64,000 nt of DNA from Salana multivorans (GTDB taxonomy: Bacteria > Actinomycetota > Actinomycetes > Actinomycetales > Beutenbergiaceae): assembly GCF_003751805.1 (NCBI RefSeq), contig NZ_RKHQ01000002.1, positions 496,001-560,000 of the forward strand, written 5' to 3'. Below, piece by piece: positions 1-64,000 of the stretch. Position 1 is the stretch's first letter, and the number at the start of each line of letters is the position of its first letter. A program made the translations under genes and the position numbers. Under the pieces are notes generated by a model that worked only from the letters and a program-made list of their open reading frames with translations, had not been told where the DNA came from and made no database searches.

Positions 1-578
1 TGCCCGGCGTCCTCGTCATGATCGTCCTGTTCGGGACCGGCGCGGTCGGCTCCAACCTCCAGTACGAGATGATGACGGGCTCGCACGAGCGGACGCTCGT
101 CGCCCCGCTGTCGCGCTCCTCGCTGCTGGTCGGGCGCGCGCTCAAGGAGGTCGCGCCGATCATCGTGCAGGCGCTCCTCATCGTCGCGATCTCGATCCCG
201 TTCGGGTTCACGCCCGACCCCGTCGGCCTCGTCGTCGGGCTCGCCCTGCTGGCGGTGTTCAGCGTCGGCCTCGGCTCGCTCTCCTACGCGCTCGCGCTGG
301 CGACGAAGAACCGGGAGTGGCTGTTCTGGGGTGTGCAGCAGACGCTCATCTTCCCGCTGCTCATCCTGTCCGGCATGCTGCTCCCGCTCGACGCGGGTCC
401 GAGCTGGATGCGCGCCGTCGCGACCGTCAACCCGGTGAGCTGGGTGGTGCAGGCCGAGCGCGCGCTCCTGGCCGGCGACCTCGGCGCCGGCGCGGTCCTG
501 TGGGGCTGGGTCTCCGCGCTCGTGCTCGCGGCCGCCGGTCTCGCCGTCGGCATCCGCGCCATGCGCCGCTCGAGCTGA
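1..578 (+). CDS. ABC-2 type transporter permease, 5' partial
   Basis: The reading frame is already open at the left edge (first full codon at base 3) and stops with TGA at 576-578, so only the last 191 or so residues are visible. They form several strongly hydrophobic segments. A cytoplasmic-type loop with ERTLVAPLSRSSLLVGR follows the first of them, and the C-terminal part has the NP(V)SWVVQAERALL signature. Both are typical of DrrB/ABC-2 export permeases, which pair with a separate ATPase to export drugs, lipids or polysaccharides. The ATPase would be expected just upstream, outside the window. The substrate cannot be told from this fragment. The frame is certain and the family call is good. 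Confidence 0.85.
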   Translation, partial: PGVLVMIVLFGTGAVGSNLQYEMMTGSHERTLVAPLSRSSLLVGRALKEVAPIIVQALLIVAISIPFGFTPDPVGLVVGLALLAVFSVGLGSLSYALALATKNREWLFWGVQQTLIFPLLILSGMLLPLDAGPSWMRAVATVNPVSWVVQAERALLAGDLGAGAVLWGWVSALVLAAAGLAVGIRAMRRSS

Positions 579-621
579 GATCTGCTGGGAACCGGGGCGG
601 GCGGCGTGCCAGAATCCCCGC

Positions 622-1371
622 ATGGCGATCATCCCTCCCGGCGCGTTCGGCGGCTCCGGCGACGAGCAGGCACCCGCGCCATCGTTCGGCGTCCTCCTCG
701 TCCGGGTCGATGGCGACGTCACGCACGAGTCGGTCGTCGAGGCCCTCACGTCGGCGCGCTTCACGGGCTGGGTCTCGCCGGAGGTTCCCGTCGAGGGTGA
801 CGACCCGGGCGACGCGCCCGTCCCGGTCTGGACGGTGGCCGTCCCCGAGACGCCGCTCGGCCACGTCGCGGGGGAGCGGACGACGCTGCACGAGCTCGCC
901 GCCTCCCTCGCCGCGACGCTGGACGGCGACGCGATCGCGATGGTGAACCGCCGCGAGCAGCTCCTCACGCTCACGGCCGACCGCGCGGGCGAGCGGTGGG
1001 TCGACTACGTGTCCGACGCGCACCTCGCCCGCCCGGACGACGAGTTCGCCTGGGGACCCGAGGGCGCCTACGGCGCGGGAGCCCTGGCCCGCCTGTGCGG
1101 GCGGCCCGAGGCGGAGGAGTCCGTCTACGAGCTGCTGAGCGAGGACGAGGGCGACGACGTCAACGAGTCCGAGCGGATCGTCGCGCTCGGCCGGCTCCTG
1201 GGCTGGCCGCACTGGCTCGTCTCGGTCGGCGGCCTGCCCAAGCGGGTGTTCCGCGGGCCGGACGTCAAGGACTTCCTGCGCCTGCGCGCGGGCGCCACGG
1301 GCATCGGCGGCCGCGTCAAGGGCCGGCTCACCAAGGTCAAGCGGCGCAGCGACCTCACGCAGGGCGGCTGA
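622..1371 (+). CDS. hypothetical protein, 249 aa
   Basis: I do not recognise this family. The protein is soluble-looking, acidic in the middle (a run of E and D near LLSEDEGDDVNESER) and ends in a basic tail (KGRLTKVKRRSDL). There is no signal peptide or membrane segment. The start is supported by CAGAAT at 610-615, a -10-like hexamer ending 6 nt before the ATG, with no Shine-Dalgarno sequence, so the mRNA is probably leaderless. Its stop overlaps the next ATG (TGATG at 1369-1373), so it is translationally coupled to the DUF1361 membrane protein downstream. GC-rich third positions support real coding. Confidence 0.75.
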   Translation: MAIIPPGAFGGSGDEQAPAPSFGVLLVRVDGDVTHESVVEALTSARFTGWVSPEVPVEGDDPGDAPVPVWTVAVPETPLGHVAGERTTLHELAASLAATLDGDAIAMVNRREQLLTLTADRAGERWVDYVSDAHLARPDDEFAWGPEGAYGAGALARLCGRPEAEESVYELLSEDEGDDVNESERIVALGRLLGWPHWLVSVGGLPKRVFRGPDVKDFLRLRAGATGIGGRVKGRLTKVKRRSDLTQGG

Positions 1372-2075
1372 TGGTCACGAGCTCGGTGCTCGGCACCATC
1401 GGGATGAACCTCGGTGCCCTGCTGCTCGTGCTCTTCCGCGGCTGGGCCTTCCGCACGAGGATCTACCGGCCGATGCTGCTCAACATCGGGCTGTCGGTCC
1501 TGCCCGTCGGCGTGCTGCTCGGCGGCGAGATCGGGGTGCTCGCGCTCGCGTGGGCCGGCGCGCCGCCGTGGGTCGTGCTCGCCACGGCCGTGCTCGTCGG
1601 GCTGGTCTGGCTCCTCCTGCTGCCGAACGCCGCCTACCTCATCACGGAGCTCAACCTCAGCCACCGCCGGGAGGACGACCCGGTCCCGCAGTGGTACGAC
1701 ATCCTGCTCGTGCTCACGCTCGCGATGTCGGGCGTGCTCAACACGGTGCTCAACGTGTTCCTCGCGACGGTGCTCGTCGTCGTGGTGCGCTACGACGACA
1801 TCGAGCCCCTCGCGTCGGGCGGCGCGAGCTGGGCCGTGGCCGGGGTCCTCGTCGCCGTGAGCTTCGGGATCTACCTCGGCCGCTACCTTCGGCTGAACTC
1901 CTGGGACATCGTGCACCCCGGCTCGTTCCTCGCGAAGGTCCGCGGCCACTTCTCGACGGCGCGCGGGATCGGTGACGCCGTCGGCTTCACGCTCCTGTGC
2001 GCCGTGTTCCTCGGCCTCATGTACGTCGTCATCGTCGGCCCGACGATCCACTCGCTCGTCGTCTCGCTGGGCTAG
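1371..2075 (+). CDS. DUF1361 family membrane protein
   Basis: A 234-residue polytopic membrane protein with about six or seven hydrophobic segments. The stretch LLLLPNAAYLITELNLSH matches the family hallmark, an LPN-A-Y-L-(I/V)T(E/D)L motif after a transmembrane helix, and W-Y-D follows as expected. DUF1361 proteins have no established function. The ATG at 1371 overlaps the stop of the preceding gene (TGATG), so the two are almost certainly co-translated. The gene ends convergently against marR, sharing four bases (CTAG). An in-frame start further upstream would overlap the previous gene extensively and is unlikely. Confidence 0.8.
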   Translation: MVTSSVLGTIGMNLGALLLVLFRGWAFRTRIYRPMLLNIGLSVLPVGVLLGGEIGVLALAWAGAPPWVVLATAVLVGLVWLLLLPNAAYLITELNLSHRREDDPVPQWYDILLVLTLAMSGVLNTVLNVFLATVLVVVVRYDDIEPLASGGASWAVAGVLVAVSFGIYLGRYLRLNSWDIVHPGSFLAKVRGHFSTARGIGDAVGFTLLCAVFLGLMYVVIVGPTIHSLVVSLG

Positions 2076-2551
2076 CCGTCCTGATCGGTCCGGCCGTCGG
2101 ACCGATGGTCGGCCAGCGACGCGCGCAGCTCGCGCAGCAGCCCGGTCGCGTCGTCGAGCCGGGTGCCGTAGCGCCGCGCGCACTCGGCCAGCAGGGGCCG
2201 GCGGGCCTCGCGCGCATCGGCCGCGAGACCTCGGCCCCGCTCGGTCAGCTCGAGGACGACGGCGCGCCGGTCCGACGTCGACGGCGTGCGGACGACGAGG
2301 CCGTCGGCGACCAGTCGCGAGACGAGGCGGCTGGGGTGACCGGACTCGGCGACCAGGTGCTCGGCGAGACGGCTGAGCGTGACCGGACCCAGCGCGTCCA
2401 ACGCCATGACCGCCTCGGCCTGGACGCAGGTGAGACCGATCGGTCGGAACGCGGCGGTGAGGGCGGCGTTGAGCTCCGTGACGAGGCTCTTGAGCTCGAA
2501 GGCGAGGGTGAGGACGGCGTCCTCGGCGGGATCGTGTGACATGTCATCCAT
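2072..2551 (-). CDS. MarR family transcriptional regulator
   Basis: A 159-residue winged helix-turn-helix protein. The order is typical: an N-terminal dimerisation helix, then the reader region (VTLSRLAEHLVAESGHPSRL), then the wing with the family signature S-T-S-D-R-R-A-V-V-L-E-L-T-E-R-G. It is divergent from a quinone-oxidoreductase-type dehydrogenase, a common MarR arrangement in which the regulator represses both genes until an electrophile or phenolic ligand binds. A perfect palindrome TGACATGTCA (2537-2546) lies inside its first codons, and a related site lies across the start of the neighbour. This suggests autoregulation. The start at 2551 is the first ATG; a second ATG at 2542 is possible. 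Confidence 0.88.
   Translation of the reverse strand: MDDMSHDPAEDAVLTLAFELKSLVTELNAALTAAFRPIGLTCVQAEAVMALDALGPVTLSRLAEHLVAESGHPSRLVSRLVADGLVVRTPSTSDRRAVVLELTERGRGLAADAREARRPLLAECARRYGTRLDDATGLLRELRASLADHRSDGRTDQDG
2537..2546. promoter_or_regulatory. palindromic operator, MarR site 1
   Basis: TGACATGTCA is a perfect 10-bp palindrome, standing out in GC-rich DNA, at the very start of the marR coding region. Its core TGTGACATGT is repeated at 2570-2579. The centres are 35 bp apart. Location and duplication fit an autoregulatory MarR operator; binding is inferred. Confidence 0.55.
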
Positions 2552-2570
2552 CTGAGCTAGGGTGAACCAT

Positions 2571-2582
2571 GTGACATGTTAC
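2571..2582. promoter_or_regulatory. imperfect palindromic operator, MarR site 2
   Basis: GTGACATGTTAC is a near-palindrome (one mismatched pair) that repeats the core of site 1. It overlaps the proposed leaderless start of the oxidoreductase gene, just downstream of the TAGGGT hexamer at 2558-2563, so a bound regulator would block transcription initiation directly. Confidence 0.5.
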
Positions 2583-3590
2583 CTAAATGAAGTGGGCGGG
2601 CGCAGGGCGATCCGCGTCGACGGCTTCGGTGTCGTTCCCGCCGCGCCCGTCAGCGCGCAGGCCCGCCGCGGAGCGCGACGGGCGGTCGTCCGGGTGACCC
2701 ACGCGTCGGTCGGCGCGACCGACGTCGCCGCCATCCGCGGCGACTACCTGCTGCAGCCCTTCCCGCGGCTGACGCCCGGGTACGACCTCGTCGGTGTGGT
2801 CGAGCACCTGCCCGCGGGCGCGCCGTCCCACCTGTCGGTGGGCCAGCGGGTGGCGGCCGTGCTGCCGCGGATGGGCGCCCACGCCACGCGGGTCGCCCTC
2901 GCGCCGTCCCTGCTCGTGCCGGTCCCGGACGGCCTCGCGTCGGCGGTGGCCGCGACCGTCCCGCTCGACGGGGTGACCGCGCGGCTCGCCCTCGACGCAC
3001 TGCCCCTCGACGCGCGCCGCGGCGGGAGCGTCCTCGTCCAGGGGGCCGGGGGAGCCGTCGGGTCGTGGGCGGTCCAGCTCGCCGGCGCGGACGGTCGCGA
3101 GGTCTACGGCACGGCGTCGCTCCGGTCCCGCCGGCATGCCGAGGGACTCGGCGCCACGGTGCTCGACTACGACGACCCGCACTGGGTCGAGCACCTGCGC
3201 GATCTCACCGGGGGCGGGGTGGCCGGCGCCGTGGACCAGACCGGCGGCCGGGGCGTGCGGGACGCCGTGGCGCGCCGCGGTCGCCTCGTCCGGATCGCCT
3301 TCGGCGGGGCCCCGGGCCACCAGCGCCGAGCGACGGCGACCGGCGTCGTCACGACGCTCGCGCGTCGGTACGCCGATCCGCGGGAGCTGGTCTGCTCGGT
3401 CCCGCTCCTCGTCGCCACCCGCCGCGCCGTCTACCGGCGGGCGCTGGCCGACCTGCTCGACGCGGTCGCGGCGGGGGACCTCATCGCACCGCTGCCGTCC
3501 CTGCACCCGGTCGAGAGCTACCGCGAGGCGGTCGCCGACGCGGCGAGCGCGGCGGCCGGGACGAAGACGGTGCTGGAGCTCGAGGACTGA
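2571..3590 (+). CDS. zinc-less medium-chain dehydrogenase / quinone oxidoreductase-like
   Basis: Medium-chain dehydrogenase/reductase fold: an N-terminal GroES-like half ([20 protein letters not shown]) and a Rossmann half with the nucleotide motif [14 protein letters not shown]. The catalytic-zinc cysteine and histidine ligands of true alcohol dehydrogenases are absent, which places it with quinone oxidoreductases and NADPH-dependent enal reductases. Divergent from marR and probably repressed by it. Start choice: GTG 2562, 2571 and 2592 are in frame. I take 2571 because TAGGGT (2558-2563) ends 7 nt before it, matching the leaderless pattern of this genome. The extreme N-terminus remains uncertain. 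It ends 22 bp from the convergent ald gene. Confidence 0.85.
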
Positions 3591-3612
3591 CCGCCGGAAC
3601 GGACCGAGCGGG

Positions 3613-4734
3613 TCACCAGCCGCCGGCGAGCGCCGTCGAGACCGAGATCGCGTCGAGGTCGAACGCCTGCGCGACGCCGCGGTTCGTCACCCGGCCGGCG
3701 CACGTGTTGAGGCCCTGGGCGAGCGCCGGGTCCTGCTGGAGCGCGAGCCGCCAGCCCCAGTCCGCGATCTCGACGATGTAGGGCAGCGTCGCGTTGGTCA
3801 GCGCCCGCGTCGAGCTCTGCGGGACGGCGCCCGGCATGTTGGTCACGCAGTACAGGAGCGCGTCGTGCACCTGGAACGTCGGGTCGTCGTGCGTGGTCGG
3901 TCGCGACCCCTCGAAGCAGCCGCCCTGGTCGATCGCGATGTCGACGAGCACCGCGCCGGGACGCATCCCGGCGATCATCGCGTCGGTGACCAGCCGGGGC
4001 GCGTGCGCGCCCGGTACCAGCACCGCACCGACGACGAGGTCGGCCCGCTCGACGGCCGCGGCGATCTCGTACGCGGAGGACACCCGCGTCGTGACGGCGG
4101 GGCCGTACTTCTCCTGGATGGTCCGCAGCCGCGGCATCGCGACGTCGAGCACCGTGACGTCGGCACCCATGCCGATGGCGTTGGCGATGGCGTGCTCGCC
4201 CGCGACCCCCGCGCCGAGCACGACGACGTTCGCGCGCGGCGTCCCGGCGATCCCGCCGAGCAGCACGCCAGCCCCGCCGGTCTCCTTCATGAGGTGGTAG
4301 GCGCCGACGACGGTCGCGAGCCGGCCCGCGATCTCGCTCATCGGCTGGAGCAGCGGCAGCGCACCGCTGCCGAGCTGGACCGTCTCGTACGCGATCGCCG
4401 CGGTCCCGGCCGCGAGCAGGGCCTCGGTGCACTCCTGGCTCGCCGCGAGGTGGAGGTAGGTGAACAGGGCGAGGTCCTCGCGCAGGAAGCCGTACTCCTC
4501 CGGCTCCGGCTCCTTCACCTTGACGACGAGCTCGGCGTCCCACGCCGCCCCCGCGTCGCCGACGACGACGGCACCGGCGGCGGCGTAGGCGTCGTCGGAC
4601 AGCAGCGACCCGACGCCGGCCCCGGACTGGACCACGACCTCGTGCCCCTGGGCGACCAGCTCGGCCACGCCGGACGGAGTCACTCCCACGCGGAACTCGT
4701 TGTTCTTGACCTCGGTGGGGACGCCGATCTTCAT
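3613..4734 (-). CDS. ald: alanine dehydrogenase
   Basis: NAD-dependent L-alanine dehydrogenase, interconverting alanine and pyruvate plus ammonia in the cytosol. At 373 residues it has the normal family length. The N-terminus [17 protein letters not shown] with its substrate arginine is diagnostic. The substrate-binding K-V-K-E-P segment follows, then the catalytic histidine in FTYLHLAA, and the Rossmann motif [19 protein letters not shown]. The C-terminal part carries [21 protein letters not shown], given here in pieces: [13 protein letters not shown] and NATLPY. A TAGCCT hexamer on the minus strand (4780 to 4775) may be its -10, giving a leader of about 35 nt with a purine-rich GAGAAGAG before the ATG. 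Confidence 0.96.
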
Positions 4735-4880
4735 GGCAGCTCTCTTCTCGTCGCCGGAACGTCGAACCTCTCGCAGGCTAGGGTCCCACGGGTGCCAGGA
4801 CCAGGGGAGGAGGTCCCTGCCGGCGCGGCCCCGCCTCTGCTACGGCGCACCGGTACCGGCGTGGCCCTAGGCTCGGGGCC

Positions 4881-5408
4881 ATGGGCTACCCCAAGGACAA
4901 CCTCGCCCCCGACGAGACGGTCATCCTGCACCGCCACCCGCACTGGAAGGCGCTCGTCCTGCCCGTGCTCGGGCTGCTCCTGGCGACGGGCGCGGTCGGC
5001 GCCGCCTGGTGGTGGTCGCGCTCGCTCGAGGTCAGCGACACGACGGAGACGGTCATCGGCATCGTCGCCGGCGTCCTGTGGGCCGTGCTGGTCATCTGGT
5101 GGTTCGTCGCCCCCCTCGTGCGCTGGGCGACGACGCACTTCGTCATCACGGACCGCCGGGTCATCTTTCGCACCGGCGTGTTCACCCGCAGCGGCATCGA
5201 CATCCCGATGGCGCGGATCAACTCGATCCAGTTCCGCCACGACCTCGTGGACCGGATCCTGCGCACGGGGACGCTCATCATCGAGTCGGCGTCGGACGAC
5301 CCGCTCGAGTTCAACGACATCCCGCAGGTCGAGCGCGTCCACGCGCTGCTCTACCACGAGGTCCACGACTACCTCACCGAGGACGACGACGAGACGGCCC
5401 AGCCGTGA
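4881..5408 (+). CDS. PH domain-containing membrane protein (YdbS/bPH2 type)
   Basis: 175 residues with two transmembrane helices near the N-terminus (about residues 22-40 and 50-75), followed by a bacterial PH-like domain. The domain starts ATTHFVITDRRVIFRTGVF and continues IPMARINSIQF, both typical of the bPH2 family. The preceding LAPDETVILHRHPHWK is the usual pre-membrane motif. The function of such proteins is unclear; they sit at the membrane with the PH domain cytosolic. TAGGCT at 4868-4873 ends 7 nt before the ATG (leaderless). The gene overlaps the following methyltransferase by GTGA at 5405-5408, so the two are co-translated. Confidence 0.85.
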   Translation: MGYPKDNLAPDETVILHRHPHWKALVLPVLGLLLATGAVGAAWWWSRSLEVSDTTETVIGIVAGVLWAVLVIWWFVAPLVRWATTHFVITDRRVIFRTGVFTRSGIDIPMARINSIQFRHDLVDRILRTGTLIIESASDDPLEFNDIPQVERVHALLYHEVHDYLTEDDDETAQP

Positions 5409-6028
5409 CGCGGGAGGACTGGGGCCCGAGCCGCTGGGAGCTCATCGTCGCCGAGCGGCCCGGTCACTCGCAGTGGTACATCGAGCGGTTCCGCGCGATG
5501 GAGCGCGAGGGTGCCGACATCGTGGGGGAGGCCCGGCTGGCCGACGCGATGCTCGGGCGCGGCAGCCGCGTCCTCGACGCGGGGTGCGGCCCCGGCCGGA
5601 TCGCCGGCTGGCTCGCCGCGCGCGGTCACGACGTCGTCGGCGTGGACGTCGACCCCGACCTCGTCGAGGCCGCGCGGAGCGACCACTCGGGGCCGACCTA
5701 CGTCGTCTCCGACCTGTCGGAGCTCGACCTGCCCGCCGCGGGCATCGCCGAGCCGTTCGACCTCGTGATCGTCGCGGGCAACGTCGTCACCTTCCTGGCG
5801 CCGGGCAGCGAGGTCGAGGTGCTGCGCCGTCTCGCGGCCCACCTCGCGCCGGGCGGCCGGATCGTCATCGGGTTCGGGCTGGGCCGCGGCTACGACCTCG
5901 CGTCGTTCGAGGCCGACGTCAGCTCGGCCGGGCTGCGCGAGTCGCTCCGGCTCGCCGCCTGGGACGTGCGCCCGTGGACGCCGTCGTCCGACTTCGTCGT
6001 GAGCGTGCTGGAGCCGTCCGGCGCCTGA
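5405..6028 (+). CDS. class I SAM-dependent methyltransferase
   Basis: 207 residues. Motif I is V-L-D-A-G-C-G-P-G-R-I-A-G (SAM-binding glycine loop), followed by the acidic V-V-G-V-D-V-D (motif II) and FDLVIVAGNVVTFL (motif IV region). This is the Rossmann-like class I methyltransferase fold. The substrate is not predictable; the short, cap-less architecture resembles the many methyltransf_25-type orphan enzymes. The GTG start is set by the 4-bp overlap with the PH-domain gene. Its last 139 bases lie antisense to the 3' end of the GtrA-fusion gene on the other strand, an unusually long convergent overlap. Confidence 0.87.
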   Translation: MTREDWGPSRWELIVAERPGHSQWYIERFRAMEREGADIVGEARLADAMLGRGSRVLDAGCGPGRIAGWLAARGHDVVGVDVDPDLVEAARSDHSGPTYVVSDLSELDLPAAGIAEPFDLVIVAGNVVTFLAPGSEVEVLRRLAAHLAPGGRIVIGFGLGRGYDLASFEADVSSAGLRESLRLAAWDVRPWTPSSDFVVSVLEPSGA

Positions 6029-7089
6029 GCCGCCTCCGGGCCGAACACGTGGTCGCGCTGGACGAGGAAGGACGCGACGAACAGGACCCCGTCCGTCGTG
6101 AGCTTGGCGACGAGCAGTGGGAGCCCCGCGTCCGTCAGCAGGCGGATCCCGCCGTACCCCGCCGCCAGCAGGACGACGGCGAGCGCCGCGTACCGGACGA
6201 GCTGCGGTCGCACCGGCCCGCCGGCGCGGAACACCGTGCGCCGGTTGATCGTGAAGTTGACCGTCGCGCTCGCGAGGCGCGCCCCGACGACGGCGAGCGC
6301 GAGGCTCCCGGTCAGCGCGCTCAGCACGAGCACGCCGACGACGTCGAGCACGGCCGCCGCGAGCGAGGACGCGGCGAACAGCAGGAGCGGCGCGAGCACG
6401 CGGACCGAGTCGAGCACCGGCCGGAAGTGCGACGAGGCGTTGTGGTCGAGGTAGACCGTCTCGATCGGGACGGTGTGGATCCGCACGCCGTCCCGGCCGG
6501 CGCGCAGCAGCACCGTCAGCTCCCAGGCGAACCGCTCGCCCGGGATCGCGAGCAGCCACGGCACGAGCTCGGCCGGGATGCCGCGCAACCCCGTCTGCGT
6601 GTCGTCGATCCGCTGGCCCGTCGCCAGCTCGACCAACGCCGTCGTCGCGCGGTTGCCGACGCGCGAGCGCAGCGGCACCGCGCCGTCGAACGACCGGCAG
6701 CCGAGGACGAGACCGGGCGCCGCCCCCAGCGCCCGCAGCCGGGCGAGCTCGTCGGCGACGCGGGCCACGTCACGCGGCAGGTGCTGACCGTCGCAGTCGA
6801 CGCACACGATGTCGGCCCCCGGGGCGCGCTCGAGGATGGCCGCCATCCCCGTGCGCAGCGCCTCGGCCTTGCCGTAGTTGCGGGCGTGCTGGACGACGAC
6901 GCCGCCGGCCGCCGCGACCAGCCCGAACGGCTCGGCGTACGCCTCGCCCGAGCCGTCGTCGACGACGAGGACCCGGGCCAGCGGCAGCCGCGCCGCCAGC
7001 GCGGCGACGAGATCGACGAGGCGGTGGTCCGGCTCGTACGCCGGGACCAGGACCCACAGGGGGCGCTCGGTCGAGCTCCCGGCGCTCAC
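5890..7089 (-). CDS. bifunctional glycosyltransferase family 2 / GtrA family protein
   Basis: 399 residues from the GTG at 7089, which overlaps the upstream stop (GTGA). The N-terminal half is a GT-A glycosyltransferase: LVPAYEPDHRL, VLVVDDGSG and the DXD-like DCDGQHLP that binds the metal-nucleotide sugar. The C-terminal half is a four-helix GtrA domain with FTINRRTVFR and LVQRDHVFG, the family's typical loop ends. Such fusions make or flip polyprenyl-linked sugars for cell-surface glycans. About 45 residues after the GtrA domain are Ser/Thr/Asp-rich and overlap the methyltransferase gene antisense. This tail is probably not part of the fold. It is paired with the phosphodiester glycosidase gene just upstream. 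Confidence 0.88.
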   Translation of the reverse strand: MSAGSSTERPLWVLVPAYEPDHRLVDLVAALAARLPLARVLVVDDGSGEAYAEPFGLVAAAGGVVVQHARNYGKAEALRTGMAAILERAPGADIVCVDCDGQHLPRDVARVADELARLRALGAAPGLVLGCRSFDGAVPLRSRVGNRATTALVELATGQRIDDTQTGLRGIPAELVPWLLAIPGERFAWELTVLLRAGRDGVRIHTVPIETVYLDHNASSHFRPVLDSVRVLAPLLLFAASSLAAAVLDVVGVLVLSALTGSLALAVVGARLASATVNFTINRRTVFRAGGPVRPQLVRYAALAVVLLAAGYGGIRLLTDAGLPLLVAKLTTDGVLFVASFLVQRDHVFGPEAAQAPDGSSTLTTKSDDGVHGRTSQAASRSDSRSPAELTSASNDARS

Positions 7090-8186
7090 GAGTCCGTCCC
7101 CGTCGTCGTGCCGGTGGTGGCGGCGACGTAGAGGATGTCGGACGTCCCGCGCTCGGCGCCGCGCCCGAGCGGGTCGTTCACCAGGTCGCCGCTCGCGTCG
7201 ACCATCGTCGAGGAGCCGCCGCCGTCGAGGTTGTACGCCTCGCTCGCACCGAGGTCGAGCATGAGCTGGGCGAGCTCCGTCATCGTGACGCCCGAGCTCT
7301 CCGACGACCGCCCGTCGACGACGACGAGCACGTAGTGGTTCGCCTCGACCATCCCGATCGCCGTGCGCGGCTGGGAGCCCTGGATCGAGTGGTTGCCGAC
7401 GTTCGTGTCGACCTCCACGTCGTCGATGCCCGCGACGACGACGCCGTCCTCGACGAGCGCCGGGCCGAACGAGTACGTCTGCCACGCGCCGTTGGCGAGG
7501 AGCTGCTCGCCGCTCGTGGTCGTCTCGTCGACGAGGTCCATCGTGCCGTCGCGATAGATGACGGCGGCGGTGCGGGCGGGGGAGTCGCGGTAGAGCACGC
7601 CGTTGCGGATGACGACCCCGGTCGAGCGGAAGCCGTAGTAGTCGCCGTTGATCGCCAGGAGGGCGCCGACGTCGGCCGCGATGTCCGAGGTGTCCTCGGT
7701 GATGTTGGCGCCGAAGGCGTTCTGCGCGAACGCCGCGCGCAGCTGGGTGATGTCGCCGAGCGTGACGTCGGCGACGTAGTACGTCGCGGTGCCGCCGCTC
7801 GTCGCGAGCTGACCCGACGTCACGGTGACGACGGGGTCGGCGACCTCGGACCCCGTCTCAGCGTCGGTGGACGTGTCGCTGGTCTCGCCGGTCGCCGCCT
7901 CGTCCGACGACGCGCCGGTGGTCTCGCCGGACGAGGCGGTGCCGCTCGACGTCGCTGCCGAGTCGTTCGCCGCCTGCTCGTAGGCGGCGACGTCGGCGAT
8001 CTCGACGTGCTCGATGACGAACCGGTCGAGCGCCCACGCGGTGGCGCCGCCGATCGTGAGCGCGAGCGTGAGGACGCCCGCGGCGATCGCGCGGCGCAGG
8101 GGCCGGCGGGGTTGCAGACGCCGGGTCGGTCGGGTCGGAGGACTGGGCTGGGGGCTGAGGGGCTGGGGGTGGGTCGTGGTCTCCAT
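7086..8186 (-). CDS. phosphodiester glycosidase family (NAGPA-like) exported protein
   Basis: 366 residues. A basic, proline-rich N-terminus is followed by a single transmembrane helix (AIAAGVLTLALTIGGATAWAL, around residues 34-54, written here only as landmark). A low-complexity Ser/Thr/Glu linker comes next, then the NAGPA/DUF2233 domain. Family motifs are all present: LLAINGDYYGF, QPRTAIG, YNLDGGGSSTM. Members cleave sugar phosphodiesters or act on exopolysaccharides, here probably on the outer face of the membrane as a signal-anchored enzyme. The stop overlaps the GTG of the GT2-GtrA gene, so the two likely act on the same cell-surface glycan. The substrate is unknown. Confidence 0.87.
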   Translation of the reverse strand: METTTHPQPLSPQPSPPTRPTRRLQPRRPLRRAIAAGVLTLALTIGGATAWALDRFVIEHVEIADVAAYEQAANDSAATSSGTASSGETTGASSDEAATGETSDTSTDAETGSEVADPVVTVTSGQLATSGGTATYYVADVTLGDITQLRAAFAQNAFGANITEDTSDIAADVGALLAINGDYYGFRSTGVVIRNGVLYRDSPARTAAVIYRDGTMDLVDETTTSGEQLLANGAWQTYSFGPALVEDGVVVAGIDDVEVDTNVGNHSIQGSQPRTAIGMVEANHYVLVVVDGRSSESSGVTMTELAQLMLDLGASEAYNLDGGGSSTMVDASGDLVNDPLGRGAERGTSDILYVAATTGTTTGTDS

Positions 8187-8256
8187 GCCCCGGGTCTACG
8201 CACCCGACCCCGGCACGGCGTTGGTCCACCCTGTGGGACGCCTGTGCGGGTCGCGC

Positions 8257-8709
8257 TCAGCGCGCGAGCGTCGGCACCCCGCGGTTGGCGAGCTGGTCGG
8301 CGCGCTCGTTGCCCGGGTCGCCCGCGTGCCCCTTGACCCAGATCCACTCGATCGTGTGGCGGGCGACCTCCTCGTCGAGCGCGCGCCACAGGTCGGCGTT
8401 CTTCACGGGCTGCTTGGCCGAGGTCCGCCAGCCGTTCCGCTTCCAGCCGGCGATCCAGCTCTTCATGCCCTGCATGACGTACGTCGAGTCGACGTGGAGC
8501 CGGACGTCGCAGGGGCGGCGCAGGGCGCGCAGCGCCTCGATGACGGCGGTCAGCTCCATGCGGTTGTTCGTCGTCGTCGCCTCACCGCCCCACAGCTCCT
8601 TCTCGCGCGCGCCGGCGACGAGGAGCGCGCCCCACCCGCCGGGTCCCGGGTTGCCCTTGCACGCCCCGTCCGTCCAGATCTCGACCCGCTCGCGCTCGTT
8701 CACCGCCAC
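8257..8709 (-). CDS. rnhA: ribonuclease HI
   Basis: Degrades the RNA strand of RNA-DNA hybrids. All catalytic acids are visible: Asp in [15 protein letters not shown], Glu in NNRMELTAV, Asp in LHVDSTYV and Asp in GDPGNERAD, with the basic handle region [13 protein letters not shown] also present. About 150 residues, the standard type 1 length. A GTG three codons upstream (8718) is in frame, but TAGGGT on the minus strand ends 7 nt before the GTG at 8709, matching the leaderless spacing, so I prefer 8709. It is divergent from the UDP-glucose pyrophosphorylase gene, with a short shared promoter region. Confidence 0.94.
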
Positions 8710-8753
8710 ACGGGACACCCTATGCGGGGTGGCCGACGCCCTAGGCTTGGCGC

Positions 8754-10154
8754 ATGAGCGACCGTGGACTTGACCTCGCCGTGACCAAGATGAGGGACGC
8801 CGGTATCGGGGACCTCGCCATCGCGACCTTCACCCGGCTCTACCGGGAGCTGGAGTCGGGGGCGACGGGACTGATCCGCGAGGCGGACGTCGAGCCGCTG
8901 CGGGACATCGACCGTCAGGCCGACCTGGACGTCAGCGAGGCGGACGCCCGCGAGGCGATCGCGCGGACCGTCGTCATCAAGCTCAACGGCGGGCTCGGGA
9001 CGTCGATGGGGCTGGAGGGACCGAAGTCTCTCCTGCCGGTGCGCGACGGGCTCACGTTCCTCGACCTCATCGCCCGTCAGGTCCTCGCGGTGCGGGAGCA
9101 GTACGGCGTCGACCTGCCCGTCGTCTTCATGGACTCCTTCCGCACGCAGGCGGAGACGCTGGCCACCCTCGAGGCGTACCCGGACCTCGGCGTCGACGGC
9201 CTGCCGCTCGACTTCCTCCAGAACCGCGAGCCCAAGCTCGACGCCGAGACGCTCGAGCCCGTCACCTGGGAGCGCAACCCCGACCTGGAGTGGTGCCCGC
9301 CGGGGCACGGCGACCTCTACACGGCGCTGCAGACCTCCGGGCTGCTCGACCGGCTCCTCGAGCGCGGCTATCGCTACGTCACGGTGTCGAACGCCGACAA
9401 CCTCGGCGCCGTCCCGGACGCGGGCATCGCGGCGTGGTTCGCGGCGTCCGGCGCCCCGTACGCGGCCGAGCTGGTCGCGAAGTCCGACGCCGACGTCAAG
9501 GGCGGACAGCTCGTCGTCCGCAGGTCCGACGGCCAGATCATCCAACGCGAGACGGCGCAGACCTACCCGGAGGAGCTGGACGTCGCCAACGACCGGCACG
9601 TCCACCCGTTCTTCCACGCGAACAACCTGTGGATCGACCTCGCGCAGCTGCGCGACCTGCTCGCGGCGAACGACGGCGTCATGCCGCTCCCGCTCATCCG
9701 CAACCTCAAGACGGTCGACCCGGGCGACAAGACCTCGACGAAGGTCGTGCAGCTCGAGATCGCGATGGGGGCCGCCGTCAACGTGTTCCCGGGGGCGCGC
9801 GTGATCGAGGTCGAGCGGGCGCGGTTCCTGCCGGTCAAGACGACGAACGACCTGCTCCTCCTGCGCTCCGACGTGTACGAGCTGACGCCGCAGTGGCACC
9901 TCGTGGCCCGCCGTCCGGCCCCGCTCGTCTCGCTGGGCGAGAAGTACAAGCTGATCGCGGACTTCGAGGCCCGCGTCGAGCACGTGCCATCGCTCGTCGA
10001 GGCGGACTCGCTCACCGTCAAGGGCGACTGGAGGTTCGGTGACGACGTGCGCGTCGTCGGCGAGGGCCGGCTCGTCGCGGCCGACGACGAGCCGCACATC
10101 GTGCCGCCCGGCGCGACGGTGACCGTCGACGGCATCGCCGGCGCCGCGCGGTGA
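8754..10154 (+). CDS. UTP-glucose-1-phosphate uridylyltransferase, eukaryotic (UGP2) type
   Basis: 466 residues of the UDPGP family, making UDP-glucose from UTP and glucose-1-phosphate for glycan and glycogen metabolism. The nucleotide-binding signature [20 protein letters not shown] is the eukaryotic UGP form and not the bacterial GalU form. NREPKL..(D/E), the [10 protein letters not shown] metal-binding loop and the [12 protein letters not shown] equivalent ([16 protein letters not shown]) follow in order. A left-handed beta-helix-like C-terminus closes it (DGIAGAAR). TAGGCT at 8742-8747 ends 6 nt before the ATG (leaderless). The stop overlaps the Nudix start by GTGA. Confidence 0.93.
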
Positions 10155-10603
10155 CGCACGCGCCCGACCACCCCCGCCTCTCCGGCTACGCGGTCGTCGT
10201 CCACGACGGCGCGGTCCTGCTCTCCGGCCTGACCGGCGACGAGCGCTGGACGCTGCCCGGCGGCGGCGTCGACTTCGGGGAGCACCCGGCCGACGCGGCC
10301 GTGCGCGAGGCGCGCGAGGAGACCGGGCTGGAGATCGCGCTCGGCGACCTGCTCGGCATCGACTCGCTCGTCGTGGTCGCCGGCGAGACCGGGGAGCAGC
10401 AGCACGCCGTCCGCGTGCTCTACACCGCGACGGTGGTCGCGGGGGAGCTGGCGGCGGAGGCGGACGGCTCGACGGACCGGGTCGCCTGGCACCGCCTGGA
10501 CGGGCTCGACCGCCTGCCCCTCGTCGAGCTCGTCCGGACCGCGCTGAGCCTGGCCGGGCACGACGTCCCGGCCGACCGCGAGGGCGTGGTCGACGCGGGC
10601 TGA
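10151..10603 (+). CDS. Nudix hydrolase
   Basis: 150 residues. The Nudix box is complete: GGGVDFGEHPADAAVREAREETGL, here described as G-x5-E-x7-R-E-x2-E-E-x-G with the metal-binding REARE-ET core. Members hydrolyse nucleoside diphosphates linked to another group. The exact substrate (oxidised nucleotides, ADP-ribose, sugar nucleotides) cannot be told. The GTG start overlaps the stop of the UDP-glucose pyrophosphorylase by four bases, so it is co-translated and could clean up a nucleotide by-product of that pathway; that link is inference. The next gene is convergent, 36 bp away. Confidence 0.9.
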   Translation: MTHAPDHPRLSGYAVVVHDGAVLLSGLTGDERWTLPGGGVDFGEHPADAAVREAREETGLEIALGDLLGIDSLVVVAGETGEQQHAVRVLYTATVVAGELAAEADGSTDRVAWHRLDGLDRLPLVELVRTALSLAGHDVPADREGVVDAG

Positions 10604-10639
10604 GCCACGCCGACCCGTCGACCGCCACGCGGCCGGGGG

Positions 10640-11734
10640 TCAGCGCGGGTCGCGCTCCGAGCGCAGGACGTCCGCGATCTCCTCCTCGGGACGCGGCGGG
10701 ATCGTCTCGTCGTCCTCGAGCACGTGCAGCTCCAGCTCGGGCGCGCCGACGTGCGGCAGCACCTCGCGCTCGAACAGCTCGATGCCGGACCGGTCGTAGG
10801 CAGCCTCGGGGAAGTAGAAGATCCCGTAGCCGAGCCCGGCCTCGCCCATCGCGCTGAGCCGCTCGGCGATCTGCTCGGGCGTCCCGCAGGCGAGCGAGGA
10901 GCGCGCGCCCCGGATGCTCTCGTCCGTCTTCTCCCGGCCCAGGTGGGGGAGCAGCCGCTCCTCGAGGACGCGCAGCCGCTCGTCGACCTCGGCCTGCGTC
11001 GCGCCGATCGTCACGTTGTAGTTGGCGCTGCGCGTGATGGCGTCGAAGTCGGTGCCGAGCTCGCGGCAGTGCTCGGCGAGGATCTCCGACTTGTGCGCGA
11101 ACCCCTCGGGCGAGCCGTCGAAGTTCGTGTACCGGGCGTACTGGGCCGCGATCCGCAGCGTCACCTTCTCGCCGCCGCCCGCGATCCACAGTGGGATGCC
11201 GCCCTCCTGGAGGGGGAGCGGGCGCACGATCGCGCCGTCGACCTGGTAATGCTCGCCGTCGAGGCTCGCCACGCCCAGCCGCCACGCCTGCGACAGGATC
11301 TCGACGCCCTCGCGGAGCATTGCCAGCCGCTCGCCGGCGCGCGGGAAGCCGTAGCCGTAGGCGCGCCACTCGTGCTCGTACCAGCCGGCGCCGATCCCCA
11401 TCTCCGTGCGGCCGCCGGAGATGACGTCGACCGTCGCCGCGACCTTCGCGAGGTAGGCCGGGTTGCGGTACGCCATGCACGTGCACATCTGACCGAGGCG
11501 CACGCGCGAGGTCGACGCGGCCAGTGCCGCCATGAGCGTCCACGCCTCGTGCGTCGCCTCCTCGCTCGGCACGGGGGTCGTGTGGAAGTGGTCGTAGACC
11601 CACACGGAGCTCCACGGGCCCGCGTCCACGTGCTGCGCGAGGGAGCTGATCGTGCTCCAGTGGTCCTGCGTCGGGATCCCGACGAGGTCGAAACGCCAGC
11701 CCTGGGGGAGGAAGAGTCCTGCCTGCATCGCCAT
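10640..11734 (-). CDS. LLM class flavin-dependent oxidoreductase (probably F420-dependent)
   Basis: 364 residues with the luciferase-like monooxygenase TIM barrel. An N-terminal SLAQHVDAGPWSSVWVYDHF strand-helix is followed by RVRLGQMCTC, the signature MGIGAGWYEHEWRAYGYGFP (substrate/cofactor lobe), and IPLWIAGGGEKVTLRIAAQYA. In actinobacteria most members of this shape use F420, but FMN cannot be ruled out from sequence. The substrate is unknown. TAGGCT on the minus strand (11746 to 11741) ends 6 nt before the first ATG, supporting the start at 11734 over the ATG two codons later. Confidence 0.88.
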   Translation of the reverse strand: MAMQAGLFLPQGWRFDLVGIPTQDHWSTISSLAQHVDAGPWSSVWVYDHFHTTPVPSEEATHEAWTLMAALAASTSRVRLGQMCTCMAYRNPAYLAKVAATVDVISGGRTEMGIGAGWYEHEWRAYGYGFPRAGERLAMLREGVEILSQAWRLGVASLDGEHYQVDGAIVRPLPLQEGGIPLWIAGGGEKVTLRIAAQYARYTNFDGSPEGFAHKSEILAEHCRELGTDFDAITRSANYNVTIGATQAEVDERLRVLEERLLPHLGREKTDESIRGARSSLACGTPEQIAERLSAMGEAGLGYGIFYFPEAAYDRSGIELFEREVLPHVGAPELELHVLEDDETIPPRPEEEIADVLRSERDPR

Positions 11735-11775
11735 GTCCCGAGCCTAGGGCGTCCGCGGCGGGTTAGCCTTCGCCT

Positions 11776-12837
11776 ATGACGACGCGGGCGGGGCGGGAGC
11801 CGGTGCTGCCCGACGACGCGCCCGCGGCGTCCTCCCGTCCGGCCCCGCGCGCGCCAGCCCGTCCGACCGGGGCGCGCCCTCGGCCCGATGCGTCGATGAC
11901 CCTCCTCACCCAGGTGATGGAGAACCCGCTCGACCCCGGGTACGAGGCCGTGACCCGCCGGCGCCGGGAGGATCCCGACTGGCGGCCGTCCACGCTGTCG
12001 AAGGTGGTCGTGCTCCTGCTGACCATCGCGATCGGCGCCGGACTGGCCATCGCGATCTCCTCGCTGCGCTCCCCGGTCGGGGGGCGTAACGCCGCGCGCG
12101 AGCTGCTGATCGACCAGATCACCGAGCGCCGCGCGACCCAGGACGAGCTGACCGAGCACAACGCCGAGCTCAACGCGCAGATCCTCGAGCTCTCCGGTGC
12201 CGAGCTGGCCCTCACGGACCCCGACCGGCGCAGCGAGCTCGACTCGCTCGCCGTCGCGTCGGGCGTCGCGTCGGTCCGGGGGCCGGGCGTCGTGGTCACG
12301 CTCACCGACTCCGAGCAGGCGCAGGCCGACCCGATCACCTACGGCGTCGAGGCGGTCCAGGCCGGCGACCTTCAGGTGGTGGTCAACGCGCTGTGGGCCG
12401 GGGGAGCCGAGGCCGTGGCCGTCAACGGGACGCGGATCGGCGCGAACGGCGGCATCCGCGGCGCCGGACAGGCGATCCTCGTCGACCGCATCCCCGTGGG
12501 CTCGCCCTACGTCGTGTCCGCCATCGGCTCGCGCGAGGAGCTGACGAAGGCCGTCGCGAGCGGCACGACGGGCTCCTACCTCGACGTGCTCCGGACCAAG
12601 TACCGGATCGGGATCGCCGTCGCCGGCGACGACGACCTCTGGCTGCCCGGAACGGTGACGACACAGCTGCGCTACGCCGAGCCGCTCACCCCGACGTCGG
12701 GGCAGACTGGTCCCGGCGACCTGGACGCTCCGATCGGGAGCTACGGGTTGGGCGGCCAGGCCGCCGGAACGACAGGGACAGCAGGAACCGTTGGAACCGT
12801 TGAAGCGGGAACCGGGGAAGGGAAGGGCATCTCGTGA
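11776..12837 (+). CDS. DUF881 domain protein
   Basis: 353 residues. An Arg/Pro/Ala-rich cytoplasmic N-terminus (about 75 residues) precedes one transmembrane helix (VVVLLLTIAIGAGLAIAI). A coiled segment (RRATQDELTEHNAELNAQIL) follows, then the DUF881 domain with RGPGVVVTLTDS and LWAGGAEAVAVNGTRI. It is the first of two DUF881 proteins flanking a small membrane protein, an arrangement conserved in actinobacteria beside garA. The role is unproven; the topology suggests envelope or division functions. TAGCCT at 11764-11769 ends 6 nt before the ATG. The last 25 codons are a Gly/Thr/Val low-complexity tail with rarer codons. GTGA overlaps the next start. Confidence 0.88.
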   Translation: MTTRAGREPVLPDDAPAASSRPAPRAPARPTGARPRPDASMTLLTQVMENPLDPGYEAVTRRRREDPDWRPSTLSKVVVLLLTIAIGAGLAIAISSLRSPVGGRNAARELLIDQITERRATQDELTEHNAELNAQILELSGAELALTDPDRRSELDSLAVASGVASVRGPGVVVTLTDSEQAQADPITYGVEAVQAGDLQVVVNALWAGGAEAVAVNGTRIGANGGIRGAGQAILVDRIPVGSPYVVSAIGSREELTKAVASGTTGSYLDVLRTKYRIGIAVAGDDDLWLPGTVTTQLRYAEPLTPTSGQTGPGDLDAPIGSYGLGGQAAGTTGTAGTVGTVEAGTGEGKGIS

Positions 12838-13166
12838 TCGCCGTCATCGGGCTCGTGCTCGGGATCGTCGTGGGGCTGGTCTTCTCGCCCGACGTCCCGC
12901 CGGCGCTGCAGCCCTACCTGCCGATCGCCGTCGTCGCGGCGCTCGACGCGCTCTTCGGCGGCGTCCGGGCGCAGCTCGAGGGCACCTTCGTCGACCGGGT
13001 CTTCATCACGTCGTTCCTCTCGAACGTGCTCGTCGCCGCCCTGCTCGTGTTCCTCGGCGACCAGCTCGGGGTCGGCAGCCAGCTCTCGACGGCGGTCGTC
13101 GTCGTCCTCGGCATCCGGATCTTCTCCAACGCCGCGTCGATCCGGCGGATCGTGTTCAAGGCATGA
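12834..13166 (+). CDS. sbp: small basic family membrane protein (DUF1290)
   Basis: 110 residues, almost entirely hydrophobic with three or four transmembrane helices. It shows the family signatures PPALQPYLPIAVVAALDALFGG and a C-terminal IFSNAASIRRIVF, given in short pieces: LPIAVVAALDALFGG, DRVFITSF, RIFSNAASIRR. The family is found next to DUF881 proteins in most Firmicutes and Actinobacteria and its biochemical role is not settled. The GTG start overlaps the preceding stop (GTGA), giving tight translational coupling. Confidence 0.88.
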   Translation: MIAVIGLVLGIVVGLVFSPDVPPALQPYLPIAVVAALDALFGGVRAQLEGTFVDRVFITSFLSNVLVAALLVFLGDQLGVGSQLSTAVVVVLGIRIFSNAASIRRIVFKA

Positions 13167-13179
13167 CGACGGACACCGC

Positions 13180-13908
13180 ATGACGCACGCCAAGCACACG
13201 CCGGAGCCGGCCGCCCGGAGGAAGGGGTGGGGGACCCGCTCGCACCTGCTCGTCGCCGTGCTGTGCGCCGCGCTCGGCTTTGCGATCGTCGTGCAGGTCC
13301 GCCAGACCCACGCCGACGAGTTCTCGCTCCTGCGGCAGAACGACCTCGTCGCGCTGCTGGACGAGATCACGCAGCGCAACGAGCAGCTCGAGGCGGAGCA
13401 GGCGCAGCTCGTGCTCGACCGCAACGACCTCGAGGCCGGCGTCGGGTCCGCCGAGGTGGCCGAGCGCAACGCGATGGTCCAGGCCGTCCTCGCCGGGACG
13501 GTGCCCGTCAAGGGGCCCGGCATCGAGGTGACGATCAACCAGACGGGGGCCGCCATCCCGGCGGCGAGCTGGGTCAACCTCGTCGAGGAGCTGCGCAACT
13601 CCGGTGCGGAGGCGATCGAGATCGGCTCCGTCCGGTTCGGCGCCGCTAGCTGGTTCGCCGACGACGACCGCCGCGTCCTCGTCGACGGCGTCCCCATCAC
13701 GTATCCCGTGACGGTGCGCGCGATCGGCGACCCGCAGACGCTCTCCGGCGGGCTGCAGATCCGCGGCGGCGCGCTGCCGCGACTGCGGTCGGAGGGCGCC
13801 GTGACGACGGTCGAGCAGCTCGACGAGCTGACCATCTCCTCCATCCGCGTGCTGAGCCCGCCGGAGATCGCGCAGCCCGCGCCGGAGGACGCGAAGGACG
13901 ACGGCTGA
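13180..13908 (+). CDS. DUF881 domain protein (second copy)
   Basis: 242 residues: a short basic N-terminus, one transmembrane helix (LLVAVLCAALGFAIVVQV), a coiled-coil (DEITQRNEQLEAEQAQLVLDR, shown as landmark by its heptad-like E/Q/L pattern) and the DUF881 domain (VKGPGIEVTINQTG, ELRNSGAEAIEIGSVRF). It is shorter than the first copy and lacks that copy's long cytoplasmic extension. The two copies with the DUF1290 protein between them look like one membrane complex, with garA directly downstream. Function is unknown. Confidence 0.88.
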   Translation: MTHAKHTPEPAARRKGWGTRSHLLVAVLCAALGFAIVVQVRQTHADEFSLLRQNDLVALLDEITQRNEQLEAEQAQLVLDRNDLEAGVGSAEVAERNAMVQAVLAGTVPVKGPGIEVTINQTGAAIPAASWVNLVEELRNSGAEAIEIGSVRFGAASWFADDDRRVLVDGVPITYPVTVRAIGDPQTLSGGLQIRGGALPRLRSEGAVTTVEQLDELTISSIRVLSPPEIAQPAPEDAKDDG

Positions 13909-13988
13909 GCGTGCGCCGACCGGGCGGGTGAAGGCCGGATCGGTCCGATAGGGTGGACTCCCTGACGAGCGGACGGAGGATGTGCGCG

Positions 13989-14480
13989 ATGGCTGTCGAT
14001 GACCGAGGCGGCATTGACGACGGCGGCGACGCCGTCACCGGGGTTCCGATCCCCGACAGCGCGACGACGGCGTACCTGCCGGCCTACGTCGACCCGGCCG
14101 AGGCGATCGAGCCGGCCCAGGGCCAGCTCGACGTCACACCGGACGCCGCGATCGAGGCTCTGCCGCCCTCCAGCGCGCTCCTCGTCGTGCAGCACGGCCC
14201 GAACTCGGGCGCCCGGTTCCTCCTCGACGCACCCACGACGTCGGTCGGCCGGGACACCAGCGCGGAGATCTTCCTCGACGACGTCACGGTCTCGCGCCGG
14301 CACGCCGAGTTCCGCCGCGTCGAGGACGGGTTCGAGGTCCGCGACGTCGGCTCGCTCAACGGCACGTACGTCAACCGCGAGCGGATCGAGGTCGCGCTGC
14401 TCCACGCGGGCGACGAGGTCCAGATCGGCAAGTACCGCCTCACGTTCCACCCGAGCCCGCAGCGGCCGAGCAGCTCATGA
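13989..14480 (+). CDS. garA: GarA/OdhI-type FHA domain protein
   Basis: 163 residues. The C-terminal FHA domain closely follows the GarA/OdhI pattern: GPNSGARFLLD, the phosphothreonine-binding region TSVGRDTSAEIFLDD, VTVSRRHAEFR, DVGSLNGTYVNRE and GDEVQIGKYRL. GarA and OdhI bind 2-oxoglutarate dehydrogenase and glutamate enzymes when unphosphorylated and are switched off by Ser/Thr kinases at an N-terminal ETTS site. Here the corresponding region reads SATTAYL, keeping the threonine pair. The ATG at 13989 is chosen because CGGAGGA (13972-13979) lies at good spacing. TAGGGT at 13949-13954 is the likely -10. The ATG of ftsR overlaps the stop. Confidence 0.92.
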   Translation: MAVDDRGGIDDGGDAVTGVPIPDSATTAYLPAYVDPAEAIEPAQGQLDVTPDAAIEALPPSSALLVVQHGPNSGARFLLDAPTTSVGRDTSAEIFLDDVTVSRRHAEFRRVEDGFEVRDVGSLNGTYVNRERIEVALLHAGDEVQIGKYRLTFHPSPQRPSSS

Positions 14481-15259
14481 GCGGCGCGGTCGACCCGCGC
14501 CGACAGGAGACGGGTGAGCAGGGGGCGCAGGGCGGTGACACGCGTCCGGCGCTGACGGCGCTCGCCACCGAGCCGTGGCCGCGCGGCTTCTCGCGTCGCC
14601 CCACCATGAACATCGGCGCGGTGCTGGCGGAGCTCAAGCGCGAGTTCCCGACCGTGAGCCACTCCAAGATCCGGTTCCTGGAGGAGCAGGGTCTCGTCAC
14701 GCCCGACCGCACGCCGTCCGGGTATCGCGTCTTCTCCGAGGCCGACGTCGAGCGGCTGCGATTCGCCCTCGCGGCGCAGCGCGACTCCTTCCTCCCGCTG
14801 CGCGTCATCCGGGAGAAGCTGGCCGCCCTCGACGCCGGCCTCGAGGACGTTCCCGTCGCGAGCGCGACCCCGGCTCAGCACGGCACGCGCGTCGGGCCGG
14901 AGGAGCTGGCGGCGCTCGTCGGGCTGAGCACCGAGCAGATCGGCGAGCTCACGGCCGCCGGCATCGTCGTCCCCGACGCTGGCGGGCGGTTCCCCGCGTC
15001 GTGCATCGCCGTGGCGCAGCTCGCCACCGAGCTCATGCGACTGGGGGTCGACCCCCGCCACCTGCGCATGATGCGCACGGCCGCCGACCGGCAGGTCGAC
15101 GTCGTCGCCCAGCTCACCTCCGTGCTGCGCGGGCGCCCGAGCGCGCCGCAGGACGCGCGGGCGCGGGAGCGCGCGGTGCAGTCGGCCAACGACCTGTCCG
15201 GCCTCCTCTCGCGGCTGCACGGGTCGCTCGTCGCCGCCGGGGTCGAGCGCCTCTTCTGA
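14477..15259 (+). CDS. ftsR: MerR family regulator, FtsR / Rv1828 type
   Basis: 260 residues, with a poorly conserved N-terminal extension of about 45 residues before the MerR helix-turn-helix begins at MNIGAVLAELKREFP. The recognition part SHSKIRFLEEQGLVTPDRTPSGYR is typical (given as HSKIRFLEEQGLV and TPSGYRVF). A C-terminal effector or dimer region follows. Its place directly after garA matches C. glutamicum FtsR and M. tuberculosis Rv1828. FtsR activates ftsZ in corynebacteria. An ATG at the MNIGAV position (14607) is the more conserved alternative start; I keep 14477 because of the ATGA overlap with garA. An 11-bp-phased repeat array begins at its stop codon. Confidence 0.88.
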   Translation: MSGAVDPRRQETGEQGAQGGDTRPALTALATEPWPRGFSRRPTMNIGAVLAELKREFPTVSHSKIRFLEEQGLVTPDRTPSGYRVFSEADVERLRFALAAQRDSFLPLRVIREKLAALDAGLEDVPVASATPAQHGTRVGPEELAALVGLSTEQIGELTAAGIVVPDAGGRFPASCIAVAQLATELMRLGVDPRHLRMMRTAADRQVDVVAQLTSVLRGRPSAPQDARARERAVQSANDLSGLLSRLHGSLVAAGVERLF

Positions 15260-15317
15260 CCGGCTGTGACCGGTCCTTGACCAGTCCCTGACGGGCCGCT
15301 GACCGGGTGCCGACCGG
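15257..15317. repeat. 11-bp-phased TGACCGG-like repeat array
   Basis: TGAC occurs at 15257, 15267, 15278, 15289 and 15300, with CGACCGG at 15311: intervals of 10, 11, 11, 11 and 11 bp. Units read TGACCGGCTG, TGACCGGTCCT, TGACCAGTCCC, TGACGGGCCGC, TGACCGGGTGC. The first unit contains the ftsR stop codon. One-helical-turn spacing suggests iterated protein binding on one DNA face, or simple tandem duplication; both are inference. Confidence 0.6.
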
Positions 15318-15365
15318 AGGTGCGATGCCCGCCTCACCCTCAGGTGAAGCATGAGACTCTCCGGT

Positions 15366-15388
15366 GCGACACGCCGTCGGCGTGTCGC
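15366..15388. terminator. strong hairpin after ftsR (terminator-like)
   Basis: GCGACACGCC-GTC-GGCGTGTCGC is a perfect 10-bp stem with a 3-nt loop, in the gap between ftsR and the second merR gene and just upstream of that gene's promoter. No T-run follows, so if it terminates it does so in the T-less manner common in high-GC actinobacteria. Confidence 0.5.
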
Positions 15389-15399
15389 GGGCACGGACG

Positions 15400-15428
15400 T
15401 TGACGCCCGGGTGCGCCGTCCCTAGGTT
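15400..15428 (+). promoter_or_regulatory. sigma-A-type promoter of the second merR gene
   Basis: TTGACG (15400-15405), a 17-bp spacer and TAGGTT (15423-15428) form a good housekeeping promoter. The predicted start near 15435 gives a leader of about 108 nt before the GTG at 15543. An inverted repeat TCACC-CTCA-GGTGA lies about 60 bp upstream and could be a regulator site. Confidence 0.6.
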
Positions 15429-15542
15429 GGCTACGATGGTGGACGGACACCATCGGGACGGGACCGCCGACGGCGTGGTCCCGCGGCCAGCACAGCAGGT
15501 AGCGCGGCACCGGGACGGTGTCGTGAACGGGAGGAGTCCGGC

Positions 15543-16136
15543 GTGGCGACGAGCAAGGCGGATGCAGTGCCGACGCACCAGATCGCCCAGGGTCTGCTGT
15601 TCGGTGAGGAGCTGCCCGACCTCGACGAGTTCACGGGCTACCGCGGCCCCGTCGCGTGCCGCGTCGCGGGGATCACCTACCGTCAGCTCGACTACTGGGC
15701 GCGCACCGGCCTCGTCGAGCCGACCGTCCGCAACGCCACCGGCTCCGGGACGCAGCGCCTCTACTCCTTCCGCGACATGCTCGTGCTCAAGGTCGTCAAG
15801 CGCCTGCTCGACACGGGCGTCTCGCTCCAGCAGATCCGCGCCGCCGTCGACCACCTGCGCGAGCGCGGGGTCGAGGACCTCGCCCAGATCACGCTCATGA
15901 GCGACGGCGCCTCCGTCTACGAGTGCACGTCGCCCGACGAGGTGTTCGACCTCGTCCAGGGCGGCCAGGGTGTCTTCGGCATCGCCGTCGGCCGGGTCTG
16001 GCGCGAGGTCGAGACCTCGATCGCCGAGTTCCCGACGGAGGCCGCCGAGACCTCCCAGGACGGGTCCGACGACGACGTGGTCCACCCGGGCGACGAGCTC
16101 GCCCGCCGCCGCGCCGCGAGGCTCCGCGCCGTCTGA
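15543..16136 (+). CDS. MerR family regulator, Rv1830 (ResR/McdR) type
   Basis: 197 residues. The MerR helix-turn-helix is VAGITYRQLDYWARTGLVEP followed by RLYSFRDMLVLKVVKRLLDTG. A C-terminal domain (VYECTSPDEVFDLVQGGQGVF and IAVGRVWREVE) matches the second MerR gene of the garA cluster, Rv1830 in M. tuberculosis, linked there to division and antibiotic recovery. The GTG start has a strong GGGAGGAG six bases upstream. In most actinobacteria a DUF151 nuclease-like gene sits between this gene and ftsR. Here 283 bp of non-coding DNA with repeats, a hairpin and a promoter occupies that place. Confidence 0.88.
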   Translation: MATSKADAVPTHQIAQGLLFGEELPDLDEFTGYRGPVACRVAGITYRQLDYWARTGLVEPTVRNATGSGTQRLYSFRDMLVLKVVKRLLDTGVSLQQIRAAVDHLRERGVEDLAQITLMSDGASVYECTSPDEVFDLVQGGQGVFGIAVGRVWREVETSIAEFPTEAAETSQDGSDDDVVHPGDELARRRAARLRAV

Positions 16137-16210
16137 GCCCCGTCCGCGGTCCGTCGACCGCGCGACGCCCGCCCGGCCGTGCGGCCCGGGGCGAGACGTA
16201 CCCTGAGGTG

Positions 16211-17461
16211 ATGTCCGAGCTCCGCCCGACCACCGGTCGGTCAGCCGCGCCGCGGCTTCGAGCCATGGACGCGCTGCGCCTGGTCGCCGCGCTCGCCGTC
16301 GTGCTGTTCCACTTCACGGCTCGCGACCACGTGCGCTGGGGGAGCGACCGCCTGCCGCACGACGTCTTCGGGGCGTTCTCCGGGGTGACCGTCTACGGGT
16401 ACGCCGGGGTGCACCTGTTCTTCGTCGTCAGCGGGTTCGTCATCCTCATGTCGGTCTGGGGCCGGAGCGTCCCGCAGTTCCTCGCGTCGCGGGTGAGCCG
16501 GCTCTACCCGGCGTACTGGGTCGCGGTGCTGCTGACCGCGACGCTGCGCTGGTGGTGGCCGACGTTCGGCACCGTCCCAGCAGGGGCCGTCGCCGTCAAC
16601 CTCACGATGACCCAGGACGCCTTCCACGTCGAGCGGGTCGACGGGGTCTACTGGACGCTCTGGGTCGAGCTGCAGTTCTACCTGCTCATGCTCGGCTTCC
16701 TGCTGTGGGGGATCACGGCCCGACGCGTGCTGGCCGTGGCCGCGATCGCGCCGCCGGCCATGGTCGCGCTCTCGTTCCTCGCGCCGAGGGCCGAGGCGGC
16801 GGTCGGGCTGCTCGGCTGGGCGCCCCTGTTCGCCGCCGGGATGGTGCTGTTCGTCATCCACCGGGAGGGCTCGAGCCTCGCGCGGTGGGCCGTCGTCGTC
16901 GGCAACGCGCTGCTGGCGGCGGTCGCGTCCGGGCTGCGGACCGTCGGCGCGATCGACGCCGTGGCGAGCGGCGGGCACGTGGTGCCGGTGGTGCTGGGAG
17001 CCGTGGCGGTCGCGGTCGTCGGGCTCGTCGCCGCGGTTGCGCTGGTGCCGACGCTGCGCGACCTCGACTGGGCGATCCTCACCGCGCTCGGCGCGCTGAC
17101 CTACCCGCTCTACCTCATCCACGAGTACGTCGGGTGGGCGATCATCGAGACCACGCACGAGGCCCTGGGCCGCTGGCTCACGCTCGCCGTCGCCGTCGGG
17201 GGGTGCCTCGGCCTCGCGTGGCTGCTCCACCGGTTCGTCGAGGAGCCCGTGCACCGTCCGATGCGCCGGTGGCTGCAGACCCGGTTCGAGCGGGTCGGCG
17301 AGCTCCTGCGCGCCGCGGTCCGGCGCCCGGGTGCTGTCGCCGCGGACGCTAGAGGTACTAGAGGTACAGGTCGAGCACCCGGTAGAACGTCAGGCGCTCC
17401 GGATCGGCTCCCGTCGCCTCCGCGAGCTCCCGAGCCCGTGCCGGACCGAACGCGGGGTTGA
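16211..17461 (+). CDS. acyltransferase 3 family membrane protein
   Basis: 416 residues with about ten transmembrane helices. The start AMDALRLVAALAVVLFHF carries the family's R-x10-H catalytic pair, followed by HLFFVVSGFVI and a SRLYPAYW motif, all typical of the OafA/acyltransferase 3 family. Members O-acylate surface glycans or antibiotics at the membrane. TACCCT (16199-16204 region) precedes the ATG at 16211 within the leaderless range; GTG 16208 is also in frame. After the last helix and the EEPVHRPMRR end, about 60 Arg/Pro/Gly-rich residues run antisense through the end of the APH-like gene, a 104-bp convergent overlap. Confidence 0.85.
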   Translation: MSELRPTTGRSAAPRLRAMDALRLVAALAVVLFHFTARDHVRWGSDRLPHDVFGAFSGVTVYGYAGVHLFFVVSGFVILMSVWGRSVPQFLASRVSRLYPAYWVAVLLTATLRWWWPTFGTVPAGAVAVNLTMTQDAFHVERVDGVYWTLWVELQFYLLMLGFLLWGITARRVLAVAAIAPPAMVALSFLAPRAEAAVGLLGWAPLFAAGMVLFVIHREGSSLARWAVVVGNALLAAVASGLRTVGAIDAVASGGHVVPVVLGAVAVAVVGLVAAVALVPTLRDLDWAILTALGALTYPLYLIHEYVGWAIIETTHEALGRWLTLAVAVGGCLGLAWLLHRFVEEPVHRPMRRWLQTRFERVGELLRAAVRRPGAVAADARGTRGTGRAPGRTSGAPDRLPSPPRAPEPVPDRTRG

Positions 17462-18089
17462 GTCGAACGTCCGCCATCGATCGGTGCAGCAGCGCGAGGT
17501 CGAGGTGCCGGTCGGCGACGCCGAGGCGTCCGACGTCGAGCACGCCGGTCGGGCGCAGCGTCCCGGGATCGAGGTGGAAGTTCGGTAGGCACAGGTCGCC
17601 GTGGCAGACCGCGAGGTCGGCGGGCTCGGCCGCGCGGACGCGGTCGAGGATCGGGGCGTCGACCACGACCGCCGGCGGTGAACCGGCCGCCCGGGCGAGC
17701 GGGACCGTGACGGCGAGCCGACGGTCGAACGGGCAGTCGGCGGGGGAGAGGGCGTGCAGGGCCGCGAGCAGCTCGACCATCCCGCGCACCGCCCGTGCCG
17801 CGTCGGTGCGCGGGACGGAGCTGCCGGGGACGCCGGGCAGCGCACACGTCACGAGATGACTGACGCGGACGGCGGCGCCCGCCTCGTCGCTCCCGTCGAC
17901 CCAGTCCAGGACGCGGGGCGCGCCGACGGGCGTCGTGGCGAGCCAGGTGAGCCGGTCGTGCTCGGCGGCCAGGGCGGTCCGCTCGACGCCGGTGGCGGAC
18001 TTGACGTAGCTGCGACCGTCGGGGCTGCGGCGCACGACGGCGGCGCTGTGGCCGATGGTGACCCGGTCCCAGTCGTCGAAGGCCGCCAT
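17358..18089 (-). CDS. APH(3')-like aminoglycoside phosphotransferase family protein
   Basis: 243 residues from the ATG at 18089. The catalytic loop CHGDLCLPNFHLD and the metal-binding V-L-D-V-G-R-L-G-V-A-D-R-H-L-D-L-A match the APH(3') kinases closely (HGDxCLPN and DxGRLGVAD), and the TFYRVLDLYL end is also like theirs. These enzymes phosphorylate the 3'-hydroxyl of kanamycin/neomycin-type drugs. A chromosomal copy in soil actinomycetes may act on another substrate. Resistance is therefore possible but unproven. TACCGT (18103 to 18098) ends 8 nt before the ATG. No mobile element is adjacent. The 3' end overlaps the acyltransferase gene. Confidence 0.85.
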   Translation of the reverse strand: MAAFDDWDRVTIGHSAAVVRRSPDGRSYVKSATGVERTALAAEHDRLTWLATTPVGAPRVLDWVDGSDEAGAAVRVSHLVTCALPGVPGSSVPRTDAARAVRGMVELLAALHALSPADCPFDRRLAVTVPLARAAGSPPAVVVDAPILDRVRAAEPADLAVCHGDLCLPNFHLDPGTLRPTGVLDVGRLGVADRHLDLALLHRSMADVRLNPAFGPARARELAEATGADPERLTFYRVLDLYL

Positions 18090-18130
18090 GGGGCACAACG
18101 GTAGCCGGGGGGCGTGGCTAGGGTCGGGGG

Positions 18131-18811
18131 ATGCCGCTCACGATCCACGCCGCAGGCGTCCTCCTCGACATGGACGGGACGCTCGTGGACTCCACGGCCG
18201 TCGTCGAGCGGCTCTGGGTCGAGTGGGCGCGGGCGCACGCGCTGGAGCCGGCCGCCGTGCTCGGCGTCGTCCACGGCCGGCAGAGCCACGCGAGCATGGC
18301 GCTCCTGCTGCCCGAGCGGCCGCACGAGGCGAACCTGGCGGACGCGGCGCGGATGCTCGAGCAGGAGGTGGTCCAGCTCGACGGGGTGGTCGAGGTGCCC
18401 GGCGCCGCGGCCTTCGTCGCGTCCCTCGCGGGCACGCCGCACGTGCTGGTCACTTCCGCGTCGCGCGCGCTCGCGCACGCGCGGATGCGCGCGGCGGGCG
18501 TCGCGGTGCCGGAGGCGGCGGTCACGGCGGAGATGGTGCGGGCGAGCAAGCCCGACCCCGAGGGGTTCCGTCGGGGTGCCGAGATGCTCGGGGTGGAGCC
18601 GGGGGAGTGCGTCGCCTTCGAGGACTCCGAGGCCGGGATCGCGGCGGCGCGGGCGGCGGGGATGCGGGTCGTCGGGGTCGCCGTCCCGGTTGGTTCCGCG
18701 GCGGCGCGGGCAGTCGACTGGATCGTGCCCGACCTGCGGGAGGTCCGCGTCGTGATGAGCGGGGACGGCGGGGGAGTGACGATCGAGCTGCCCGACCGCG
18801 CGCCGGACTGA
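18131..18811 (+). CDS. HAD superfamily phosphatase (beta-phosphoglucomutase/sugar-phosphatase-like)
   Basis: 226 residues of HAD-IA type. Motif I is LLDMDGTLVDS (nucleophile and acid Asp), motif II is VTSASRAL, motif III is ASKPDPEGF (Lys), and motif IV is VAFEDSEAGIAAARAAGM. The small helical cap (GVVHGRQSHASM) resembles bacterial sugar-phosphate phosphatases such as YfbT. The substrate is uncertain. TAGGGT at 18119-18124 ends 6 nt before the ATG, so a leaderless mRNA is likely. It is divergent from the APH-like gene. Confidence 0.9.
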   Translation: MPLTIHAAGVLLDMDGTLVDSTAVVERLWVEWARAHALEPAAVLGVVHGRQSHASMALLLPERPHEANLADAARMLEQEVVQLDGVVEVPGAAAFVASLAGTPHVLVTSASRALAHARMRAAGVAVPEAAVTAEMVRASKPDPEGFRRGAEMLGVEPGECVAFEDSEAGIAAARAAGMRVVGVAVPVGSAAARAVDWIVPDLREVRVVMSGDGGGVTIELPDRAPD

Positions 18812-18825
18812 GGGTCAAGAAATGG

Positions 18826-19263
18826 TCAAGACTCGCGGGGGAGTCGGTCGTCGTCGGCGGGTGCGTTGTCGGCCAGCCACTGCCGGGCGACCCGCGCGGG
18901 CGCCCGCGTCAGCCACGCCTCGACGACCAGCTCGCGAAGATCGTCGGGGGAGACGCGGTCCAGGCGGCACAGGACGGCCGGGTAGCCGTCGAAGTGCGGG
19001 ATGGTGAACACCGTGTCCGGTAGCTCGGCGAGCAGCGCGTCCTTCGTCTCCAGCGAGTCGGTGCGGACGCCGAGGACGACACCGTCCGGCCAGGAGCTGC
19101 CGAGGCTCGCCAGGGTCGCGAGGTCGGTCTTGCTCGGGCCGCGCTCCCAGACGAAGCCGCCGCTGGTGGTGCGCCACACCGCGCCGCCGCGGTGGCCGTC
19201 GACGGTCTCGGTCACCCCGGGCAGCCCCATCGCGATCGCGCGCACGTCGTCGAGGGTTGCCAT
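18826..19263 (-). CDS. MmcQ/YjbR family DNA-binding protein
   Basis: 145 residues with the compact alpha/beta MmcQ/YjbR (CyaY-like) fold. LPGVTETVDGHRGGAVWRT near the N-terminus and the C-terminal LVVEAWLTRAPARVARQWL helix are characteristic (LPGV-E, G-A-W, and the VEAW end). The family is described as DNA-binding on structural grounds only; its cellular role is unknown. CACAAT on the minus strand (19275 to 19270) ends 6 nt before the ATG. It is convergent with the HAD gene, 14 bp apart. Confidence 0.82.
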   Translation of the reverse strand: MATLDDVRAIAMGLPGVTETVDGHRGGAVWRTTSGGFVWERGPSKTDLATLASLGSSWPDGVVLGVRTDSLETKDALLAELPDTVFTIPHFDGYPAVLCRLDRVSPDDLRELVVEAWLTRAPARVARQWLADNAPADDDRLPRES

Positions 19264-19325
19264 CCCAGGATTGTGCTCTCGACAGGGGTCGTCGCGCTAG
19301 GAGCAGGCCGGCCGTCGTTGGTGAG

Positions 19326-19718
19326 CTACGGCAGCACGGTGTACCCCATCTGCCGTGCCTTCGAGGCGAGGCGCTCGTCGAACGTCAGAATCGGGTTGGC
19401 GTCCGAGACCGGTCCGGCGCTGAGGATGACGAGACAGTCGGGGATGGGGAGTCCAGCGGACGACCTCATCAGCGCGACGTCGAGGGGCGACGCGACCCGA
19501 TCGAGCGGTGAGACCCCCAGCTCCTGGATGGCGGCCCAGACCTGCTGTGCCGCCGCGCGGCCGAGCTGAGCGGGGCCTGCCAGGACCTCGGCGATCGTGA
19601 CCTCGTGCATGCCGAGAGGTTTGCCCAGGCGGGATCCGAGGAGTGCGACGGCTTGTTCGTGGTTCGCGTTCGCGCCGTCGAGGAATCCGATGACGACGTT
19701 CGCGTCGAGAACGTTCAC
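19326..19718 (-). CDS. type II toxin, PIN domain (VapC/FitB family)
   Basis: 130 residues. PIN-domain acids are in place: N-V-L-D-A-N-V-V-I-G-F at the start (first Asp), E in VTIAEVLAGP, and D in IPDCLVILSA and FDERLASKA. These coordinate magnesium for RNA cleavage. The GTG at 19718 forms a GTGA overlap with the antitoxin stop; another in-frame GTG at 19727 gives three extra residues. The order antitoxin then toxin, coupled and transcribed leftward, is standard. It lies at the left edge of a small accessory island. Confidence 0.88.
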   Translation of the reverse strand: MNVLDANVVIGFLDGANANHEQAVALLGSRLGKPLGMHEVTIAEVLAGPAQLGRAAAQQVWAAIQELGVSPLDRVASPLDVALMRSSAGLPIPDCLVILSAGPVSDANPILTFDERLASKARQMGYTVLP

Positions 19719-19933
19719 TCCGCCCACTCGGCATCGAGGTCATCGAGGACGTTCGGTGGGAACATGCCGGTGGCCGAGCCGGCGAGGTCCTCGAGCGGTG
19801 TGGGAGCGGTCCGAACGGCGTCGTGCAGAAGTCGTCGGAGGTACTCGGACTGCGAGATGCCGAGGCGCGCCGCGCCGGCGGCGATACGGGCAGCGTCCCC
19901 GTCGGGGACGGCTCGGACGAGGATGTCGACCAT
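19715..19933 (-). CDS. antitoxin, ribbon-helix-helix (FitA/VapB-like)
   Basis: 72 residues. M-V-D-I-L-V-R-A-V is the DNA-binding beta strand, A-A-R-L-G-I-S-Q-S-E-Y-L-R-R-L-L is the helix pair, and the C-terminal half (PLEDLAGSATGMFPP) is the likely toxin-wrapping tail. It should neutralise the downstream PIN toxin and repress the pair's promoter. TATCAT on the minus strand (19945 to 19940) ends 6 nt before the ATG and is one arm of an AT-rich inverted repeat. This is good evidence for the start and for autoregulation. Confidence 0.87.
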   Translation of the reverse strand: MVDILVRAVPDGDAARIAAGAARLGISQSEYLRRLLHDAVRTAPTPLEDLAGSATGMFPPNVLDDLDAEWAE

Positions 19934-19939
19934 CCCAGA

Positions 19940-19962
19940 ATGATAGCATGGTGCGATATCAT
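19940..19962. promoter_or_regulatory. toxin-antitoxin operator/promoter
   Basis: ATGATA (19940-19945), an 11-bp spacer and TATCAT (19957-19962) form an inverted repeat, with GCA/TGC adding inner symmetry. One arm read leftward is the -10 TATCAT of the antitoxin gene, 6 nt from its ATG. Repressor binding here would cover the -10 box. Confidence 0.65.
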
Positions 19963-20054
19963 CCGCTAGGGCTGCGGTCACTGTCGGCTGGGCCGCCGGA
20001 GCGAGGGCGTCCCGTCTCGACGTCTCGACCAGATCGTGCCGGCGCTCACCGCGC

Positions 20055-20294
20055 ATTGAGGACGGTGGTGTGCTCACCGCGTTCCGCGGCCTCGACGGCG
20101 TCGCGTCCTTCGGTGCCGACAGCGCCGGGCTCACCTCGGGGAACGTTGCGACGCCGCTGGCCGACGGCGCGCTGATCGTCGACCGCGCCGGCGTCAACCT
20201 GGACAACCAGCCGATCGCTCCCGACCACGTCGTCGGGACGCTGTACGCGGACCGCGACGCCCGCGAGTGGCTGGCGACGCAGGGGTGTGGCTAG
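20055..20294 (+). pseudogene. C-terminal remnant of a peptidase S41 (tail-specific protease family)
   Basis: The frame from about 20055 to the TAG at 20292-20294 reads like the end of an S41 serine protease: D-G-G-V-L-T-A-F-R-G, F-G-A-D-S-A-G-L-T-S-G-N-V, L-A-D-G-A-L-I and a P-I-A-P-D-H-V-V tail before the last helix. The nucleophile domain and the whole N-terminal half are missing, and upstream the same frame soon hits a stop at 19944. It is therefore a 5'-truncated relic. A GTG at 20070 could start a 74-residue peptide, but it would not be catalytic. The family call rests on pattern recognition only. Confidence 0.5.
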
Positions 20295-20427
20295 CCGTCC
20301 CGCGCGTCGTCCTCGGGGGAGCACGCGATGCTGCTCGCTGTCGTCCTCTTCGTTCTACTGGAGACGCTGCATATCGAGGTTGGTCGTACTGCCGAGCCAA
20401 AGGGTGCGCCCGGTACCTGGGAGGGCT

Positions 20428-20949
20428 CTACGCGCCATCTGGTCGCCAGGTCTGGCGAGGGTGGTGGCCGGTGCGTCGCAGCCAGTGGTCGGTGTAGAGG
20501 ATCCGGTGTGGCGTGATGACCGTCAGCGGATCCATCGGTGGCTCGTCGAGTGGCCGACCGCGCTCCGCGTGGTCGGATTGCCACCGGAAGGCCTCCCAGT
20601 ACCGGTCGGCCTCTGGATCGACTCGCTCAAGAGTTCTGGCTGTGCCGAAGATCTGGGCGCCGCGGCTGCTTGCTTGGCCGACCAGCGGTGCGACGATTCC
20701 GGCTGAGACCCTGGGGTCGCGCCTGAGGTTGCGGGACTTCACCGAGGCGTTCCAGCTCGTGTAGAAGATCTCAAACCCGAGGCTGTAGTAGCGCACGGGC
20801 GTGGCGGCAGGGCTGCCGTCGGCGTTGACGGTTGCCAGGACCGCCACGTTGTTGGTGGACAGCAGGTTCAGGATGCGCTCCTCCAGCACTGCGCGCTCAA
20901 GGACACCATGCGGCGTCGGTCCTGCGAGCCAGGGATTCGTCAGAGGCAT
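20428..20949 (-). CDS. pyridoxamine 5'-phosphate oxidase-like (PPOX/split-barrel) flavoprotein
   Basis: 173 residues with the split-barrel flavin-binding fold. NNVAVLATVNADGSPAATPVRYY is the usual first beta-hairpin (read as VAVLATVNADGSP then ATPV), followed by SVKSRNLRRDPRVSAGI and a C-terminal basic segment. Members bind FMN or F420 and reduce or oxidise varied small molecules; this one is not assignable further. It lies inside the accessory island between two broken genes. A CACCCT hexamer 6 nt before the ATG is a weak match to the leaderless pattern. Confidence 0.82.
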   Translation of the reverse strand: MPLTNPWLAGPTPHGVLERAVLEERILNLLSTNNVAVLATVNADGSPAATPVRYYSLGFEIFYTSWNASVKSRNLRRDPRVSAGIVAPLVGQASSRGAQIFGTARTLERVDPEADRYWEAFRWQSDHAERGRPLDEPPMDPLTVITPHRILYTDHWLRRTGHHPRQTWRPDGA

Positions 20950-21027
20950 GAGTTCAGGGTGCCACGCGCTCGGGCGCAGCCGGCTACTCGCGGCGGCTGC
21001 CAGCGAGCCAGTTTCTCCTCGGAGGCA

Positions 21028-21375
21028 TTAGGGCCCGGGTACGCGTCGGCCGGCGTAGCGGGCCCAGGGTTCGGCGGCGGCGGCTGCGTGGTTGTGGGCG
21101 GTGACGGCGTGGTACCCGAGCGCATCTGCCACGAGGGAGGGCGGGCATTCCACGACGAGTTCGCCGAGCGCGCGGTGGCGCCCGCCGAGGAGGTTGGTCC
21201 CAAGATCGCGCAGCCGGTCCATGACGGTGTTCGGGTGGAGATGTTGGCCAGCGCGCGTACTTGGGAACAGCCACGGGCTGTCGGGCCCGGCGCCAGTGCG
21301 CAAGTTGGGGCGGTTGGCGGCGTGGGAGCGCACGAGTTCAGCGAACGGTTCAGGAACGTCGAGAGAAGAGTTCGA
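21028..21375 (-). pseudogene. truncated tyrosine-recombinase/integrase, C-terminal fragment
   Basis: The open stretch reads D-V-P-E-P-F-A-E-L-V-R-S-H, P-W-L-F-P-S-T-R-A-G-Q-H-L-H-P-N-T and L-V-A-D-A-L-G-Y. This is the C-terminal region of actinobacterial site-specific integrases (the WLFPGRRAGQ...HP block and the ADLLG block). An in-frame TAA at 21376-21378 cuts it off from any N-terminal and core domain, and no R-H-R-Y catalytic set is visible. A GTG at 21333 could make 101 residues but not a working recombinase. It is evidence for past mobile DNA here. Confidence 0.65.
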
Positions 21376-21500
21376 TTAGGTCGGCTCGGATCACGCCCGG
21401 ACGGGGCGTCGCCGTAGGCCAGACAGGGGTTCCGGAGCGCAGTCGTCCGATCCCAAGGGGAGGGTGCGGCTGTTGCATCTGCTGCGATACGCAGGGGTTG

Positions 21501-21520
21501 TAATGACATAATGTCCATTA
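21501..21520. promoter_or_regulatory. AT-rich inverted repeat upstream of MFS gene
   Basis: TAATGACATAATGTCCATTA has arms TAATG-ACAT and ATGT-C-CATTA around a central A, symmetric apart from one extra C. It contains CATAAT. It stands out in GC-rich DNA and lies 70 bp before the proposed MFS start, as an operator or transfer-scar candidate. Confidence 0.4.
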
Positions 21521-21589
21521 TCGGCGTGAGGGGTGTGCGGCTGGGACCAGCCGTCCGGCGCCCACGGCGTGCCCACTACGCTCGACAGC

Positions 21590-22882
21590 GTGAGCGGCGA
21601 GAGACCCCCGGGTGCGGCCACCGCCACGACGCCGCCACGCGAGATCCTTCGCCATCCGGCGTTCGCCTACTTCTGGGGCGCGACGACGATCCGCGCCTTC
21701 GGCGGTGCGATCGCCGGGGTCGCGTTCCAGGTGCTCGTCGTCACGGTCGTCAACGCGACCCCGATGCAGATCAGCGTCTTGAGCGCGCTCGGTGTCGTGC
21801 CGTACCTCTTCCTCGGCCTGATCGTCGGCGCGCTGATGGATCGCTGGCGGCGCCAGCGCACCCTCGTGCTCACCACCATCGGGCGCGCGCTGACCCTCGC
21901 CGCGATCCCGGTGCTGCTGCTCCTGGACGCACTCGACTTCCGGTCCCTGGCCGCCGTCGTCCTCGTGCTCGGCGTGCTCACGCTGTTCGGCGACTCCGCG
22001 TCGCAGCCGCTGCTGCCACGCATCGTTCCGCAGCGGTCGCTCGTGATGGCCAACGCACGGCTCGGTCAGAGCCAGACCGTGGCGGAGACGACGGGGCCGG
22101 CGCTGGGAGGCGCACTGTTCACCCTCGTCGGGGCGCCGACCCTCTTCGCGTTCGACGCGGTCATCAACCTGATCGCCGCCGGTCTGCAGGCGCGGATCAG
22201 GGTCGACGAGCCGAAGCCGAGACCGCGCCCGGCGGGACGGCACGTCGGGCACGACATCGCCGATGGCATCCGCTACACCTACCGGCATCCGACCCTGCGC
22301 CCCCTCGCGCTCTCGGTGCACGTCTGGTTCCTCGGCAACAGCATCGTCACGACCGTCTTCGCCGTCTTCGTCCTGCGTCAGCTGGCCCTTCCGACGTGGG
22401 CGTACGGCGTCGCGCTCGCGATCGGGGGCGCCGGCGGCTTCGTCGGAGCGATGATCGCGCCCCGCGTCGGCTCCGGGCTCGGCGCGGGCAGGGCGATCCT
22501 GCTGGGTCGCGTCCTGGTCGCCGTGCCGTGGCTCGTGCTCGCTCTCGCTCCGCTCACCGCCGACAGCGGCGTCGCCGCCATCCTCGGAGTCGTCGCGACC
22601 GCGCAGTTCCTCTACTGCCTGGCCATGGGCATCGAAGACACCAACGACATCTCCTATCGCCAGTCGGTCGCGCCGGACGCCATCCAGGGACGAATGAACT
22701 CGACGATCCGCACCGTGAACCGCGTCGTGTTCCTGTTCGGCGCTCTCCTGGCCGGTCCGCTCATGACGCTCCTCGGCTTCCAGCTCACGATCGGCATCGG
22801 CGCGGGCGTCTTCGTCGTGGCCGCGCTGGTGATCGCGCTCTCGCCGCTTCGCGACGCCCGGCACGAGGGCGCACCCGACTGA
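21590..22882 (+). CDS. MFS transporter (DHA3/MefA-like exporter)
   Basis: 430 residues with about twelve transmembrane helices. The loop between helices 2 and 3, GALMDRWRRQRTLVLTT, is the major facilitator signature (G-x3-D-R-x2-R-R). The overall arrangement, with GDSASQPLLPRIVPQ and ARLGQSQTVAETTGPALGG, fits the DHA3 drug-export group that includes macrolide exporters. The substrate is unknown. Upstream in-frame starts exist (21533), but TACGCT at 21577-21582 ends 7 nt before the GTG at 21590, matching the leaderless rule. It lies at the right edge of the accessory island. Confidence 0.87.
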   Translation: MSGERPPGAATATTPPREILRHPAFAYFWGATTIRAFGGAIAGVAFQVLVVTVVNATPMQISVLSALGVVPYLFLGLIVGALMDRWRRQRTLVLTTIGRALTLAAIPVLLLLDALDFRSLAAVVLVLGVLTLFGDSASQPLLPRIVPQRSLVMANARLGQSQTVAETTGPALGGALFTLVGAPTLFAFDAVINLIAAGLQARIRVDEPKPRPRPAGRHVGHDIADGIRYTYRHPTLRPLALSVHVWFLGNSIVTTVFAVFVLRQLALPTWAYGVALAIGGAGGFVGAMIAPRVGSGLGAGRAILLGRVLVAVPWLVLALAPLTADSGVAAILGVVATAQFLYCLAMGIEDTNDISYRQSVAPDAIQGRMNSTIRTVNRVVFLFGALLAGPLMTLLGFQLTIGIGAGVFVVAALVIALSPLRDARHEGAPD

Positions 22883-22950
22883 TCGGGCACGCCCCTCCCC
22901 CGGCGTCCGTCCGGTCCCGACCGGCGTCGAGACCTCGGTAGCCTGGCGGG

Positions 22951-23439
22951 ATGCCGCGCGAGACGTCCGCACCGACGACCCCAGCCCCCGAGAAGGGCGC
23001 CGTCGTGCGCGGGATGCGCGCGGCCCTGCCGGCCATCGCCGCCACGGCGGTGCTGCTGGTCCTGGACACCGCCGTTCGCGGCCTCGCCGGCAGCGCGCCG
23101 AGCGTGGCGGCGGCGCTGCTCTCGGGACCCGCCACCGTCCTGCTCGTGTTCCTGCTGCCGGCAGCGCTCGTCGCGCTGGCCGTCGTCGCCTTCCTCGCGA
23201 CGATGCAGGGCAGGGCGCCCACGGTTCGGACCGCATCGCTCCTCGTCGGCCTCTCGACGCTCGCGTGGATCGGGACCGCCAACCGGACGCTCGTCGGGCT
23301 CCTCTACGCCGCCGTCATCGCGATCGGCGGCGCGCTGATCGGCTGGATCATGAGCCAGCCCTGGCCGCGGACGCGGCGCATCGTCGCCTCGCTCGGGATC
23401 GCCGCCGGCGCGCTCGTGGTCCTCGGCTTCGGCTCGTAG
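22951..23439 (+). CDS. hypothetical membrane protein, 162 aa
   Basis: Not recognised. About 25 soluble residues precede four predicted transmembrane helices, a short Arg/Thr loop (QPWPRTRRI) and a final helix ending LGFGS. TAGCCT at 22939-22944 ends 6 nt before the ATG, so expression from its own leaderless promoter is likely. There is no cysteine motif or enzyme signature. The downstream gene, phosphofructokinase, has its own promoter signal 210 bp away. Confidence 0.72.
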   Translation: MPRETSAPTTPAPEKGAVVRGMRAALPAIAATAVLLVLDTAVRGLAGSAPSVAAALLSGPATVLLVFLLPAALVALAVVAFLATMQGRAPTVRTASLLVGLSTLAWIGTANRTLVGLLYAAVIAIGGALIGWIMSQPWPRTRRIVASLGIAAGALVVLGFGS

Positions 23440-23659
23440 CCGGCCCGGCCCGCCGCTCCCCCGCGGTGTCCACCCCGGCACCGGATGACGACGAGAACCC
23501 GGTCCGCCACGGGACACGGCGGTGACGGTGTCCACCGCGGGACCGCCCGGTGTCGCGGAGCCGAACCAGCGGTGGCCATCGACCCGGCACACCGCCGCGA
23601 CGCTCGCGGGAGACCTTGGTCGTACCGACGACCCCGCGGCATTCGGCAGGATGGTGCCC

Positions 23660-25906
23660 ATGGCACTCGACCACCACGCCACCGACCGCTCGGGTCACGG
23701 CGCCCCTCTCCGGATCGGCATCCTCACCAGCGGCGGTGACGCGCAGGGCATGAACGCGGCCGTGCGCGCCGTCGTGCGGACCGCGATCAGCCGCGGCGCC
23801 GAGGTCTACGCGATCTACGAGGGCTACCAGGGCATGATCGACGGCGGCGACCGCATCCGCCGGTTCGGCTGGGAGGACGTCGGCAGCATCCTCAACAAGG
23901 GCGGCACGACGATCGGCACGTTCCGGAGCAAGGAGTTCCGCGAGCGCTCGGGCCGGCTCCGCGCCGCCCGCAACCTGCTGCTCCTCGGGATCGACCGGAT
24001 CGTGGTGATCGGCGGCGACGGGAGCCTGTCCGGGCTCGACCTGTTCCGGGCGGAGTGGCCGGGCCTGCTCGCGGAGCTGGTCGAGAACGGGGAGATCGCG
24101 CCGCAGATCGCCGAGGCCCACCCGACCCTCATGATCGCTGGCCTCGTCGGGTCCATCGACAACGACCTGGTCGGCACCGACATGACGATCGGCGCGGACA
24201 GCGCGCTGCACCGGATCGTCGACGCCATCGACGCCCTGGCCAGCACCGCGGCCAGCCACCAGCGCTCGTTCGTCGTCGAGGTGATGGGACGCCACTGCGG
24301 CTACCTCGCCCTCATGAGCGCCATCGCAGGCGGGTGCGACTACGTCCTCATCCCCGAGCACCCCCCGGCCGATGGCTGGGAGGACCGGATGTGCGCCGAG
24401 CTGCGCCGCGGACGGGCTGCCGGGCGGCGCGACAGCATCGTCATCGTCGCGGAGGGCGCCCGCGACCGCGCGGGCAACCCGATCACCTCCGAGTACGTCC
24501 GCCAGGTCATCGAGCGCGAGCTCGACGAGGACACCCGCGTCACGATCCTCGGCCACGTCCAGCGCGGTGGCGTGCCGTCGGCGTTCGACCGCTGGGCCTC
24601 GACGTGGCTGGGCTACACGGCCGCCGAGGAGCTGCTCGCGGCGACCCCCGACTCCGAGGCGAACGTCATCGGCATCCGCGGCAACCGGATGTCGGCGATC
24701 CCGCTCGTCGAGGCCGTCCGCCAGACCCGCGAGGTCGCCGCCTGCATCGAGCGCGCCGACTACGAGGAGGCCATGGCGCTGCGCGGCAGCTCGTTCACGG
24801 AGATGACGAAGATCTTCCGCGAGCTGGCCGAGCCCTCCCGCGTCGACGCCTCCGACTGCGCCAAGCGGATCGCCATCGTCCACGCGGGCGGCCTCGCGCC
24901 GGGGATGAACACGGCGGCGCGCGCCGCCGTCCGGCTCGGCATCTCGCGCGGGCACACGATGCTCGGCGTGCGCAACGGCTTCCACGGCCTGCGCGACGGC
25001 GAGATCGAGGAGATGGACTGGGGCACGGTCGAGGGCTGGACCGCCGACGGCGGGGCCGAGCTCGGCGTCCGGCGCAGCGTCCCGAAGCTGGACTGGCTCT
25101 ACTCGATCAGCCGCTCCCTCGAGGAGCACCGCGTCGACGCGCTCCTCGTCATCGGCGGCTGGAACGCGTACGAGTCGGCCCACCTGCTCTACTCCGAGCG
25201 CGAGCGCTACCCCTCCTTCACCATCCCGACCGTCTGCGTCCCGGCCAGCATCGACAACAACCTGCCGGGCTCCGAGCTGTCGATCGGGTGCGACACGGCG
25301 CTCAACGTGCTCGTCGAGGCGATCGACCGGCTCAAGCTCTCGGGCAGCGCGACCAAGCGGGCGTTCGTCGTGGAGACGATGGGGCGCTACTGCGGCTACC
25401 TCGCGCTCATGAGCGGCCTCGCCGGCGGTGCCGAGCGGGTCTACCTGCACGAGGACGGCGTCCAGATCACCGACCTGGTCCGCGACATCGCGTGGCTGCG
25501 GGAGAGCTTCGCCGCCGGCCGGCGACTCTTCCTCGCCGTCCGCAACGAGAACGCGAGCGAGAACTACACGACCGACTTCATGGCCCGGCTCCTGCGGGAG
25601 GAGGGCGGTGACCTGTTCGACGTGCGCCAGGCCGTCATCGGGCACATCCAGCAGGGCGGCTCCCCCACGCCGTTCGACCGGCTGTTCGCGACGCGGCTCA
25701 CCTCGCACGCGATCAACCTGCTCGGCGACGAGCTGGCGGCCGGCACCAGCAAGGGCTACTACGTCGGCCTCATGGGGTCGAAGGTCGGCGCCTCACCGAT
25801 CGCGCACATGATGGAGCACATGGACAAGGAGTTCCGCCGGCCGCTCGACCAGTGGTGGCTCGCGCTGCGCGACGTCTCCAAGGCGGTCGCGGGCGAGGCC
25901 CACTGA
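23660..25906 (+). CDS. pfk: 6-phosphofructokinase, eukaryotic-type tandem (duplicated) form
   Basis: 748 residues holding two PFK domains, about residues 15-380 and 400-745. The N-half is catalytic: LTSGGDAQGMNAAVRA, VIGGDGSLSG (Gly for ATP, not the Asp of PPi enzymes), GSIDNDLVGTDMTIG with the catalytic Asp pair, and EVMGRHCGYLAL. The C-half is degenerate as in animal and fungal enzymes: VIGGWNAYESA replaces GGDG, and VPASIDNNLPGSELSIG replaces IDND. It should phosphorylate fructose-6-phosphate in glycolysis, with the C-half regulatory. CAGGAT (23647-23652) ends 7 nt before the ATG at 23660; an ATG at 23651 is the alternative start. Confidence 0.94.
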   Translation: MALDHHATDRSGHGAPLRIGILTSGGDAQGMNAAVRAVVRTAISRGAEVYAIYEGYQGMIDGGDRIRRFGWEDVGSILNKGGTTIGTFRSKEFRERSGRLRAARNLLLLGIDRIVVIGGDGSLSGLDLFRAEWPGLLAELVENGEIAPQIAEAHPTLMIAGLVGSIDNDLVGTDMTIGADSALHRIVDAIDALASTAASHQRSFVVEVMGRHCGYLALMSAIAGGCDYVLIPEHPPADGWEDRMCAELRRGRAAGRRDSIVIVAEGARDRAGNPITSEYVRQVIERELDEDTRVTILGHVQRGGVPSAFDRWASTWLGYTAAEELLAATPDSEANVIGIRGNRMSAIPLVEAVRQTREVAACIERADYEEAMALRGSSFTEMTKIFRELAEPSRVDASDCAKRIAIVHAGGLAPGMNTAARAAVRLGISRGHTMLGVRNGFHGLRDGEIEEMDWGTVEGWTADGGAELGVRRSVPKLDWLYSISRSLEEHRVDALLVIGGWNAYESAHLLYSERERYPSFTIPTVCVPASIDNNLPGSELSIGCDTALNVLVEAIDRLKLSGSATKRAFVVETMGRYCGYLALMSGLAGGAERVYLHEDGVQITDLVRDIAWLRESFAAGRRLFLAVRNENASENYTTDFMARLLREEGGDLFDVRQAVIGHIQQGGSPTPFDRLFATRLTSHAINLLGDELAAGTSKGYYVGLMGSKVGASPIAHMMEHMDKEFRRPLDQWWLALRDVSKAVAGEAH

Positions 25907-25915
25907 CCCGCTCCC

Positions 25916-27532
25916 CTACAGCTCCTGCGGCGTGTCCGGGGCCGGCAGCAGCGGTCTCCCGCGGGCCAGCCGGTTCGCCTGGTCGGCCAGCTCGGCGCCG
26001 GCGCCGGCGTAGACGTTGAACGCCTCGTCGACGCCGTGCTCGCGCGCCCAGGTGACCTCGTCCTGGTACCGCGCCACGGTCGCGACCTTGCCGTCGTACC
26101 CGGACTCGCGCAGGCAGTCGAGCGCCGTCACGTTCGCGCCGTGCTCGTGCATGGCGAGCACGGCCGTGCGCACCGAGTCGCTGCGCCGCAGCCGGTTCCA
26201 GAAGTCGAGGTCGGTCGCGTCCCCGAGCACGACGTCGCGTCCCTCGGCCCGGTGGGTGCGCACGCGCGCGTCGTCGTAGTCGACCCCGACGACGCGCAGC
26301 CCGTGCACGTCCCGCATCCGGTCGTAGGCGGCGACGCCGACGCGGCCCATCCCGAGGACGACGACCTCCGCGTCGCCGGCGTCGGCCGGCAGCTCCTCGG
26401 GGTGCATCCGGGACAGCGGCTGCTTCGGCAGGCGCAGCGCGAGCTTCTCCACCATGAGGTGCCCGCGGCCGTTGAGCAGCGCGGCGACGACGAAGCTGAG
26501 CGCGACCGCGATCGAGATCTCCACCAGCCACGTCGAGCCGAGCAGCCCGGCCTCGACGCCCATCGCGACGACGATGAGCCCGAACTCCGAGTAGTTCATG
26601 AGCGACAGCCCCGCGAGCAGCGACGTGCGCAGCCGCAGCCTCAGCAGCCACATGAGCGCGACGTACAGGGCGCCCTTGAACGGCAGCAGCAGCACCATGA
26701 AGAGCGCGATCTCGAGGATCGGCAGGTCCGGCAGCCCGGTCAGCCCGATCGAGACGAAGAAGCCGACGAGCAGCAGCTCCTTGATGTGGAACAGCGAGCG
26801 CGCCAGCTCCGACGCCGCCGGGTGCGACGCGAGCAGGATGCCCATGACGAGCGCGCCGAGGTCACCCTTGAGCCCCACCGCCGAGAACAGCCAGTAGCCG
26901 GGAACGAGCGCCATGACGACGCCGAACAGCGACTGCATCTCGCCGTGCCCGATCCGGCTCCACGCCCAGCGCAGCACCCGCGAGGCCGGCCATAGCAGCA
27001 CCAGGGCGAGCGCCCAGGGGCTCGGCAGGTGTCCGCTCGTCGCCGTGAGGAACACGACCGCCGCGATGTCCTGGATGACGAGGATGCCGATGGCCACCCG
27101 GCCGTACAGCGAGTGCGACTCGCCGCGCTCCTCGAGCACCTTGACGACGAACACCGTGCTGGAGAACGACAGCGCGAACGCGAGCAGCGCGAACGTCTGG
27201 ACGCTCTGCCCCGTGATCATCGGCAGGCCGACGAGCGAGGCGGCCCACAGCACGCCCGTGCCGAACGCAACGGACAGCACGAGGTGCGACGTGGCGGTCA
27301 GCCAGACCTCGCGCCGGATGAGCATGCGCAGGTCGAGCTTGAGGCCGATCCCGAACAGCAGGAGCGTGACGCCGAGGTCGGCGATCGTGTCGATGGCCGG
27401 CAGGTACGGCTCGTGCATCCAGTTGAGCACGAAGCCCGCCGCGAGGAAGCCGACCAGCGGCGGCAGCTTGAGCAGGACGGCGGCGAACCCCAGGACGAGG
27501 GTGACGGCGAGGTAGACCGCGACGACCTCCAC
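25916..27532 (-). CDS. cation:proton antiporter (CPA2/KefB type) with RCK domain
   Basis: 538 residues: about twelve transmembrane helices of the CPA2 fold (LGVTLLLFGIGLKLDL, ALSFSSTVFVVKVLEERGE, GILVIQDIAAVVFL with its conserved QD pair), then a cytosolic TrkA-N/RCK nucleotide-binding domain (VVLGMGRVGVAAYDRM, VGVDYDDARV). It probably exchanges potassium or sodium for protons, gated by NAD(H). The GTG start lies 3 nt after the stop of the UvrA-like gene, so the two share an mRNA. That pairing has no obvious functional explanation. It is convergent with pfk, 9 bp apart. Confidence 0.9.
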   Translation of the reverse strand: MEVVAVYLAVTLVLGFAAVLLKLPPLVGFLAAGFVLNWMHEPYLPAIDTIADLGVTLLLFGIGLKLDLRMLIRREVWLTATSHLVLSVAFGTGVLWAASLVGLPMITGQSVQTFALLAFALSFSSTVFVVKVLEERGESHSLYGRVAIGILVIQDIAAVVFLTATSGHLPSPWALALVLLWPASRVLRWAWSRIGHGEMQSLFGVVMALVPGYWLFSAVGLKGDLGALVMGILLASHPAASELARSLFHIKELLLVGFFVSIGLTGLPDLPILEIALFMVLLLPFKGALYVALMWLLRLRLRTSLLAGLSLMNYSEFGLIVVAMGVEAGLLGSTWLVEISIAVALSFVVAALLNGRGHLMVEKLALRLPKQPLSRMHPEELPADAGDAEVVVLGMGRVGVAAYDRMRDVHGLRVVGVDYDDARVRTHRAEGRDVVLGDATDLDFWNRLRRSDSVRTAVLAMHEHGANVTALDCLRESGYDGKVATVARYQDEVTWAREHGVDEAFNVYAGAGAELADQANRLARGRPLLPAPDTPQEL

Positions 27533-27535
27533 GGC

Positions 27536-29902
<2,367 letters not shown>

Positions 29903-29959
29903 CGCACGCGACGCTAACAGGTCGTCGTCACCGAGGTGTGACGCACGTCTCCCGTGGAC

Positions 29960-30490
29960 TCAGGCGTCGGGCAGCAGCGCGAGGATGCGCCGCGCGACGG
30001 CCGCCGGCGTGCCGCGATCGGTCGTGACGACGTGCGACGCGACCTCCTCGTAGACCGCGCGCCGCTCCGCCGCGATCCGGTTCCACCGCTGCCGAGGCGA
30101 CTCGCCGTCGCCGTGCAGCATCGGGCGACGCTGGTCTGTGCCGATCCGCAGCAGCGCCTGTCGCGCCGACACGTCGAGGAACACGACCACGCCCCCGTCC
30201 GCGCGATAGCCGGCCAGGGCGCGGCGCGTGTCCGGGTGGAGCACGGCTCCCCCACCGAGCGCGAGGACGCCGGCGGTCGTGCCGAGCGCCTCGACCACGA
30301 CGTCACGCTCGATCTCGCGGAACGCCGGCTCACCGTCGGCGGCGAAGATCTCCGCGATCGTGCGGCCGGCGCGCTCCTCGATCATCGCGTCCGTGTCGTG
30401 GATCGCGACGCCGAGCGCGGTGGCGGCGCGGCGTCCGACGGCGCTCTTGCCCGAGCCCATCGGGCCGCACAGCACGAGCGTCGGCCTCAT
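29960..30490 (-). CDS. aroK: shikimate kinase
   Basis: 176 residues. The P-loop is LCGPMGSGKSAVGRR, the shikimate-binding region is HDTDAMIEERAGRTIAEIFAADGE, and a GGGAVL motif and the lid RRPMLHG follow. This is the standard order and size. It phosphorylates shikimate in aromatic amino-acid synthesis. The ATG at 30490 overlaps the stop of aroD (ATGA), so the two are co-translated. In many relatives aroK sits with aroB and aroC; here its partner is a type I dehydroquinate dehydratase. In-frame starts further upstream would overlap aroD and are rejected. Confidence 0.94.
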   Translation of the reverse strand: MRPTLVLCGPMGSGKSAVGRRAATALGVAIHDTDAMIEERAGRTIAEIFAADGEPAFREIERDVVVEALGTTAGVLALGGGAVLHPDTRRALAGYRADGGVVVFLDVSARQALLRIGTDQRRPMLHGDGESPRQRWNRIAAERRAVYEEVASHVVTTDRGTPAAVARRILALLPDA

Positions 30491-31251
30491 CGGGCCGCCT
30501 CCCCGAGCAGGTCGAGCACCTGCGCGGCGGCGCGCACGTCGAGCTGGCCGGGGGCCGACCCCTCCCCCAGGCGCGCGAACGTCAGCGGCGCGCGCCACAG
30601 CGCGCCGCCGACGCGGGACAGCACGCCGAGCCGGCCCATCGCGACGGGCAGCACGACACGGTTCAGCGCCGTGCGGGCGCGGACGGCGGAGGTGAGCAGC
30701 CGGAGCACGTCGGCGTCGGAGTCCGGGGTGGTGGCGACCTTGAGCACGTCGCTCCCCCGGCGCGCGAGCTCGGCGAACCGCACGTCGAGGTCGTCGGGCG
30801 TCCCGCCGAAGTCGTGGCTCGACCCGACGACGGCGACGCCGGCGTCGCGGGCCAGGCGCACCGGGCCGGTGACGACCTCCTCGCCGCGGGTCAGCTCGAC
30901 GTCGATCGCGTCGGCGCCGACCGCGACGAGGGCCGCGAGCAGATCGTGGTACCCGTCGTCGTCGAGCCCGCCGGGGCCGCCCTCGAGGAGCGAGCGATAG
31001 GTGGCGAGGACGGGGAGGCCGCCCTCGGCCCGCAGCGCCGGGAGCTGCGCGACCGCCGCGAGGAGGTCCGCCGTGGCGAGCCGCCCGCCGGAGCCCTCGG
31101 AGCCGTCGGAGCCGAGCGCGTCGAGCCGCCACTCGACGACCTCGGCCCCCGCCTCGCGGGCGCGGACGGTCGCGGCGATCGCCGCCGGGACGTCCGGCGC
31201 GCTGACCGGGACCGCGACGGCGGGTCGGACGGGGTGCAGGTCGAGGCTCAC
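30487..31251 (-). CDS. aroD: 3-dehydroquinate dehydratase, type I
   Basis: 254 residues. Class I signature residues are present: Glu in VEWRLDAL, the catalytic His in SSHDFGGTP and the Schiff-base Lys in VLKVATTP, with late active-site residues near PVAMGRLGVLSR. It dehydrates 3-dehydroquinate to 3-dehydroshikimate. Most actinobacteria use the unrelated type II enzyme, so a type I enzyme coupled to aroK is mildly unusual. GTG 31251 is preferred because TGGGAT on the minus strand (31263 to 31258) ends 6 nt before it; ATG 31284 is an alternative. Confidence 0.9.
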   Translation of the reverse strand: MSLDLHPVRPAVAVPVSAPDVPAAIAATVRAREAGAEVVEWRLDALGSDGSEGSGGRLATADLLAAVAQLPALRAEGGLPVLATYRSLLEGGPGGLDDDGYHDLLAALVAVGADAIDVELTRGEEVVTGPVRLARDAGVAVVGSSHDFGGTPDDLDVRFAELARRGSDVLKVATTPDSDADVLRLLTSAVRARTALNRVVLPVAMGRLGVLSRVGGALWRAPLTFARLGEGSAPGQLDVRAAAQVLDLLGEAAR

Positions 31252-31331
31252 GGGACCATCCCACCACGGATCGGGGCCGGCCATCCGGCACGTTCCCGGT
31301 GCGACCTTCACGCGACCTTCACAGGGCCGTC

Positions 31332-31359
31332 GGGAACATAGGACGCACCGTCCGACGTT
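31332..31359 (+). promoter_or_regulatory. SigR-type (oxidative-stress ECF sigma) promoter of rbpA
   Basis: GGGAAC (31332-31337), a 19-bp spacer, then GTT (31357-31359). This matches the actinobacterial SigR/SigH consensus GGGAAY-N18/19-GTT. In Streptomyces rbpA is a known SigR target, so both motif and context agree. The transcript would have a leader of about 85 nt. Confidence 0.7.
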
Positions 31360-31451
31360 GACTCTCAGTACGGCGAACGGCCGACAGTGATCGCAGGGTC
31401 GGCGGCCTCATACGGGGGTCGTCCGGATGCGCGGTCAGGAAGGAGTCAACC

Positions 31452-31793
31452 ATGGCAGAACGCACCCTTCGCGGCATGAAGATCGGCGCGAACAGCATGG
31501 AGTCCGAGACGGGGGTCGAGCTCGCCCCTCGGATCGAGGCCGTGTACGACTGCCCGGACGGGACGGTCCTCGTCGTCCCCTTCTCGGCGGAGGCGGAGGT
31601 TCCGGCCATCTGGGAGGTTCCCTCCGGTGAGGCTCTGCTCCGGGACGCCGAGCGCCCCGAGCCCAAGGCGACCAAGCCGCAGCGCACCCACTGGGACATG
31701 CTGCTCGAGCGCCGGTCCATCGACGAGCTCGAGGACCTGCTCAACGAGCGGCTCGAGCTGCTCCGCTCCGGTCAGCTCCGCAAGAGCGCCTGA
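31452..31793 (+). CDS. rbpA: RNA polymerase-binding protein RbpA
   Basis: 113 residues, the usual length. It binds RNA polymerase and the principal sigma factor and stabilises the open complex. It shows the core-domain strands (VYDCPDGTVLVVPFSAEAEVP), the basic linker (PKATKPQRTHWDMLLERRS) and the C-terminal sigma-interaction helix (IDELEDLLNERLELLRSG). AAGGAG lies 7 nt before the ATG. The neighbours ppm1-lnt on the other strand reproduce the M. tuberculosis Rv2050/Rv2051c order. Confidence 0.97.
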   Translation: MAERTLRGMKIGANSMESETGVELAPRIEAVYDCPDGTVLVVPFSAEAEVPAIWEVPSGEALLRDAERPEPKATKPQRTHWDMLLERRSIDELEDLLNERLELLRSGQLRKSA

Positions 31794-31810
31794 CCGACCA
31801 GCACCCGTGG

Positions 31811-32587
31811 TCAGCGCGCGAGCGACTGACCGTCCGACGCCTGGCGCCGCATGCGGCGCCAGGCGTCCTGCATTCCCCACCGGGTCACGTTGACGAAGGC
31901 CTCCCGCACGATCGACCCCGTCATCTTCGAGACGCCCTCGACCCGCTCGACGAACGTGATCGGCACCTCGACGATCCGCCCGCCCATCCGGTGCACGCGG
32001 TAGGTCATGTCGACCTGGAACGCGTACCCGTGCGACTCGACCTCGTCCAGCGGGAGCGTGCGCAGCACCCACGCCGGGTAGGCGCGGAAGCCGGCCGTCG
32101 CGTCCTTCACCGGCAGCCGCAGCACGAGGCGCGGGTACGCGGTCCCGGCGCGGCTGATGAGCTGGCGGTACCACGGCCAGTTGACCGTTCCGCCGCCGCG
32201 GACGCGGCGCGAGCCGATCACGAGCGCGACCCGCTCGTCCCGCGCGGCCTCCAGCAGCCGGGGCAGCTCCTCCGGCCGGTGCGAGGCGTCGGCGTCCATC
32301 TCGACGACGAGGTCGTAGCCGTGCTCGAGCGCCCAGCCGAACCCCGCGATGTAGGCGCGGCCGAGGCCGTCCTTCGACGTGCGGTGCAGGACGTGGACCT
32401 GGGCGTCGCGCTCACCGAGCTGCTCCGCCCACTCCCCCGTGCCGTCCGGGCTGGCGTCGTCGACGACGAGGACGTCGGCGCCCGGGACCGACCGGCGCAG
32501 CCGGTCGAGCGTCCCCGGCAGGGCCTCGCGCTCGTTGTAGGTCGGGATGATGACGACGACGCGGGGGTCGCTCTCCTGCGAGGTCAC
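31811..32587 (-). CDS. ppm1: polyprenol monophosphomannose synthase
   Basis: 258 residues of the GT2 dolichol-phosphate mannosyltransferase type: VIIPTYNEREALPGTLDRL, VLVVDDASPDGTGEWAEQL and EMDADASHRPEELPRLL (catalytic DAD), then the family-specific KDATAGFRAYPAWVLR and YAFQVDMTYRVHRMG. It makes polyprenyl-phosphomannose for lipoglycan or protein mannosylation. The GTG start overlaps the lnt stop by four bases; in mycobacteria these two are fused or adjacent and interact. Codons near its end contain a 32-bp perfect palindrome that faces the end of rbpA. Confidence 0.93.
   Translation of the reverse strand: MTSQESDPRVVVIIPTYNEREALPGTLDRLRRSVPGADVLVVDDASPDGTGEWAEQLGERDAQVHVLHRTSKDGLGRAYIAGFGWALEHGYDLVVEMDADASHRPEELPRLLEAARDERVALVIGSRRVRGGGTVNWPWYRQLISRAGTAYPRLVLRLPVKDATAGFRAYPAWVLRTLPLDEVESHGYAFQVDMTYRVHRMGGRIVEVPITFVERVEGVSKMTGSIVREAFVNVTRWGMQDAWRRMRRQASDGQSLAR
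31836..31867. repeat. 32-bp perfect palindrome at the ppm1/rbpA convergent junction
   Basis: GACGCCTGGCGCCGCA followed by its exact reverse complement. It lies inside the last codons of ppm1 (coding AWRRMRRQASDG) and 43 bp after the rbpA stop. A hairpin GGTCAG/CTGACC at 31809-31831 lies next to it. It may act as a bidirectional terminator; no T-run follows on either side. Confidence 0.75.
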
Positions 32588-34170
32588 CTGGGGCCTTTCG
32601 TGTCGGGGCGGCGGGTCCTGCCCGCCGAGACGAGGCCGAGCAGCAGCGCGAGCCCCGCAACACCATACGCGCCCCACTGCAGCCGCGGGGCGAGGTTCGT
32701 CGCGGGCGTCACGCTCGTGCGCAGCGGCAGGTCGGCGAGCATCGTCGCGGGCGTGAACAGCTCGGTCCGCTCCGAGACCACCCCGTTCGGCCAGACGATC
32801 CCGGAGACCCCGACGGTCGAGACCTGCACCGCCGCGCGGCCGTGCTCGACGGCCCGGAAGACGGTCATGGCGAGCTGCTGCTCCGACTCGGCGGTGAGGC
32901 CGAACGAGGCGTTGTTCGTCGGGACGACGAGGATCTCCGCGCCGTCGCGCACCGAGTCGGCGACGATCTCGTCGTAGGCGACCTCGAAGCAGATCGCGAC
33001 GCCGAACGGCACCTCCCGCTCCCCCACCGGGACCGGCAGGATGGCCGGCCCGGTGCCCTTGGCCATGTCGACGGTCACGAGGTCGACCGCCGAGGTGACC
33101 CGGCGGGCGAGGTCGCGCAGCGGGATGTACTCGGCGAACGGCGCCGGGTGCTGCTTGGCGTAGACGGCGACGGCGCCGATCCCCGGGTCCCAGCGCACCA
33201 TGTCGTTGTACCGGGCCGTCGCCCGCCCGTCGTCCCCGTAGACGTAGCTCTGCGTGCCGAGCAGGATCGGCACGCCGGCCGCCTCGGACGCCTCGGTCAC
33301 GGCGGCCTGCGCCTGGGCGTCCGTCCGCGGGTCGTAGTCGGCTGCGTTCTCCGGCCAGAGCACGACGTCGAGCGACCGGCCCTCGGCCTCGGCCCGCTCG
33401 AGGAGGTCGAGGGTGCCGGCGACGTGGTTGGCGATGACGCCGCGCGCGTTGGCGAAGGCGTCGAGGCCGGCGTTCGGGACGTTGCCCTGGACGGCTCCGA
33501 CGGTCACGGTCCCGGCCTCGGCGCGCGTGCCGAGCGGCACGGCGAGGCACAGCAGGGGCACGAGCACCGTGACCCCGAGGCTCACGAGCGCCCGGCCGGG
33601 CCGGCCCTCGCGCATCCGCCACCACACGAGGGCGAGAGCGAACCCGAGCCCGGCGACGATGCCGCCGACCAGCGGCGTCCCGCCCAGCGACGCGAGCCGC
33701 AGGAGCGGTCCGGTGGTCTGGGAGAACGCGAGCCGCGCCCACGGGAACCCCTCGAACGGCGCGATCGACCGGACGCCCTCCAGCGCGACCCACAGGGCCG
33801 ACCAGGCGAGCGCGCCGACCCAGCCGCGCCGGGCGGGCGGCCAGCGCCGGATCCACGCCCACGCGGCGCCGACGAGGCCGACGTAGGCGGCGAGGACGAG
33901 CGAGAACAGGACCCAGGTGGCGCCGCCGACCGAGTCGAACACCCACCACAGGTGGACGAGGTAGAAGACCGCACCCCAGGTGAGCCCGACCAGGAAGCCC
34001 CACCGCGCCGAGTCGCGGCGCAGGGCGAGCACGAGCAGGGCGATGCCGACGAAGGCGAGCGGCCACAGGTTGCGCTGTGGGAAGGCCGCGTCGGTCAGCA
34101 GGCCACCGAGGGCCGCGAGGAGGAGGGTCAGCGGGCGCCGCGGCTCGGTCACGGACACGGGGGCTGGCAC
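32584..34170 (-). CDS. lnt: apolipoprotein N-acyltransferase
   Basis: 528 residues: an N-terminal membrane domain of about six to eight helices, then a periplasmic-facing nitrilase domain. The catalytic triad is visible as Glu in LWPENAADYD, Lys in YAKQHPAPFAEYIPLRD and Cys in AICFEVAYDEIV. It adds a third acyl chain to lipoproteins. Start at GTG 34170: TATCCT (34182 to 34177 on the minus strand) ends 6 nt before it. The frame is open much further upstream, but that part has no coding-like composition. Coupled to ppm1 by a 4-bp overlap. Confidence 0.94.
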   Translation of the reverse strand: MPAPVSVTEPRRPLTLLLAALGGLLTDAAFPQRNLWPLAFVGIALLVLALRRDSARWGFLVGLTWGAVFYLVHLWWVFDSVGGATWVLFSLVLAAYVGLVGAAWAWIRRWPPARRGWVGALAWSALWVALEGVRSIAPFEGFPWARLAFSQTTGPLLRLASLGGTPLVGGIVAGLGFALALVWWRMREGRPGRALVSLGVTVLVPLLCLAVPLGTRAEAGTVTVGAVQGNVPNAGLDAFANARGVIANHVAGTLDLLERAEAEGRSLDVVLWPENAADYDPRTDAQAQAAVTEASEAAGVPILLGTQSYVYGDDGRATARYNDMVRWDPGIGAVAVYAKQHPAPFAEYIPLRDLARRVTSAVDLVTVDMAKGTGPAILPVPVGEREVPFGVAICFEVAYDEIVADSVRDGAEILVVPTNNASFGLTAESEQQLAMTVFRAVEHGRAAVQVSTVGVSGIVWPNGVVSERTELFTPATMLADLPLRTSVTPATNLAPRLQWGAYGVAGLALLLGLVSAGRTRRPDTKGPR

Positions 34171-34492
34171 CCCGCCAGGATACGTCGCGCCCGGGCCGCG
34201 AGAGGGACGCGCGCTGGGTTGGGAGCGGGCGTCGGCCGCGGGAATGCGAACGCGACCCGGGCGCTCGGACTTCGGGCCGCCAGTGGCGTTGTCTAGTGTC
34301 CGAGCGAGCGGGTCGCGTCCAGCCCCGTTGCGGGTGGAACTCTGGTGGCGTTGCCCCCCACCGCCGCGGTGACTCGAACGAGACAACCCCGGCGAACGGC
34401 AGGTGTCAAGCCGGTAACGATGCAGGTCACGACCGTCGCCGCAGGTCAGAGCGAGCCCGATTGGTCCGAGTGAACCGCCGGTGCCCGGCGTG
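34171..34492. other. intergenic region upstream of lnt (322 bp)
   Basis: No gene seen. It holds the TATCCT hexamer of lnt (34177-34182). On the minus strand there is also TTGACA (34409 to 34404), a 17-bp spacer and TTGTCT (34386 to 34381), a plausible second promoter with a long leader toward lnt. A TTCGAGTC string near 34370 is not part of a tRNA: no matching acceptor or anticodon stems were found. Confidence 0.5.
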
Positions 34493-35293
34493 TCACCGCG
34501 GGATGACCGCTCGGCGTGTCGCGTCGGTGTCGGGGAACGCGACGGCACCGTCGACCTGGACGACGTCGGCGGCCGGTCCGTGCCAGCCGGGCTCGTCGAG
34601 GGCGCCGAGCCGCGGCAGCGGCGGGAGGCCCGCGCGAGCGTCGACGGACCACGTCGACCGTCCCGTGTCCGCGACCTGCGTGACGAGCTCCGTCGGCTCC
34701 CACACGACGAAGGTGGCGGGCGCGCCGACGTACAGCCGGGCCGGTGAGCCGTCGCCCGGGAGGCCGCGACCGCCGGCCCGCCAGGCGCCGCGCGTGTGGG
34801 CGAGGAACGCGGCGCGCGCCGACAGCCCCCGCGCCAGTGCGTGCCGCAGCAGGTCCCACGGGTCGAGCGTCCAGCCCGGCGCGGTGCCGAGGGCGAGCGG
34901 GACGCCGTCGGCCGCCCAGGCCCCGAGGTCGACGGATGCCGGCAGCGTGCGCGGGTCGACGACGGCGACGACGCCCGGTGCCGGGGGCCGCACCTGCCCG
35001 TCGGGTCCGGCGGTGACGAGCTCGGCGCCCGGGGTGCGCTCGACGCGCGCGACCACGCCGGCGCGGATCAGGTCGTCGGGGGTGCCGGGCGGCTCCCCCG
35101 CGTCGGCGAACGCGGGCGTGAGGAGCCGGCCGGCGAGGTCGAGCACGTCGGTCCCGGGCGACTCCGTCACGTGCCGCTGCGCCGAGGCGTCGTCCCCGAT
35201 CCACGTGACGAGGCCGTCCTCGACGAGGAGCGCGGTCGCGAACCGGTCGGCGTCGGTGTAGACCGTCCCGCCGCGCACGAGCAGCCGGCTCAT
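34493..35293 (-). CDS. amidohydrolase-like protein lacking metal-binding motif
   Basis: 266 residues. The N-terminus (LLVRGGTVYTDADRFATALLVEDGLVTWIGDD) and the switch LDLAGRLLTPAFADAGEP follow the YtcJ/imidazolonepropionase amidohydrolase pattern, where LTPGFVDAHxH is expected. Here the HxH metal ligands are gone and the barrel is much shortened (typical members exceed 450 residues). The C-terminal composite-domain strands remain (ARLYVGAPATFVVW). It is therefore unlikely to be a metal-dependent hydrolase. Its stop lies 322 bp from lnt, and its start region overlaps helY by four bases, so it is co-translated with the helicase. The role is unknown. Confidence 0.75.
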   Translation of the reverse strand: MSRLLVRGGTVYTDADRFATALLVEDGLVTWIGDDASAQRHVTESPGTDVLDLAGRLLTPAFADAGEPPGTPDDLIRAGVVARVERTPGAELVTAGPDGQVRPPAPGVVAVVDPRTLPASVDLGAWAADGVPLALGTAPGWTLDPWDLLRHALARGLSARAAFLAHTRGAWRAGGRGLPGDGSPARLYVGAPATFVVWEPTELVTQVADTGRSTWSVDARAGLPPLPRLGALDEPGWHGPAADVVQVDGAVAFPDTDATRRAVIPR

Positions 35294-38127
35294 ACGAGGT
35301 CCTGCCCGACGACGCCACGGCGGACCAGGTCGATCGCGTCACGGGCGGTGTCGCGCAGCCCGGCGTCGGGGGCCGCCACCGCGATCTGGTCGAGGACGTC
35401 GAGGACCTGCCGTGCCCACCGCACGAAGTCACCGGCGAGCAGGTCACCGCGCGACAGCACGTCGGCGAGCGAGCCGCCGCGGGCCCACTCGAGCATCGTC
35501 CGGACGAGCCCGGGGTGGACGGCGTCGGACGACGCCAGCCCGACCCGCCGCTCGAGGTCGCCCACCTCGTCGCCGCGCCCCATCGCCGTCCCGACCGCCA
35601 GCTCCAGCCGCGCGCCGAGACCGCGGGGGACGACCGGGTCGCCCTCGTCGTCACCCCGCGGGGAGTAGACGATGCAGGTGGCGGCGGCCGCGAGCTCGGC
35701 CGCGTCGAGGTGGTCCCAGTGCCCCGAGCGAAGCGTCTGCGCGAGGACGAGGTCCCGCTCGGCGTACAGCCGGCGCAGCCAGCGACCGGAGGCCGTCACG
35801 CGCACGGCGCCGTCCTCGCCCTCCTCCTCGGCGAGGTAGCCGAGCGTGAGGAGCACCTCGCAGACCTTGTCGAAGTCCCGAGCGATCGAGGTGGTGCGGT
35901 TCGAGATCCGCTGGACGAGCTTGTCGCGCTCGGCCTCCAGCGACGTGAGCCGGCGCGCCCAGCGCAGGTGGTCCTCCCGCTCGGCGCAGCCGTGCACCGG
36001 GTGCGCGCGCAGGAGCCGGCGGAGCGAGGCCAGCTCCTCGGCGCGATCGCCCGTCCGGTCGACGCTCGGCAGCTCGGCTGACGCGCCGCCCGGGAGGCCG
36101 TCGGCGAGCGCGTTGCGCAGCGAGGAGGCCAGGTCGCGCCGCTGCCGCGGGTCGCGCGCCGAGAACCCCCGGGGGATGCGGACGCGGCCGGCCACCCGGA
36201 CGCCGTGCGGCGCCTCGGCGTGGCCGATCGTGCGGACCTGACGGTCCTCGCCGAGCACCTCGGGGCGCGGGCCGTCCAGCCCCGGCGTTCCGGCCTCGAG
36301 CACCACCGCCCAGCCGGCGCGGCGCCCGCGCGGGATCTCGATGACGTCGCCGGGGCGCAGCGAGCCGAGCTGGTCGGCCACCGCGCGGCGGCGCCCGGCC
36401 GAGCGCTCGCGCTGGTCGGACGACTCGATCGCGGAGATCCTCGCCTGCAGCTCCAGGTACTCCGCGACGTCGCCGCGGTCGCACGCGGCGGAGGCGAGGT
36501 AGCCGGCGATCGCGTCCTCGTGCTTGCGGAGCTGTCGCGCGAGGTGGACGACGCCGGCGTCGGCCTGGAACTGCGCGAAGGACTGCTCGAGCAGCTCCCG
36601 CACCCGGTCGCGGGGCCGGCTGCTCAGCAGGTTGACGGCCATGTTGTAGGTCGGCCGGAAGCTGGAGCGCAGCGGGTAGGTGCGGCGCGACGCGAGCCCG
36701 GCGACGCCGACCGGGTCGACGCCCGAGGCGTAGAGCACGACGGCGTGCCCCTCCACGTCGATCCCCCGCCGGCCCGCACGTCCGGTGAGCTGCGTGTACT
36801 CCCCCGGCGTCACGGCGACGTGGGCGCGGCCGTCCCACTTGACCAGGCTCTCCAGCACGACCGAGCGCGCCGGCATGTTGATGCCGAGCGCCAGCGTCTC
36901 GGTGGCGAAGACGACCTTGATGAGCCCGGCGGCGAAGAGCTGCTCGACCGCCTCCTTGAACACCGGGAGCATCCCGGCGTGGTGGGCGGCGACGCCGCGC
37001 GAGAGCGCCTGGGCGAAGGAGGTGAACCCGACCGCGGCGAGGTCCTCCCCCGGGATGCGCATCGAGATCTCGTGCAGCGTCTCGGCGATGAGGTCGCGCT
37101 CGCTCGGGGTGGTGAACCGGGCGCCGGACGCGAGCACCTGCTCGACCGCCGCCTCGCACCCGGCGCGGGAGAAGATGAAGTAGATCGCGGGCAGCAGCCC
37201 GCCCGCGTCCAGCGTCGTCACGACGGTGGAGCGGCGCGGAGCCCGGACGCCGCCGCGCTCGCGCCCGTGCCGGGAGCCGCGTCCCCGGCGGTCGTCCCGC
37301 CGCCCCCGGCCGCGGCGGTCCCCACCGGAGCCCTCGGCCCGCTCCGCGCGCCGGATCGCCTCGACCAGGTCGGGGTTGACCCGCGGGTCGCGGCCCGGGT
37401 CGGCCGCGTCGACGCCGGTGGCGGCGTAGAGCGGGATCATGTCGTTCCGGACCATCATCTGCTGCCACAGCGGGACCGGGCGGCGCTCGGAGACGACGAC
37501 GGCCGTCGATCCGCGCACCTCGGACAGCCAGCTCCCGAACTCCTCGGCGTTCGAGACGGTCGCCGAGAGCGAGACGAGCCGGGCGTCCGGCGCGAGCAGG
37601 AGGATGACCTCCTCCCACACGCCGCCGCGCGAGGCGTCCGCGAGGTAGTGCACCTCGTCCATGACGACGTACCCGAGGCCCTCCAGCGTGGCCGAGCGCG
37701 CGTAGATCATGTTGCGCAGCACCTCGGTCGTCATGACGACGACGTCGGCCTCCCCGTTGATCGTCTGGTCCCCGGTGAGCAGTCCGACCCGGTTCGCGCC
37801 GTGGACGGCCGCCAGCTCGAGGTACTTCTGGTTCGACAGCGCCTTGATCGGCGTCGTGTAGAACGCCTTGCGCCCGGTCGCCAGGGCCAGGTGGACGGCG
37901 AACTCCCCGACGATGGTCTTGCCCGCGCCGGTCGGTGCGGCGACGAGCACGTCCTGCCCGCCGGCGAGGTGCTCGCAGGCGGTGAGCTGGAAGTCGTCGA
38001 GCACGAACTCCTGGCGTCGGACGAACGAGTCGAGGTCCTCGGCCGTCGCGCCGACGGCCCGCTGACGCCTCGTGCGGGCGGCGTGGGCCGCGTACCTCTC
38101 GGCGGGTGAGAGCTCCGGGGAGGTCAT
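35290..38127 (-). CDS. helY: DEAD/DEAH-box helicase, HelY (Ski2/Mtr4-like)
   Basis: 945 residues. Helicase motifs: VAAPTGAGKTIVGEFAV (Walker A), MDEVHYLAD (DEVH), SLSATVSNAEEFG (motif III) and QLTGRAGRRGID (motif VI). A charged GGDRRGRGRRDDRRGRG insertion and a long C-terminal region as in Ski2-like RNA helicases (DSHCT end) are also present. Actinobacterial HelY is thought to act in RNA metabolism and is often near the proteasome and pafBC genes. TAGGCT on the minus strand (38139 to 38134) ends 6 nt before the ATG. It is followed by the degenerate amidohydrolase in the same transcript. Confidence 0.93.
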   Translation of the reverse strand: MTSPELSPAERYAAHAARTRRQRAVGATAEDLDSFVRRQEFVLDDFQLTACEHLAGGQDVLVAAPTGAGKTIVGEFAVHLALATGRKAFYTTPIKALSNQKYLELAAVHGANRVGLLTGDQTINGEADVVVMTTEVLRNMIYARSATLEGLGYVVMDEVHYLADASRGGVWEEVILLLAPDARLVSLSATVSNAEEFGSWLSEVRGSTAVVVSERRPVPLWQQMMVRNDMIPLYAATGVDAADPGRDPRVNPDLVEAIRRAERAEGSGGDRRGRGRRDDRRGRGSRHGRERGGVRAPRRSTVVTTLDAGGLLPAIYFIFSRAGCEAAVEQVLASGARFTTPSERDLIAETLHEISMRIPGEDLAAVGFTSFAQALSRGVAAHHAGMLPVFKEAVEQLFAAGLIKVVFATETLALGINMPARSVVLESLVKWDGRAHVAVTPGEYTQLTGRAGRRGIDVEGHAVVLYASGVDPVGVAGLASRRTYPLRSSFRPTYNMAVNLLSSRPRDRVRELLEQSFAQFQADAGVVHLARQLRKHEDAIAGYLASAACDRGDVAEYLELQARISAIESSDQRERSAGRRRAVADQLGSLRPGDVIEIPRGRRAGWAVVLEAGTPGLDGPRPEVLGEDRQVRTIGHAEAPHGVRVAGRVRIPRGFSARDPRQRRDLASSLRNALADGLPGGASAELPSVDRTGDRAEELASLRRLLRAHPVHGCAEREDHLRWARRLTSLEAERDKLVQRISNRTTSIARDFDKVCEVLLTLGYLAEEEGEDGAVRVTASGRWLRRLYAERDLVLAQTLRSGHWDHLDAAELAAAATCIVYSPRGDDEGDPVVPRGLGARLELAVGTAMGRGDEVGDLERRVGLASSDAVHPGLVRTMLEWARGGSLADVLSRGDLLAGDFVRWARQVLDVLDQIAVAAPDAGLRDTARDAIDLVRRGVVGQDLV

Positions 38128-38136
38128 GTCGTCAGC

Positions 38137-39099
38137 CTAGGCGAGCACCGGGATCGCTCGTGGCAGCAGGTCGACCCGCGCCGGGAGCTCGCACAGCTCC
38201 TCGCCGTCTGCGTGCAGCCGCGGTGCCGGCGCGCGGCCGAGGACGTCCGGGTCGGGCAGCACGTCGACCGTGCGCGCCCGGACCACCCGGACGATGGGGT
38301 GCGTGACGTGGCTCCCGCTGTAGACGCGGGGGAAGACCGAGGCCAGCAGCGCGCGACCGACCGTGCGGGCGACGACGACGTCGAGCAGCCCGTCGCTCAG
38401 GTTCGCGGCCGGCGCGATGAGCATCCCGCCGCCGATGCTGCGCGAGTTCCCGACGGCGACGATGGTCCCGCAGTCGCCGAGGTCCGCCCCGTCGGCCACG
38501 ACGCGCACCGCGTACCCGCGGAACCGCACGAGCTCCGCCGCGAGCCCGAGCAGGTAGCGGCTCTTGCCCCGCGGCCGGCGCATCGCGTTCGCCCGGGCGT
38601 TCACGGCCGCGTCGACGCCGGCGCTCGCCACGTTGAGGAACCACAGCGGCTCCCGCGTCTCGTCGACCGCGCCGTCGGGGCCGAGCGGCCGGACCCGGCC
38701 CAGGTCGAGCATCCGCGCGGGCCGGCTCAGCGAGGCGAGCAGGTGCGCGGTCTGCGTCACCGGGTCGCGCAGCGGCAGGTCGAGCGAGCGCGCGAGGTCG
38801 TTGCCCGACCCGGCCGCGAGGATCCCGAGCGGGACGCCCGGCGCGTGCTCGCGCAGGACGCCGAGCGCCACGTGGATGCCGCCGTCGCCGCCGACCGAGA
38901 CGACCGCGTCGACGGGGACGCCGCCCGCGGCGGGACGCGTCACCTCCCGCGTCAGCAGTGCGGCGGCCTCGGCGACGCTCGACCCGCGCAGCTCCACGAC
39001 GTCGTGCCCGGCCTCGCGGAGCATCCCGACGACCCCGGGCGCCACCCGGGCTCCGCGGCCGCCGCCGGAGCGGGGGTTGACGAGGACGGCGAGCCGCAC
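38137..39099 (-). CDS. diacylglycerol kinase family lipid kinase
   Basis: 320 residues. Family motifs: LVNPRSGGGRG (first nucleotide loop), SVGGDGGIHVALGVL (GGDG) and ILAAGSGNDLARSL. The C-terminal beta-sandwich has GNSRSIGGGMLIAP and DGLLDVVVAR. It phosphorylates diacylglycerol or a related lipid (sphingosine/undecaprenol types share the fold); the exact substrate is uncertain. It starts at a GTG. It ends 10 bp before the helY start, and the coiled-coil protein gene stops 8 bp upstream of it, so the genes from pafB down to here probably form one operon. Confidence 0.9.
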   Translation of the reverse strand: MRLAVLVNPRSGGGRGARVAPGVVGMLREAGHDVVELRGSSVAEAAALLTREVTRPAAGGVPVDAVVSVGGDGGIHVALGVLREHAPGVPLGILAAGSGNDLARSLDLPLRDPVTQTAHLLASLSRPARMLDLGRVRPLGPDGAVDETREPLWFLNVASAGVDAAVNARANAMRRPRGKSRYLLGLAAELVRFRGYAVRVVADGADLGDCGTIVAVGNSRSIGGGMLIAPAANLSDGLLDVVVARTVGRALLASVFPRVYSGSHVTHPIVRVVRARTVDVLPDPDVLGRAPAPRLHADGEELCELPARVDLLPRAIPVLA

Positions 39100-39106
39100 G
39101 CGCGGG

Positions 39107-39436
39107 CTAACCGGTGATCCCGTCCCAGGTCGCGCTCACCTTGCGGTAGCGCGCCTGGCGGCGGGCGTTGCGCCGAGCCTTGATCTCGGCGCGCAGGGCG
39201 TGCAGCTCGGCACGCTCCCGCGGGGTCAGGACGATCCCCGGCCCCTCCGACGTCCCCTCGGCGGCGGCCAGCTCGTCGAGCTCGGCCATCCGGGCCTCGA
39301 GCCGGTCCATCAGCTCGCCGAGCGCCTCGAGCTCGGCCAGGAGCGCGCGGAAGGCGCGCCACAGCCGCAGCAGGACCCAGCCGAGGAAGACGAGGGCGGC
39401 GACGGACAGCAGCACCCAGACGAGCCACCAGGGCAT
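39107..39436 (-). CDS. small membrane-anchored coiled-coil protein, hypothetical
   Basis: 109 residues: one N-terminal transmembrane helix (WWLVWVLLSVAALVFLGWV), then a long amphipathic helix rich in Leu, Glu and Arg (LRLWRAFRALLAELEALGELMDRLEARM), then a basic stretch (RAELHALRAEIKARRNARRQARYRK). It is not TatA, which often follows pafC: the TatA hinge and amphipathic pattern are absent. The ATG overlaps the pafC stop by one base (TGATG), so it is tightly coupled. The function is unknown; a link with the PafBC damage response is only suggested by position. Confidence 0.75.
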   Translation of the reverse strand: MPWWLVWVLLSVAALVFLGWVLLRLWRAFRALLAELEALGELMDRLEARMAELDELAAAEGTSEGPGIVLTPRERAELHALRAEIKARRNARRQARYRKVSATWDGITG

Positions 39437-40416
39437 CAGCTCCGCCCTCCTTCCGGTTCGTCGTACGCGGCGAGCGCGCGACGGGCGGCAGCCGCGACGC
39501 GGCGGGCGTGCTCGGCCGGGGCCAGCGCGTGCAGGTCGGGGCCGAGATCGAGGACGAGGGCGTCCAGCCACGACGGGTCGGCCACGTGCAGCAGCACCGT
39601 GATCGCCTCCGCGGACTCGGCGAGGATCTGTCCGTCGAACCGCTCGGCGACCCAGCGGGCGCGCGGGTCGAGCGTCAGGGTGACCTCGTGGTCGCCCCGC
39701 GGACGGACCGAGTCGGCCGCGGGGTCGGCCGCCTCCGGACGGCGCTCGCTCGCCTCGTCGGAGACGCTCGCGCTCACCACCCGGTCGAGCCGGAAGTGCC
39801 GCACGTCCCCGGCGCGCAGGCAGTGCGCGCGCAGGTACCACTGGTCGCCGTCCGAGAGCAGGGCGAGCGGCTCGACCGTGCGCCGCGTGACCTCGTCCGA
39901 CGCCCCGACGTAGACCAGGTCGAGGCGGCGGCCGCGCGCGAGCGCGTCGCGGACCGTCGCGAGGTGCGCGGCCACCTGCGGCGCGTCGGCGGCGGCCGGT
40001 CGGTCGACCGCGACGGCGGCCGCCGTGCTCGCGGCCTCCCCCGCCGCGGCCGTCAGCTTGTCCAGCGCCGAGGTGAGCGCCGGACCCGCGAGTCCCGGCA
40101 GCTCGGCGATCGCGCGCAGCGCCACGACGAGGGCGACCGCCTCGCCGTGCCCCAGCCGGACCGGCCGCTCCATGCCCTGGGAGTCGAGCAGGCTGACCCG
40201 GCCCTGCTCCCACCGGTCGTACTGGAAGTCGATGAGGTCGCCGTGCAGGTAGCCGGGGCTGCCGGTCATCCACAGCGTCTCGACGTCGCGGCGCGCCTGC
40301 GCCTGGGTGACGCCGAAGTGGGCGGCGAGATCGGCGAGCGTCACCTCCTCGCGCGCCGCGAGGTAGGCGATCATCGCGAGGAGGCGGGCGACGCGGTCCG
40401 CGGTGCGCTCACGCAT
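39436..40416 (-). CDS. pafC: WYL-domain regulator PafC
   Basis: 326 residues: an N-terminal winged helix-turn-helix (RVARLLAMIAYLAAREEVTLADLAAHFGV), the middle WYL domain (with R-R-T-V-E-P-L-A-L-L and WYLRAHCLRAGDVRHFRLDRV) and a C-terminal WCX domain. PafB and PafC together activate the LexA-independent DNA-damage response in mycobacteria. It overlaps pafB by 8 bp. No Pup ligase or proteasome gene is in the window. The start is ATG 40416 (MRERTADR); a much longer open frame upstream overlaps pafB and is not used. Confidence 0.92.
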   Translation of the reverse strand: MRERTADRVARLLAMIAYLAAREEVTLADLAAHFGVTQAQARRDVETLWMTGSPGYLHGDLIDFQYDRWEQGRVSLLDSQGMERPVRLGHGEAVALVVALRAIAELPGLAGPALTSALDKLTAAAGEAASTAAAVAVDRPAAADAPQVAAHLATVRDALARGRRLDLVYVGASDEVTRRTVEPLALLSDGDQWYLRAHCLRAGDVRHFRLDRVVSASVSDEASERRPEAADPAADSVRPRGDHEVTLTLDPRARWVAERFDGQILAESAEAITVLLHVADPSWLDALVLDLGPDLHALAPAEHARRVAAAARRALAAYDEPEGGRS

Positions 40417-41365
40417 CGGCGTCCCCCGCGTCCAGGGCCGCGACGGCGAGCAGCCGGGTCCGGACGGCGTCCACCAGCTCCGGCGGCTCGAGCACGACGA
40501 CGGCGTCGGCGTAGCCGGCGACCAGCGAGGCCAGGTCGCCGAGGTCGCCCGGGGCGAGCACGACGCGGTCGTACCCGGGCCGCGCGTCGGGCTCGACGGA
40601 GGCGGCGCGCAGGCGCAGCGCCGTCGCGCGGTCGGGCCGCACGAGCAGCACGGCGTCGGTCCGGGTGCGCCGGCCCTCGTACGCCGGCCCGACGGGCTGA
40701 CGCTCCGACTCGTCCGGCGGGAGCACGCGGACGCCACCGGCGACGCGGGAGAGCCGGAACAGCCGCTCCCCCGCCCGCACGCGGTCGTACCCCTGGAGGT
40801 ACCAGGCGCCGCCGGAGACCAGGAGGCGCCACGGCTCGACGACGCGCTCCTGCGTCGCGCCGGAGTGGGCGGCGCGGTAGGCGAAGGTGACGAGGCGGCG
40901 CTGGCTGATCGCGGCGAGCAGGGCGTCGAACTGCTCGTCCGGCGTCGGCAGCCGCAGCCGGCCGGCGAGCGGGTCGGTCGAGGCGGGCGCGACGGCCAGC
41001 AGCTTGGTGAGGCCGCGGCGCGCGGGCGAGGCGAGGTCCGCGCCGTCCCAGACCTGGGCCGCGGCGCCGAGCACGCCGATCTCCTCCGGCGTCAGCTCGA
41101 TCGGCGGCAGGTCGTAGTCGGAGACGTCGATCCGGTAGCCGTACTCGTCGCCGTGCGCGTCGCCCGTGATGGTGAGCAGCGGGATGCCCAGCTCGCGCAG
41201 GGCCACCTTGTCCCGCTCGAACATCCGCTCGAAGGCCGCGTCGTTCTCGGCCTCGTGGTACCCGTTGACGCCCGAGCGGATCTGGGCGCGCGACATCGGC
41301 GCGCGTGCGTTGCGCAGCGCGATCACGAGGTCGAAGAGCCGTTCGGCCGGGGACACCGTTGCCAT
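40409..41365 (-). CDS. pafB: WYL-domain regulator PafB
   Basis: 318 residues: an N-terminal winged helix (RLFDLVIALRNARAPMSRAQIR), a WYL domain (VEPWRLLVSGGAWYLQGYDRVRAGERLFRLSR) and a WCX-type C-terminal domain. With PafC it forms the heteromeric transcription activator of the mycobacterial damage response. Start: ATG 41365 is preferred over a GTG or ATG eight codons earlier, because TAGGCT (41379 to 41374 on the minus strand) ends 8 nt before it. It is divergent from the DUF3866 fusion gene, 74 bp apart. Confidence 0.92.
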   Translation of the reverse strand: MATVSPAERLFDLVIALRNARAPMSRAQIRSGVNGYHEAENDAAFERMFERDKVALRELGIPLLTITGDAHGDEYGYRIDVSDYDLPPIELTPEEIGVLGAAAQVWDGADLASPARRGLTKLLAVAPASTDPLAGRLRLPTPDEQFDALLAAISQRRLVTFAYRAAHSGATQERVVEPWRLLVSGGAWYLQGYDRVRAGERLFRLSRVAGGVRVLPPDESERQPVGPAYEGRRTRTDAVLLVRPDRATALRLRAASVEPDARPGYDRVVLAPGDLGDLASLVAGYADAVVVLEPPELVDAVRTRLLAVAALDAGDADA

Positions 41366-41439
41366 TGCGGACCAGCCTAGATGTTCCACCGGTCACGACC
41401 CTCCCGTCCGTCGCGGCCGACGCCTCCTAGGGTTGGCCC

Positions 41440-42960
41440 ATGATCATCTGGCGAGAGGGCGTCGTGACGGCCCGCGGGGCGTCGTGGCGGGGAGTCCAGG
41501 AGCTGAGCGTCCAGGTCACCGGCGGCGGTGCGGCCGGTGGCGGGCCGGCCGCCGTCGCCCCCGGCGTCGCGCTGCGGGCTCTCGCCTACCCCGGGCTGGT
41601 CGGCGAGCCCGAGGTCGGCGACCGCGTGCTCCTCAACGTCTCGGCCCTGGCCCGCGGTCTCGGCACGGGCGGGTACGCGCTCGTCGTCGCGGTTCCCGAC
41701 CGCCTCCCGGCCGACCCCGAGCCCGGCCCGGGGCACGTCGTCAAGGCCCGCTACACGCCCGAGCAGGTGATGGTCCTCGGCGTCGACGAGCAGGAGTCGC
41801 CCGACCACGAGCTGCTGCGCGAGGCCGACTCGCTCGACGGCATGCCCGTCGTCGTGGCCGACCTCCACTCGGCCCTGCCCGCGATCATCGCCGGCGCGCG
41901 CGACGAGGCGGCGGCGACCGGTCGGGTCATGCCGCGGATCGCCTACGTCATGTCCGACGGCGGCGCCCTGCCCGCCTGGTTCTCCCGCGCGGTCGCCGGC
42001 CTGCGGGAGGCCGGCTGGCTGGCGTCGACCCTCACGGTCGGCCAGGCGTTCGGCGGCGACCACGAGGCCGTCACGCTCCACACCGGGCTGCTCGCCGCCC
42101 GGCACGTGGTCGGTGCGGACATCGCGATCGTCGCCCAGGGGCCCGGCAACCTGGGCACCGGGACGCGGTGGGGCTTCAGCGGCGTCGCGGCGGGCGAGGC
42201 GATCAACGCCGCCGCCGCGCTGGGCGGGCGTCCGATCGCCTCGCTCCGGGTGTCCGGCGCCGACGGCCGCGGGCGCCACCGTGGCGTCTCCCACCACTCG
42301 ACGACGGCGTACGGGCGCGTGGCGCTGGCCGCCGCCGACGTCGTCCTGCCCGTGACGCACGGGCGGGACGAGCCCGGCTATCCCCGGGACCTCGAGGAGT
42401 CGGTGACGGACGCGGCGCGCGAGCTGGCGGCGACGCCCGGCTCGCCGTCGCGTCGCGAGGACCGGCGCCACCGGCTCGTCCGGGTCGGCACGGCCGGGCT
42501 GCGCGCCGCGCTGGAGACCTCGCCCGTGCGCCTGTCGACGATGGGCCGCTCGCTCGAGGCCGACGCGTCGCCGTTCCTCGCCGCGGCCGCGGCCGGGCGG
42601 TGGGCCCAGCGCGTGTCGGTCGGCTTCACGGGGATCGCGCGGCACCTGGCTCTGCGCTCGGACTGGGCGGCGGCGCAGGACTCCGGCGAGTACGCCGTCT
42701 CGACCCGCGGGGCGGGCGTGGCGGAGGTCGGGTTCGTCCACGCGAGCCGTCCGGGGCAGCTCGTCGCCATCCGGGACGCGTTCTACTCCGACGTGCCGGA
42801 CGCGGACCTCGTCGCCCTCGAGCTCGACCTCGTGGCGCTCGGCGAGCGCGGGATCGTCGTCGTCGAGGAGCCGGGCGACCCGCGCGAGCCGGCCGGCGAG
42901 CGGTTCCCGCACGTCTACGGCACGCTGCCGCTGGACGCGGTGACGCCCGTCGACCTCTGA
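41440..42960 (+). CDS. DUF3866-DUF952 fusion protein
   Basis: 506 residues. Residues 1 to about 390 are DUF3866: VVVADLHSALPAIIAGAR, PRIAYVMSDGGALPAWFSR, LRVSGADGRGRHRGVSHHS and RLSTMGRSLEADASPFLAAAAAG. Residues about 399-503 match DUF952: RHLALRSDWAAAQDSGEY, VGFVHASRPGQLVAIRDAFY and GERFPHVYGTLPLDAV. Both are usually separate proteins and neither has a proven activity. The His-rich SHHS and the FVHAS and FPHVYG blocks look catalytic. TAGGGT at 41428-41433 ends 6 nt before the ATG. No stop or frameshift breaks the junction. Confidence 0.85.
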   Translation: MIIWREGVVTARGASWRGVQELSVQVTGGGAAGGGPAAVAPGVALRALAYPGLVGEPEVGDRVLLNVSALARGLGTGGYALVVAVPDRLPADPEPGPGHVVKARYTPEQVMVLGVDEQESPDHELLREADSLDGMPVVVADLHSALPAIIAGARDEAAATGRVMPRIAYVMSDGGALPAWFSRAVAGLREAGWLASTLTVGQAFGGDHEAVTLHTGLLAARHVVGADIAIVAQGPGNLGTGTRWGFSGVAAGEAINAAAALGGRPIASLRVSGADGRGRHRGVSHHSTTAYGRVALAAADVVLPVTHGRDEPGYPRDLEESVTDAARELAATPGSPSRREDRRHRLVRVGTAGLRAALETSPVRLSTMGRSLEADASPFLAAAAAGRWAQRVSVGFTGIARHLALRSDWAAAQDSGEYAVSTRGAGVAEVGFVHASRPGQLVAIRDAFYSDVPDADLVALELDLVALGERGIVVVEEPGDPREPAGERFPHVYGTLPLDAVTPVDL

Positions 42961-42983
42961 GCCGCGGGCGGGCCGCCCTCGGC

Positions 42984-43466
42984 TCAGGCGTCGAGCGCCG
43001 TCCCGTAGTGCTGGACGAGGGCGGCCAGCCGCGCCGCGGCGTGGCGCGCGCGCTCGCCGTCGGCGCTCTGGATCGCCATGACGGCGAGCTGGTCGCCGTC
43101 GGCGAGGTCGAGCTGGGCCCAGGCGCGGTCCGGGGAGAACCGCACCGAGACGATCTGGGCCCACTCCAGCCGGGTCGTCCCCATGAGGTTGCGCACGGCG
43201 AGGCCCCGCGGCGTCGGCGTCGCGCTCACGGAGCTCTGCCGCCACAGGATGCCGAGCAGGAGACCGGCGACCACGACGACGAGGAGGTAGTCGCCGATGC
43301 CCAGCCGGGTCGCGGCGTTCGGCTGGACGAACACGAACAGCAGGACGACGCCGGCGAGCACGAGGATCGACAGGACGACCCCGACCACCGGGGCCCAGCG
43401 GGGCCGGAACGGGGTGAGGTCCGGCGCCGGGCCGACCCGCCCGTCGGGCTCACGCGGGGCGGTCAC
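42984..43466 (-). CDS. PH domain-containing membrane protein
   Basis: 160 residues: a 24-residue acidic/proline N-terminus, two transmembrane helices (APVVGVVLSILVLAGVVLLFVFV and YLLVVVVAGLLLGILW, landmarks only), then a small PH-like domain with GLAVRNLMGTTRLEWAQIVSVRF, resembling actinobacterial PH (bPH6-like) proteins commonly found after hisG. The GTG at 43466 is 2 nt after the hisG stop, so it belongs to the hisE-hisG transcript. The function is unknown. Confidence 0.8.
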   Translation of the reverse strand: MTAPREPDGRVGPAPDLTPFRPRWAPVVGVVLSILVLAGVVLLFVFVQPNAATRLGIGDYLLVVVVAGLLLGILWRQSSVSATPTPRGLAVRNLMGTTRLEWAQIVSVRFSPDRAWAQLDLADGDQLAVMAIQSADGERARHAAARLAALVQHYGTALDA

Positions 43467-43468
43467 GG

Positions 43469-44311
43469 CTAGATCCGGGACGCGTGGATCTTGGTGACGA
43501 GGATCGCGCGCGCGCCCATCTCGTAGAGCTCGTCCATGACGCGGTGGCTCACGCGACGCGGCACCATCGTCCGGACGGCGGCCCAGCCGCTCTCGTGCAG
43601 CGGCGAGACGGTCGGCGACTCCAGCCCCGGCGCGACCTCAACGGCCCGCTCGAGCAGGTCGGCGGGGATGTTGTACTCCATGAGCACGTACTCGCGCGCG
43701 GTCAGGACGCCCTGGATGCGGCGGTCGAGGACGTCGAACCCGGGCCGCGGGTCGCCCAGCGGACGGATGAGCACGGCCTCGGACTCGAGCAGGACGTCGC
43801 CGAACGTCGACAGTCCGGCGGCCCGCAGCGTCGAGCCCGTCTCGACCACGTCGGCGACGGCGTCGGCGACGCCGAGCTGGACGGTCGACTCGATCGCTCC
43901 GTCGAGCCGGATGACGTCGGCCGCGACGCCGCGCTCGGCGAGGTACCGCTCGACCAGGACGCGGTAGGACGTCGCGATCCGCTTCCCCGCGAGGTCGGCG
44001 ACGCTGGAGATCGCGACCGACGGGGCAGCGAAGTGGAACCGCGACCGCGCGAAGCCGAGCGGTCGGTGCTCGATCGCCTCGACGCCGGAGTCGATGAGCA
44101 GGTCGCGGCCGGTGATCCCGGCGTCGACGGTGCCCGAACCGACGTACACGGCGATGTCGCGCGGACGCAGGAAGAAGAACTCGACGTCGTTGTCGGCGTC
44201 GACGAGGACGAGCTCGCGCCCCTCGCGGCGCTGCCGGTAGCCGGCCTCGGCGAGGATCTGGCACGCGGGGTCGGACAGGGAGCCCTTGTTGGGGACGGCG
44301 ATTCGCAGCAT
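43469..44311 (-). CDS. hisG: ATP phosphoribosyltransferase (long form)
   Basis: 280 residues, first enzyme of histidine synthesis, joining ATP and PRPP. The N-terminal MLRIAVPNKGSLSDPACQIL fixes the start at 44311. The PRPP loop is E-T-G-S-T-L-R-A-A-G-L (VVETGSTLRAAGL), and the C-terminal domain PTVSPLHESGWAAVRTMV is the histidine-sensing regulatory domain of the long type, so no HisZ is needed. An open frame extends 24 codons upstream without conservation. hisE lies 68 bp upstream on the same strand. Confidence 0.96.
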   Translation of the reverse strand: MLRIAVPNKGSLSDPACQILAEAGYRQRREGRELVLVDADNDVEFFFLRPRDIAVYVGSGTVDAGITGRDLLIDSGVEAIEHRPLGFARSRFHFAAPSVAISSVADLAGKRIATSYRVLVERYLAERGVAADVIRLDGAIESTVQLGVADAVADVVETGSTLRAAGLSTFGDVLLESEAVLIRPLGDPRPGFDVLDRRIQGVLTAREYVLMEYNIPADLLERAVEVAPGLESPTVSPLHESGWAAVRTMVPRRVSHRVMDELYEMGARAILVTKIHASRI

Positions 44312-44379
44312 GGTCTCTTCAGATCGGGTCAGACAGGTGGGGTGAGGCAGGTCGGGGGCGGTGAGCTGCGCGTGCCGGC

Positions 44380-44643
44380 TCACAGGTGGCGGTAGACGTC
44401 CTCGAGGTCGAGTCCGGCCGCGATCATCATGACCTGCGCGTGGTACAGGAGCTGGGACAGCTCCTCGGCCGCGCGCTCGGGCCCCTCGTGCTCGGCGGCC
44501 ATCCAGGACTCCGCGGCCTCCTCCACCAGCTTCTTGCCGATGAAGTGGACGCCGGCGTCGAGCTCCTGGACCGTGCCCGATCCCTCCGGCCGCAGGGCGG
44601 CCTTCTCGCGCAGCTCGGCGAACAGGTCATCGAAGGTCTTCAC
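44380..44643 (-). CDS. hisE: phosphoribosyl-ATP pyrophosphatase
   Basis: 87 residues of all-alpha MazG-like fold: [20 protein letters not shown] and [18 protein letters not shown], with the conserved E-E-x2-E and E-x2-D-like metal sites, ending DLEDVYRHL. It converts PR-ATP to PR-AMP, the second histidine step, just before hisG as in most actinobacteria. It starts with GTG at 44643; TAGACT (44657 to 44652 on the minus strand) ends 8 nt upstream. The promoter sits in the 22-bp gap behind the transporter operon. Confidence 0.95.
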
Positions 44644-44665
44644 GGGCAGCGAGTCTACCGAGGGC

Positions 44666-45712
44666 TCATTCGGGCGGGTTGACGTAGCCGTTCTCCGGGA
44701 TGCTCTCGATCATCCCGGCGTCCACCATGGCGCGCGCCATGGACTGCCAGCGCGCCGGATCGGTCAGGCCGTCGTGGCCGTAGAGCTTCGTCGTGGCCGT
44801 GATGACGGCGAGCGCGTCCTTCTTCGCGGCCGAGGTCATGCCGGGGATGTAGGTGGCGGCCAGCTCGACGGCGGCCTCCGGGTCGGCGGTGACGGCGGCG
44901 GCGCCCTGCATCGTCGCGTCGCGGAACGCCGCGAGCTGCTCCGGCGTGAGGGCCGTGTCCTGCGGGGCAGCGATGCCGATGCTCACGAGGTTGCCGACCG
45001 GGAAGACCGTGACCTCGACGCCGGCGTCCGCCAGCCGGATCGCGTCCGAGGTGGAGAAGCCCACGACGGCGTCCACCTGGTGCGTCACGAGCGCCGTCAC
45101 CTGCGTGTAGCCGATGCTCTTGACGGTGATGTCGTCGAGCGTGAGGCCGGCGTCGGAGAGCAGGATCTGCAGGGCGAGCCAGGTCGAGCCGAACTCCCCC
45201 GGGATGCCGACCGTCGCGCCGGCGACCGACTCGAGCGAGCTGACGCGCCCCCCGGTCGGCGCGAGCAGCGCCTGCGGCGACTGCGCGTAGACCGTCGCGA
45301 CCTGCTGGAGGTTGCTGCCCCCGGCGCGGCTCATCAGGACCTCGTCCCCGCTGGCGACGACGAGGTCCTCCTCGCCCGCCTCGAGCGCGGTGAACAGGCC
45401 CTCGTTGACGCCGTGGTGGCGCAGCGTGACGTCGAAGCCGGCGTCCGCGTAGTACCCGTTCGCCACGGCCGTGTAGAACGGCGCGAACTGGACGTCGGGG
45501 ACGTACGTCAGCCCGAGCACGACGGGGACGAGGTCGTCTGGGGCGCGGGAGGAGCCCTCCGACGAGCCGGCCGAGCCGGTCGGCGATCCGTCGGACGACG
45601 GCGGGGTCGGCGCCCCGACGGTCGCGCAGGCGGTCAGCGCAGCGAGCGCCGCGACGACGGCGAGTCCGCGCAACGGGCGGAGCTGGCGGGGGCGGTGGGT
45701 GGTGCGTGCCAT
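44666..45712 (-). CDS. ribY: substrate-binding lipoprotein, NMT1/THI5-like (probable RibY, riboflavin)
   Basis: 348 residues. A lipoprotein signal ends L-T-A-C with the lipid-bearing Cys at residue 29, followed by a Ser/Gly linker and the NMT1/THI5-like domain: [39 protein letters not shown] and [21 protein letters not shown]. This family is often annotated for thiamine precursors. The operon here starts with an FMN riboswitch, which points to riboflavin, as in RibXY systems. GAGAGGA lies 7 nt before the ATG. The permease gene is 30 bp upstream; no ATPase gene is nearby. Confidence 0.85.
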
Positions 45713-45742
45713 GGATGGGTCCTCTCGGGTGGGACGCGTCGG

Positions 45743-46555
45743 TCAGGCCTGGGTGAGCCGCCGAGCACGGTGCTCGGCGAGGCGGACGAGGAAGTAGCCG
45801 GCGGCGGAGACCCCACCGATGACCACGAGGGTGGCGAACATGCCGGCCGTGTCGGTGCGGTCGCGCTGCGCGACGAGGAGCTGGCCGAGGCCGTGCCCGC
45901 CGAGGACGAACTCGCCGACGATCGCGCCCGTCATGGCGAGCGCGACGCCGGCGCGCAGGCCGGCGAGCGTCTCCGGCGCCGCGAGCGGGATCTCGAGGTG
46001 GCGCAGGAGCTGCCACGTCCCGGCGCCGTCGACGCGCGCGGCCCCGATGACGTCCGGGTCGAGCGAGCGCAGGCCGAGCGTCGTGGCGATGACGACGGGG
46101 AAGAACACGATGACGGCGGCGAGCAGCGCCGTCGTCCCGTTGCCGTACCCGAACCAGAGGGCCAGCAGCGGCGCGATCGCGATGGCCGGGATGGCCTGCG
46201 AGATCGCGACGTAGGGCTCGACGGCGGCGGCCGCCGCCCGCGAGTGGACGATGATCCAGGCGAGCGGGAGCGCGACGACGACGGCGATGCCGATGCCCCA
46301 GAGCGCGACGCCGGCGGTCGCCAGCGTCGCTGGCCACAGGTCGCCCGTCGCGGCCAGCTCGCGCAGCGCCGCGACGACCGCTCCCGGGGACGGCAGGAGC
46401 GTGCGGCCGAGCCGGCCGGAGCCCCAGGTCCACAGGAGCAGGAGGGCGACGGCGAGGACGAGCGCGGGCAGGAGGGTCGTCGCGATGCGTGTGGCTCGGC
46501 GCGGAGCGCCGGCGCGCGCGCCAGCACGGGGTGGGGCCGTGGTCAGCCGCGTCAT
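45743..46555 (-). CDS. ribX: ABC transporter permease (probable RibX, riboflavin)
   Basis: 270 residues with about six transmembrane helices. The EAA loop that contacts the ATPase is D-V-I-G-A-A-R-V-D-G-A-G-T-W-Q-L-L-R-H (ending with the conserved G and LP-like region), as in SsuC/TauC/ThiX permeases. It is the first gene after the FMN riboswitch, followed by the binding protein. GGAGG sits 4-5 nt before the ATG at 46555. The ATPase must be supplied from elsewhere in the genome. Confidence 0.88.
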   Translation of the reverse strand: MTRLTTAPPRAGARAGAPRRATRIATTLLPALVLAVALLLLWTWGSGRLGRTLLPSPGAVVAALRELAATGDLWPATLATAGVALWGIGIAVVVALPLAWIIVHSRAAAAAVEPYVAISQAIPAIAIAPLLALWFGYGNGTTALLAAVIVFFPVVIATTLGLRSLDPDVIGAARVDGAGTWQLLRHLEIPLAAPETLAGLRAGVALAMTGAIVGEFVLGGHGLGQLLVAQRDRTDTAGMFATLVVIGGVSAAGYFLVRLAEHRARRLTQA

Positions 46556-46598
46556 CTCGCCTCCCGGTCGCGTCGTCGCGTTCCGGGGTGGTCGAGCA

Positions 46599-46626
46599 GC
46601 GTGGTGGTGCGGGCGCACCACCACGC
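46599..46626 (-). promoter_or_regulatory. perfect hairpin between FMN aptamer and permease RBS
   Basis: GCGTGGTGGTGCG-GG-CGCACCACCACGC: a 13-bp perfect stem (about 12 bp allowing a 4-nt loop). It lies after the aptamer and about 45 nt before the permease ATG. A weaker GC hairpin (about 46629-46651) precedes it. It is likely part of the expression platform, as a T-less terminator; the pairing switch is inferred. Confidence 0.6.
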
Positions 46627-46654
46627 AGGGGGCGCGAGAGCGCTCCCCCGTGCT

Positions 46655-46785
46655 TCCTCCCATCCGGACTTTCACCGTCGGTCCTGGAGTTCCACCAGGT
46701 CAACCGCCACCGAGGCCGGACGAACCGGCCACGGCTGCGGGTCGCGGACTGTCACCGCCGGCTCGGACTTTCACCGACCCCGGAG
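46655..46785 (-). ncRNA. FMN riboswitch (RFN element)
   Basis: On the minus strand the conserved RFN blocks occur in order: GGTCGGTGAAAGTCCGAGCC, GGCGGTGACAGTCCGCGA, a variable arm, GTTGACCTGGTGGAACTCC, AGGACCGACGGTGAAAGTCC and GGATGGGAGGAAG. These are the hallmarks of the aptamer that binds flavin mononucleotide. A TAGGCT hexamer at 46806 to 46801 is the likely -10, starting RNA about 9 nt before the aptamer. High FMN should switch off the downstream ABC transporter genes. Confidence 0.95.
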
Positions 46786-46893
46786 CACGTGTGTGGTCAC
46801 AGCCTAGTCGAACGGGTGGAGGTTGCGTGGCGATCGTGCGCGACGGGGAGCGCGGCCATGGACACCGCGGGCGGCCACGCCAGGGTGGGAGGC

Positions 46894-47472
46894 ATGACGA
46901 CGGAGCACGGAGACGTCCCCCTGCCGGCGCACCCGGTGGCCGAGCTGCCGCCCGGGACCGCCGATGCCGTGCCGGTGCGCGCGCCGGTCGATGCACCCCG
47001 CCTGGGCCGCGTCGTCCTTCACGCGCTGTGGGTCGGCGTCGTGGCGGTGGCGGTGCTCGGCGTCGTCCGGTTCACCGTGGAGGACGCGAACCCCGTCGAC
47101 GGACAGCTGATCCTCAACTCCCTGGCCGCGGTCGTGGTCACCATCTTGATCTGGGGCGTGCCCGCCCTGATCTGGGCTGGCGTCGTCGGGGTCGTGACCT
47201 GGTGCGTGCTGGTCGGGGCCGCGCCGCTGGCCCGGTGGTCGCGGATCCTGACCGCCGGCATCGTTGGCGCCGCGACGGGAGGACTGCTGCGGCTGGTCTC
47301 GCAGCCGGTGGACCTCGTGGTGTACGGGCTCGGTCTGCTCGACGGCGGAGCCGGCCTGCTCGCCGGCGTCGGGCTGGCCGCGGTCACGGCCGCGCTGACG
47401 GCGGCCCTGGTGACGCGGACCTGCCGGCCGCGCCGACGCCGTCGACGGGGCCCCGCGTCCTCGCCGAGCTAG
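46894..47472 (+). CDS. hypothetical membrane protein, 192 aa
   Basis: Not recognised. About 38 Pro/Ala/Val-rich cytoplasmic residues are followed by four or five transmembrane helices and a strongly basic C-terminus ([14 protein letters not shown]). A GGGTGGGAGG purine stretch lies just before the ATG at 46894. The frame is open further upstream through the riboswitch region without coding character, so this ATG is preferred. It is divergent from the FMN-riboswitch operon and convergent with rpe, sharing four bases at the stops. Confidence 0.75.
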
Positions 47473-48146
47473 TGCCGGTGCGCCCGCGCGTGACCGGCCT
47501 CGGCGAGCTCGCGCAGGCGCGCGATGGCCCCGGCCGGGTCCTCCGCGCGGAACACGGCGGTCCCGGCGACGAACGTGTCGGCACCGGCCTCGGCGGCCCG
47601 CTCGATGGTGTCCGGGTTGATCCCGCCGTCGACCTGGATCCGGATGTCGAGGTCGCGGTCGGCGATGGCGCGGCGGGCGCGGCGGATCTTGTCCAGCATG
47701 GGATCGATGAACGACTGCCCGCCGAACCCGGGCTCGACCGTCATGACGAGGAGCATGTCCAGCTCCGGGAGCACCGGGAGGTAGGCGTCGAGCTCGGTCG
47801 TCGGCTTGAGCGCCATGGCCGAGCGGGCGCCCAGCCGGCGCAGCTCGCGCGCCAGCCGGATCGGCGCGCTCGCCGCCTCGGCGTGGAACGTGACGCTCTG
47901 CGCACCCGCCTCGGCGTAGGCGGGCGCCCAGCGATCGGGGTCGGTGATCATGAGATGGATGTCGAGCGGCACCGGCGTGATCGGCACGAGCGCCTCGACC
48001 ACCGGCAGTCCCCAGGTGAGGTTGGGCACGAAGTGGTTGTCCATGACGTCGACGTGCGCCCAGTCCGCCGTGGCGATGAGATCGAGCTGCGCGCGCAGGT
48101 CGGACACGTCGGAGTTGAGGATGCTCGGAGTGATGCGGATACCCAC
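47469..48146 (-). CDS. rpe: ribulose-phosphate 3-epimerase
   Basis: 225 residues, TIM barrel. Motifs: [13 protein letters not shown], the metal-binding [37 protein letters not shown] and the phosphate-binding VDGGI and AGTAVF. It interconverts ribulose- and xylulose-5-phosphate in the pentose phosphate pathway. TAGGGT on the minus strand (48158 to 48153) ends 6 nt before the GTG. In many actinobacteria rpe follows rsmB directly; here a terpene-cyclase-like gene on the other strand is inserted between them. Confidence 0.96.
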
Positions 48147-48201
48147 GCCCCGACCCTAGCGTCAGCTCCCCAAGGCGGCCCGCGTGCCGTACCGTCCTGA
48201 C

Positions 48202-49182
48202 ATGGACCCCGAGGTGCGTGACTGGCTGCTCGACACCGACCCGGCGCTGCGCTGGCAGGTCGAGCGCGACCTGCTGGACGAGCCCGAGCCCGTGTGGCGT
48301 GCCACCCGAGAGCTCATGGCGACCGAGGGCATGGCCGCCCGGCTGCTCCGGCTGCAGGACCCCGACGGTCAGTGGGCCGGCGGCGCGTTCTTCCCCACCC
48401 GGCGCGATCCCCGCGCGCTCGTCACGCCGGGCGACGAGGACCAGCCCCTGTGCCAGCCGTGGACGGCCACGACCTGGACGCTCGCGACGCTGCGCGAGTG
48501 GGGGCTGGACGCGGCACTCCTCGCCGGCACGGCCGAGAAGCTGACGACCGTCCGGTGGGAGTACGACGACCTGCCCTACTGGGGCGGTGAGGTCGATGCC
48601 TGCATCAATGCCAAGACCCTCGCCACGGGCGCCTGGCTCGGCGCGGACATCGAGCCGATCGTCACCTGGTTCCTCGAGCACCAGCTCCCCGACGGCGGGT
48701 GGAACTGCGAGTGGGTCGAGGGCTCGACGCGCTCGTCGTTCCACTCCACGATCAACTCCCTCGCCGGGATCCTCTGGTGGGAGCAGCACACGGGCCGGGA
48801 CGACCTGCGGGACGCGCGCCACCGCGCCGAGGAGTACCTGCTGGAGCGCCGGCTGATGTACCGGCTGTCCTCGGGCGAGCCGGTCGGGCCGTGGGTCAGG
48901 CTGCTGCACTATCCGTTCCGCGCCGTGTACTCCTCGCTCCGCGCGCTCGACCACCTGCGTCGGGCCTCGGCGACCGACGGCGCGCCACCCGACCCGCGCG
49001 CGGCCGAGGCGGTCGAGGTGCTCCGCTCCCAGCGGCACGAGGACGGTCGGTGGTACCAGGGCTACCGGCTGCCAGGTGAGCGCTGGTTCGAGATCGACGT
49101 CCCGGTGGGTGAGCCCTCCCCCTGGCTCACGCTCCACGCCCTGCGGGTGCTGCGCTGGTGGGACGCGGGGCAGCGCTCCTAG
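48202..49182 (+). CDS. terpenoid cyclase/prenyltransferase-like (alpha-alpha toroid) protein
   Basis: 326 residues. Repeats of the squalene-cyclase type QW motif can be seen: LQDPDGQWAGG, HQLPDGGWNCEW and RHEDGRWYQGY, separated by helices as in alpha-alpha toroids. The catalytic DXDD of squalene-hopene cyclases is not present, so this is not a true cyclase; the family is of unknown function. TACCGT at 48190-48195 ends 6 nt before the ATG at 48202; a GTG at 48184 is also in frame. It overlaps the rsmB stop by four bases, convergent. Confidence 0.8.
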   Translation: MDPEVRDWLLDTDPALRWQVERDLLDEPEPVWRATRELMATEGMAARLLRLQDPDGQWAGGAFFPTRRDPRALVTPGDEDQPLCQPWTATTWTLATLREWGLDAALLAGTAEKLTTVRWEYDDLPYWGGEVDACINAKTLATGAWLGADIEPIVTWFLEHQLPDGGWNCEWVEGSTRSSFHSTINSLAGILWWEQHTGRDDLRDARHRAEEYLLERRLMYRLSSGEPVGPWVRLLHYPFRAVYSSLRALDHLRRASATDGAPPDPRAAEAVEVLRSQRHEDGRWYQGYRLPGERWFEIDVPVGEPSPWLTLHALRVLRWWDAGQRS

Positions 49183-50621
49183 CGGCGGCGCAGCAGCGCG
49201 AGGAACATCGCGTCGGTGCCGTGGCGGTGCGGCCAGAGCTGGAGGAACGGTCCGCGTCCGTCGGTCTCGGCGATGCCGGCGAGCCCCGGCGCCACCGCCC
49301 GCGCCACCTCGACCGCGTCGATCGGCTCGACGTCGTCGCGTCCCGCCAGGACGGGCTCCACGATCCCCCGCGTCTCGGCCAGGTGCGGCGAGCACGTCAC
49401 GTACCCGACCACGCCGCCGGGGCGCGTCGCGTCGATCGCCGAGGTCAGGAGCGCGGTCTGGAGGCCGGTGAGCGAGTCCAGGTCGGCCGGGGTGCGCCGC
49501 CAGCGAGCCTCCGGGCGGCGGCGGAGCGCGCCGAGGCCCGTGCACGGGGCGTCGACGAGCACCCGGTCGAACCGGCCCGGCTCGTCCCGTCCGAGGTCGC
49601 GGCCGTCCCACTGGCGGACGTCGATCAGCCCCCGCGGCACGGCCTTGACGCTGCGCTGCACGAGCCCGACGCGGTGCGGCTGGACCTCGCCGGCGACCAG
49701 CACGGGCCGGGCGTCGGTCTCGGCCTCGTCGTCGAACCGGCCGTCGGCCTCTCCGTCGGCCCAGCCGGTCCGCTCGGCGAGCAGCGCCCCGAGCAGCGCC
49801 GACTTGCCGCCGGGGCCGGCGCACAGGTCGGCCCAGACGCGATCGCGTCCCGTGACCGGCGCCCCGGCGAACGCGAGCGTCACGAGCTGCGACCCGGCGT
49901 CCTGGACCCCCAGCCGGCCCTGGCGCACCGCCGGGATGCGGCCGGGGTCTCCCCCGTCCAGGTGCCACGCCGTCGGGACGCCGGGGAACGGCGACACGTG
50001 GTGCTCGCGCTCCAGCTCCCGCTCCGACACGAGGCCGGGCCGAGCCGCCAGCGTGACGCGCGGTGCGGCGTTGTCGGCGGTCAGCAGCTCGCCCAGCTCG
50101 CCGGCTGCGCCGTCGGCCGCGAGGGACTCGCGCAGCGCGCGGACGATCCACGCCGGGTGCGACGTGCGGGCGGCCAGCAGCTCGAGCCGGTCCGTCGCCC
50201 GCTCGGCGAGGCGTCGGTCCCACTCGGCCGGGTCGGCCCGACCGACCTGGCGCAGCACCGCGTTCGCGAACTTCGCCGCGCCGGGGCCGGCGACGTCCCG
50301 CACGAGGTCGACCGTCGAGGCCACCCCCGCGTGCGGCGGGACGCGCATCCCGAGGAGCTGGTGCGCGCCCAGCCGGAGCGCGTCGAGCACGCGCGGGTCG
50401 ATCTCTGACAGTGGCCGGGTCGCACACAGCGCGAGGACCGCGTCGTAGTAGCCGCGCAGCCGCAGCGTTCCGTAGGCCAGCTCGGTCGCGAACGCCGCGT
50501 CGCGACCGGAGATCCGGCGCTCGGCGAGGAGCGGCGGCAGCACGAGGTTGGCGTAGGAGTCCGACTCGGCCACCGCGCGCAGGACGTCGTACGCCGCGCG
50601 ACGGGGGGCGTCGACGCTCAT
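49179..50621 (-). CDS. rsmB: 16S rRNA (cytosine-967-C5)-methyltransferase RsmB
   Basis: 480 residues. The N-terminal NusB-like RNA-binding domain ([32 protein letters not shown]) is followed by the catalytic domain: SAM motif [17 protein letters not shown], the base-flipping [20 protein letters not shown] with Cys, and the nucleophile in [10 protein letters not shown]. It methylates 16S rRNA. The ATG overlaps the fmt stop (ATGA), the classic fmt-rsmB coupling. An Asp/Glu-rich insertion ([15 protein letters not shown]) sits inside the catalytic domain. Confidence 0.94.
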
Positions 50622-51631
50622 CCGGACACCTCCGGCCCGGACCCGGCGGCGGACCAGTCGAACCTTGCCCCGGGCTCGAGCCGCGCGCCGCGCGCCCAGT
50701 CCGACGCCCGCATCCAGCTCTTCCCGGCCGGAGCGACGTCGCCGAGCTCGACCGCGCCACCGCCCGTGCCGACCCACACCCCGGTCCGCGTCACGGCGAT
50801 CTCGCCCGGCTCCAGCCCCTCGGGGACCTCGGGCGGCCCTCCGCGCCGCGTCGCCCAGGCGGGGAGGACGGGGCCGAGCTTGACCCGGACGCCGCCCAGC
50901 TCCGTCCACGCCCCCGGGGCCGGCGTCATCGAGCGGACGAACCGGTCGACGGCCAGCGCGGGCGCCGTCCACGGCACCCGCGCGTCGGCGGGCAGGATGC
51001 GCGGGGCGAGGCTGACGCCGTCGGTCGGCTGCTCCGCGAGGACGGCGGTGCCGGCGGCGAGCGCGTCGAGGCACCGGAGCACGAACGGGGCGCCGGCGAC
51101 GGACAGCCGCGCCAGCAGCTCCCCGCTCGTGTCGCGGGGGCGGACGACCTCGGTCATGGCGCCGATGACCGGACCGGTGTCCATGCCGGTCTCGAGCCGG
51201 AACACGGTCGCGCCGGTGAGCTCGTCGCCGTTGCGGACGGCCCACTGCACGGGCGCTGCGCCCCGGTAGGCGGGCAGGAGCGAGAAGTGCAGGTTGACCC
51301 AGCCGAGCCGAGGGACCTCCAGCAGCGCGGCCGGGACCAGCACGCCGTAGGCGACGACCACCGCCACGTCGACGTCCAGCTCCTCGACGGCGGCCCGGGC
51401 CTCCGGCGTGCGCAGGGTCGGCCACTCCAGGACCTGGAGCCCGAGCTCGCGCGCGGCGACGGCGACCGGGCTGGGCTCGTCGGAGCCGCGCCGCCGACGG
51501 CGCGCCGGCGGCCGGGTGAGGACCGCGACGACGTCGTGCCGCTCGGCGAGGGCGCGCAGCGTCGGGACCGCGACGTCGGGGCTGCCGGCGAACAGGACGC
51601 GCAGGCGCGGTGAGCTGAGGTTCTCGGGCAC
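50618..51631 (-). CDS. fmt: methionyl-tRNA formyltransferase
   Basis: 337 residues. The N-terminal Rossmann-like domain has [19 protein letters not shown] and the formyl-donor site [19 protein letters not shown] (the usual HxSLLP with Phe). The OB-type C-terminal domain follows ([14 protein letters not shown]). It formylates initiator Met-tRNA. TAGACT on the minus strand (51643 to 51638) ends 6 nt before the GTG, so fmt can be transcribed leaderless inside the priA-fmt-rsmB run. The gap to priA is 23 bp. Confidence 0.95.
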
Positions 51632-51654
51632 CGGAGAAGTCTAGGTGTCCGGCG

Positions 51655-53742
51655 TCACCAGTCCTTCGGATCGACGACGACGCGCACCGTTCCCTCCCGC
51701 TTGTGCGCGCTTCGCACGGCCATGCCGGTCCGGACCGCGGAGCTGAGCTCCGCGCCCGCGGCCAGGGGGGCGCGCACGAGCGCTCGGACGGTGTCGGCGG
51801 CGGCCTCGGTCTCCGGTTCAGCGGCGCCTGCCCGGCGCTGCCGTCCGCCGCTCGCCCGGCCTTCGAGCGGAGCCGGGAACGGGCCGAGGAGCTCGGCGCC
51901 CTCAGGCAGGTCGATCTCCATGAGCAGGTCGGTGACGGCGTCGAGCCCGCCAGTCAGCGTGATCGCCCGCACCGTCGGCGGGAAGTGCAGCTCGCGGCGC
52001 TCCGCGAGCTCGCGGTCGGCCTCGCCGTCGGGGTCCCACCGCACGAGCGTCTGGGCGAGCCGGACGTCGCCGCCCCCGGCGATGAGGACGGGCCGGTCGG
52101 CGCGCACGAGCGAGGCGGCGTTGAACCAGCGGCGCAGCGCCTCCTCACCGCCGGTGAGCCCGGGAAGGGACGTGGCGAGCGGGGCGTCCAGCAGCATGCC
52201 GGCGGCGTAGCCGTCCTCTGCCTCGGGCTCCGCGCCGGGCGTCGCGACCACGATCCGCGGCCTCCGGTCGACCTCGAGCGTGAGGCTGCCGGCCTCGCTC
52301 GCCGTGACGAGCGTGCGCGGGAACGCGCGGCCCAGCTCCTCGGCCGTGCGGCGGACGCCGACGCGCATGGCGCGCAGCCGGGTCGAGCCGCACTCGACGC
52401 ACCGCCACCGCGTCGCGAGCTCGCCGCAGACCACGCAGACGGGGTCGCGGGAGGTGTCAGTGAAGGCCAGCGCGCCGTCGCAGCCGAGGGTGGCGGAGCA
52501 GCGCGCCACCTCGCGGCACTGCGCGCAGACCAGGTGCGGGACGTAGCCGGCGCGGGGCGACTGGACCAGCACCGGGCCGTGCTCCAGCCCGTCGCCGATG
52601 GCGCGCCACACGGGCGTCGGGACGCGCGCCGGCGCGCCGGTCCGGGCGACGTCCTCCTCGTCCAGCGCGTGGACGCGCGGCGTCAGCGCGCGGACGGTGG
52701 CCCGGTCGGCCCGCAGCGGGGCGGCCCAGCCCGTCGCGACGAGGTGGTGGGACCACACCGACCGGCCGACGCTGCCGTACAGCAGCGCGGTCCGCTCCGG
52801 CTCGGCGCGCATCGCGAGCACCTGCGGCGCGAACGGGTACGGGGCCCGCTGCTCCGCGTAGGAGTCGTCGCCGTCGTCCCAGCACACGACGAGCCCCAGG
52901 TCGACGAGCGGCGCCCAGACGGCCGACCGCGTCCCGACCGCAACCCTCGCGAGCCCGGTGAGCGCCCGCAGGTGCGCGCGCGCCCGGACGCTGGGACCGT
53001 CGGAGGCGACGAGCCGGACGACCTCCTCGCCCAGCGACTCGCTCAGCACGGGGGCGATGCGGTCGACGTCGCGCACGTCGGGCACGACGACGAGGACGGA
53101 CCGCCCGGCCGCGCGCGTCGCCCGAGCCGCCAGCGCGATCATGGCCCGCGCCGAGTCGGGGCCGCCGAGGTGCGTCCAGACCGCGCGCGGTGCCTCGCCG
53201 GCGGCGAGCCGGCGCAGCAGGGCCTCGCCACCGTGGATGCGCGCCCAGCCGCCCGGGTCCGTCGGCGGGTCGGGCCGCGTCGACGGCGCGACGGTGCCGG
53301 CCGGCTCCCCCGCCTTCTCCAGCGCCGTCAGGACGCCCGTCTCGGCGCGCGCGTGGCGGCTCGGCACGGCGAACCGCAGCACGTCCGTGAGCGTGCCGAC
53401 GTACCGGTCGGCGACGGCCCTGGCGAGGGCGGCGATCGTCGGCGTCAGGGTCACGACGGGTGAGACCAGCCGACGCAGCGGCTGGAGGGTGCGGCCGTCG
53501 TCCTGTGGGCCGCGGTCCCGGACCGCGAGGACCCAGCCGTCCCGGTCGCGGCCGGCGAAGCGCACCTTGACGCGGGTGCCGGGGACGACGTCGTCGGGCG
53601 AGCCGGCGCCCGCCAGGTCGCGCGGGATCGTGTAGTCGAACGGCCGGTCGAGATGGAGCAGGGGCGTGTCGACGGCGACCTCGGCGATCCGCGTCGCCTC
53701 GGCCTGGTCGGCGCTCTCGCCCCCGTCCCGTCCCTCCGTCAT
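51655..53742 (-). CDS. priA: PriA-like primosomal protein N', helicase motifs degenerate
   Basis: 695 residues. The 3'-DNA-binding domain (PLLHLDRPFDYTIP, GTRVKVRFAGRDRDGWVL) is followed by a helicase region in which Walker A (normally G-x4-GKT) reads THLGGPDSARAM and the DEEH box reads WDDGDDSYAEQ. The four-cysteine-pair zinc region is retained in part (CAQCREVARC, CVVCGEL, CVECGS). Actinobacterial PriA proteins are known to have lost ATPase motifs, so it may load the replisome without unwinding. Start ATG 53742: TGGGAT ends 7 nt before it; ATG 53751 is the alternative. Confidence 0.9.
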   Translation of the reverse strand: MTEGRDGGESADQAEATRIAEVAVDTPLLHLDRPFDYTIPRDLAGAGSPDDVVPGTRVKVRFAGRDRDGWVLAVRDRGPQDDGRTLQPLRRLVSPVVTLTPTIAALARAVADRYVGTLTDVLRFAVPSRHARAETGVLTALEKAGEPAGTVAPSTRPDPPTDPGGWARIHGGEALLRRLAAGEAPRAVWTHLGGPDSARAMIALAARATRAAGRSVLVVVPDVRDVDRIAPVLSESLGEEVVRLVASDGPSVRARAHLRALTGLARVAVGTRSAVWAPLVDLGLVVCWDDGDDSYAEQRAPYPFAPQVLAMRAEPERTALLYGSVGRSVWSHHLVATGWAAPLRADRATVRALTPRVHALDEEDVARTGAPARVPTPVWRAIGDGLEHGPVLVQSPRAGYVPHLVCAQCREVARCSATLGCDGALAFTDTSRDPVCVVCGELATRWRCVECGSTRLRAMRVGVRRTAEELGRAFPRTLVTASEAGSLTLEVDRRPRIVVATPGAEPEAEDGYAAGMLLDAPLATSLPGLTGGEEALRRWFNAASLVRADRPVLIAGGGDVRLAQTLVRWDPDGEADRELAERRELHFPPTVRAITLTGGLDAVTDLLMEIDLPEGAELLGPFPAPLEGRASGGRQRRAGAAEPETEAAADTVRALVRAPLAAGAELSSAVRTGMAVRSAHKREGTVRVVVDPKDW

Positions 53743-53788
53743 GGGCACCATCCCACCACGGACCACCGACACCCCGCGGCCCGGGTGG

Positions 53789-54382
53789 CTAGACGAGGTG
53801 GAGGGCCCGGACCGTCGCGTCCGGATCGGTCGCGAGGCGCGCGTGCAGCTCGACGTCGAACCTCTCCGCGCCGTAGCGCAGCTTGCCCCGCTCGATCCCC
53901 TCGACGAGGTAGCCGGCCCGGCCGGCGACCCGGCACGAGGCGGGGTTGTTGACGCGGTGCCCGAGCTCGAGCCGGAACAGCCCCGCGTCGAACGCCCACG
54001 CGGACACCGCGGCGAGGGCCGAGGCGGCGAGCCCGCGCCCCCGGGCGGACGGCGCCACCCAGTAGGAGGCCCAGGCGGTCCCGTGCCGGCTCTCGATGGC
54101 CGAGAGGGTGACGCTGCCGACGGCCAGCCCGTCGTCGTCGATCGCCCACGAGCGCGTTCGCGGCAGCGCGCTCGGTCGTTGCGGGGCACGGTCGGTGCCG
54201 TCCTCCGGCGGTGCCGCGTCCGGATCGGCGAGCGTGCTCGCCAGATAGGCGGCCGCGGCGTCCGTCGTCGAGAGGTCGGCACCGCCGACCTGGACGGCGA
54301 GCGCGGGGTCGGCCCGGAAGGCCGAGCTCAGCGCCCCCGCGTCCGAGCGACGCCACGCGCTGGCCGTGGGCCGCGATCTCAC
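53789..54382 (-). CDS. GNAT family N-acetyltransferase (RimJ/RimL-like)
   Basis: 197 residues. The acetyl-CoA binding loop is [20 protein letters not shown] (R-G-x-G-L-A). [37 protein letters not shown] has the RimJ/L hallmark N-N-P-A-S-x-R-V-A, seen here in pieces: [10 protein letters not shown] and [12 protein letters not shown] Pro/Asp/Ala linker interrupts the N-terminal part. It probably acetylates a protein or small amine. The GTG start overlaps the metK stop (GTGA), so it is a coupled insertion into the conserved metK-priA order. Substrate unknown. Confidence 0.87.
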
Positions 54383-55581
54383 AGCGCCGCGGTCAGCTCC
54401 GCGACGCGGTCGGTGCGCTCCCACGTCAGCTCGGGCAGCTCGCGGCCGAAGTGGCCGTAGTTCGAGGTCAGGCGGTAGATCGGCCGGAGCAGGTCGAGGG
54501 AGTCGATGATCGCGGCCGGTCGCAGGTCGAACACGCGCGAGATCGCGCGGGCGATCGCCTCCGGCGTCACGCCGGGCGCCTCGGTGCCGAACGTCTCGAC
54601 GTACACGCCGACGGGGTGCGCGCGCCCGATGGCGTACGCCACCTGCGCCTCGCAGCGGCGGGCGAGACCGGCCGCGACGACGTTCTTGGCCACCCAGCGC
54701 ATGGCGTAGGCGGCCGAGCGGTCGACCTTCGACGGGTCCTTGCCGGAGAACGCGCCGCCGCCGTGGCGGGCCATGCCGCCGTAGGTGTCGACGATGATCT
54801 TCCGGCCGGTCAGCCCGGCGTCGCCCATCGGGCCGCCGATCGTGAACGCCCCGGTCGGGTTGACGAGCACCCGCAGCCCGTCGAGGTCGAGCCCGGCCGG
54901 CGCATGCTCGGCCAGGACCGGCTCCAGCACCTCGGAGCGCAGTGCGGCGGCCAGCTCGTCCTCCGCGAGCTCGGGCGCGTGCTGCGCCGACATGACGACG
55001 GTCTCGAGCGCGACGGGCCGGTCCCCCTCGTACCCGATCGTCACCTGCGTCTTGCCGTCCGGCCGCAGGTGCGGGACCGCCCCGGACCTGCGCACCGCGG
55101 CCAGCCGCTCGGCGAGCCGGTGCGCGAGGTGGATCGGGAGCGGCATGAGGGTGGGCGTCTCGTCGCTCGCGTACCCGAACATGAGCCCCTGGTCGCCGGC
55201 GCCCTGGAGGTCGTAGGGGTCGATGGCGACGCCCTCGCGCAGCTCGTGGGACTTCACCAGGCCCTGCTCGATCTCGTGCGACTGCTGGCCGATGGAGAGC
55301 GAGACGCCGCAGGAGGCGCCGTCGAACCCGACCTCGGACGACGTGTAGCCCACCCCCGTGATGACGCCGCGGACCAGGGCCGGCATCTCGACGTAGCCGG
55401 TCGTGTTGATCTCGCCGGCGACGTGGACGAGCCCCGTCGTCACGAGCGTCTCGACGGCGACGTGTGCGCTGGCGTCCTCGGTCAGGAGCGCGTCGAGGAT
55501 CGAGTCGGAGACGAGGTCGCTGAGCTTGTCGGGGTGACCCTCGGTGACGGACTCGGACGTGAAGGAACGAAGCTGACTCAC
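54379..55581 (-). CDS. metK: S-adenosylmethionine synthetase
   Basis: 400 residues. [20 protein letters not shown] (ATP/methionine site), [34 protein letters not shown], then [25 protein letters not shown], seen as [16 protein letters not shown], are the family signatures. It makes SAM from methionine and ATP. The GTG start has TAGGCT on the minus strand ending 8 nt upstream. No SAM riboswitch pattern was seen in the 275 bp before it, but a short coding-like remnant lies there. Confidence 0.97.
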
Positions 55582-55661
55582 GGGGAGCCAGCCTAGTCGC
55601 GCCCACCGAGTGGAAGGTCGTGCGTCCCGCGCCTCTTGCGGGTCAGGACGAGTCCGATCGC

Positions 55662-55859
55662 TCACGCACCGGAGACGGCGAGCCCACCGATGAGCCACCG
55701 TGCGTCGAACCCTTGAGGCGGGCTGTCCGCCAGGTGGTCGGCGCCCCCGACGTGCGGCTCCGCGGGGTCGTACGCCTCGGCCTCGGCCAGGTAGTCGGAC
55801 AGCTTCTGGCGATACTCCTCGAGCGGGTAGAAGTCCTTGCCGTTCGTCGGGATGGTTAG
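55662..55859 (-). pseudogene. coding-like stretch without start codon (about 65 aa), unidentified
   Basis: One minus-strand frame from 55859 to TGA at 55662-55664 reads [20 protein letters not shown], then [30 protein letters not shown] and [14 protein letters not shown]. Nearly every third base is G or C and the peptide looks protein-like, unlike the other five frames. There is no ATG, GTG or TTG: the frame begins within the coaBC stop as CTA-ACC-ATC, 5 nt after a GGAGGG. It is either a remnant whose start was lost or the 3' end of a truncated gene. I do not recognise the family. Confidence 0.45.
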
Positions 55860-57127
55860 TCGCGCCCTCCGACACCCAGGCGCGCCGCGACGAGATCGAC
55901 CAGTCCGTGGGCGACGTCGTCCTTCGAGCCGGCGACCTCGCCCACGACGTCGCCGGCCGCGTCGAGCACGGTGACGGCGTTCGGCACGTCGCCGAAGCCG
56001 GCGCGCTCCCCCACGGCGTTGACGGCGAGCAGGTCGGCGCCCTTGCGCCGCGCCTTCGCGCGGCCGTGGTCGAGCACCGTCGCACCACCGCCGTCGGCGG
56101 TGTCGCCGGCCGCGTCGCCCGTCTCGGCCGCGAAGCCCACGACGACGGACGGTCGCGTCGACCCGCTCTCGGCGTCACCGGACTCCCGCCGCAGCGCGCG
56201 GTCGCGGACGAGGCCGGCGAGGATGTCGGGGTTCTCGACCAGCTCGAGCGTGAGCCCGGGCGAGTCGGCGGACTTCTTGATCTTGGCGGAGCTGACCTCG
56301 GCCACCCGGTAGTCGGCCACCGCCGCCGACATGACGACGACGTCGGCCGTCGGTGCGAGGGCGCGCACGGCACGTTCCAGCTCGAGTGCCGTGGAGACCC
56401 GCTCGACGGTGACGCCGGGCAGGTCGAGCGGCACCTCGACGTGGGCGGCGACGAGCGTGACGTCGGCTCCGCGGGCGGCGAGCGCGGCCGCGACGGCGCG
56501 GCCCTGGCGGCCCGAGGAGCGGTTGCCGAGGAAGCGCACGGGGTCGAGCGGCTCGCGGGTCCCGCCGGCGGTGACGACGGCCCGGACACCGACGAGGTCC
56601 CGCGGCGCCACGAGCGCCAGCGCTGCGGCGGCGATGTCGGCGGCCTCGGGCAGTCGGCCCTGGCCGGAGTCGGCCCCGGCGAGCCGTCCGGAGGCGGGGT
56701 CGAGGACGAACGCGCCGCGCGAGCGCAGCGTCGCCACGTTGGCCTGCGTCGCCGGGTGCCGCCACATCTCCGTGTGCATCGCTGGCGAGAACAGCACGGG
56801 GCAGGTGACGGTGAGCAGCGTCGCCGTCAGGAGGTCGTCGGCCTGGCCGGTCGCGGCGCGGGCGAGCAGGTTCGCCGTGGCGGGGGCGACGATCGCGAGG
56901 TCGACGCTGCGCCCGAGGTGGACGTGCTCCGTCTCCGCCGCACCGGTGAACACGTCGGTGTGGATCGGGTGCCCGGCCAGCGACTCCCAGGTGGCGCGGC
57001 CGACGAACTCGAGCGCGGCGGGCGTGGGCACGACGTGGACGTCGTGCCCCGCCTCGGAAAGCAGACGGAGGAGGCCCACCGCCTTGTAGGCGGCGATGCC
57101 TCCTCCGACTCCGAGCAGGATGCGCAG
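55856..57127 (-). CDS. coaBC: bifunctional phosphopantothenoylcysteine decarboxylase / phosphopantothenate-cysteine ligase
   Basis: 423 residues if started at CTG 57127. The CoaC part has [20 protein letters not shown] (flavin-binding GGIAAYK), [18 protein letters not shown] and [14 protein letters not shown]. The CoaB part has [24 protein letters not shown] and [14 protein letters not shown] (read in pieces). It makes phosphopantetheine, the CoA precursor. No ATG, GTG or TTG exists before the essential GGIAAYK motif; the next GTG (57079) would delete it. GAGGAG in the rpoZ end lies 5 nt before the CTG, supporting a CTG start coupled to rpoZ. Confidence 0.92.
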
Positions 57128-57129
57128 GA

Positions 57130-57393
57130 CTACTCCTCGGTGGGCGTGTAGTCGAGCAGCCCCTTGTTGATCTCGCGCATCGCGATCGACAGCGGCTTCT
57201 CCTGGTTGCGCGTCTCGACGAGCGGCCCGACGTACTCGAGCAGGCCCTCGTGGAGCTGGGCGTAGTAGGCGTTGATCTGACGAGCGCGCTTGGCGGCGTA
57301 GAGCACGAGCGCGTACTTGGAGTCCGCGACCTCGAGCAGCTCGTCGATGGGCGGGTCGGTGATGCCCTCGGGGGCGGCGACGGTTCCGGCCAT
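57130..57393 (-). CDS. rpoZ: RNA polymerase omega subunit
   Basis: 87 residues. [20 protein letters not shown] and [12 protein letters not shown] are the conserved omega core; [17 protein letters not shown] and [10 protein letters not shown] close it. It assists assembly and stability of RNA polymerase and sits between gmk and coaBC as in other actinobacteria. The ATG at 57393 has GAGGA six bases upstream; a GTG at 57405 is less likely. Its last codons double as the ribosome-binding site of coaBC. Confidence 0.96.
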
Positions 57394-57411
57394 GGTGGTC
57401 CTCACAGTCCA

Positions 57412-57435
57412 GTGGTGGCGCCGGTGGTGGCGCCG
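57412..57435. repeat. 12-bp tandem direct repeat in the rpoZ leader
   Basis: GTGGTGGCGCCG occurs twice in direct succession in the 133-bp gap between gmk and rpoZ. A TAGGAT hexamer on the minus strand (57519 to 57514) may be the rpoZ -10, so the repeat would lie in a leader of about 115 nt. Confidence 0.55.
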
Positions 57436-57526
57436 AGTGGGTCGATGGGCTGCCTCGGCGACGTGGGGCCGGGTGTCACCCGGGTGCTCCCGCGTCGCGG
57501 CAACGACCTCTCATCCTAGCGCGGGT

Positions 57527-58132
57527 TCACCCCAGCATGAGGGAGGCGAGCTCGTCCGTCGCGCGCTCCACGTCGTCGTTGACGACCACGACGTCGAACT
57601 CCCCCTCGGCCGCGAGCTCGACCCGCGCGGTGGCCAGGCGCCGCTCCTGCTCCTCGGCCGTCTCCGTCCCCCGGCCGATGAGCCGGTGGACGAGCTCGTC
57701 CCATGAGGGCGGCGCGAGGAAGACGAACCGCGCGTGCGGCATCGTCTCCTTGACCTGCCGAGCGCCCTGGAGATCGATCTCGAGCAGGACGGGGACGCCC
57801 TGGGCGAGGTGCTCCTGCACCGCGCGGCGGGGGGTGCCGTAGCGGTGCCGACCGTGGACGACCGCCCACTCGAGCATGTCGCCCGACGCGACGAGGTCGT
57901 CGAACTGGTCCTCGGAGACGAAGAAGTAGTGGACGCCGTCGACCTCGCCCGGGCGGGCCGGGCGGGTCGTGGCGGAGACGGACAGCCACACCTGCGGGTA
58001 GCGCCGGCGGATGCCGGCCGAGACGGTCCCCTTGCCGACGGCCGTCGGCCCGGCGAGGACGGTGAGACGCGCGGCCCCGGCGGGCTCGGCGGTCCGGGGA
58101 GGCTCAGGGGTCGAGGTCACCCGGCCACTCAC
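57527..58132 (-). CDS. gmk: guanylate kinase
   Basis: 201 residues. P-loop [16 protein letters not shown], the GMP-binding [22 protein letters not shown] with its Ser, Arg and Tyr contacts, and [14 protein letters not shown] (Walker B region) appear in order. It phosphorylates GMP to GDP. The GTG start overlaps the mihF stop (GTGA). The first 20 residues are a low-complexity Pro/Glu extension, common in actinobacteria. Confidence 0.96.
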
Positions 58133-58440
58133 CCGAAGCGCGTGACGAGCGCGTCACGCTGGTGCGGTCCGAGGCCGCGCACGCGGCGCGTCTCGGCGAT
58201 GCCGATCTCGGCCATGATCTGGCGGGCGCGCACGGGACCGACGCCGGGCAGCGACTCGAGCAGGGCGCTGACGCGGAGCTTGCCGATCGCCTCGTCGGAC
58301 TCGGCCGCCTCGAGCACGCTGGACAGCGACGCGCCCGAGTACTTGAGACGGTTCTTCACCTCGGCGCGCGTGACCCGTGCCTGGGCTGCCTTCTCCAGCG
58401 CTGCGGCGCGCTGCTCAGCTGTCAGGTGGGGAAGTACCAC
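58129..58440 (-). CDS. mihF: integration host factor, actinobacterial type
   Basis: 103 residues. [31 protein letters not shown] (helical N-terminus, read as [17 protein letters not shown]), then the helix-two-turn-helix [21 protein letters not shown] and [14 protein letters not shown] are the mIHF signatures. It binds and bends DNA as a nucleoid protein, essential in mycobacteria. GAAGGAGA lies 4 nt before the GTG. It leads the mihF-gmk-rpoZ-coaBC-metK-priA-fmt-rsmB run. Confidence 0.96.
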
Positions 58441-58615
58441 GATGTCTCCTTCGTGCGTGGGGGCGTCGCTGGACGGGCCGGGTTCGCCCTGGTCGGTGAG
58501 CGTGCCGCTCCTGGCAACCTAGTCGAGTCGGTGGCGGTGCGGCAACGCGATCGGTCCCGGGATCACCCCGGTATGACGCGCCGATCGGGCCGAGTCGCCC
58601 GACCGGGCGGGTGGC

Positions 58616-59419
58616 TCAGGACGGGGCGCCGAGCCGCTCGCGGAGCAGGCCGGCGACGTCGGGGCCGACACCCGCCGCGTCGAGGAAGCCGTGCAGCCCG
58701 CCGTACGTCGAGTCCAGGGCGCTGCGCATGGCCTGGAGCGAGACGAGGTGGACGCCGAGCAGCGGCTTGATGACCTCCAGCGCCTCCTGCGGCACCGCCG
58801 CCGGCACGATCGTCACCTGGTCGGCGAGGGCGTGGTTGGAGTAGAGGAAGTCGGCGTCGATCGCCTCGACGTCGGCGCCCGCGAGGTGCGCGGACAGCGC
58901 GCACAGGACACCGGTGCGGTCCTTTCCGGCGGAGCAGTGGACGAGGGTCGCCCCGTCGGCACGCGCGATCACCTCGAGCGCACGGCCGAGCTGCGCCACC
59001 CACGCCGGGGCGGTGACCATCTCGACGTAGACGGACGTGAGCAGGTTCTCCGCGAAGCCCGGCTCCTGGAGCCGCGCGAACAGCTGCGCCATGACGTCGG
59101 GATCGATCTCGCCGCTCTCGGGCACGGCGGAGCCGGGGCTGATCGGCAGCTGGTGGAGCGCGACCGGCCGCGTCGTCCCCGGACCGTCGACGGCGTCGGG
59201 GCCGTTGGCGGCGACCTCGTGCGGGGAACGCAGGTCGACGACGTCGCTGATGCCGAGCCGGGCCAGCTCCGCCCGGCCGTCGTCCGTGAGGTTCATCAGG
59301 GCGGCCGAGCGGACGAGCACCCCCCTCGTGAGACCGGTGAGGCTGCCGGCGTCCCGCGCGTTCCACGTCCCCGGGATCGTGAGGGCGATGTCGGTGGTGG
59401 AGGCGTCGGCGCTCGTCAT
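58616..59419 (-). CDS. tyrosine-protein phosphatase (Y_phosphatase3 family)
   Basis: 267 residues. The P-loop VHCSAGKDRTGVLCAL contains the catalytic C-x5-R. The N-terminal NARDAGSLTGLTRGVLVRSAAL and VVDLRSPHEVA match the family of MptpB-like/triple-specificity phosphatases acting on phosphotyrosine, phosphoserine or phosphoinositides. The substrate is unknown. CAGGAT on the minus strand (59431 to 59426) ends 6 nt before the ATG; longer open frames upstream lack coding character. It is unrelated in function to the mihF run, from which 175 bp separate it. Confidence 0.9.
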   Translation of the reverse strand: MTSADASTTDIALTIPGTWNARDAGSLTGLTRGVLVRSAALMNLTDDGRAELARLGISDVVDLRSPHEVAANGPDAVDGPGTTRPVALHQLPISPGSAVPESGEIDPDVMAQLFARLQEPGFAENLLTSVYVEMVTAPAWVAQLGRALEVIARADGATLVHCSAGKDRTGVLCALSAHLAGADVEAIDADFLYSNHALADQVTIVPAAVPQEALEVIKPLLGVHLVSLQAMRSALDSTYGGLHGFLDAAGVGPDVAGLLRERLGAPS

Positions 59420-59537
59420 GCGTCCATCCTGGCAGCGATCGGCGCGCGCGTCGGCGACCGACCGGCGGGTGACGCACGACGTGAGCACCGCGCTCGCCGT
59501 CCGTGAGTGCCGGCGGGTCCCCGGCTGAGCAGCCCGA

Positions 59538-59565
59538 CGCTCACGATCCGGGTGCGTCGTGAGCG
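59538..59565 (-). terminator. hairpin directly after the LuxR-type gene
   Basis: CGCTCACGA, a 10-nt loop and TCGTGAGCG form a perfect 9-bp stem that begins at the base after the stop codon (59566-59568) of the regulator. It is terminator-like but without a T-run. Confidence 0.5.
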
Positions 59566-61887
59566 CTACTGCAGCAGCCCGTAGCTCTCGGCGAGCAGGA
59601 CGGCCTGCGCGCGCGAGCTGACCTCGAGGCGCTGGTAGAGCTTGCGCAGGTGGGACTTGATCGTGTTCTGCGAGATGTGCAGCTCCGCGGCGATCGAGCT
59701 CGTGCTCCGGCCGAGGGCGAGCAGCCTCAGCACGCGCTCCTGCTGCTGCGTGAGCGTCGGCAGCCCGCGCTGGATGAGTGGCGGGCTGGCGAGCAGTCGC
59801 GTCACCACCTCCCGCGGCAGTGCGGTCGGGAGCCGGTCGAGGTCCAGCCCCTCCAGCCACTCGCGGTACTCACGGGTCTCCGCGCACGCCAGCGCGAGGT
59901 ACTCGTCGTGCAGGTGCGCCTGCTGGGTCGCCCGCAGGAACAGCTCGGCGGCCGCCGCCCGCGCACCCTGCTGCGCGAAGGCGCTCCCCCGCAGGAGCAG
60001 CACGGCCGAGACGTACCGGCGCAGGTGGGTGCCCTGGATCTGGTGCTCCCCCAGCACGCCGTCGTTCGACGTCATCGCGATGGTCCTCCGGTTCTTGCCC
60101 GCCGCCAGCTCCAGGCGCAGCGAGATGAGCCCGTGGATGACGTCGTCGGCGCCGTCGGAGCGGCTGTCGCCCCGCGCGGCCAGCCGCGACAGCTCGCGGT
60201 GCGCGGCCGTGAACTCCCCCTGCGCGGCGAGGTGGGCCGCGTAGGACAGGTGGCTGAGCCGGTCGAACCGTGGGTTGGACTGGGCCCACTGGCCGTCGCG
60301 CTGGATCTCGGTGAACGACAGGAGGGCCGAGCTGCTGTCCTTGCTCACGTAGCTGGTGAGCATGACGACGTAGTGGAAGAACGGCCAGTACGCCGTTCCC
60401 TGGCTCGTGCGGTGGGCCGCGGAGACGAGCTCGGCGCGACCGGCGGCGTCGGTCGAGATCCGGGAGCCGAGCAGGAACAGCCGGGCGATGCGGGCCGGCG
60501 CCAGCATCGGCCCAGCGGCGAGCCCGTCGGCCCGGGCCCGCGCGAGGGCGAGGATGTCCTCGACGCCCTGGCGCTCGCCGAACAGCAGGAGGATGAGGGC
60601 GAGGAAGCCGAGCGCCTCGGCGGACAGGTCGGGACTCGCCTCCCGGGCCGTGTCGGCCTCGAGGGCGCTTCGCAGGTTCGCGAACCCGGTCGCGAGGTCG
60701 ATGACCAGGACCTCGGTGAGCGCCGCGACGATCCGGGCGTCGGCGAGGAGTCGCACCGGCGTCTCCGGGTCGTCGTGCAGCTCGTGCTCCAGGAGCGCCT
60801 CCGCCGCGTTGCGATGACGCAGCGCCGAGCGGAAGTCGCCGGCCGCGAGCGAGACCCGCTGACCGGCCAGCTCGACCTCGAGCAGCTCCCGCGGAGTGAG
60901 GCTCGCGTCGTCGGGCGATCCGAGAGCGACGTAGGCGGCGCGGAACTGCTCGTCGATGCTCATCGGTTGGATCGGCAGCCGGCGCAGCCGGTCGACGGCC
61001 GCCCGGACCTCCGCGAGGACGACCCGCGGGTCGCGGTCGCCCACGGTGGAGCGCCGCGGCTCGGCACCGCGCGAGCGCAGCAGCGACAGCGGCAGCGCGA
61101 GGCGCGGGGAGAAGGCGTCGTGGGAGGCGATCCGGTGGACGGCGCGGTCGAGCCGCAGCACACGGTCCAGCGTGAGCGTCAGCTCGTCGACGATGCCCGG
61201 GACGAGCGCCTCGACGAGCTCGTGCCGCAGCGGGTCCTCCGACGGCGACTGGTCCGGCGGGAGGGAGAGCAGCGTCTCGACGAGACGGTGCCGGACCCCC
61301 GCCTGGACCTCCTGGAGCTGACGGTTGAGCGCGATGGTGCCCGCGGCGCGCAGTGCGCGCGGCGTCGGGTGGTCGCGGACGATCGGGAGCAGCCGGTCGA
61401 GGTCGGCCGGGGTGCCGACGAGGGCCGCGTACCCGGGCGCGACCGAGGCGAGGTGTCCGCGCAGCTCCTCCCGCACGTGCTCCGCGCGCGCCGTCAGCCG
61501 TTCCCGCGCCGTGAGGAAGGGGGCGAGCAGGACGACGTCGGCCGCGCTCAGCACCGCCCGGGGGCTGGCACCGGACCAGGCGCGCGCGACGGCCTCGGCG
61601 CTCAGGAAGGCGGGGTCGAGCCGGTCCGGCGGGACGAGGCCGATCCGGACCGTCGGGGCCGTGGCGGCGAGCGCCGGGCCGACGGCCGCGTCGGTGAGGA
61701 GCGAGTAGTCGGCGACGACGAGCAGCGGCACGCTCCCAAGCACGGCGGAGAGCGACCCCGGCGCGACCCCGCGGCCGCGCAGCGGTGCGCCGTTCTCCCC
61801 CGCGAGCGTCAGCTCGCTGCGACCGCCGGAGCGGCCGAGCGCGACGAAGCCGTTCCCCGCCTGAATCCCTGTCCAGGCTCTCAGCAC
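59566..61887 (-). CDS. large LuxR-type transcriptional regulator (LAL-like, no Walker A)
   Basis: 773 residues. The C-terminal 60 residues are a LuxR/GerE helix-turn-helix: LTQQQERVLRLLALGRSTSSIAAEL then ISQNTIKSHLRKLYQRL (in pieces). The middle is all-helical with TPR-like alanine-rich repeats. The N-terminal 250 residues resemble a degenerate STAND/NTPase region, but GRSGGRSELTLAGENG holds no GKT/S and no clear Walker B follows, so ATP switching is doubtful. GTG 61887 is preceded by GGGGGGA. It is divergent from the surface-protein gene across 340 bp, which makes that gene its likely target. Confidence 0.87.
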   Translation of the reverse strand: MLRAWTGIQAGNGFVALGRSGGRSELTLAGENGAPLRGRGVAPGSLSAVLGSVPLLVVADYSLLTDAAVGPALAATAPTVRIGLVPPDRLDPAFLSAEAVARAWSGASPRAVLSAADVVLLAPFLTARERLTARAEHVREELRGHLASVAPGYAALVGTPADLDRLLPIVRDHPTPRALRAAGTIALNRQLQEVQAGVRHRLVETLLSLPPDQSPSEDPLRHELVEALVPGIVDELTLTLDRVLRLDRAVHRIASHDAFSPRLALPLSLLRSRGAEPRRSTVGDRDPRVVLAEVRAAVDRLRRLPIQPMSIDEQFRAAYVALGSPDDASLTPRELLEVELAGQRVSLAAGDFRSALRHRNAAEALLEHELHDDPETPVRLLADARIVAALTEVLVIDLATGFANLRSALEADTAREASPDLSAEALGFLALILLLFGERQGVEDILALARARADGLAAGPMLAPARIARLFLLGSRISTDAAGRAELVSAAHRTSQGTAYWPFFHYVVMLTSYVSKDSSSALLSFTEIQRDGQWAQSNPRFDRLSHLSYAAHLAAQGEFTAAHRELSRLAARGDSRSDGADDVIHGLISLRLELAAGKNRRTIAMTSNDGVLGEHQIQGTHLRRYVSAVLLLRGSAFAQQGARAAAAELFLRATQQAHLHDEYLALACAETREYREWLEGLDLDRLPTALPREVVTRLLASPPLIQRGLPTLTQQQERVLRLLALGRSTSSIAAELHISQNTIKSHLRKLYQRLEVSSRAQAVLLAESYGLLQ

Positions 61888-62227
61888 TGATGTCCCCCCA
61901 ATGACTCGGTCAGGTGACCGCGGTCCGATCAGCCCGGTGGCAGCCAGGCCTCGTACCTCCCCCGAGGGTGATTAAAGCGTGAACGAGATGCCAACGGCAG
62001 GTGAGTGTGACCCCAGGCAAGGAGTCACCCCCAAATCACCCCCTATGGCACCCGTTCTCCACCCCTTGAAGCAGAGCCTCCCACCCCAAGAGCACCCTCG
62101 CGCGGCGAGCGCCGGGAGTCGGGGGTTCACCAGAGTGGGGGCAGCCCCCTTCAGGGTGGCGAGCGCGGTGCACGGTCGAGGGGGCGCATCCGCAGGCTCG
62201 TCCCTGTCGAAAGGACCTCTGTTGAGA
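61888..62227. other. divergent intergenic region (340 bp) between LuxR-type regulator and surface-protein gene
   Basis: No gene seen. It contains a 14-bp inverted repeat CGGTCA-GG-TGACCG (61907-61920), an AT-richer patch ATTAAAG near 61971-61977, and a C-rich tract whose complement has four G-runs (62028-62065). It should carry both promoters; I could not assign -35/-10 boxes with confidence. Confidence 0.6.
61907..61920. promoter_or_regulatory. inverted repeat, candidate operator for LuxR-type regulator
   Basis: CGGTCA-GG-TGACCG is a perfect inverted repeat with 6-bp arms, 20 bp upstream of the regulator's start. Dimeric LuxR-type proteins bind such sites. Binding is inferred from position and symmetry only. 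Confidence 0.4.
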
Positions 62228-64000
62228 ATGCGGACACTGCGCAGAGCCGTGCCCGTCCTGGGGGTGGCGGCGCTGCTGGGCGCCATGCTGTCCCCGGCGG
62301 GAGTCGCGGACGCGGCCCCGGGCGACTTCGCCTGGGGAACCGTGACCGTCGACGCGAACAAGAACGGCGTGCTCGACGCGAGCGGCCCGGCCGGGGAGGT
62401 CGACCGGGGCCTCCAGGGCGCGACGGTCGAGATCCTCGACGCCACGGGCGAGCCCGTGGCCGACACGACCACCGCGGCCGACGGGACGTGGTCCGTCGCG
62501 GCGGAGCCCGCCGGCACCGGTCCCTTCACCGTCCGGGTGACGACGGTGGACGCCAACGGGAACGTCTACAAGCAGACGAGCCCCGCGCCCGTCGCCGTCC
62601 CCGCCGACGGCCGGATCGACACGCTCGTCTACCCGGTGTGGAAGCTCGACGCGAAGCTTGCCGACGACCCGAACGGTGTCGGCGGCCGGTCCATCATCAC
62701 GGGCGCCGGGCCGTGGGACGCGAACGACACCGAGCCGGGCTTCGACAGCGGCTCGACGAACACCGTCGTCCGCTCGGCCGACATCGTGGCGTTCAACTGG
62801 ACGCTCACCGTCGAGAACGAGGACGGCTCCCTCGGCCACTCGTTCGAGGACGCGATCTTCGAGCAGACCATCGTGCTGAACGACGGCGCGCTGGCCAACT
62901 TCGCGTCGATCCCCGCGGTGTGCCGGACCGGCAGCCAGATCGTCGCGCACCCCTCCGGCACGGTGATCGCCGCCAAGGCCGACCCGCCCGCGGGCACGAC
63001 GAGCATCACGCTGTCCTGCCTCCTCGGTGAGATGGGCAACGCTCCCGCGCCGACCGCCTACATCCTCGGCACCCAGGTGCAGCCGTCGGCGAAGTCGCCC
63101 AACGGCTCGAGCTTCGAGACCGAGTCGCGCTTCTACGCCGTCGACGCGAACGGCGCCGCGACCGCGCAGCCGACCGACGGTCCCGAGGTCCCGCCGATCG
63201 ACATCACCTCCGCCCCGCGCTACGACGTCGAGAAGATCAACGGCGACGCCTCGGGCAACTACGCGGGCACCCGCAACGGCGAGCCCGGCACGTACAGCTA
63301 CTACACGGTCCAGATCTCGACCGACCGCAAGGTCGGCGTCGAGGCGTTCCAGCAGCCCATCACCATGGAGGAGAGCTTCTGGGCGCTGATCCCGCCACCC
63401 GAGGGCACCAACCTCCAGATGGACGACCTGCGCTGGTACCTCACGGACTGCCGCCCCACCCCGGCCCCGAACTCGGGCCAGACCACGACCGGGCTCGTCT
63501 ACGGCAAGGTCGGAACCGGCGCATCGGTGGCGACCACCGCGAACGCCGTCCGCGACTCGGGCACCTGCACCATCGGTGGCCGCACCGGGGGCGATGACAC
63601 CGGCAGCTACCAGCTCTCGATGAGCGGGATCGACACCTCGGGGTCGACCTACCCGACCCAGACGGTCGCCGGGGCCTCGCTCGCGGCCGGTCCGTACTAC
63701 GTCGCCTCGTACCGGACCCAGATCTTCGTCCCGTACAGCGAGCTCGACCGCACCGACGGCGTCATGGACGGGAACGGGAGCCTCTCGCTCTACAACCGGG
63801 TCGGCGACTTCGACCCCACCGGGATCTCCGGGGCGAGCAACTTCGGCTCCGGCGTCGAGCCCGGTTACTGCGACCCCGGCCCCAATACCGACCAGGCGGC
63901 GAACTGCGACGCCATGGAGGACGACCGGCGCAGCAACAACGTCGTCGGTCCGCACACCAAGCGGATCAGCCCCGGAAGCTGGTCGAAGTACTTCTTCGAC
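62228..64000 (+). CDS. large secreted surface protein with SdrD B-like repeat (3' partial)
   Basis: At least 591 residues, running off the right edge. A signal peptide (RRAVPVLGVAALLGAML, cleavage near ADA-APG) is followed by an SdrD-type B domain with calcium-like loop (VDANKNGVLDASGPAGEVDRG, TVEILDATGEPVADT, AADGTWSV). Beta-rich Asp/Thr/Gly sequence typical of DUF11 or isopeptide-bonded adhesins continues after it. Cell-wall anchoring at the unseen C-terminus is expected. AAGGA (62211-62215) lies 12 nt before the ATG but 6 nt before an in-frame TTG at 62222, so a TTG start adding two residues is quite possible. Confidence 0.88.
   Translation, partial: MRTLRRAVPVLGVAALLGAMLSPAGVADAAPGDFAWGTVTVDANKNGVLDASGPAGEVDRGLQGATVEILDATGEPVADTTTAADGTWSVAAEPAGTGPFTVRVTTVDANGNVYKQTSPAPVAVPADGRIDTLVYPVWKLDAKLADDPNGVGGRSIITGAGPWDANDTEPGFDSGSTNTVVRSADIVAFNWTLTVENEDGSLGHSFEDAIFEQTIVLNDGALANFASIPAVCRTGSQIVAHPSGTVIAAKADPPAGTTSITLSCLLGEMGNAPAPTAYILGTQVQPSAKSPNGSSFETESRFYAVDANGAATAQPTDGPEVPPIDITSAPRYDVEKINGDASGNYAGTRNGEPGTYSYYTVQISTDRKVGVEAFQQPITMEESFWALIPPPEGTNLQMDDLRWYLTDCRPTPAPNSGQTTTGLVYGKVGTGASVATTANAVRDSGTCTIGGRTGGDDTGSYQLSMSGIDTSGSTYPTQTVAGASLAAGPYYVASYRTQIFVPYSELDRTDGVMDGNGSLSLYNRVGDFDPTGISGASNFGSGVEPGYCDPGPNTDQAANCDAMEDDRRSNNVVGPHTKRISPGSWSKYFFD

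Follow-up and report, generated by a model that had tools for sequence, protein, structure and literature searches.

The ribXY operon of Salana multivorans very probably encodes a riboflavin importer of the RibXY type. The operon follows an FMN riboswitch and occupies a chromosomal slot that in other families belongs to the riboflavin biosynthesis operon. It lies in a stretch of 64,000 nucleotides (the window), and the features are listed in Table 1. The riboswitch, the gene families, the missing biosynthesis genes and the synteny were computed directly; riboflavin as the ligand, its transport by the host proteins, the translational switching and the use of MsiK are what we infer. An earlier reading based on the sequence alone holds up in all its principal claims. 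The RibXY family itself is already known. Added here are the slot shared with the biosynthesis operon and the hypothesis that the importer might be driven by the ATPase MsiK.

Table 1. Features of the ribXY locus and of its flanks (window positions)
Feature	Position	Strand	Evidence or remark
FMN riboswitch aptamer (RFN element)	46648..46790	-	RF00050, 84.2 bits, E 1.1e-17, full model
Strong GC hairpin, 12 pairs, loop of 4	46599..46626	-	minimum-energy fold
Hairpin over ribX Shine-Dalgarno, probable translational off-switch	46563..46588	-	leader fold
ribX Shine-Dalgarno GGGAGG	46560..46565	-	four bases before ATG at 46555
ribX, ABC permease	45743..46555	-	PF00528 E 6.3e-27
ribY, NMT1-type putative flavin-binding lipoprotein	44666..45712	-	PF09084 NMT1 E 1.1e-33
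rpe, slot flank (context)	47469..48146	-	PF00834; conserved synteny
hisE, slot flank (context, not importer)	44380..44643	-	PF01503; conserved synteny
hisG, slot flank (context)	43469..44314	-	PF01634, PF08029; conserved synteny

The operon starts with a BPD permease (COG0600-like), which is followed by an NMT1-type binding protein (COG0715-like). No NCBIfam equivalog was found above the cut-off for RibX or RibY; therefore, homology alone leaves the pair as sulfonate-, nitrate- or thiamine-precursor-like. RibX shares 42-74% sequence identity with other actinobacterial RibX proteins and was placed in one tree with RibX of Chloroflexi. Its coupling loop is AARVDGAGTWQLLRHLEIP, which is of the CUT1-like DGA form. 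RibY has the lipobox LTAC and the signature PDVQFAPFY, a motif common to RibY of all three phyla (Actinobacteria, Chloroflexi and Deinococcota). It is the sole NMT1 protein encoded by the genome, and thus not one paralogue among many. The solved structures nearest to the AlphaFold2 model of RibY (mean pLDDT 86.8) are 3ix1 (formyl-aminopyrimidine-binding), 4nmy (thiamin-binding) and Thi5, at 15-19% identity, which agrees with an earlier reading of the sequence alone that homology would suggest thiamine-precursor transport. RibY shares 27-44% identity with RibY proteins from riboswitch-bearing loci of Chloroflexi other than C. aurantiacus. At these identities, the ligand is inherited from the family, the riboswitch and the genome context.

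The RibXY of Chloroflexus aurantiacus (Caur_0816-0817; PMC3766115, PMC4418817) likewise combines the riboswitch, a permease and an NMT1-type protein in one operon. It also has no ATPase gene in the operon, a trait that is usual in the family but not universal. Transport has been shown for the C. aurantiacus pair, which rescued a ribB mutant of E. coli when riboflavin was low (PMC4418817). The RibXY label of the sequence-only reading was right and is that of a family already described. RibXY has been reported in Actinobacteria both with and without riboflavin biosynthesis (PMC4418817). The host operon differs from that of C. aurantiacus in its position, since it lies in the slot elsewhere held by the biosynthesis operon. 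In the proposed mechanism, the RibY lipoprotein outside the membrane would bind riboflavin or another flavin and pass it to a RibX dimer; the imported riboflavin would then be converted to FMN and FAD by RibF inside the cell.

The riboswitch was detected by cmscan with a score well above the cut-off (66.2 bits), and was the sole RNA family detected in the 64 kb window at the gathering threshold. The sequence-only reading had described a complete RFN element, to be checked by a covariance-model search; the positive search (RF00050, 84.2 bits), with all 138 of 138 model positions aligned, confirmed it as complete, whereas the end assigned to it (46785) was 5 bases short. The complete genome (two contigs, 3.89 Mb) has one FMN riboswitch, that of ribXY. 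A scan of named genomes gave 49 RibY relatives from Actinobacteria, Chloroflexi and Deinococcota; the actinobacterial ones come from Georgenia, Oceanitalea, Peptidiphaga, other Actinomycetaceae and Ruaniaceae. Their loci were searched with a covariance model made from 26 FMN riboswitches of the order. In 43 of the 49 (including 2 loci at cut contig ends and 3 weak matches), an FMN riboswitch preceded ribX or ribY on the coding strand; one was also found in every ribXY locus of the host's own family that was fetched at length. These indicate that RibXY is a riboswitch-bound family and the host arrangement no local accident; a chance match is ruled out by the score and by the conservation in relatives. 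The tie of RibXY to the FMN riboswitch is already in the literature (PMC3766115, PMC4418817). The earlier argument from the riboswitch to a flavin ligand is supported by this link and by the absence of the biosynthesis genes.

The fold of the leader between the aptamer and ribX (92 bases) is much more stable than that of shuffled sequences (z -4.3 to -5.8). In its last hairpin, a CCCGG pairs with a CCGGG overlapping the Shine-Dalgarno site of ribX. The Shine-Dalgarno block is the most alike part of the leader in six genomes, and RNAalifold also placed a hairpin over it, with the lower stem broken in some of the six sequences. A translational off-switch therefore seems likelier than termination. 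When FMN is plentiful, the riboswitch of the ribXY transcript would bind it, and the hairpin covering the Shine-Dalgarno site would stop the translation of ribX; when FMN is scarce, the importer would be produced. Alternatively, the main effect of the riboswitch might be to terminate transcription at the strong 12-pair GC hairpin, which does lie between the aptamer and ribX. This is rather unlikely, because the sequence of that hairpin is not conserved in the relatives, whereas the Shine-Dalgarno block is, and because a terminator search of the ribX leader gave no match; on the latter result, a transcription terminator in the leader was set aside.

No match to RibB (DHBP synthase), RibE (riboflavin synthase) or RibH (lumazine synthase) was found in the complete two-contig genome, and the RibF kinase/FAD synthetase is present. 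Of the 14 control genomes, all gave matches to RibH and RibB and 11 gave a match to RibE, and the same searches were also positive in sister genomes. With these three enzymes absent and RibF kept, a flavin importer is needed. The host is thus a predicted riboflavin auxotroph living on import, and RibXY is probably its vitamin B2 supply. In family f1, each genome without RibH still has ribXY with the riboswitch. In the host family, nearly all RibH-containing genomes have two FMN riboswitches (at the biosynthesis operon and at ribXY), and the genomes without RibH have a single one, at ribXY. On the RibX tree, the RibH-less genomes of the family occupy three or more separate positions. For example, G012 is RibH-less inside a genus whose two other members have RibH. 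If the RibX tree matches the species tree, biosynthesis was probably lost repeatedly where RibXY was present. Riboflavin auxotrophy is predicted for a group of actinobacteria, and the genes on which they would depend are named.

An apparently intact RibE with two lumazine-binding domains is encoded in G007 (C1:2026530-2027063) and in G012 (C11:164994-165536), both of which have no RibH or RibB. This lone RibE may be a remnant, or it may bind flavin or lumazine in some other function. In the small genome of the relative G026, also without RibH, an FMN riboswitch heads two genes (L164:8580-12017). One encodes a RibU-like membrane protein, the other a protein of 890 residues that is an apparent fusion of two ECF ATPases with an EcfT membrane part.

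The gene order in the window is fmt-rsmB-rpe-[RFN-ribX-ribY]-hisE-hisG. This order was kept in all members of the host family fetched at length and in G025. The same ribXY order was found in Georgenia, Oceanitalea, two Actinomycetaceae MAGs and Ruaniaceae; it deviates in G033 and Peptidiphaga. In three genomes from three other families of the order (G027, G028 and G037), the slot reads rpe-[ribE-ribB-ribH]-hisE-hisG, and their FMN riboswitch lies in the same stretch as these biosynthesis genes. Thus ribXY occupies the slot that in other families belongs to the riboflavin biosynthesis operon. Members of the host family that still have biosynthesis carry that operon elsewhere, outside the slot. 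The loss of biosynthesis, together with an importer in the slot of the operon, suggests that import took over as the regulated flavin supply. Close to the slot, two open frames in the other orientation, 46894-47472 (+) and 48202-49182 (+), have no match to Pfam or to the relatives' loci; the former begins just upstream of the riboswitch and heads away from it.

No ABC ATPase was found among the window frames beside ribXY. In the fetched flanks (up to 10 kb) of the actinobacterial ribXY relatives, none was found either except in G033, where an ABC ATPase about 3 kb from ribXY is not among the best RibZ-like ATPases of the genome. Many loci of Chloroflexi have a RibZ ATPase gene either after ribY or ahead of ribX. 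Meiothermus, Calidithermus, Truepera and Deinococcales have an ATPase-permease fusion close to the riboswitch-ribY unit, in most cases immediately ahead of it; this fusion of about 490 residues was seen beside the riboswitch and ribY at L112:7611-9791 and at L114, L122, L107, L144 and other Deinococcota loci. The ribY of some Deinococci was described as monocistronic, with a permease partner that was not known (PMC4418817); the fusion is likely to be this partner. The RibXYZ of Chloroflexi and the fusions of Deinococcota (L112, L114, L118 and others) thus share with the host a riboswitch-ribY unit and a related permease; however, they have their own ATPase adjacent or fused, and the host ribXY has none.

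Phylogenetic analysis placed RibZ, the fusions and the SsuB/TauB-type ATPases in one clade (99% SH-aLRT). In four genomes with ribXY (G011, G025, G033 and Peptidiphaga), the best RibZ-like ATPases examined were all outside the RibZ/SsuB clade, so another class of ATPase must serve at least there. In E. coli, C. aurantiacus ribXY was functional although no ATPase gene had been cloned with it (PMC4418817), suggesting that an ATPase can be borrowed by RibX. The sequence-only reading had proposed a shared ATPase encoded elsewhere; the loci without ATPase support this, with MsiK as the best candidate.

MsiK is a MalK-family ATPase that several sugar importers share (PMC4890002, PMC6167110), and it is the most likely, though tentative, motor of RibX. 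Without an ATPase of its own, RibX would use MsiK, and its coupling loop looks suited to this partner. The missing ATPase, the type of this loop and the presence of MsiK were also computed directly. All 27 RibX proteins of one clade (23 actinobacterial and 4 ktedonobacterial; 100% SH-aLRT) have the coupling (EAA) loop AA-x-x-[D/E]GA, with D in 25 and E in 2. The host loop is AARVDGA, in which the first E of EAA is G (A or D in the relatives). The RibX proteins with their own ATPase have RSLxA, TMGA or similar loops; the Chloroflexi RibX with an adjacent ATPase, for example, have RSLxA or similar, in contrast to the CUT1-type DGA of the host. Among 15 E. coli permeases, DG at the loop position was found only in MalF, MalG, UgpA, UgpE, YcjO and YcjP, with MalK/UgpC-type partners, and was absent in CysU, CysW, PotB, PotC, PotH, PotI, ThiP, SsuC and TauC. 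No DG loop was found in distinct SsuC-type permeases beside SsuB-type ATPases in the same genome group. In its DGA, though not in the first residue of EAA, the host loop resembles that of MalF/MalG/UgpA/UgpE. The MsiK-dependent CUT1 importers, such as CebE/MsiK (PMC4890002), also have no ATPase in the operon; unlike these sugar importers, the host RibXY combines an SsuC-type permease with an NMT1 binding protein.

Full-length MsiK orthologues (66-91% identity) were found in 15 of 15 further ribXY genomes (16 of 16 with the host), including all four without a RibZ/SsuB-class ATPase. In the host genome, the msiK RNA motif RF01747 lies directly before msiK (L148:3253-4439). Because MsiK is widespread in Actinobacteria, finding it has little discriminating value. 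On the RibX tree, the DGA loop has a single origin; thus its tie to the missing ATPase is one event and no correlation. The sister RibX proteins of Thermomicrobiales have no ATPase nearby either, yet their loop is YGA/FGA and not DGA. The actinobacterial-ktedonobacterial lineage of RibX may have dropped its SsuB/RibZ-class ATPase, rebuilt the loop to the CUT1 form and now run on MsiK, a history with somewhat less than an even chance of being right. A literature search on MsiK and riboflavin found no link between the two. MsiK offers a concrete candidate for the open question of which ATPase drives a RibXY transporter without its own. If it is correct, vitamin B2 uptake would be tied to the sugar-import motor in riboflavin auxotrophs. 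Moreover, permeases could switch between ATPase families by exchanging a few coupling-loop residues, and this loop might likewise be used to assign other importers that lack an ATPase.

The motor of the importer might instead be an SsuB/TauB-class ATPase from another locus, here the one at C1:1621024. RibXY of Chloroflexi uses an ATPase of the RibZ class, which in Deinococcota occurs as a fusion with the permease, and this protein is the single ATPase of the class in the host genome (239.8 bits to the RibZ profile; about 175 or less for the others). The C1:1621024 ATPase and the permease beside it (an SsuB/SsuC-like pair, L146:7525-9131) first looked attractive, since no binding protein lies beside the pair and RibY is the sole NMT1 protein. 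However, a dedicated binding lipoprotein of about 390 residues lies near the pair in all relatives fetched and 23 kb away in the host (G000:C1:1644816-1645976). The ATPase thus has a permease and a binding protein of its own and is part of a different transporter. Many ribXY genomes lack a close orthologue of it, and in G011, G025, G033 and Peptidiphaga the class is absent altogether. An SsuB-class motor is thus unlikely, and this pair was rejected as the partner of ribXY because of the distant lipoprotein and because the pair is absent from many ribXY genomes. No solved relative of the binding protein was found.

It is highly improbable that ribXY imports a thiamine precursor of the HMP type, with the FMN riboswitch having merely come with the locus. 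The NMT1/THI5 family membership, the nearest solved structures, which bind thiamine precursors, and the slot, which holds the riboflavin operon in other families, would fit this. The fold and the overall plan of ThiXYZ/ThiY (3ix1) are also as in the host RibXY; however, the host operon is controlled by an FMN instead of a TPP riboswitch. The His of ThiY and Thi5 (H17 in 3ix1, H18 in Thi5) is replaced in the host protein by Phe-76 of the PDVQFAPFY motif, a residue invariant in 28 RibY proteins; this fits a changed ligand without naming it. Thiamine precursors as the substrate were rejected because the link of riboswitch and genes spans three phyla, and because of Phe-76, the lost biosynthesis (RibB, RibE and RibH) and a separate thiBPQ-type importer locus with its own TPP riboswitch. 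Riboflavin import by RibXY thus remains the preferred reading. The thiBPQ-type thiamine importer follows its riboswitch at L146:770-4639 in the host genome, and several relatives have conserved these importer genes close to the SsuB-like pair.
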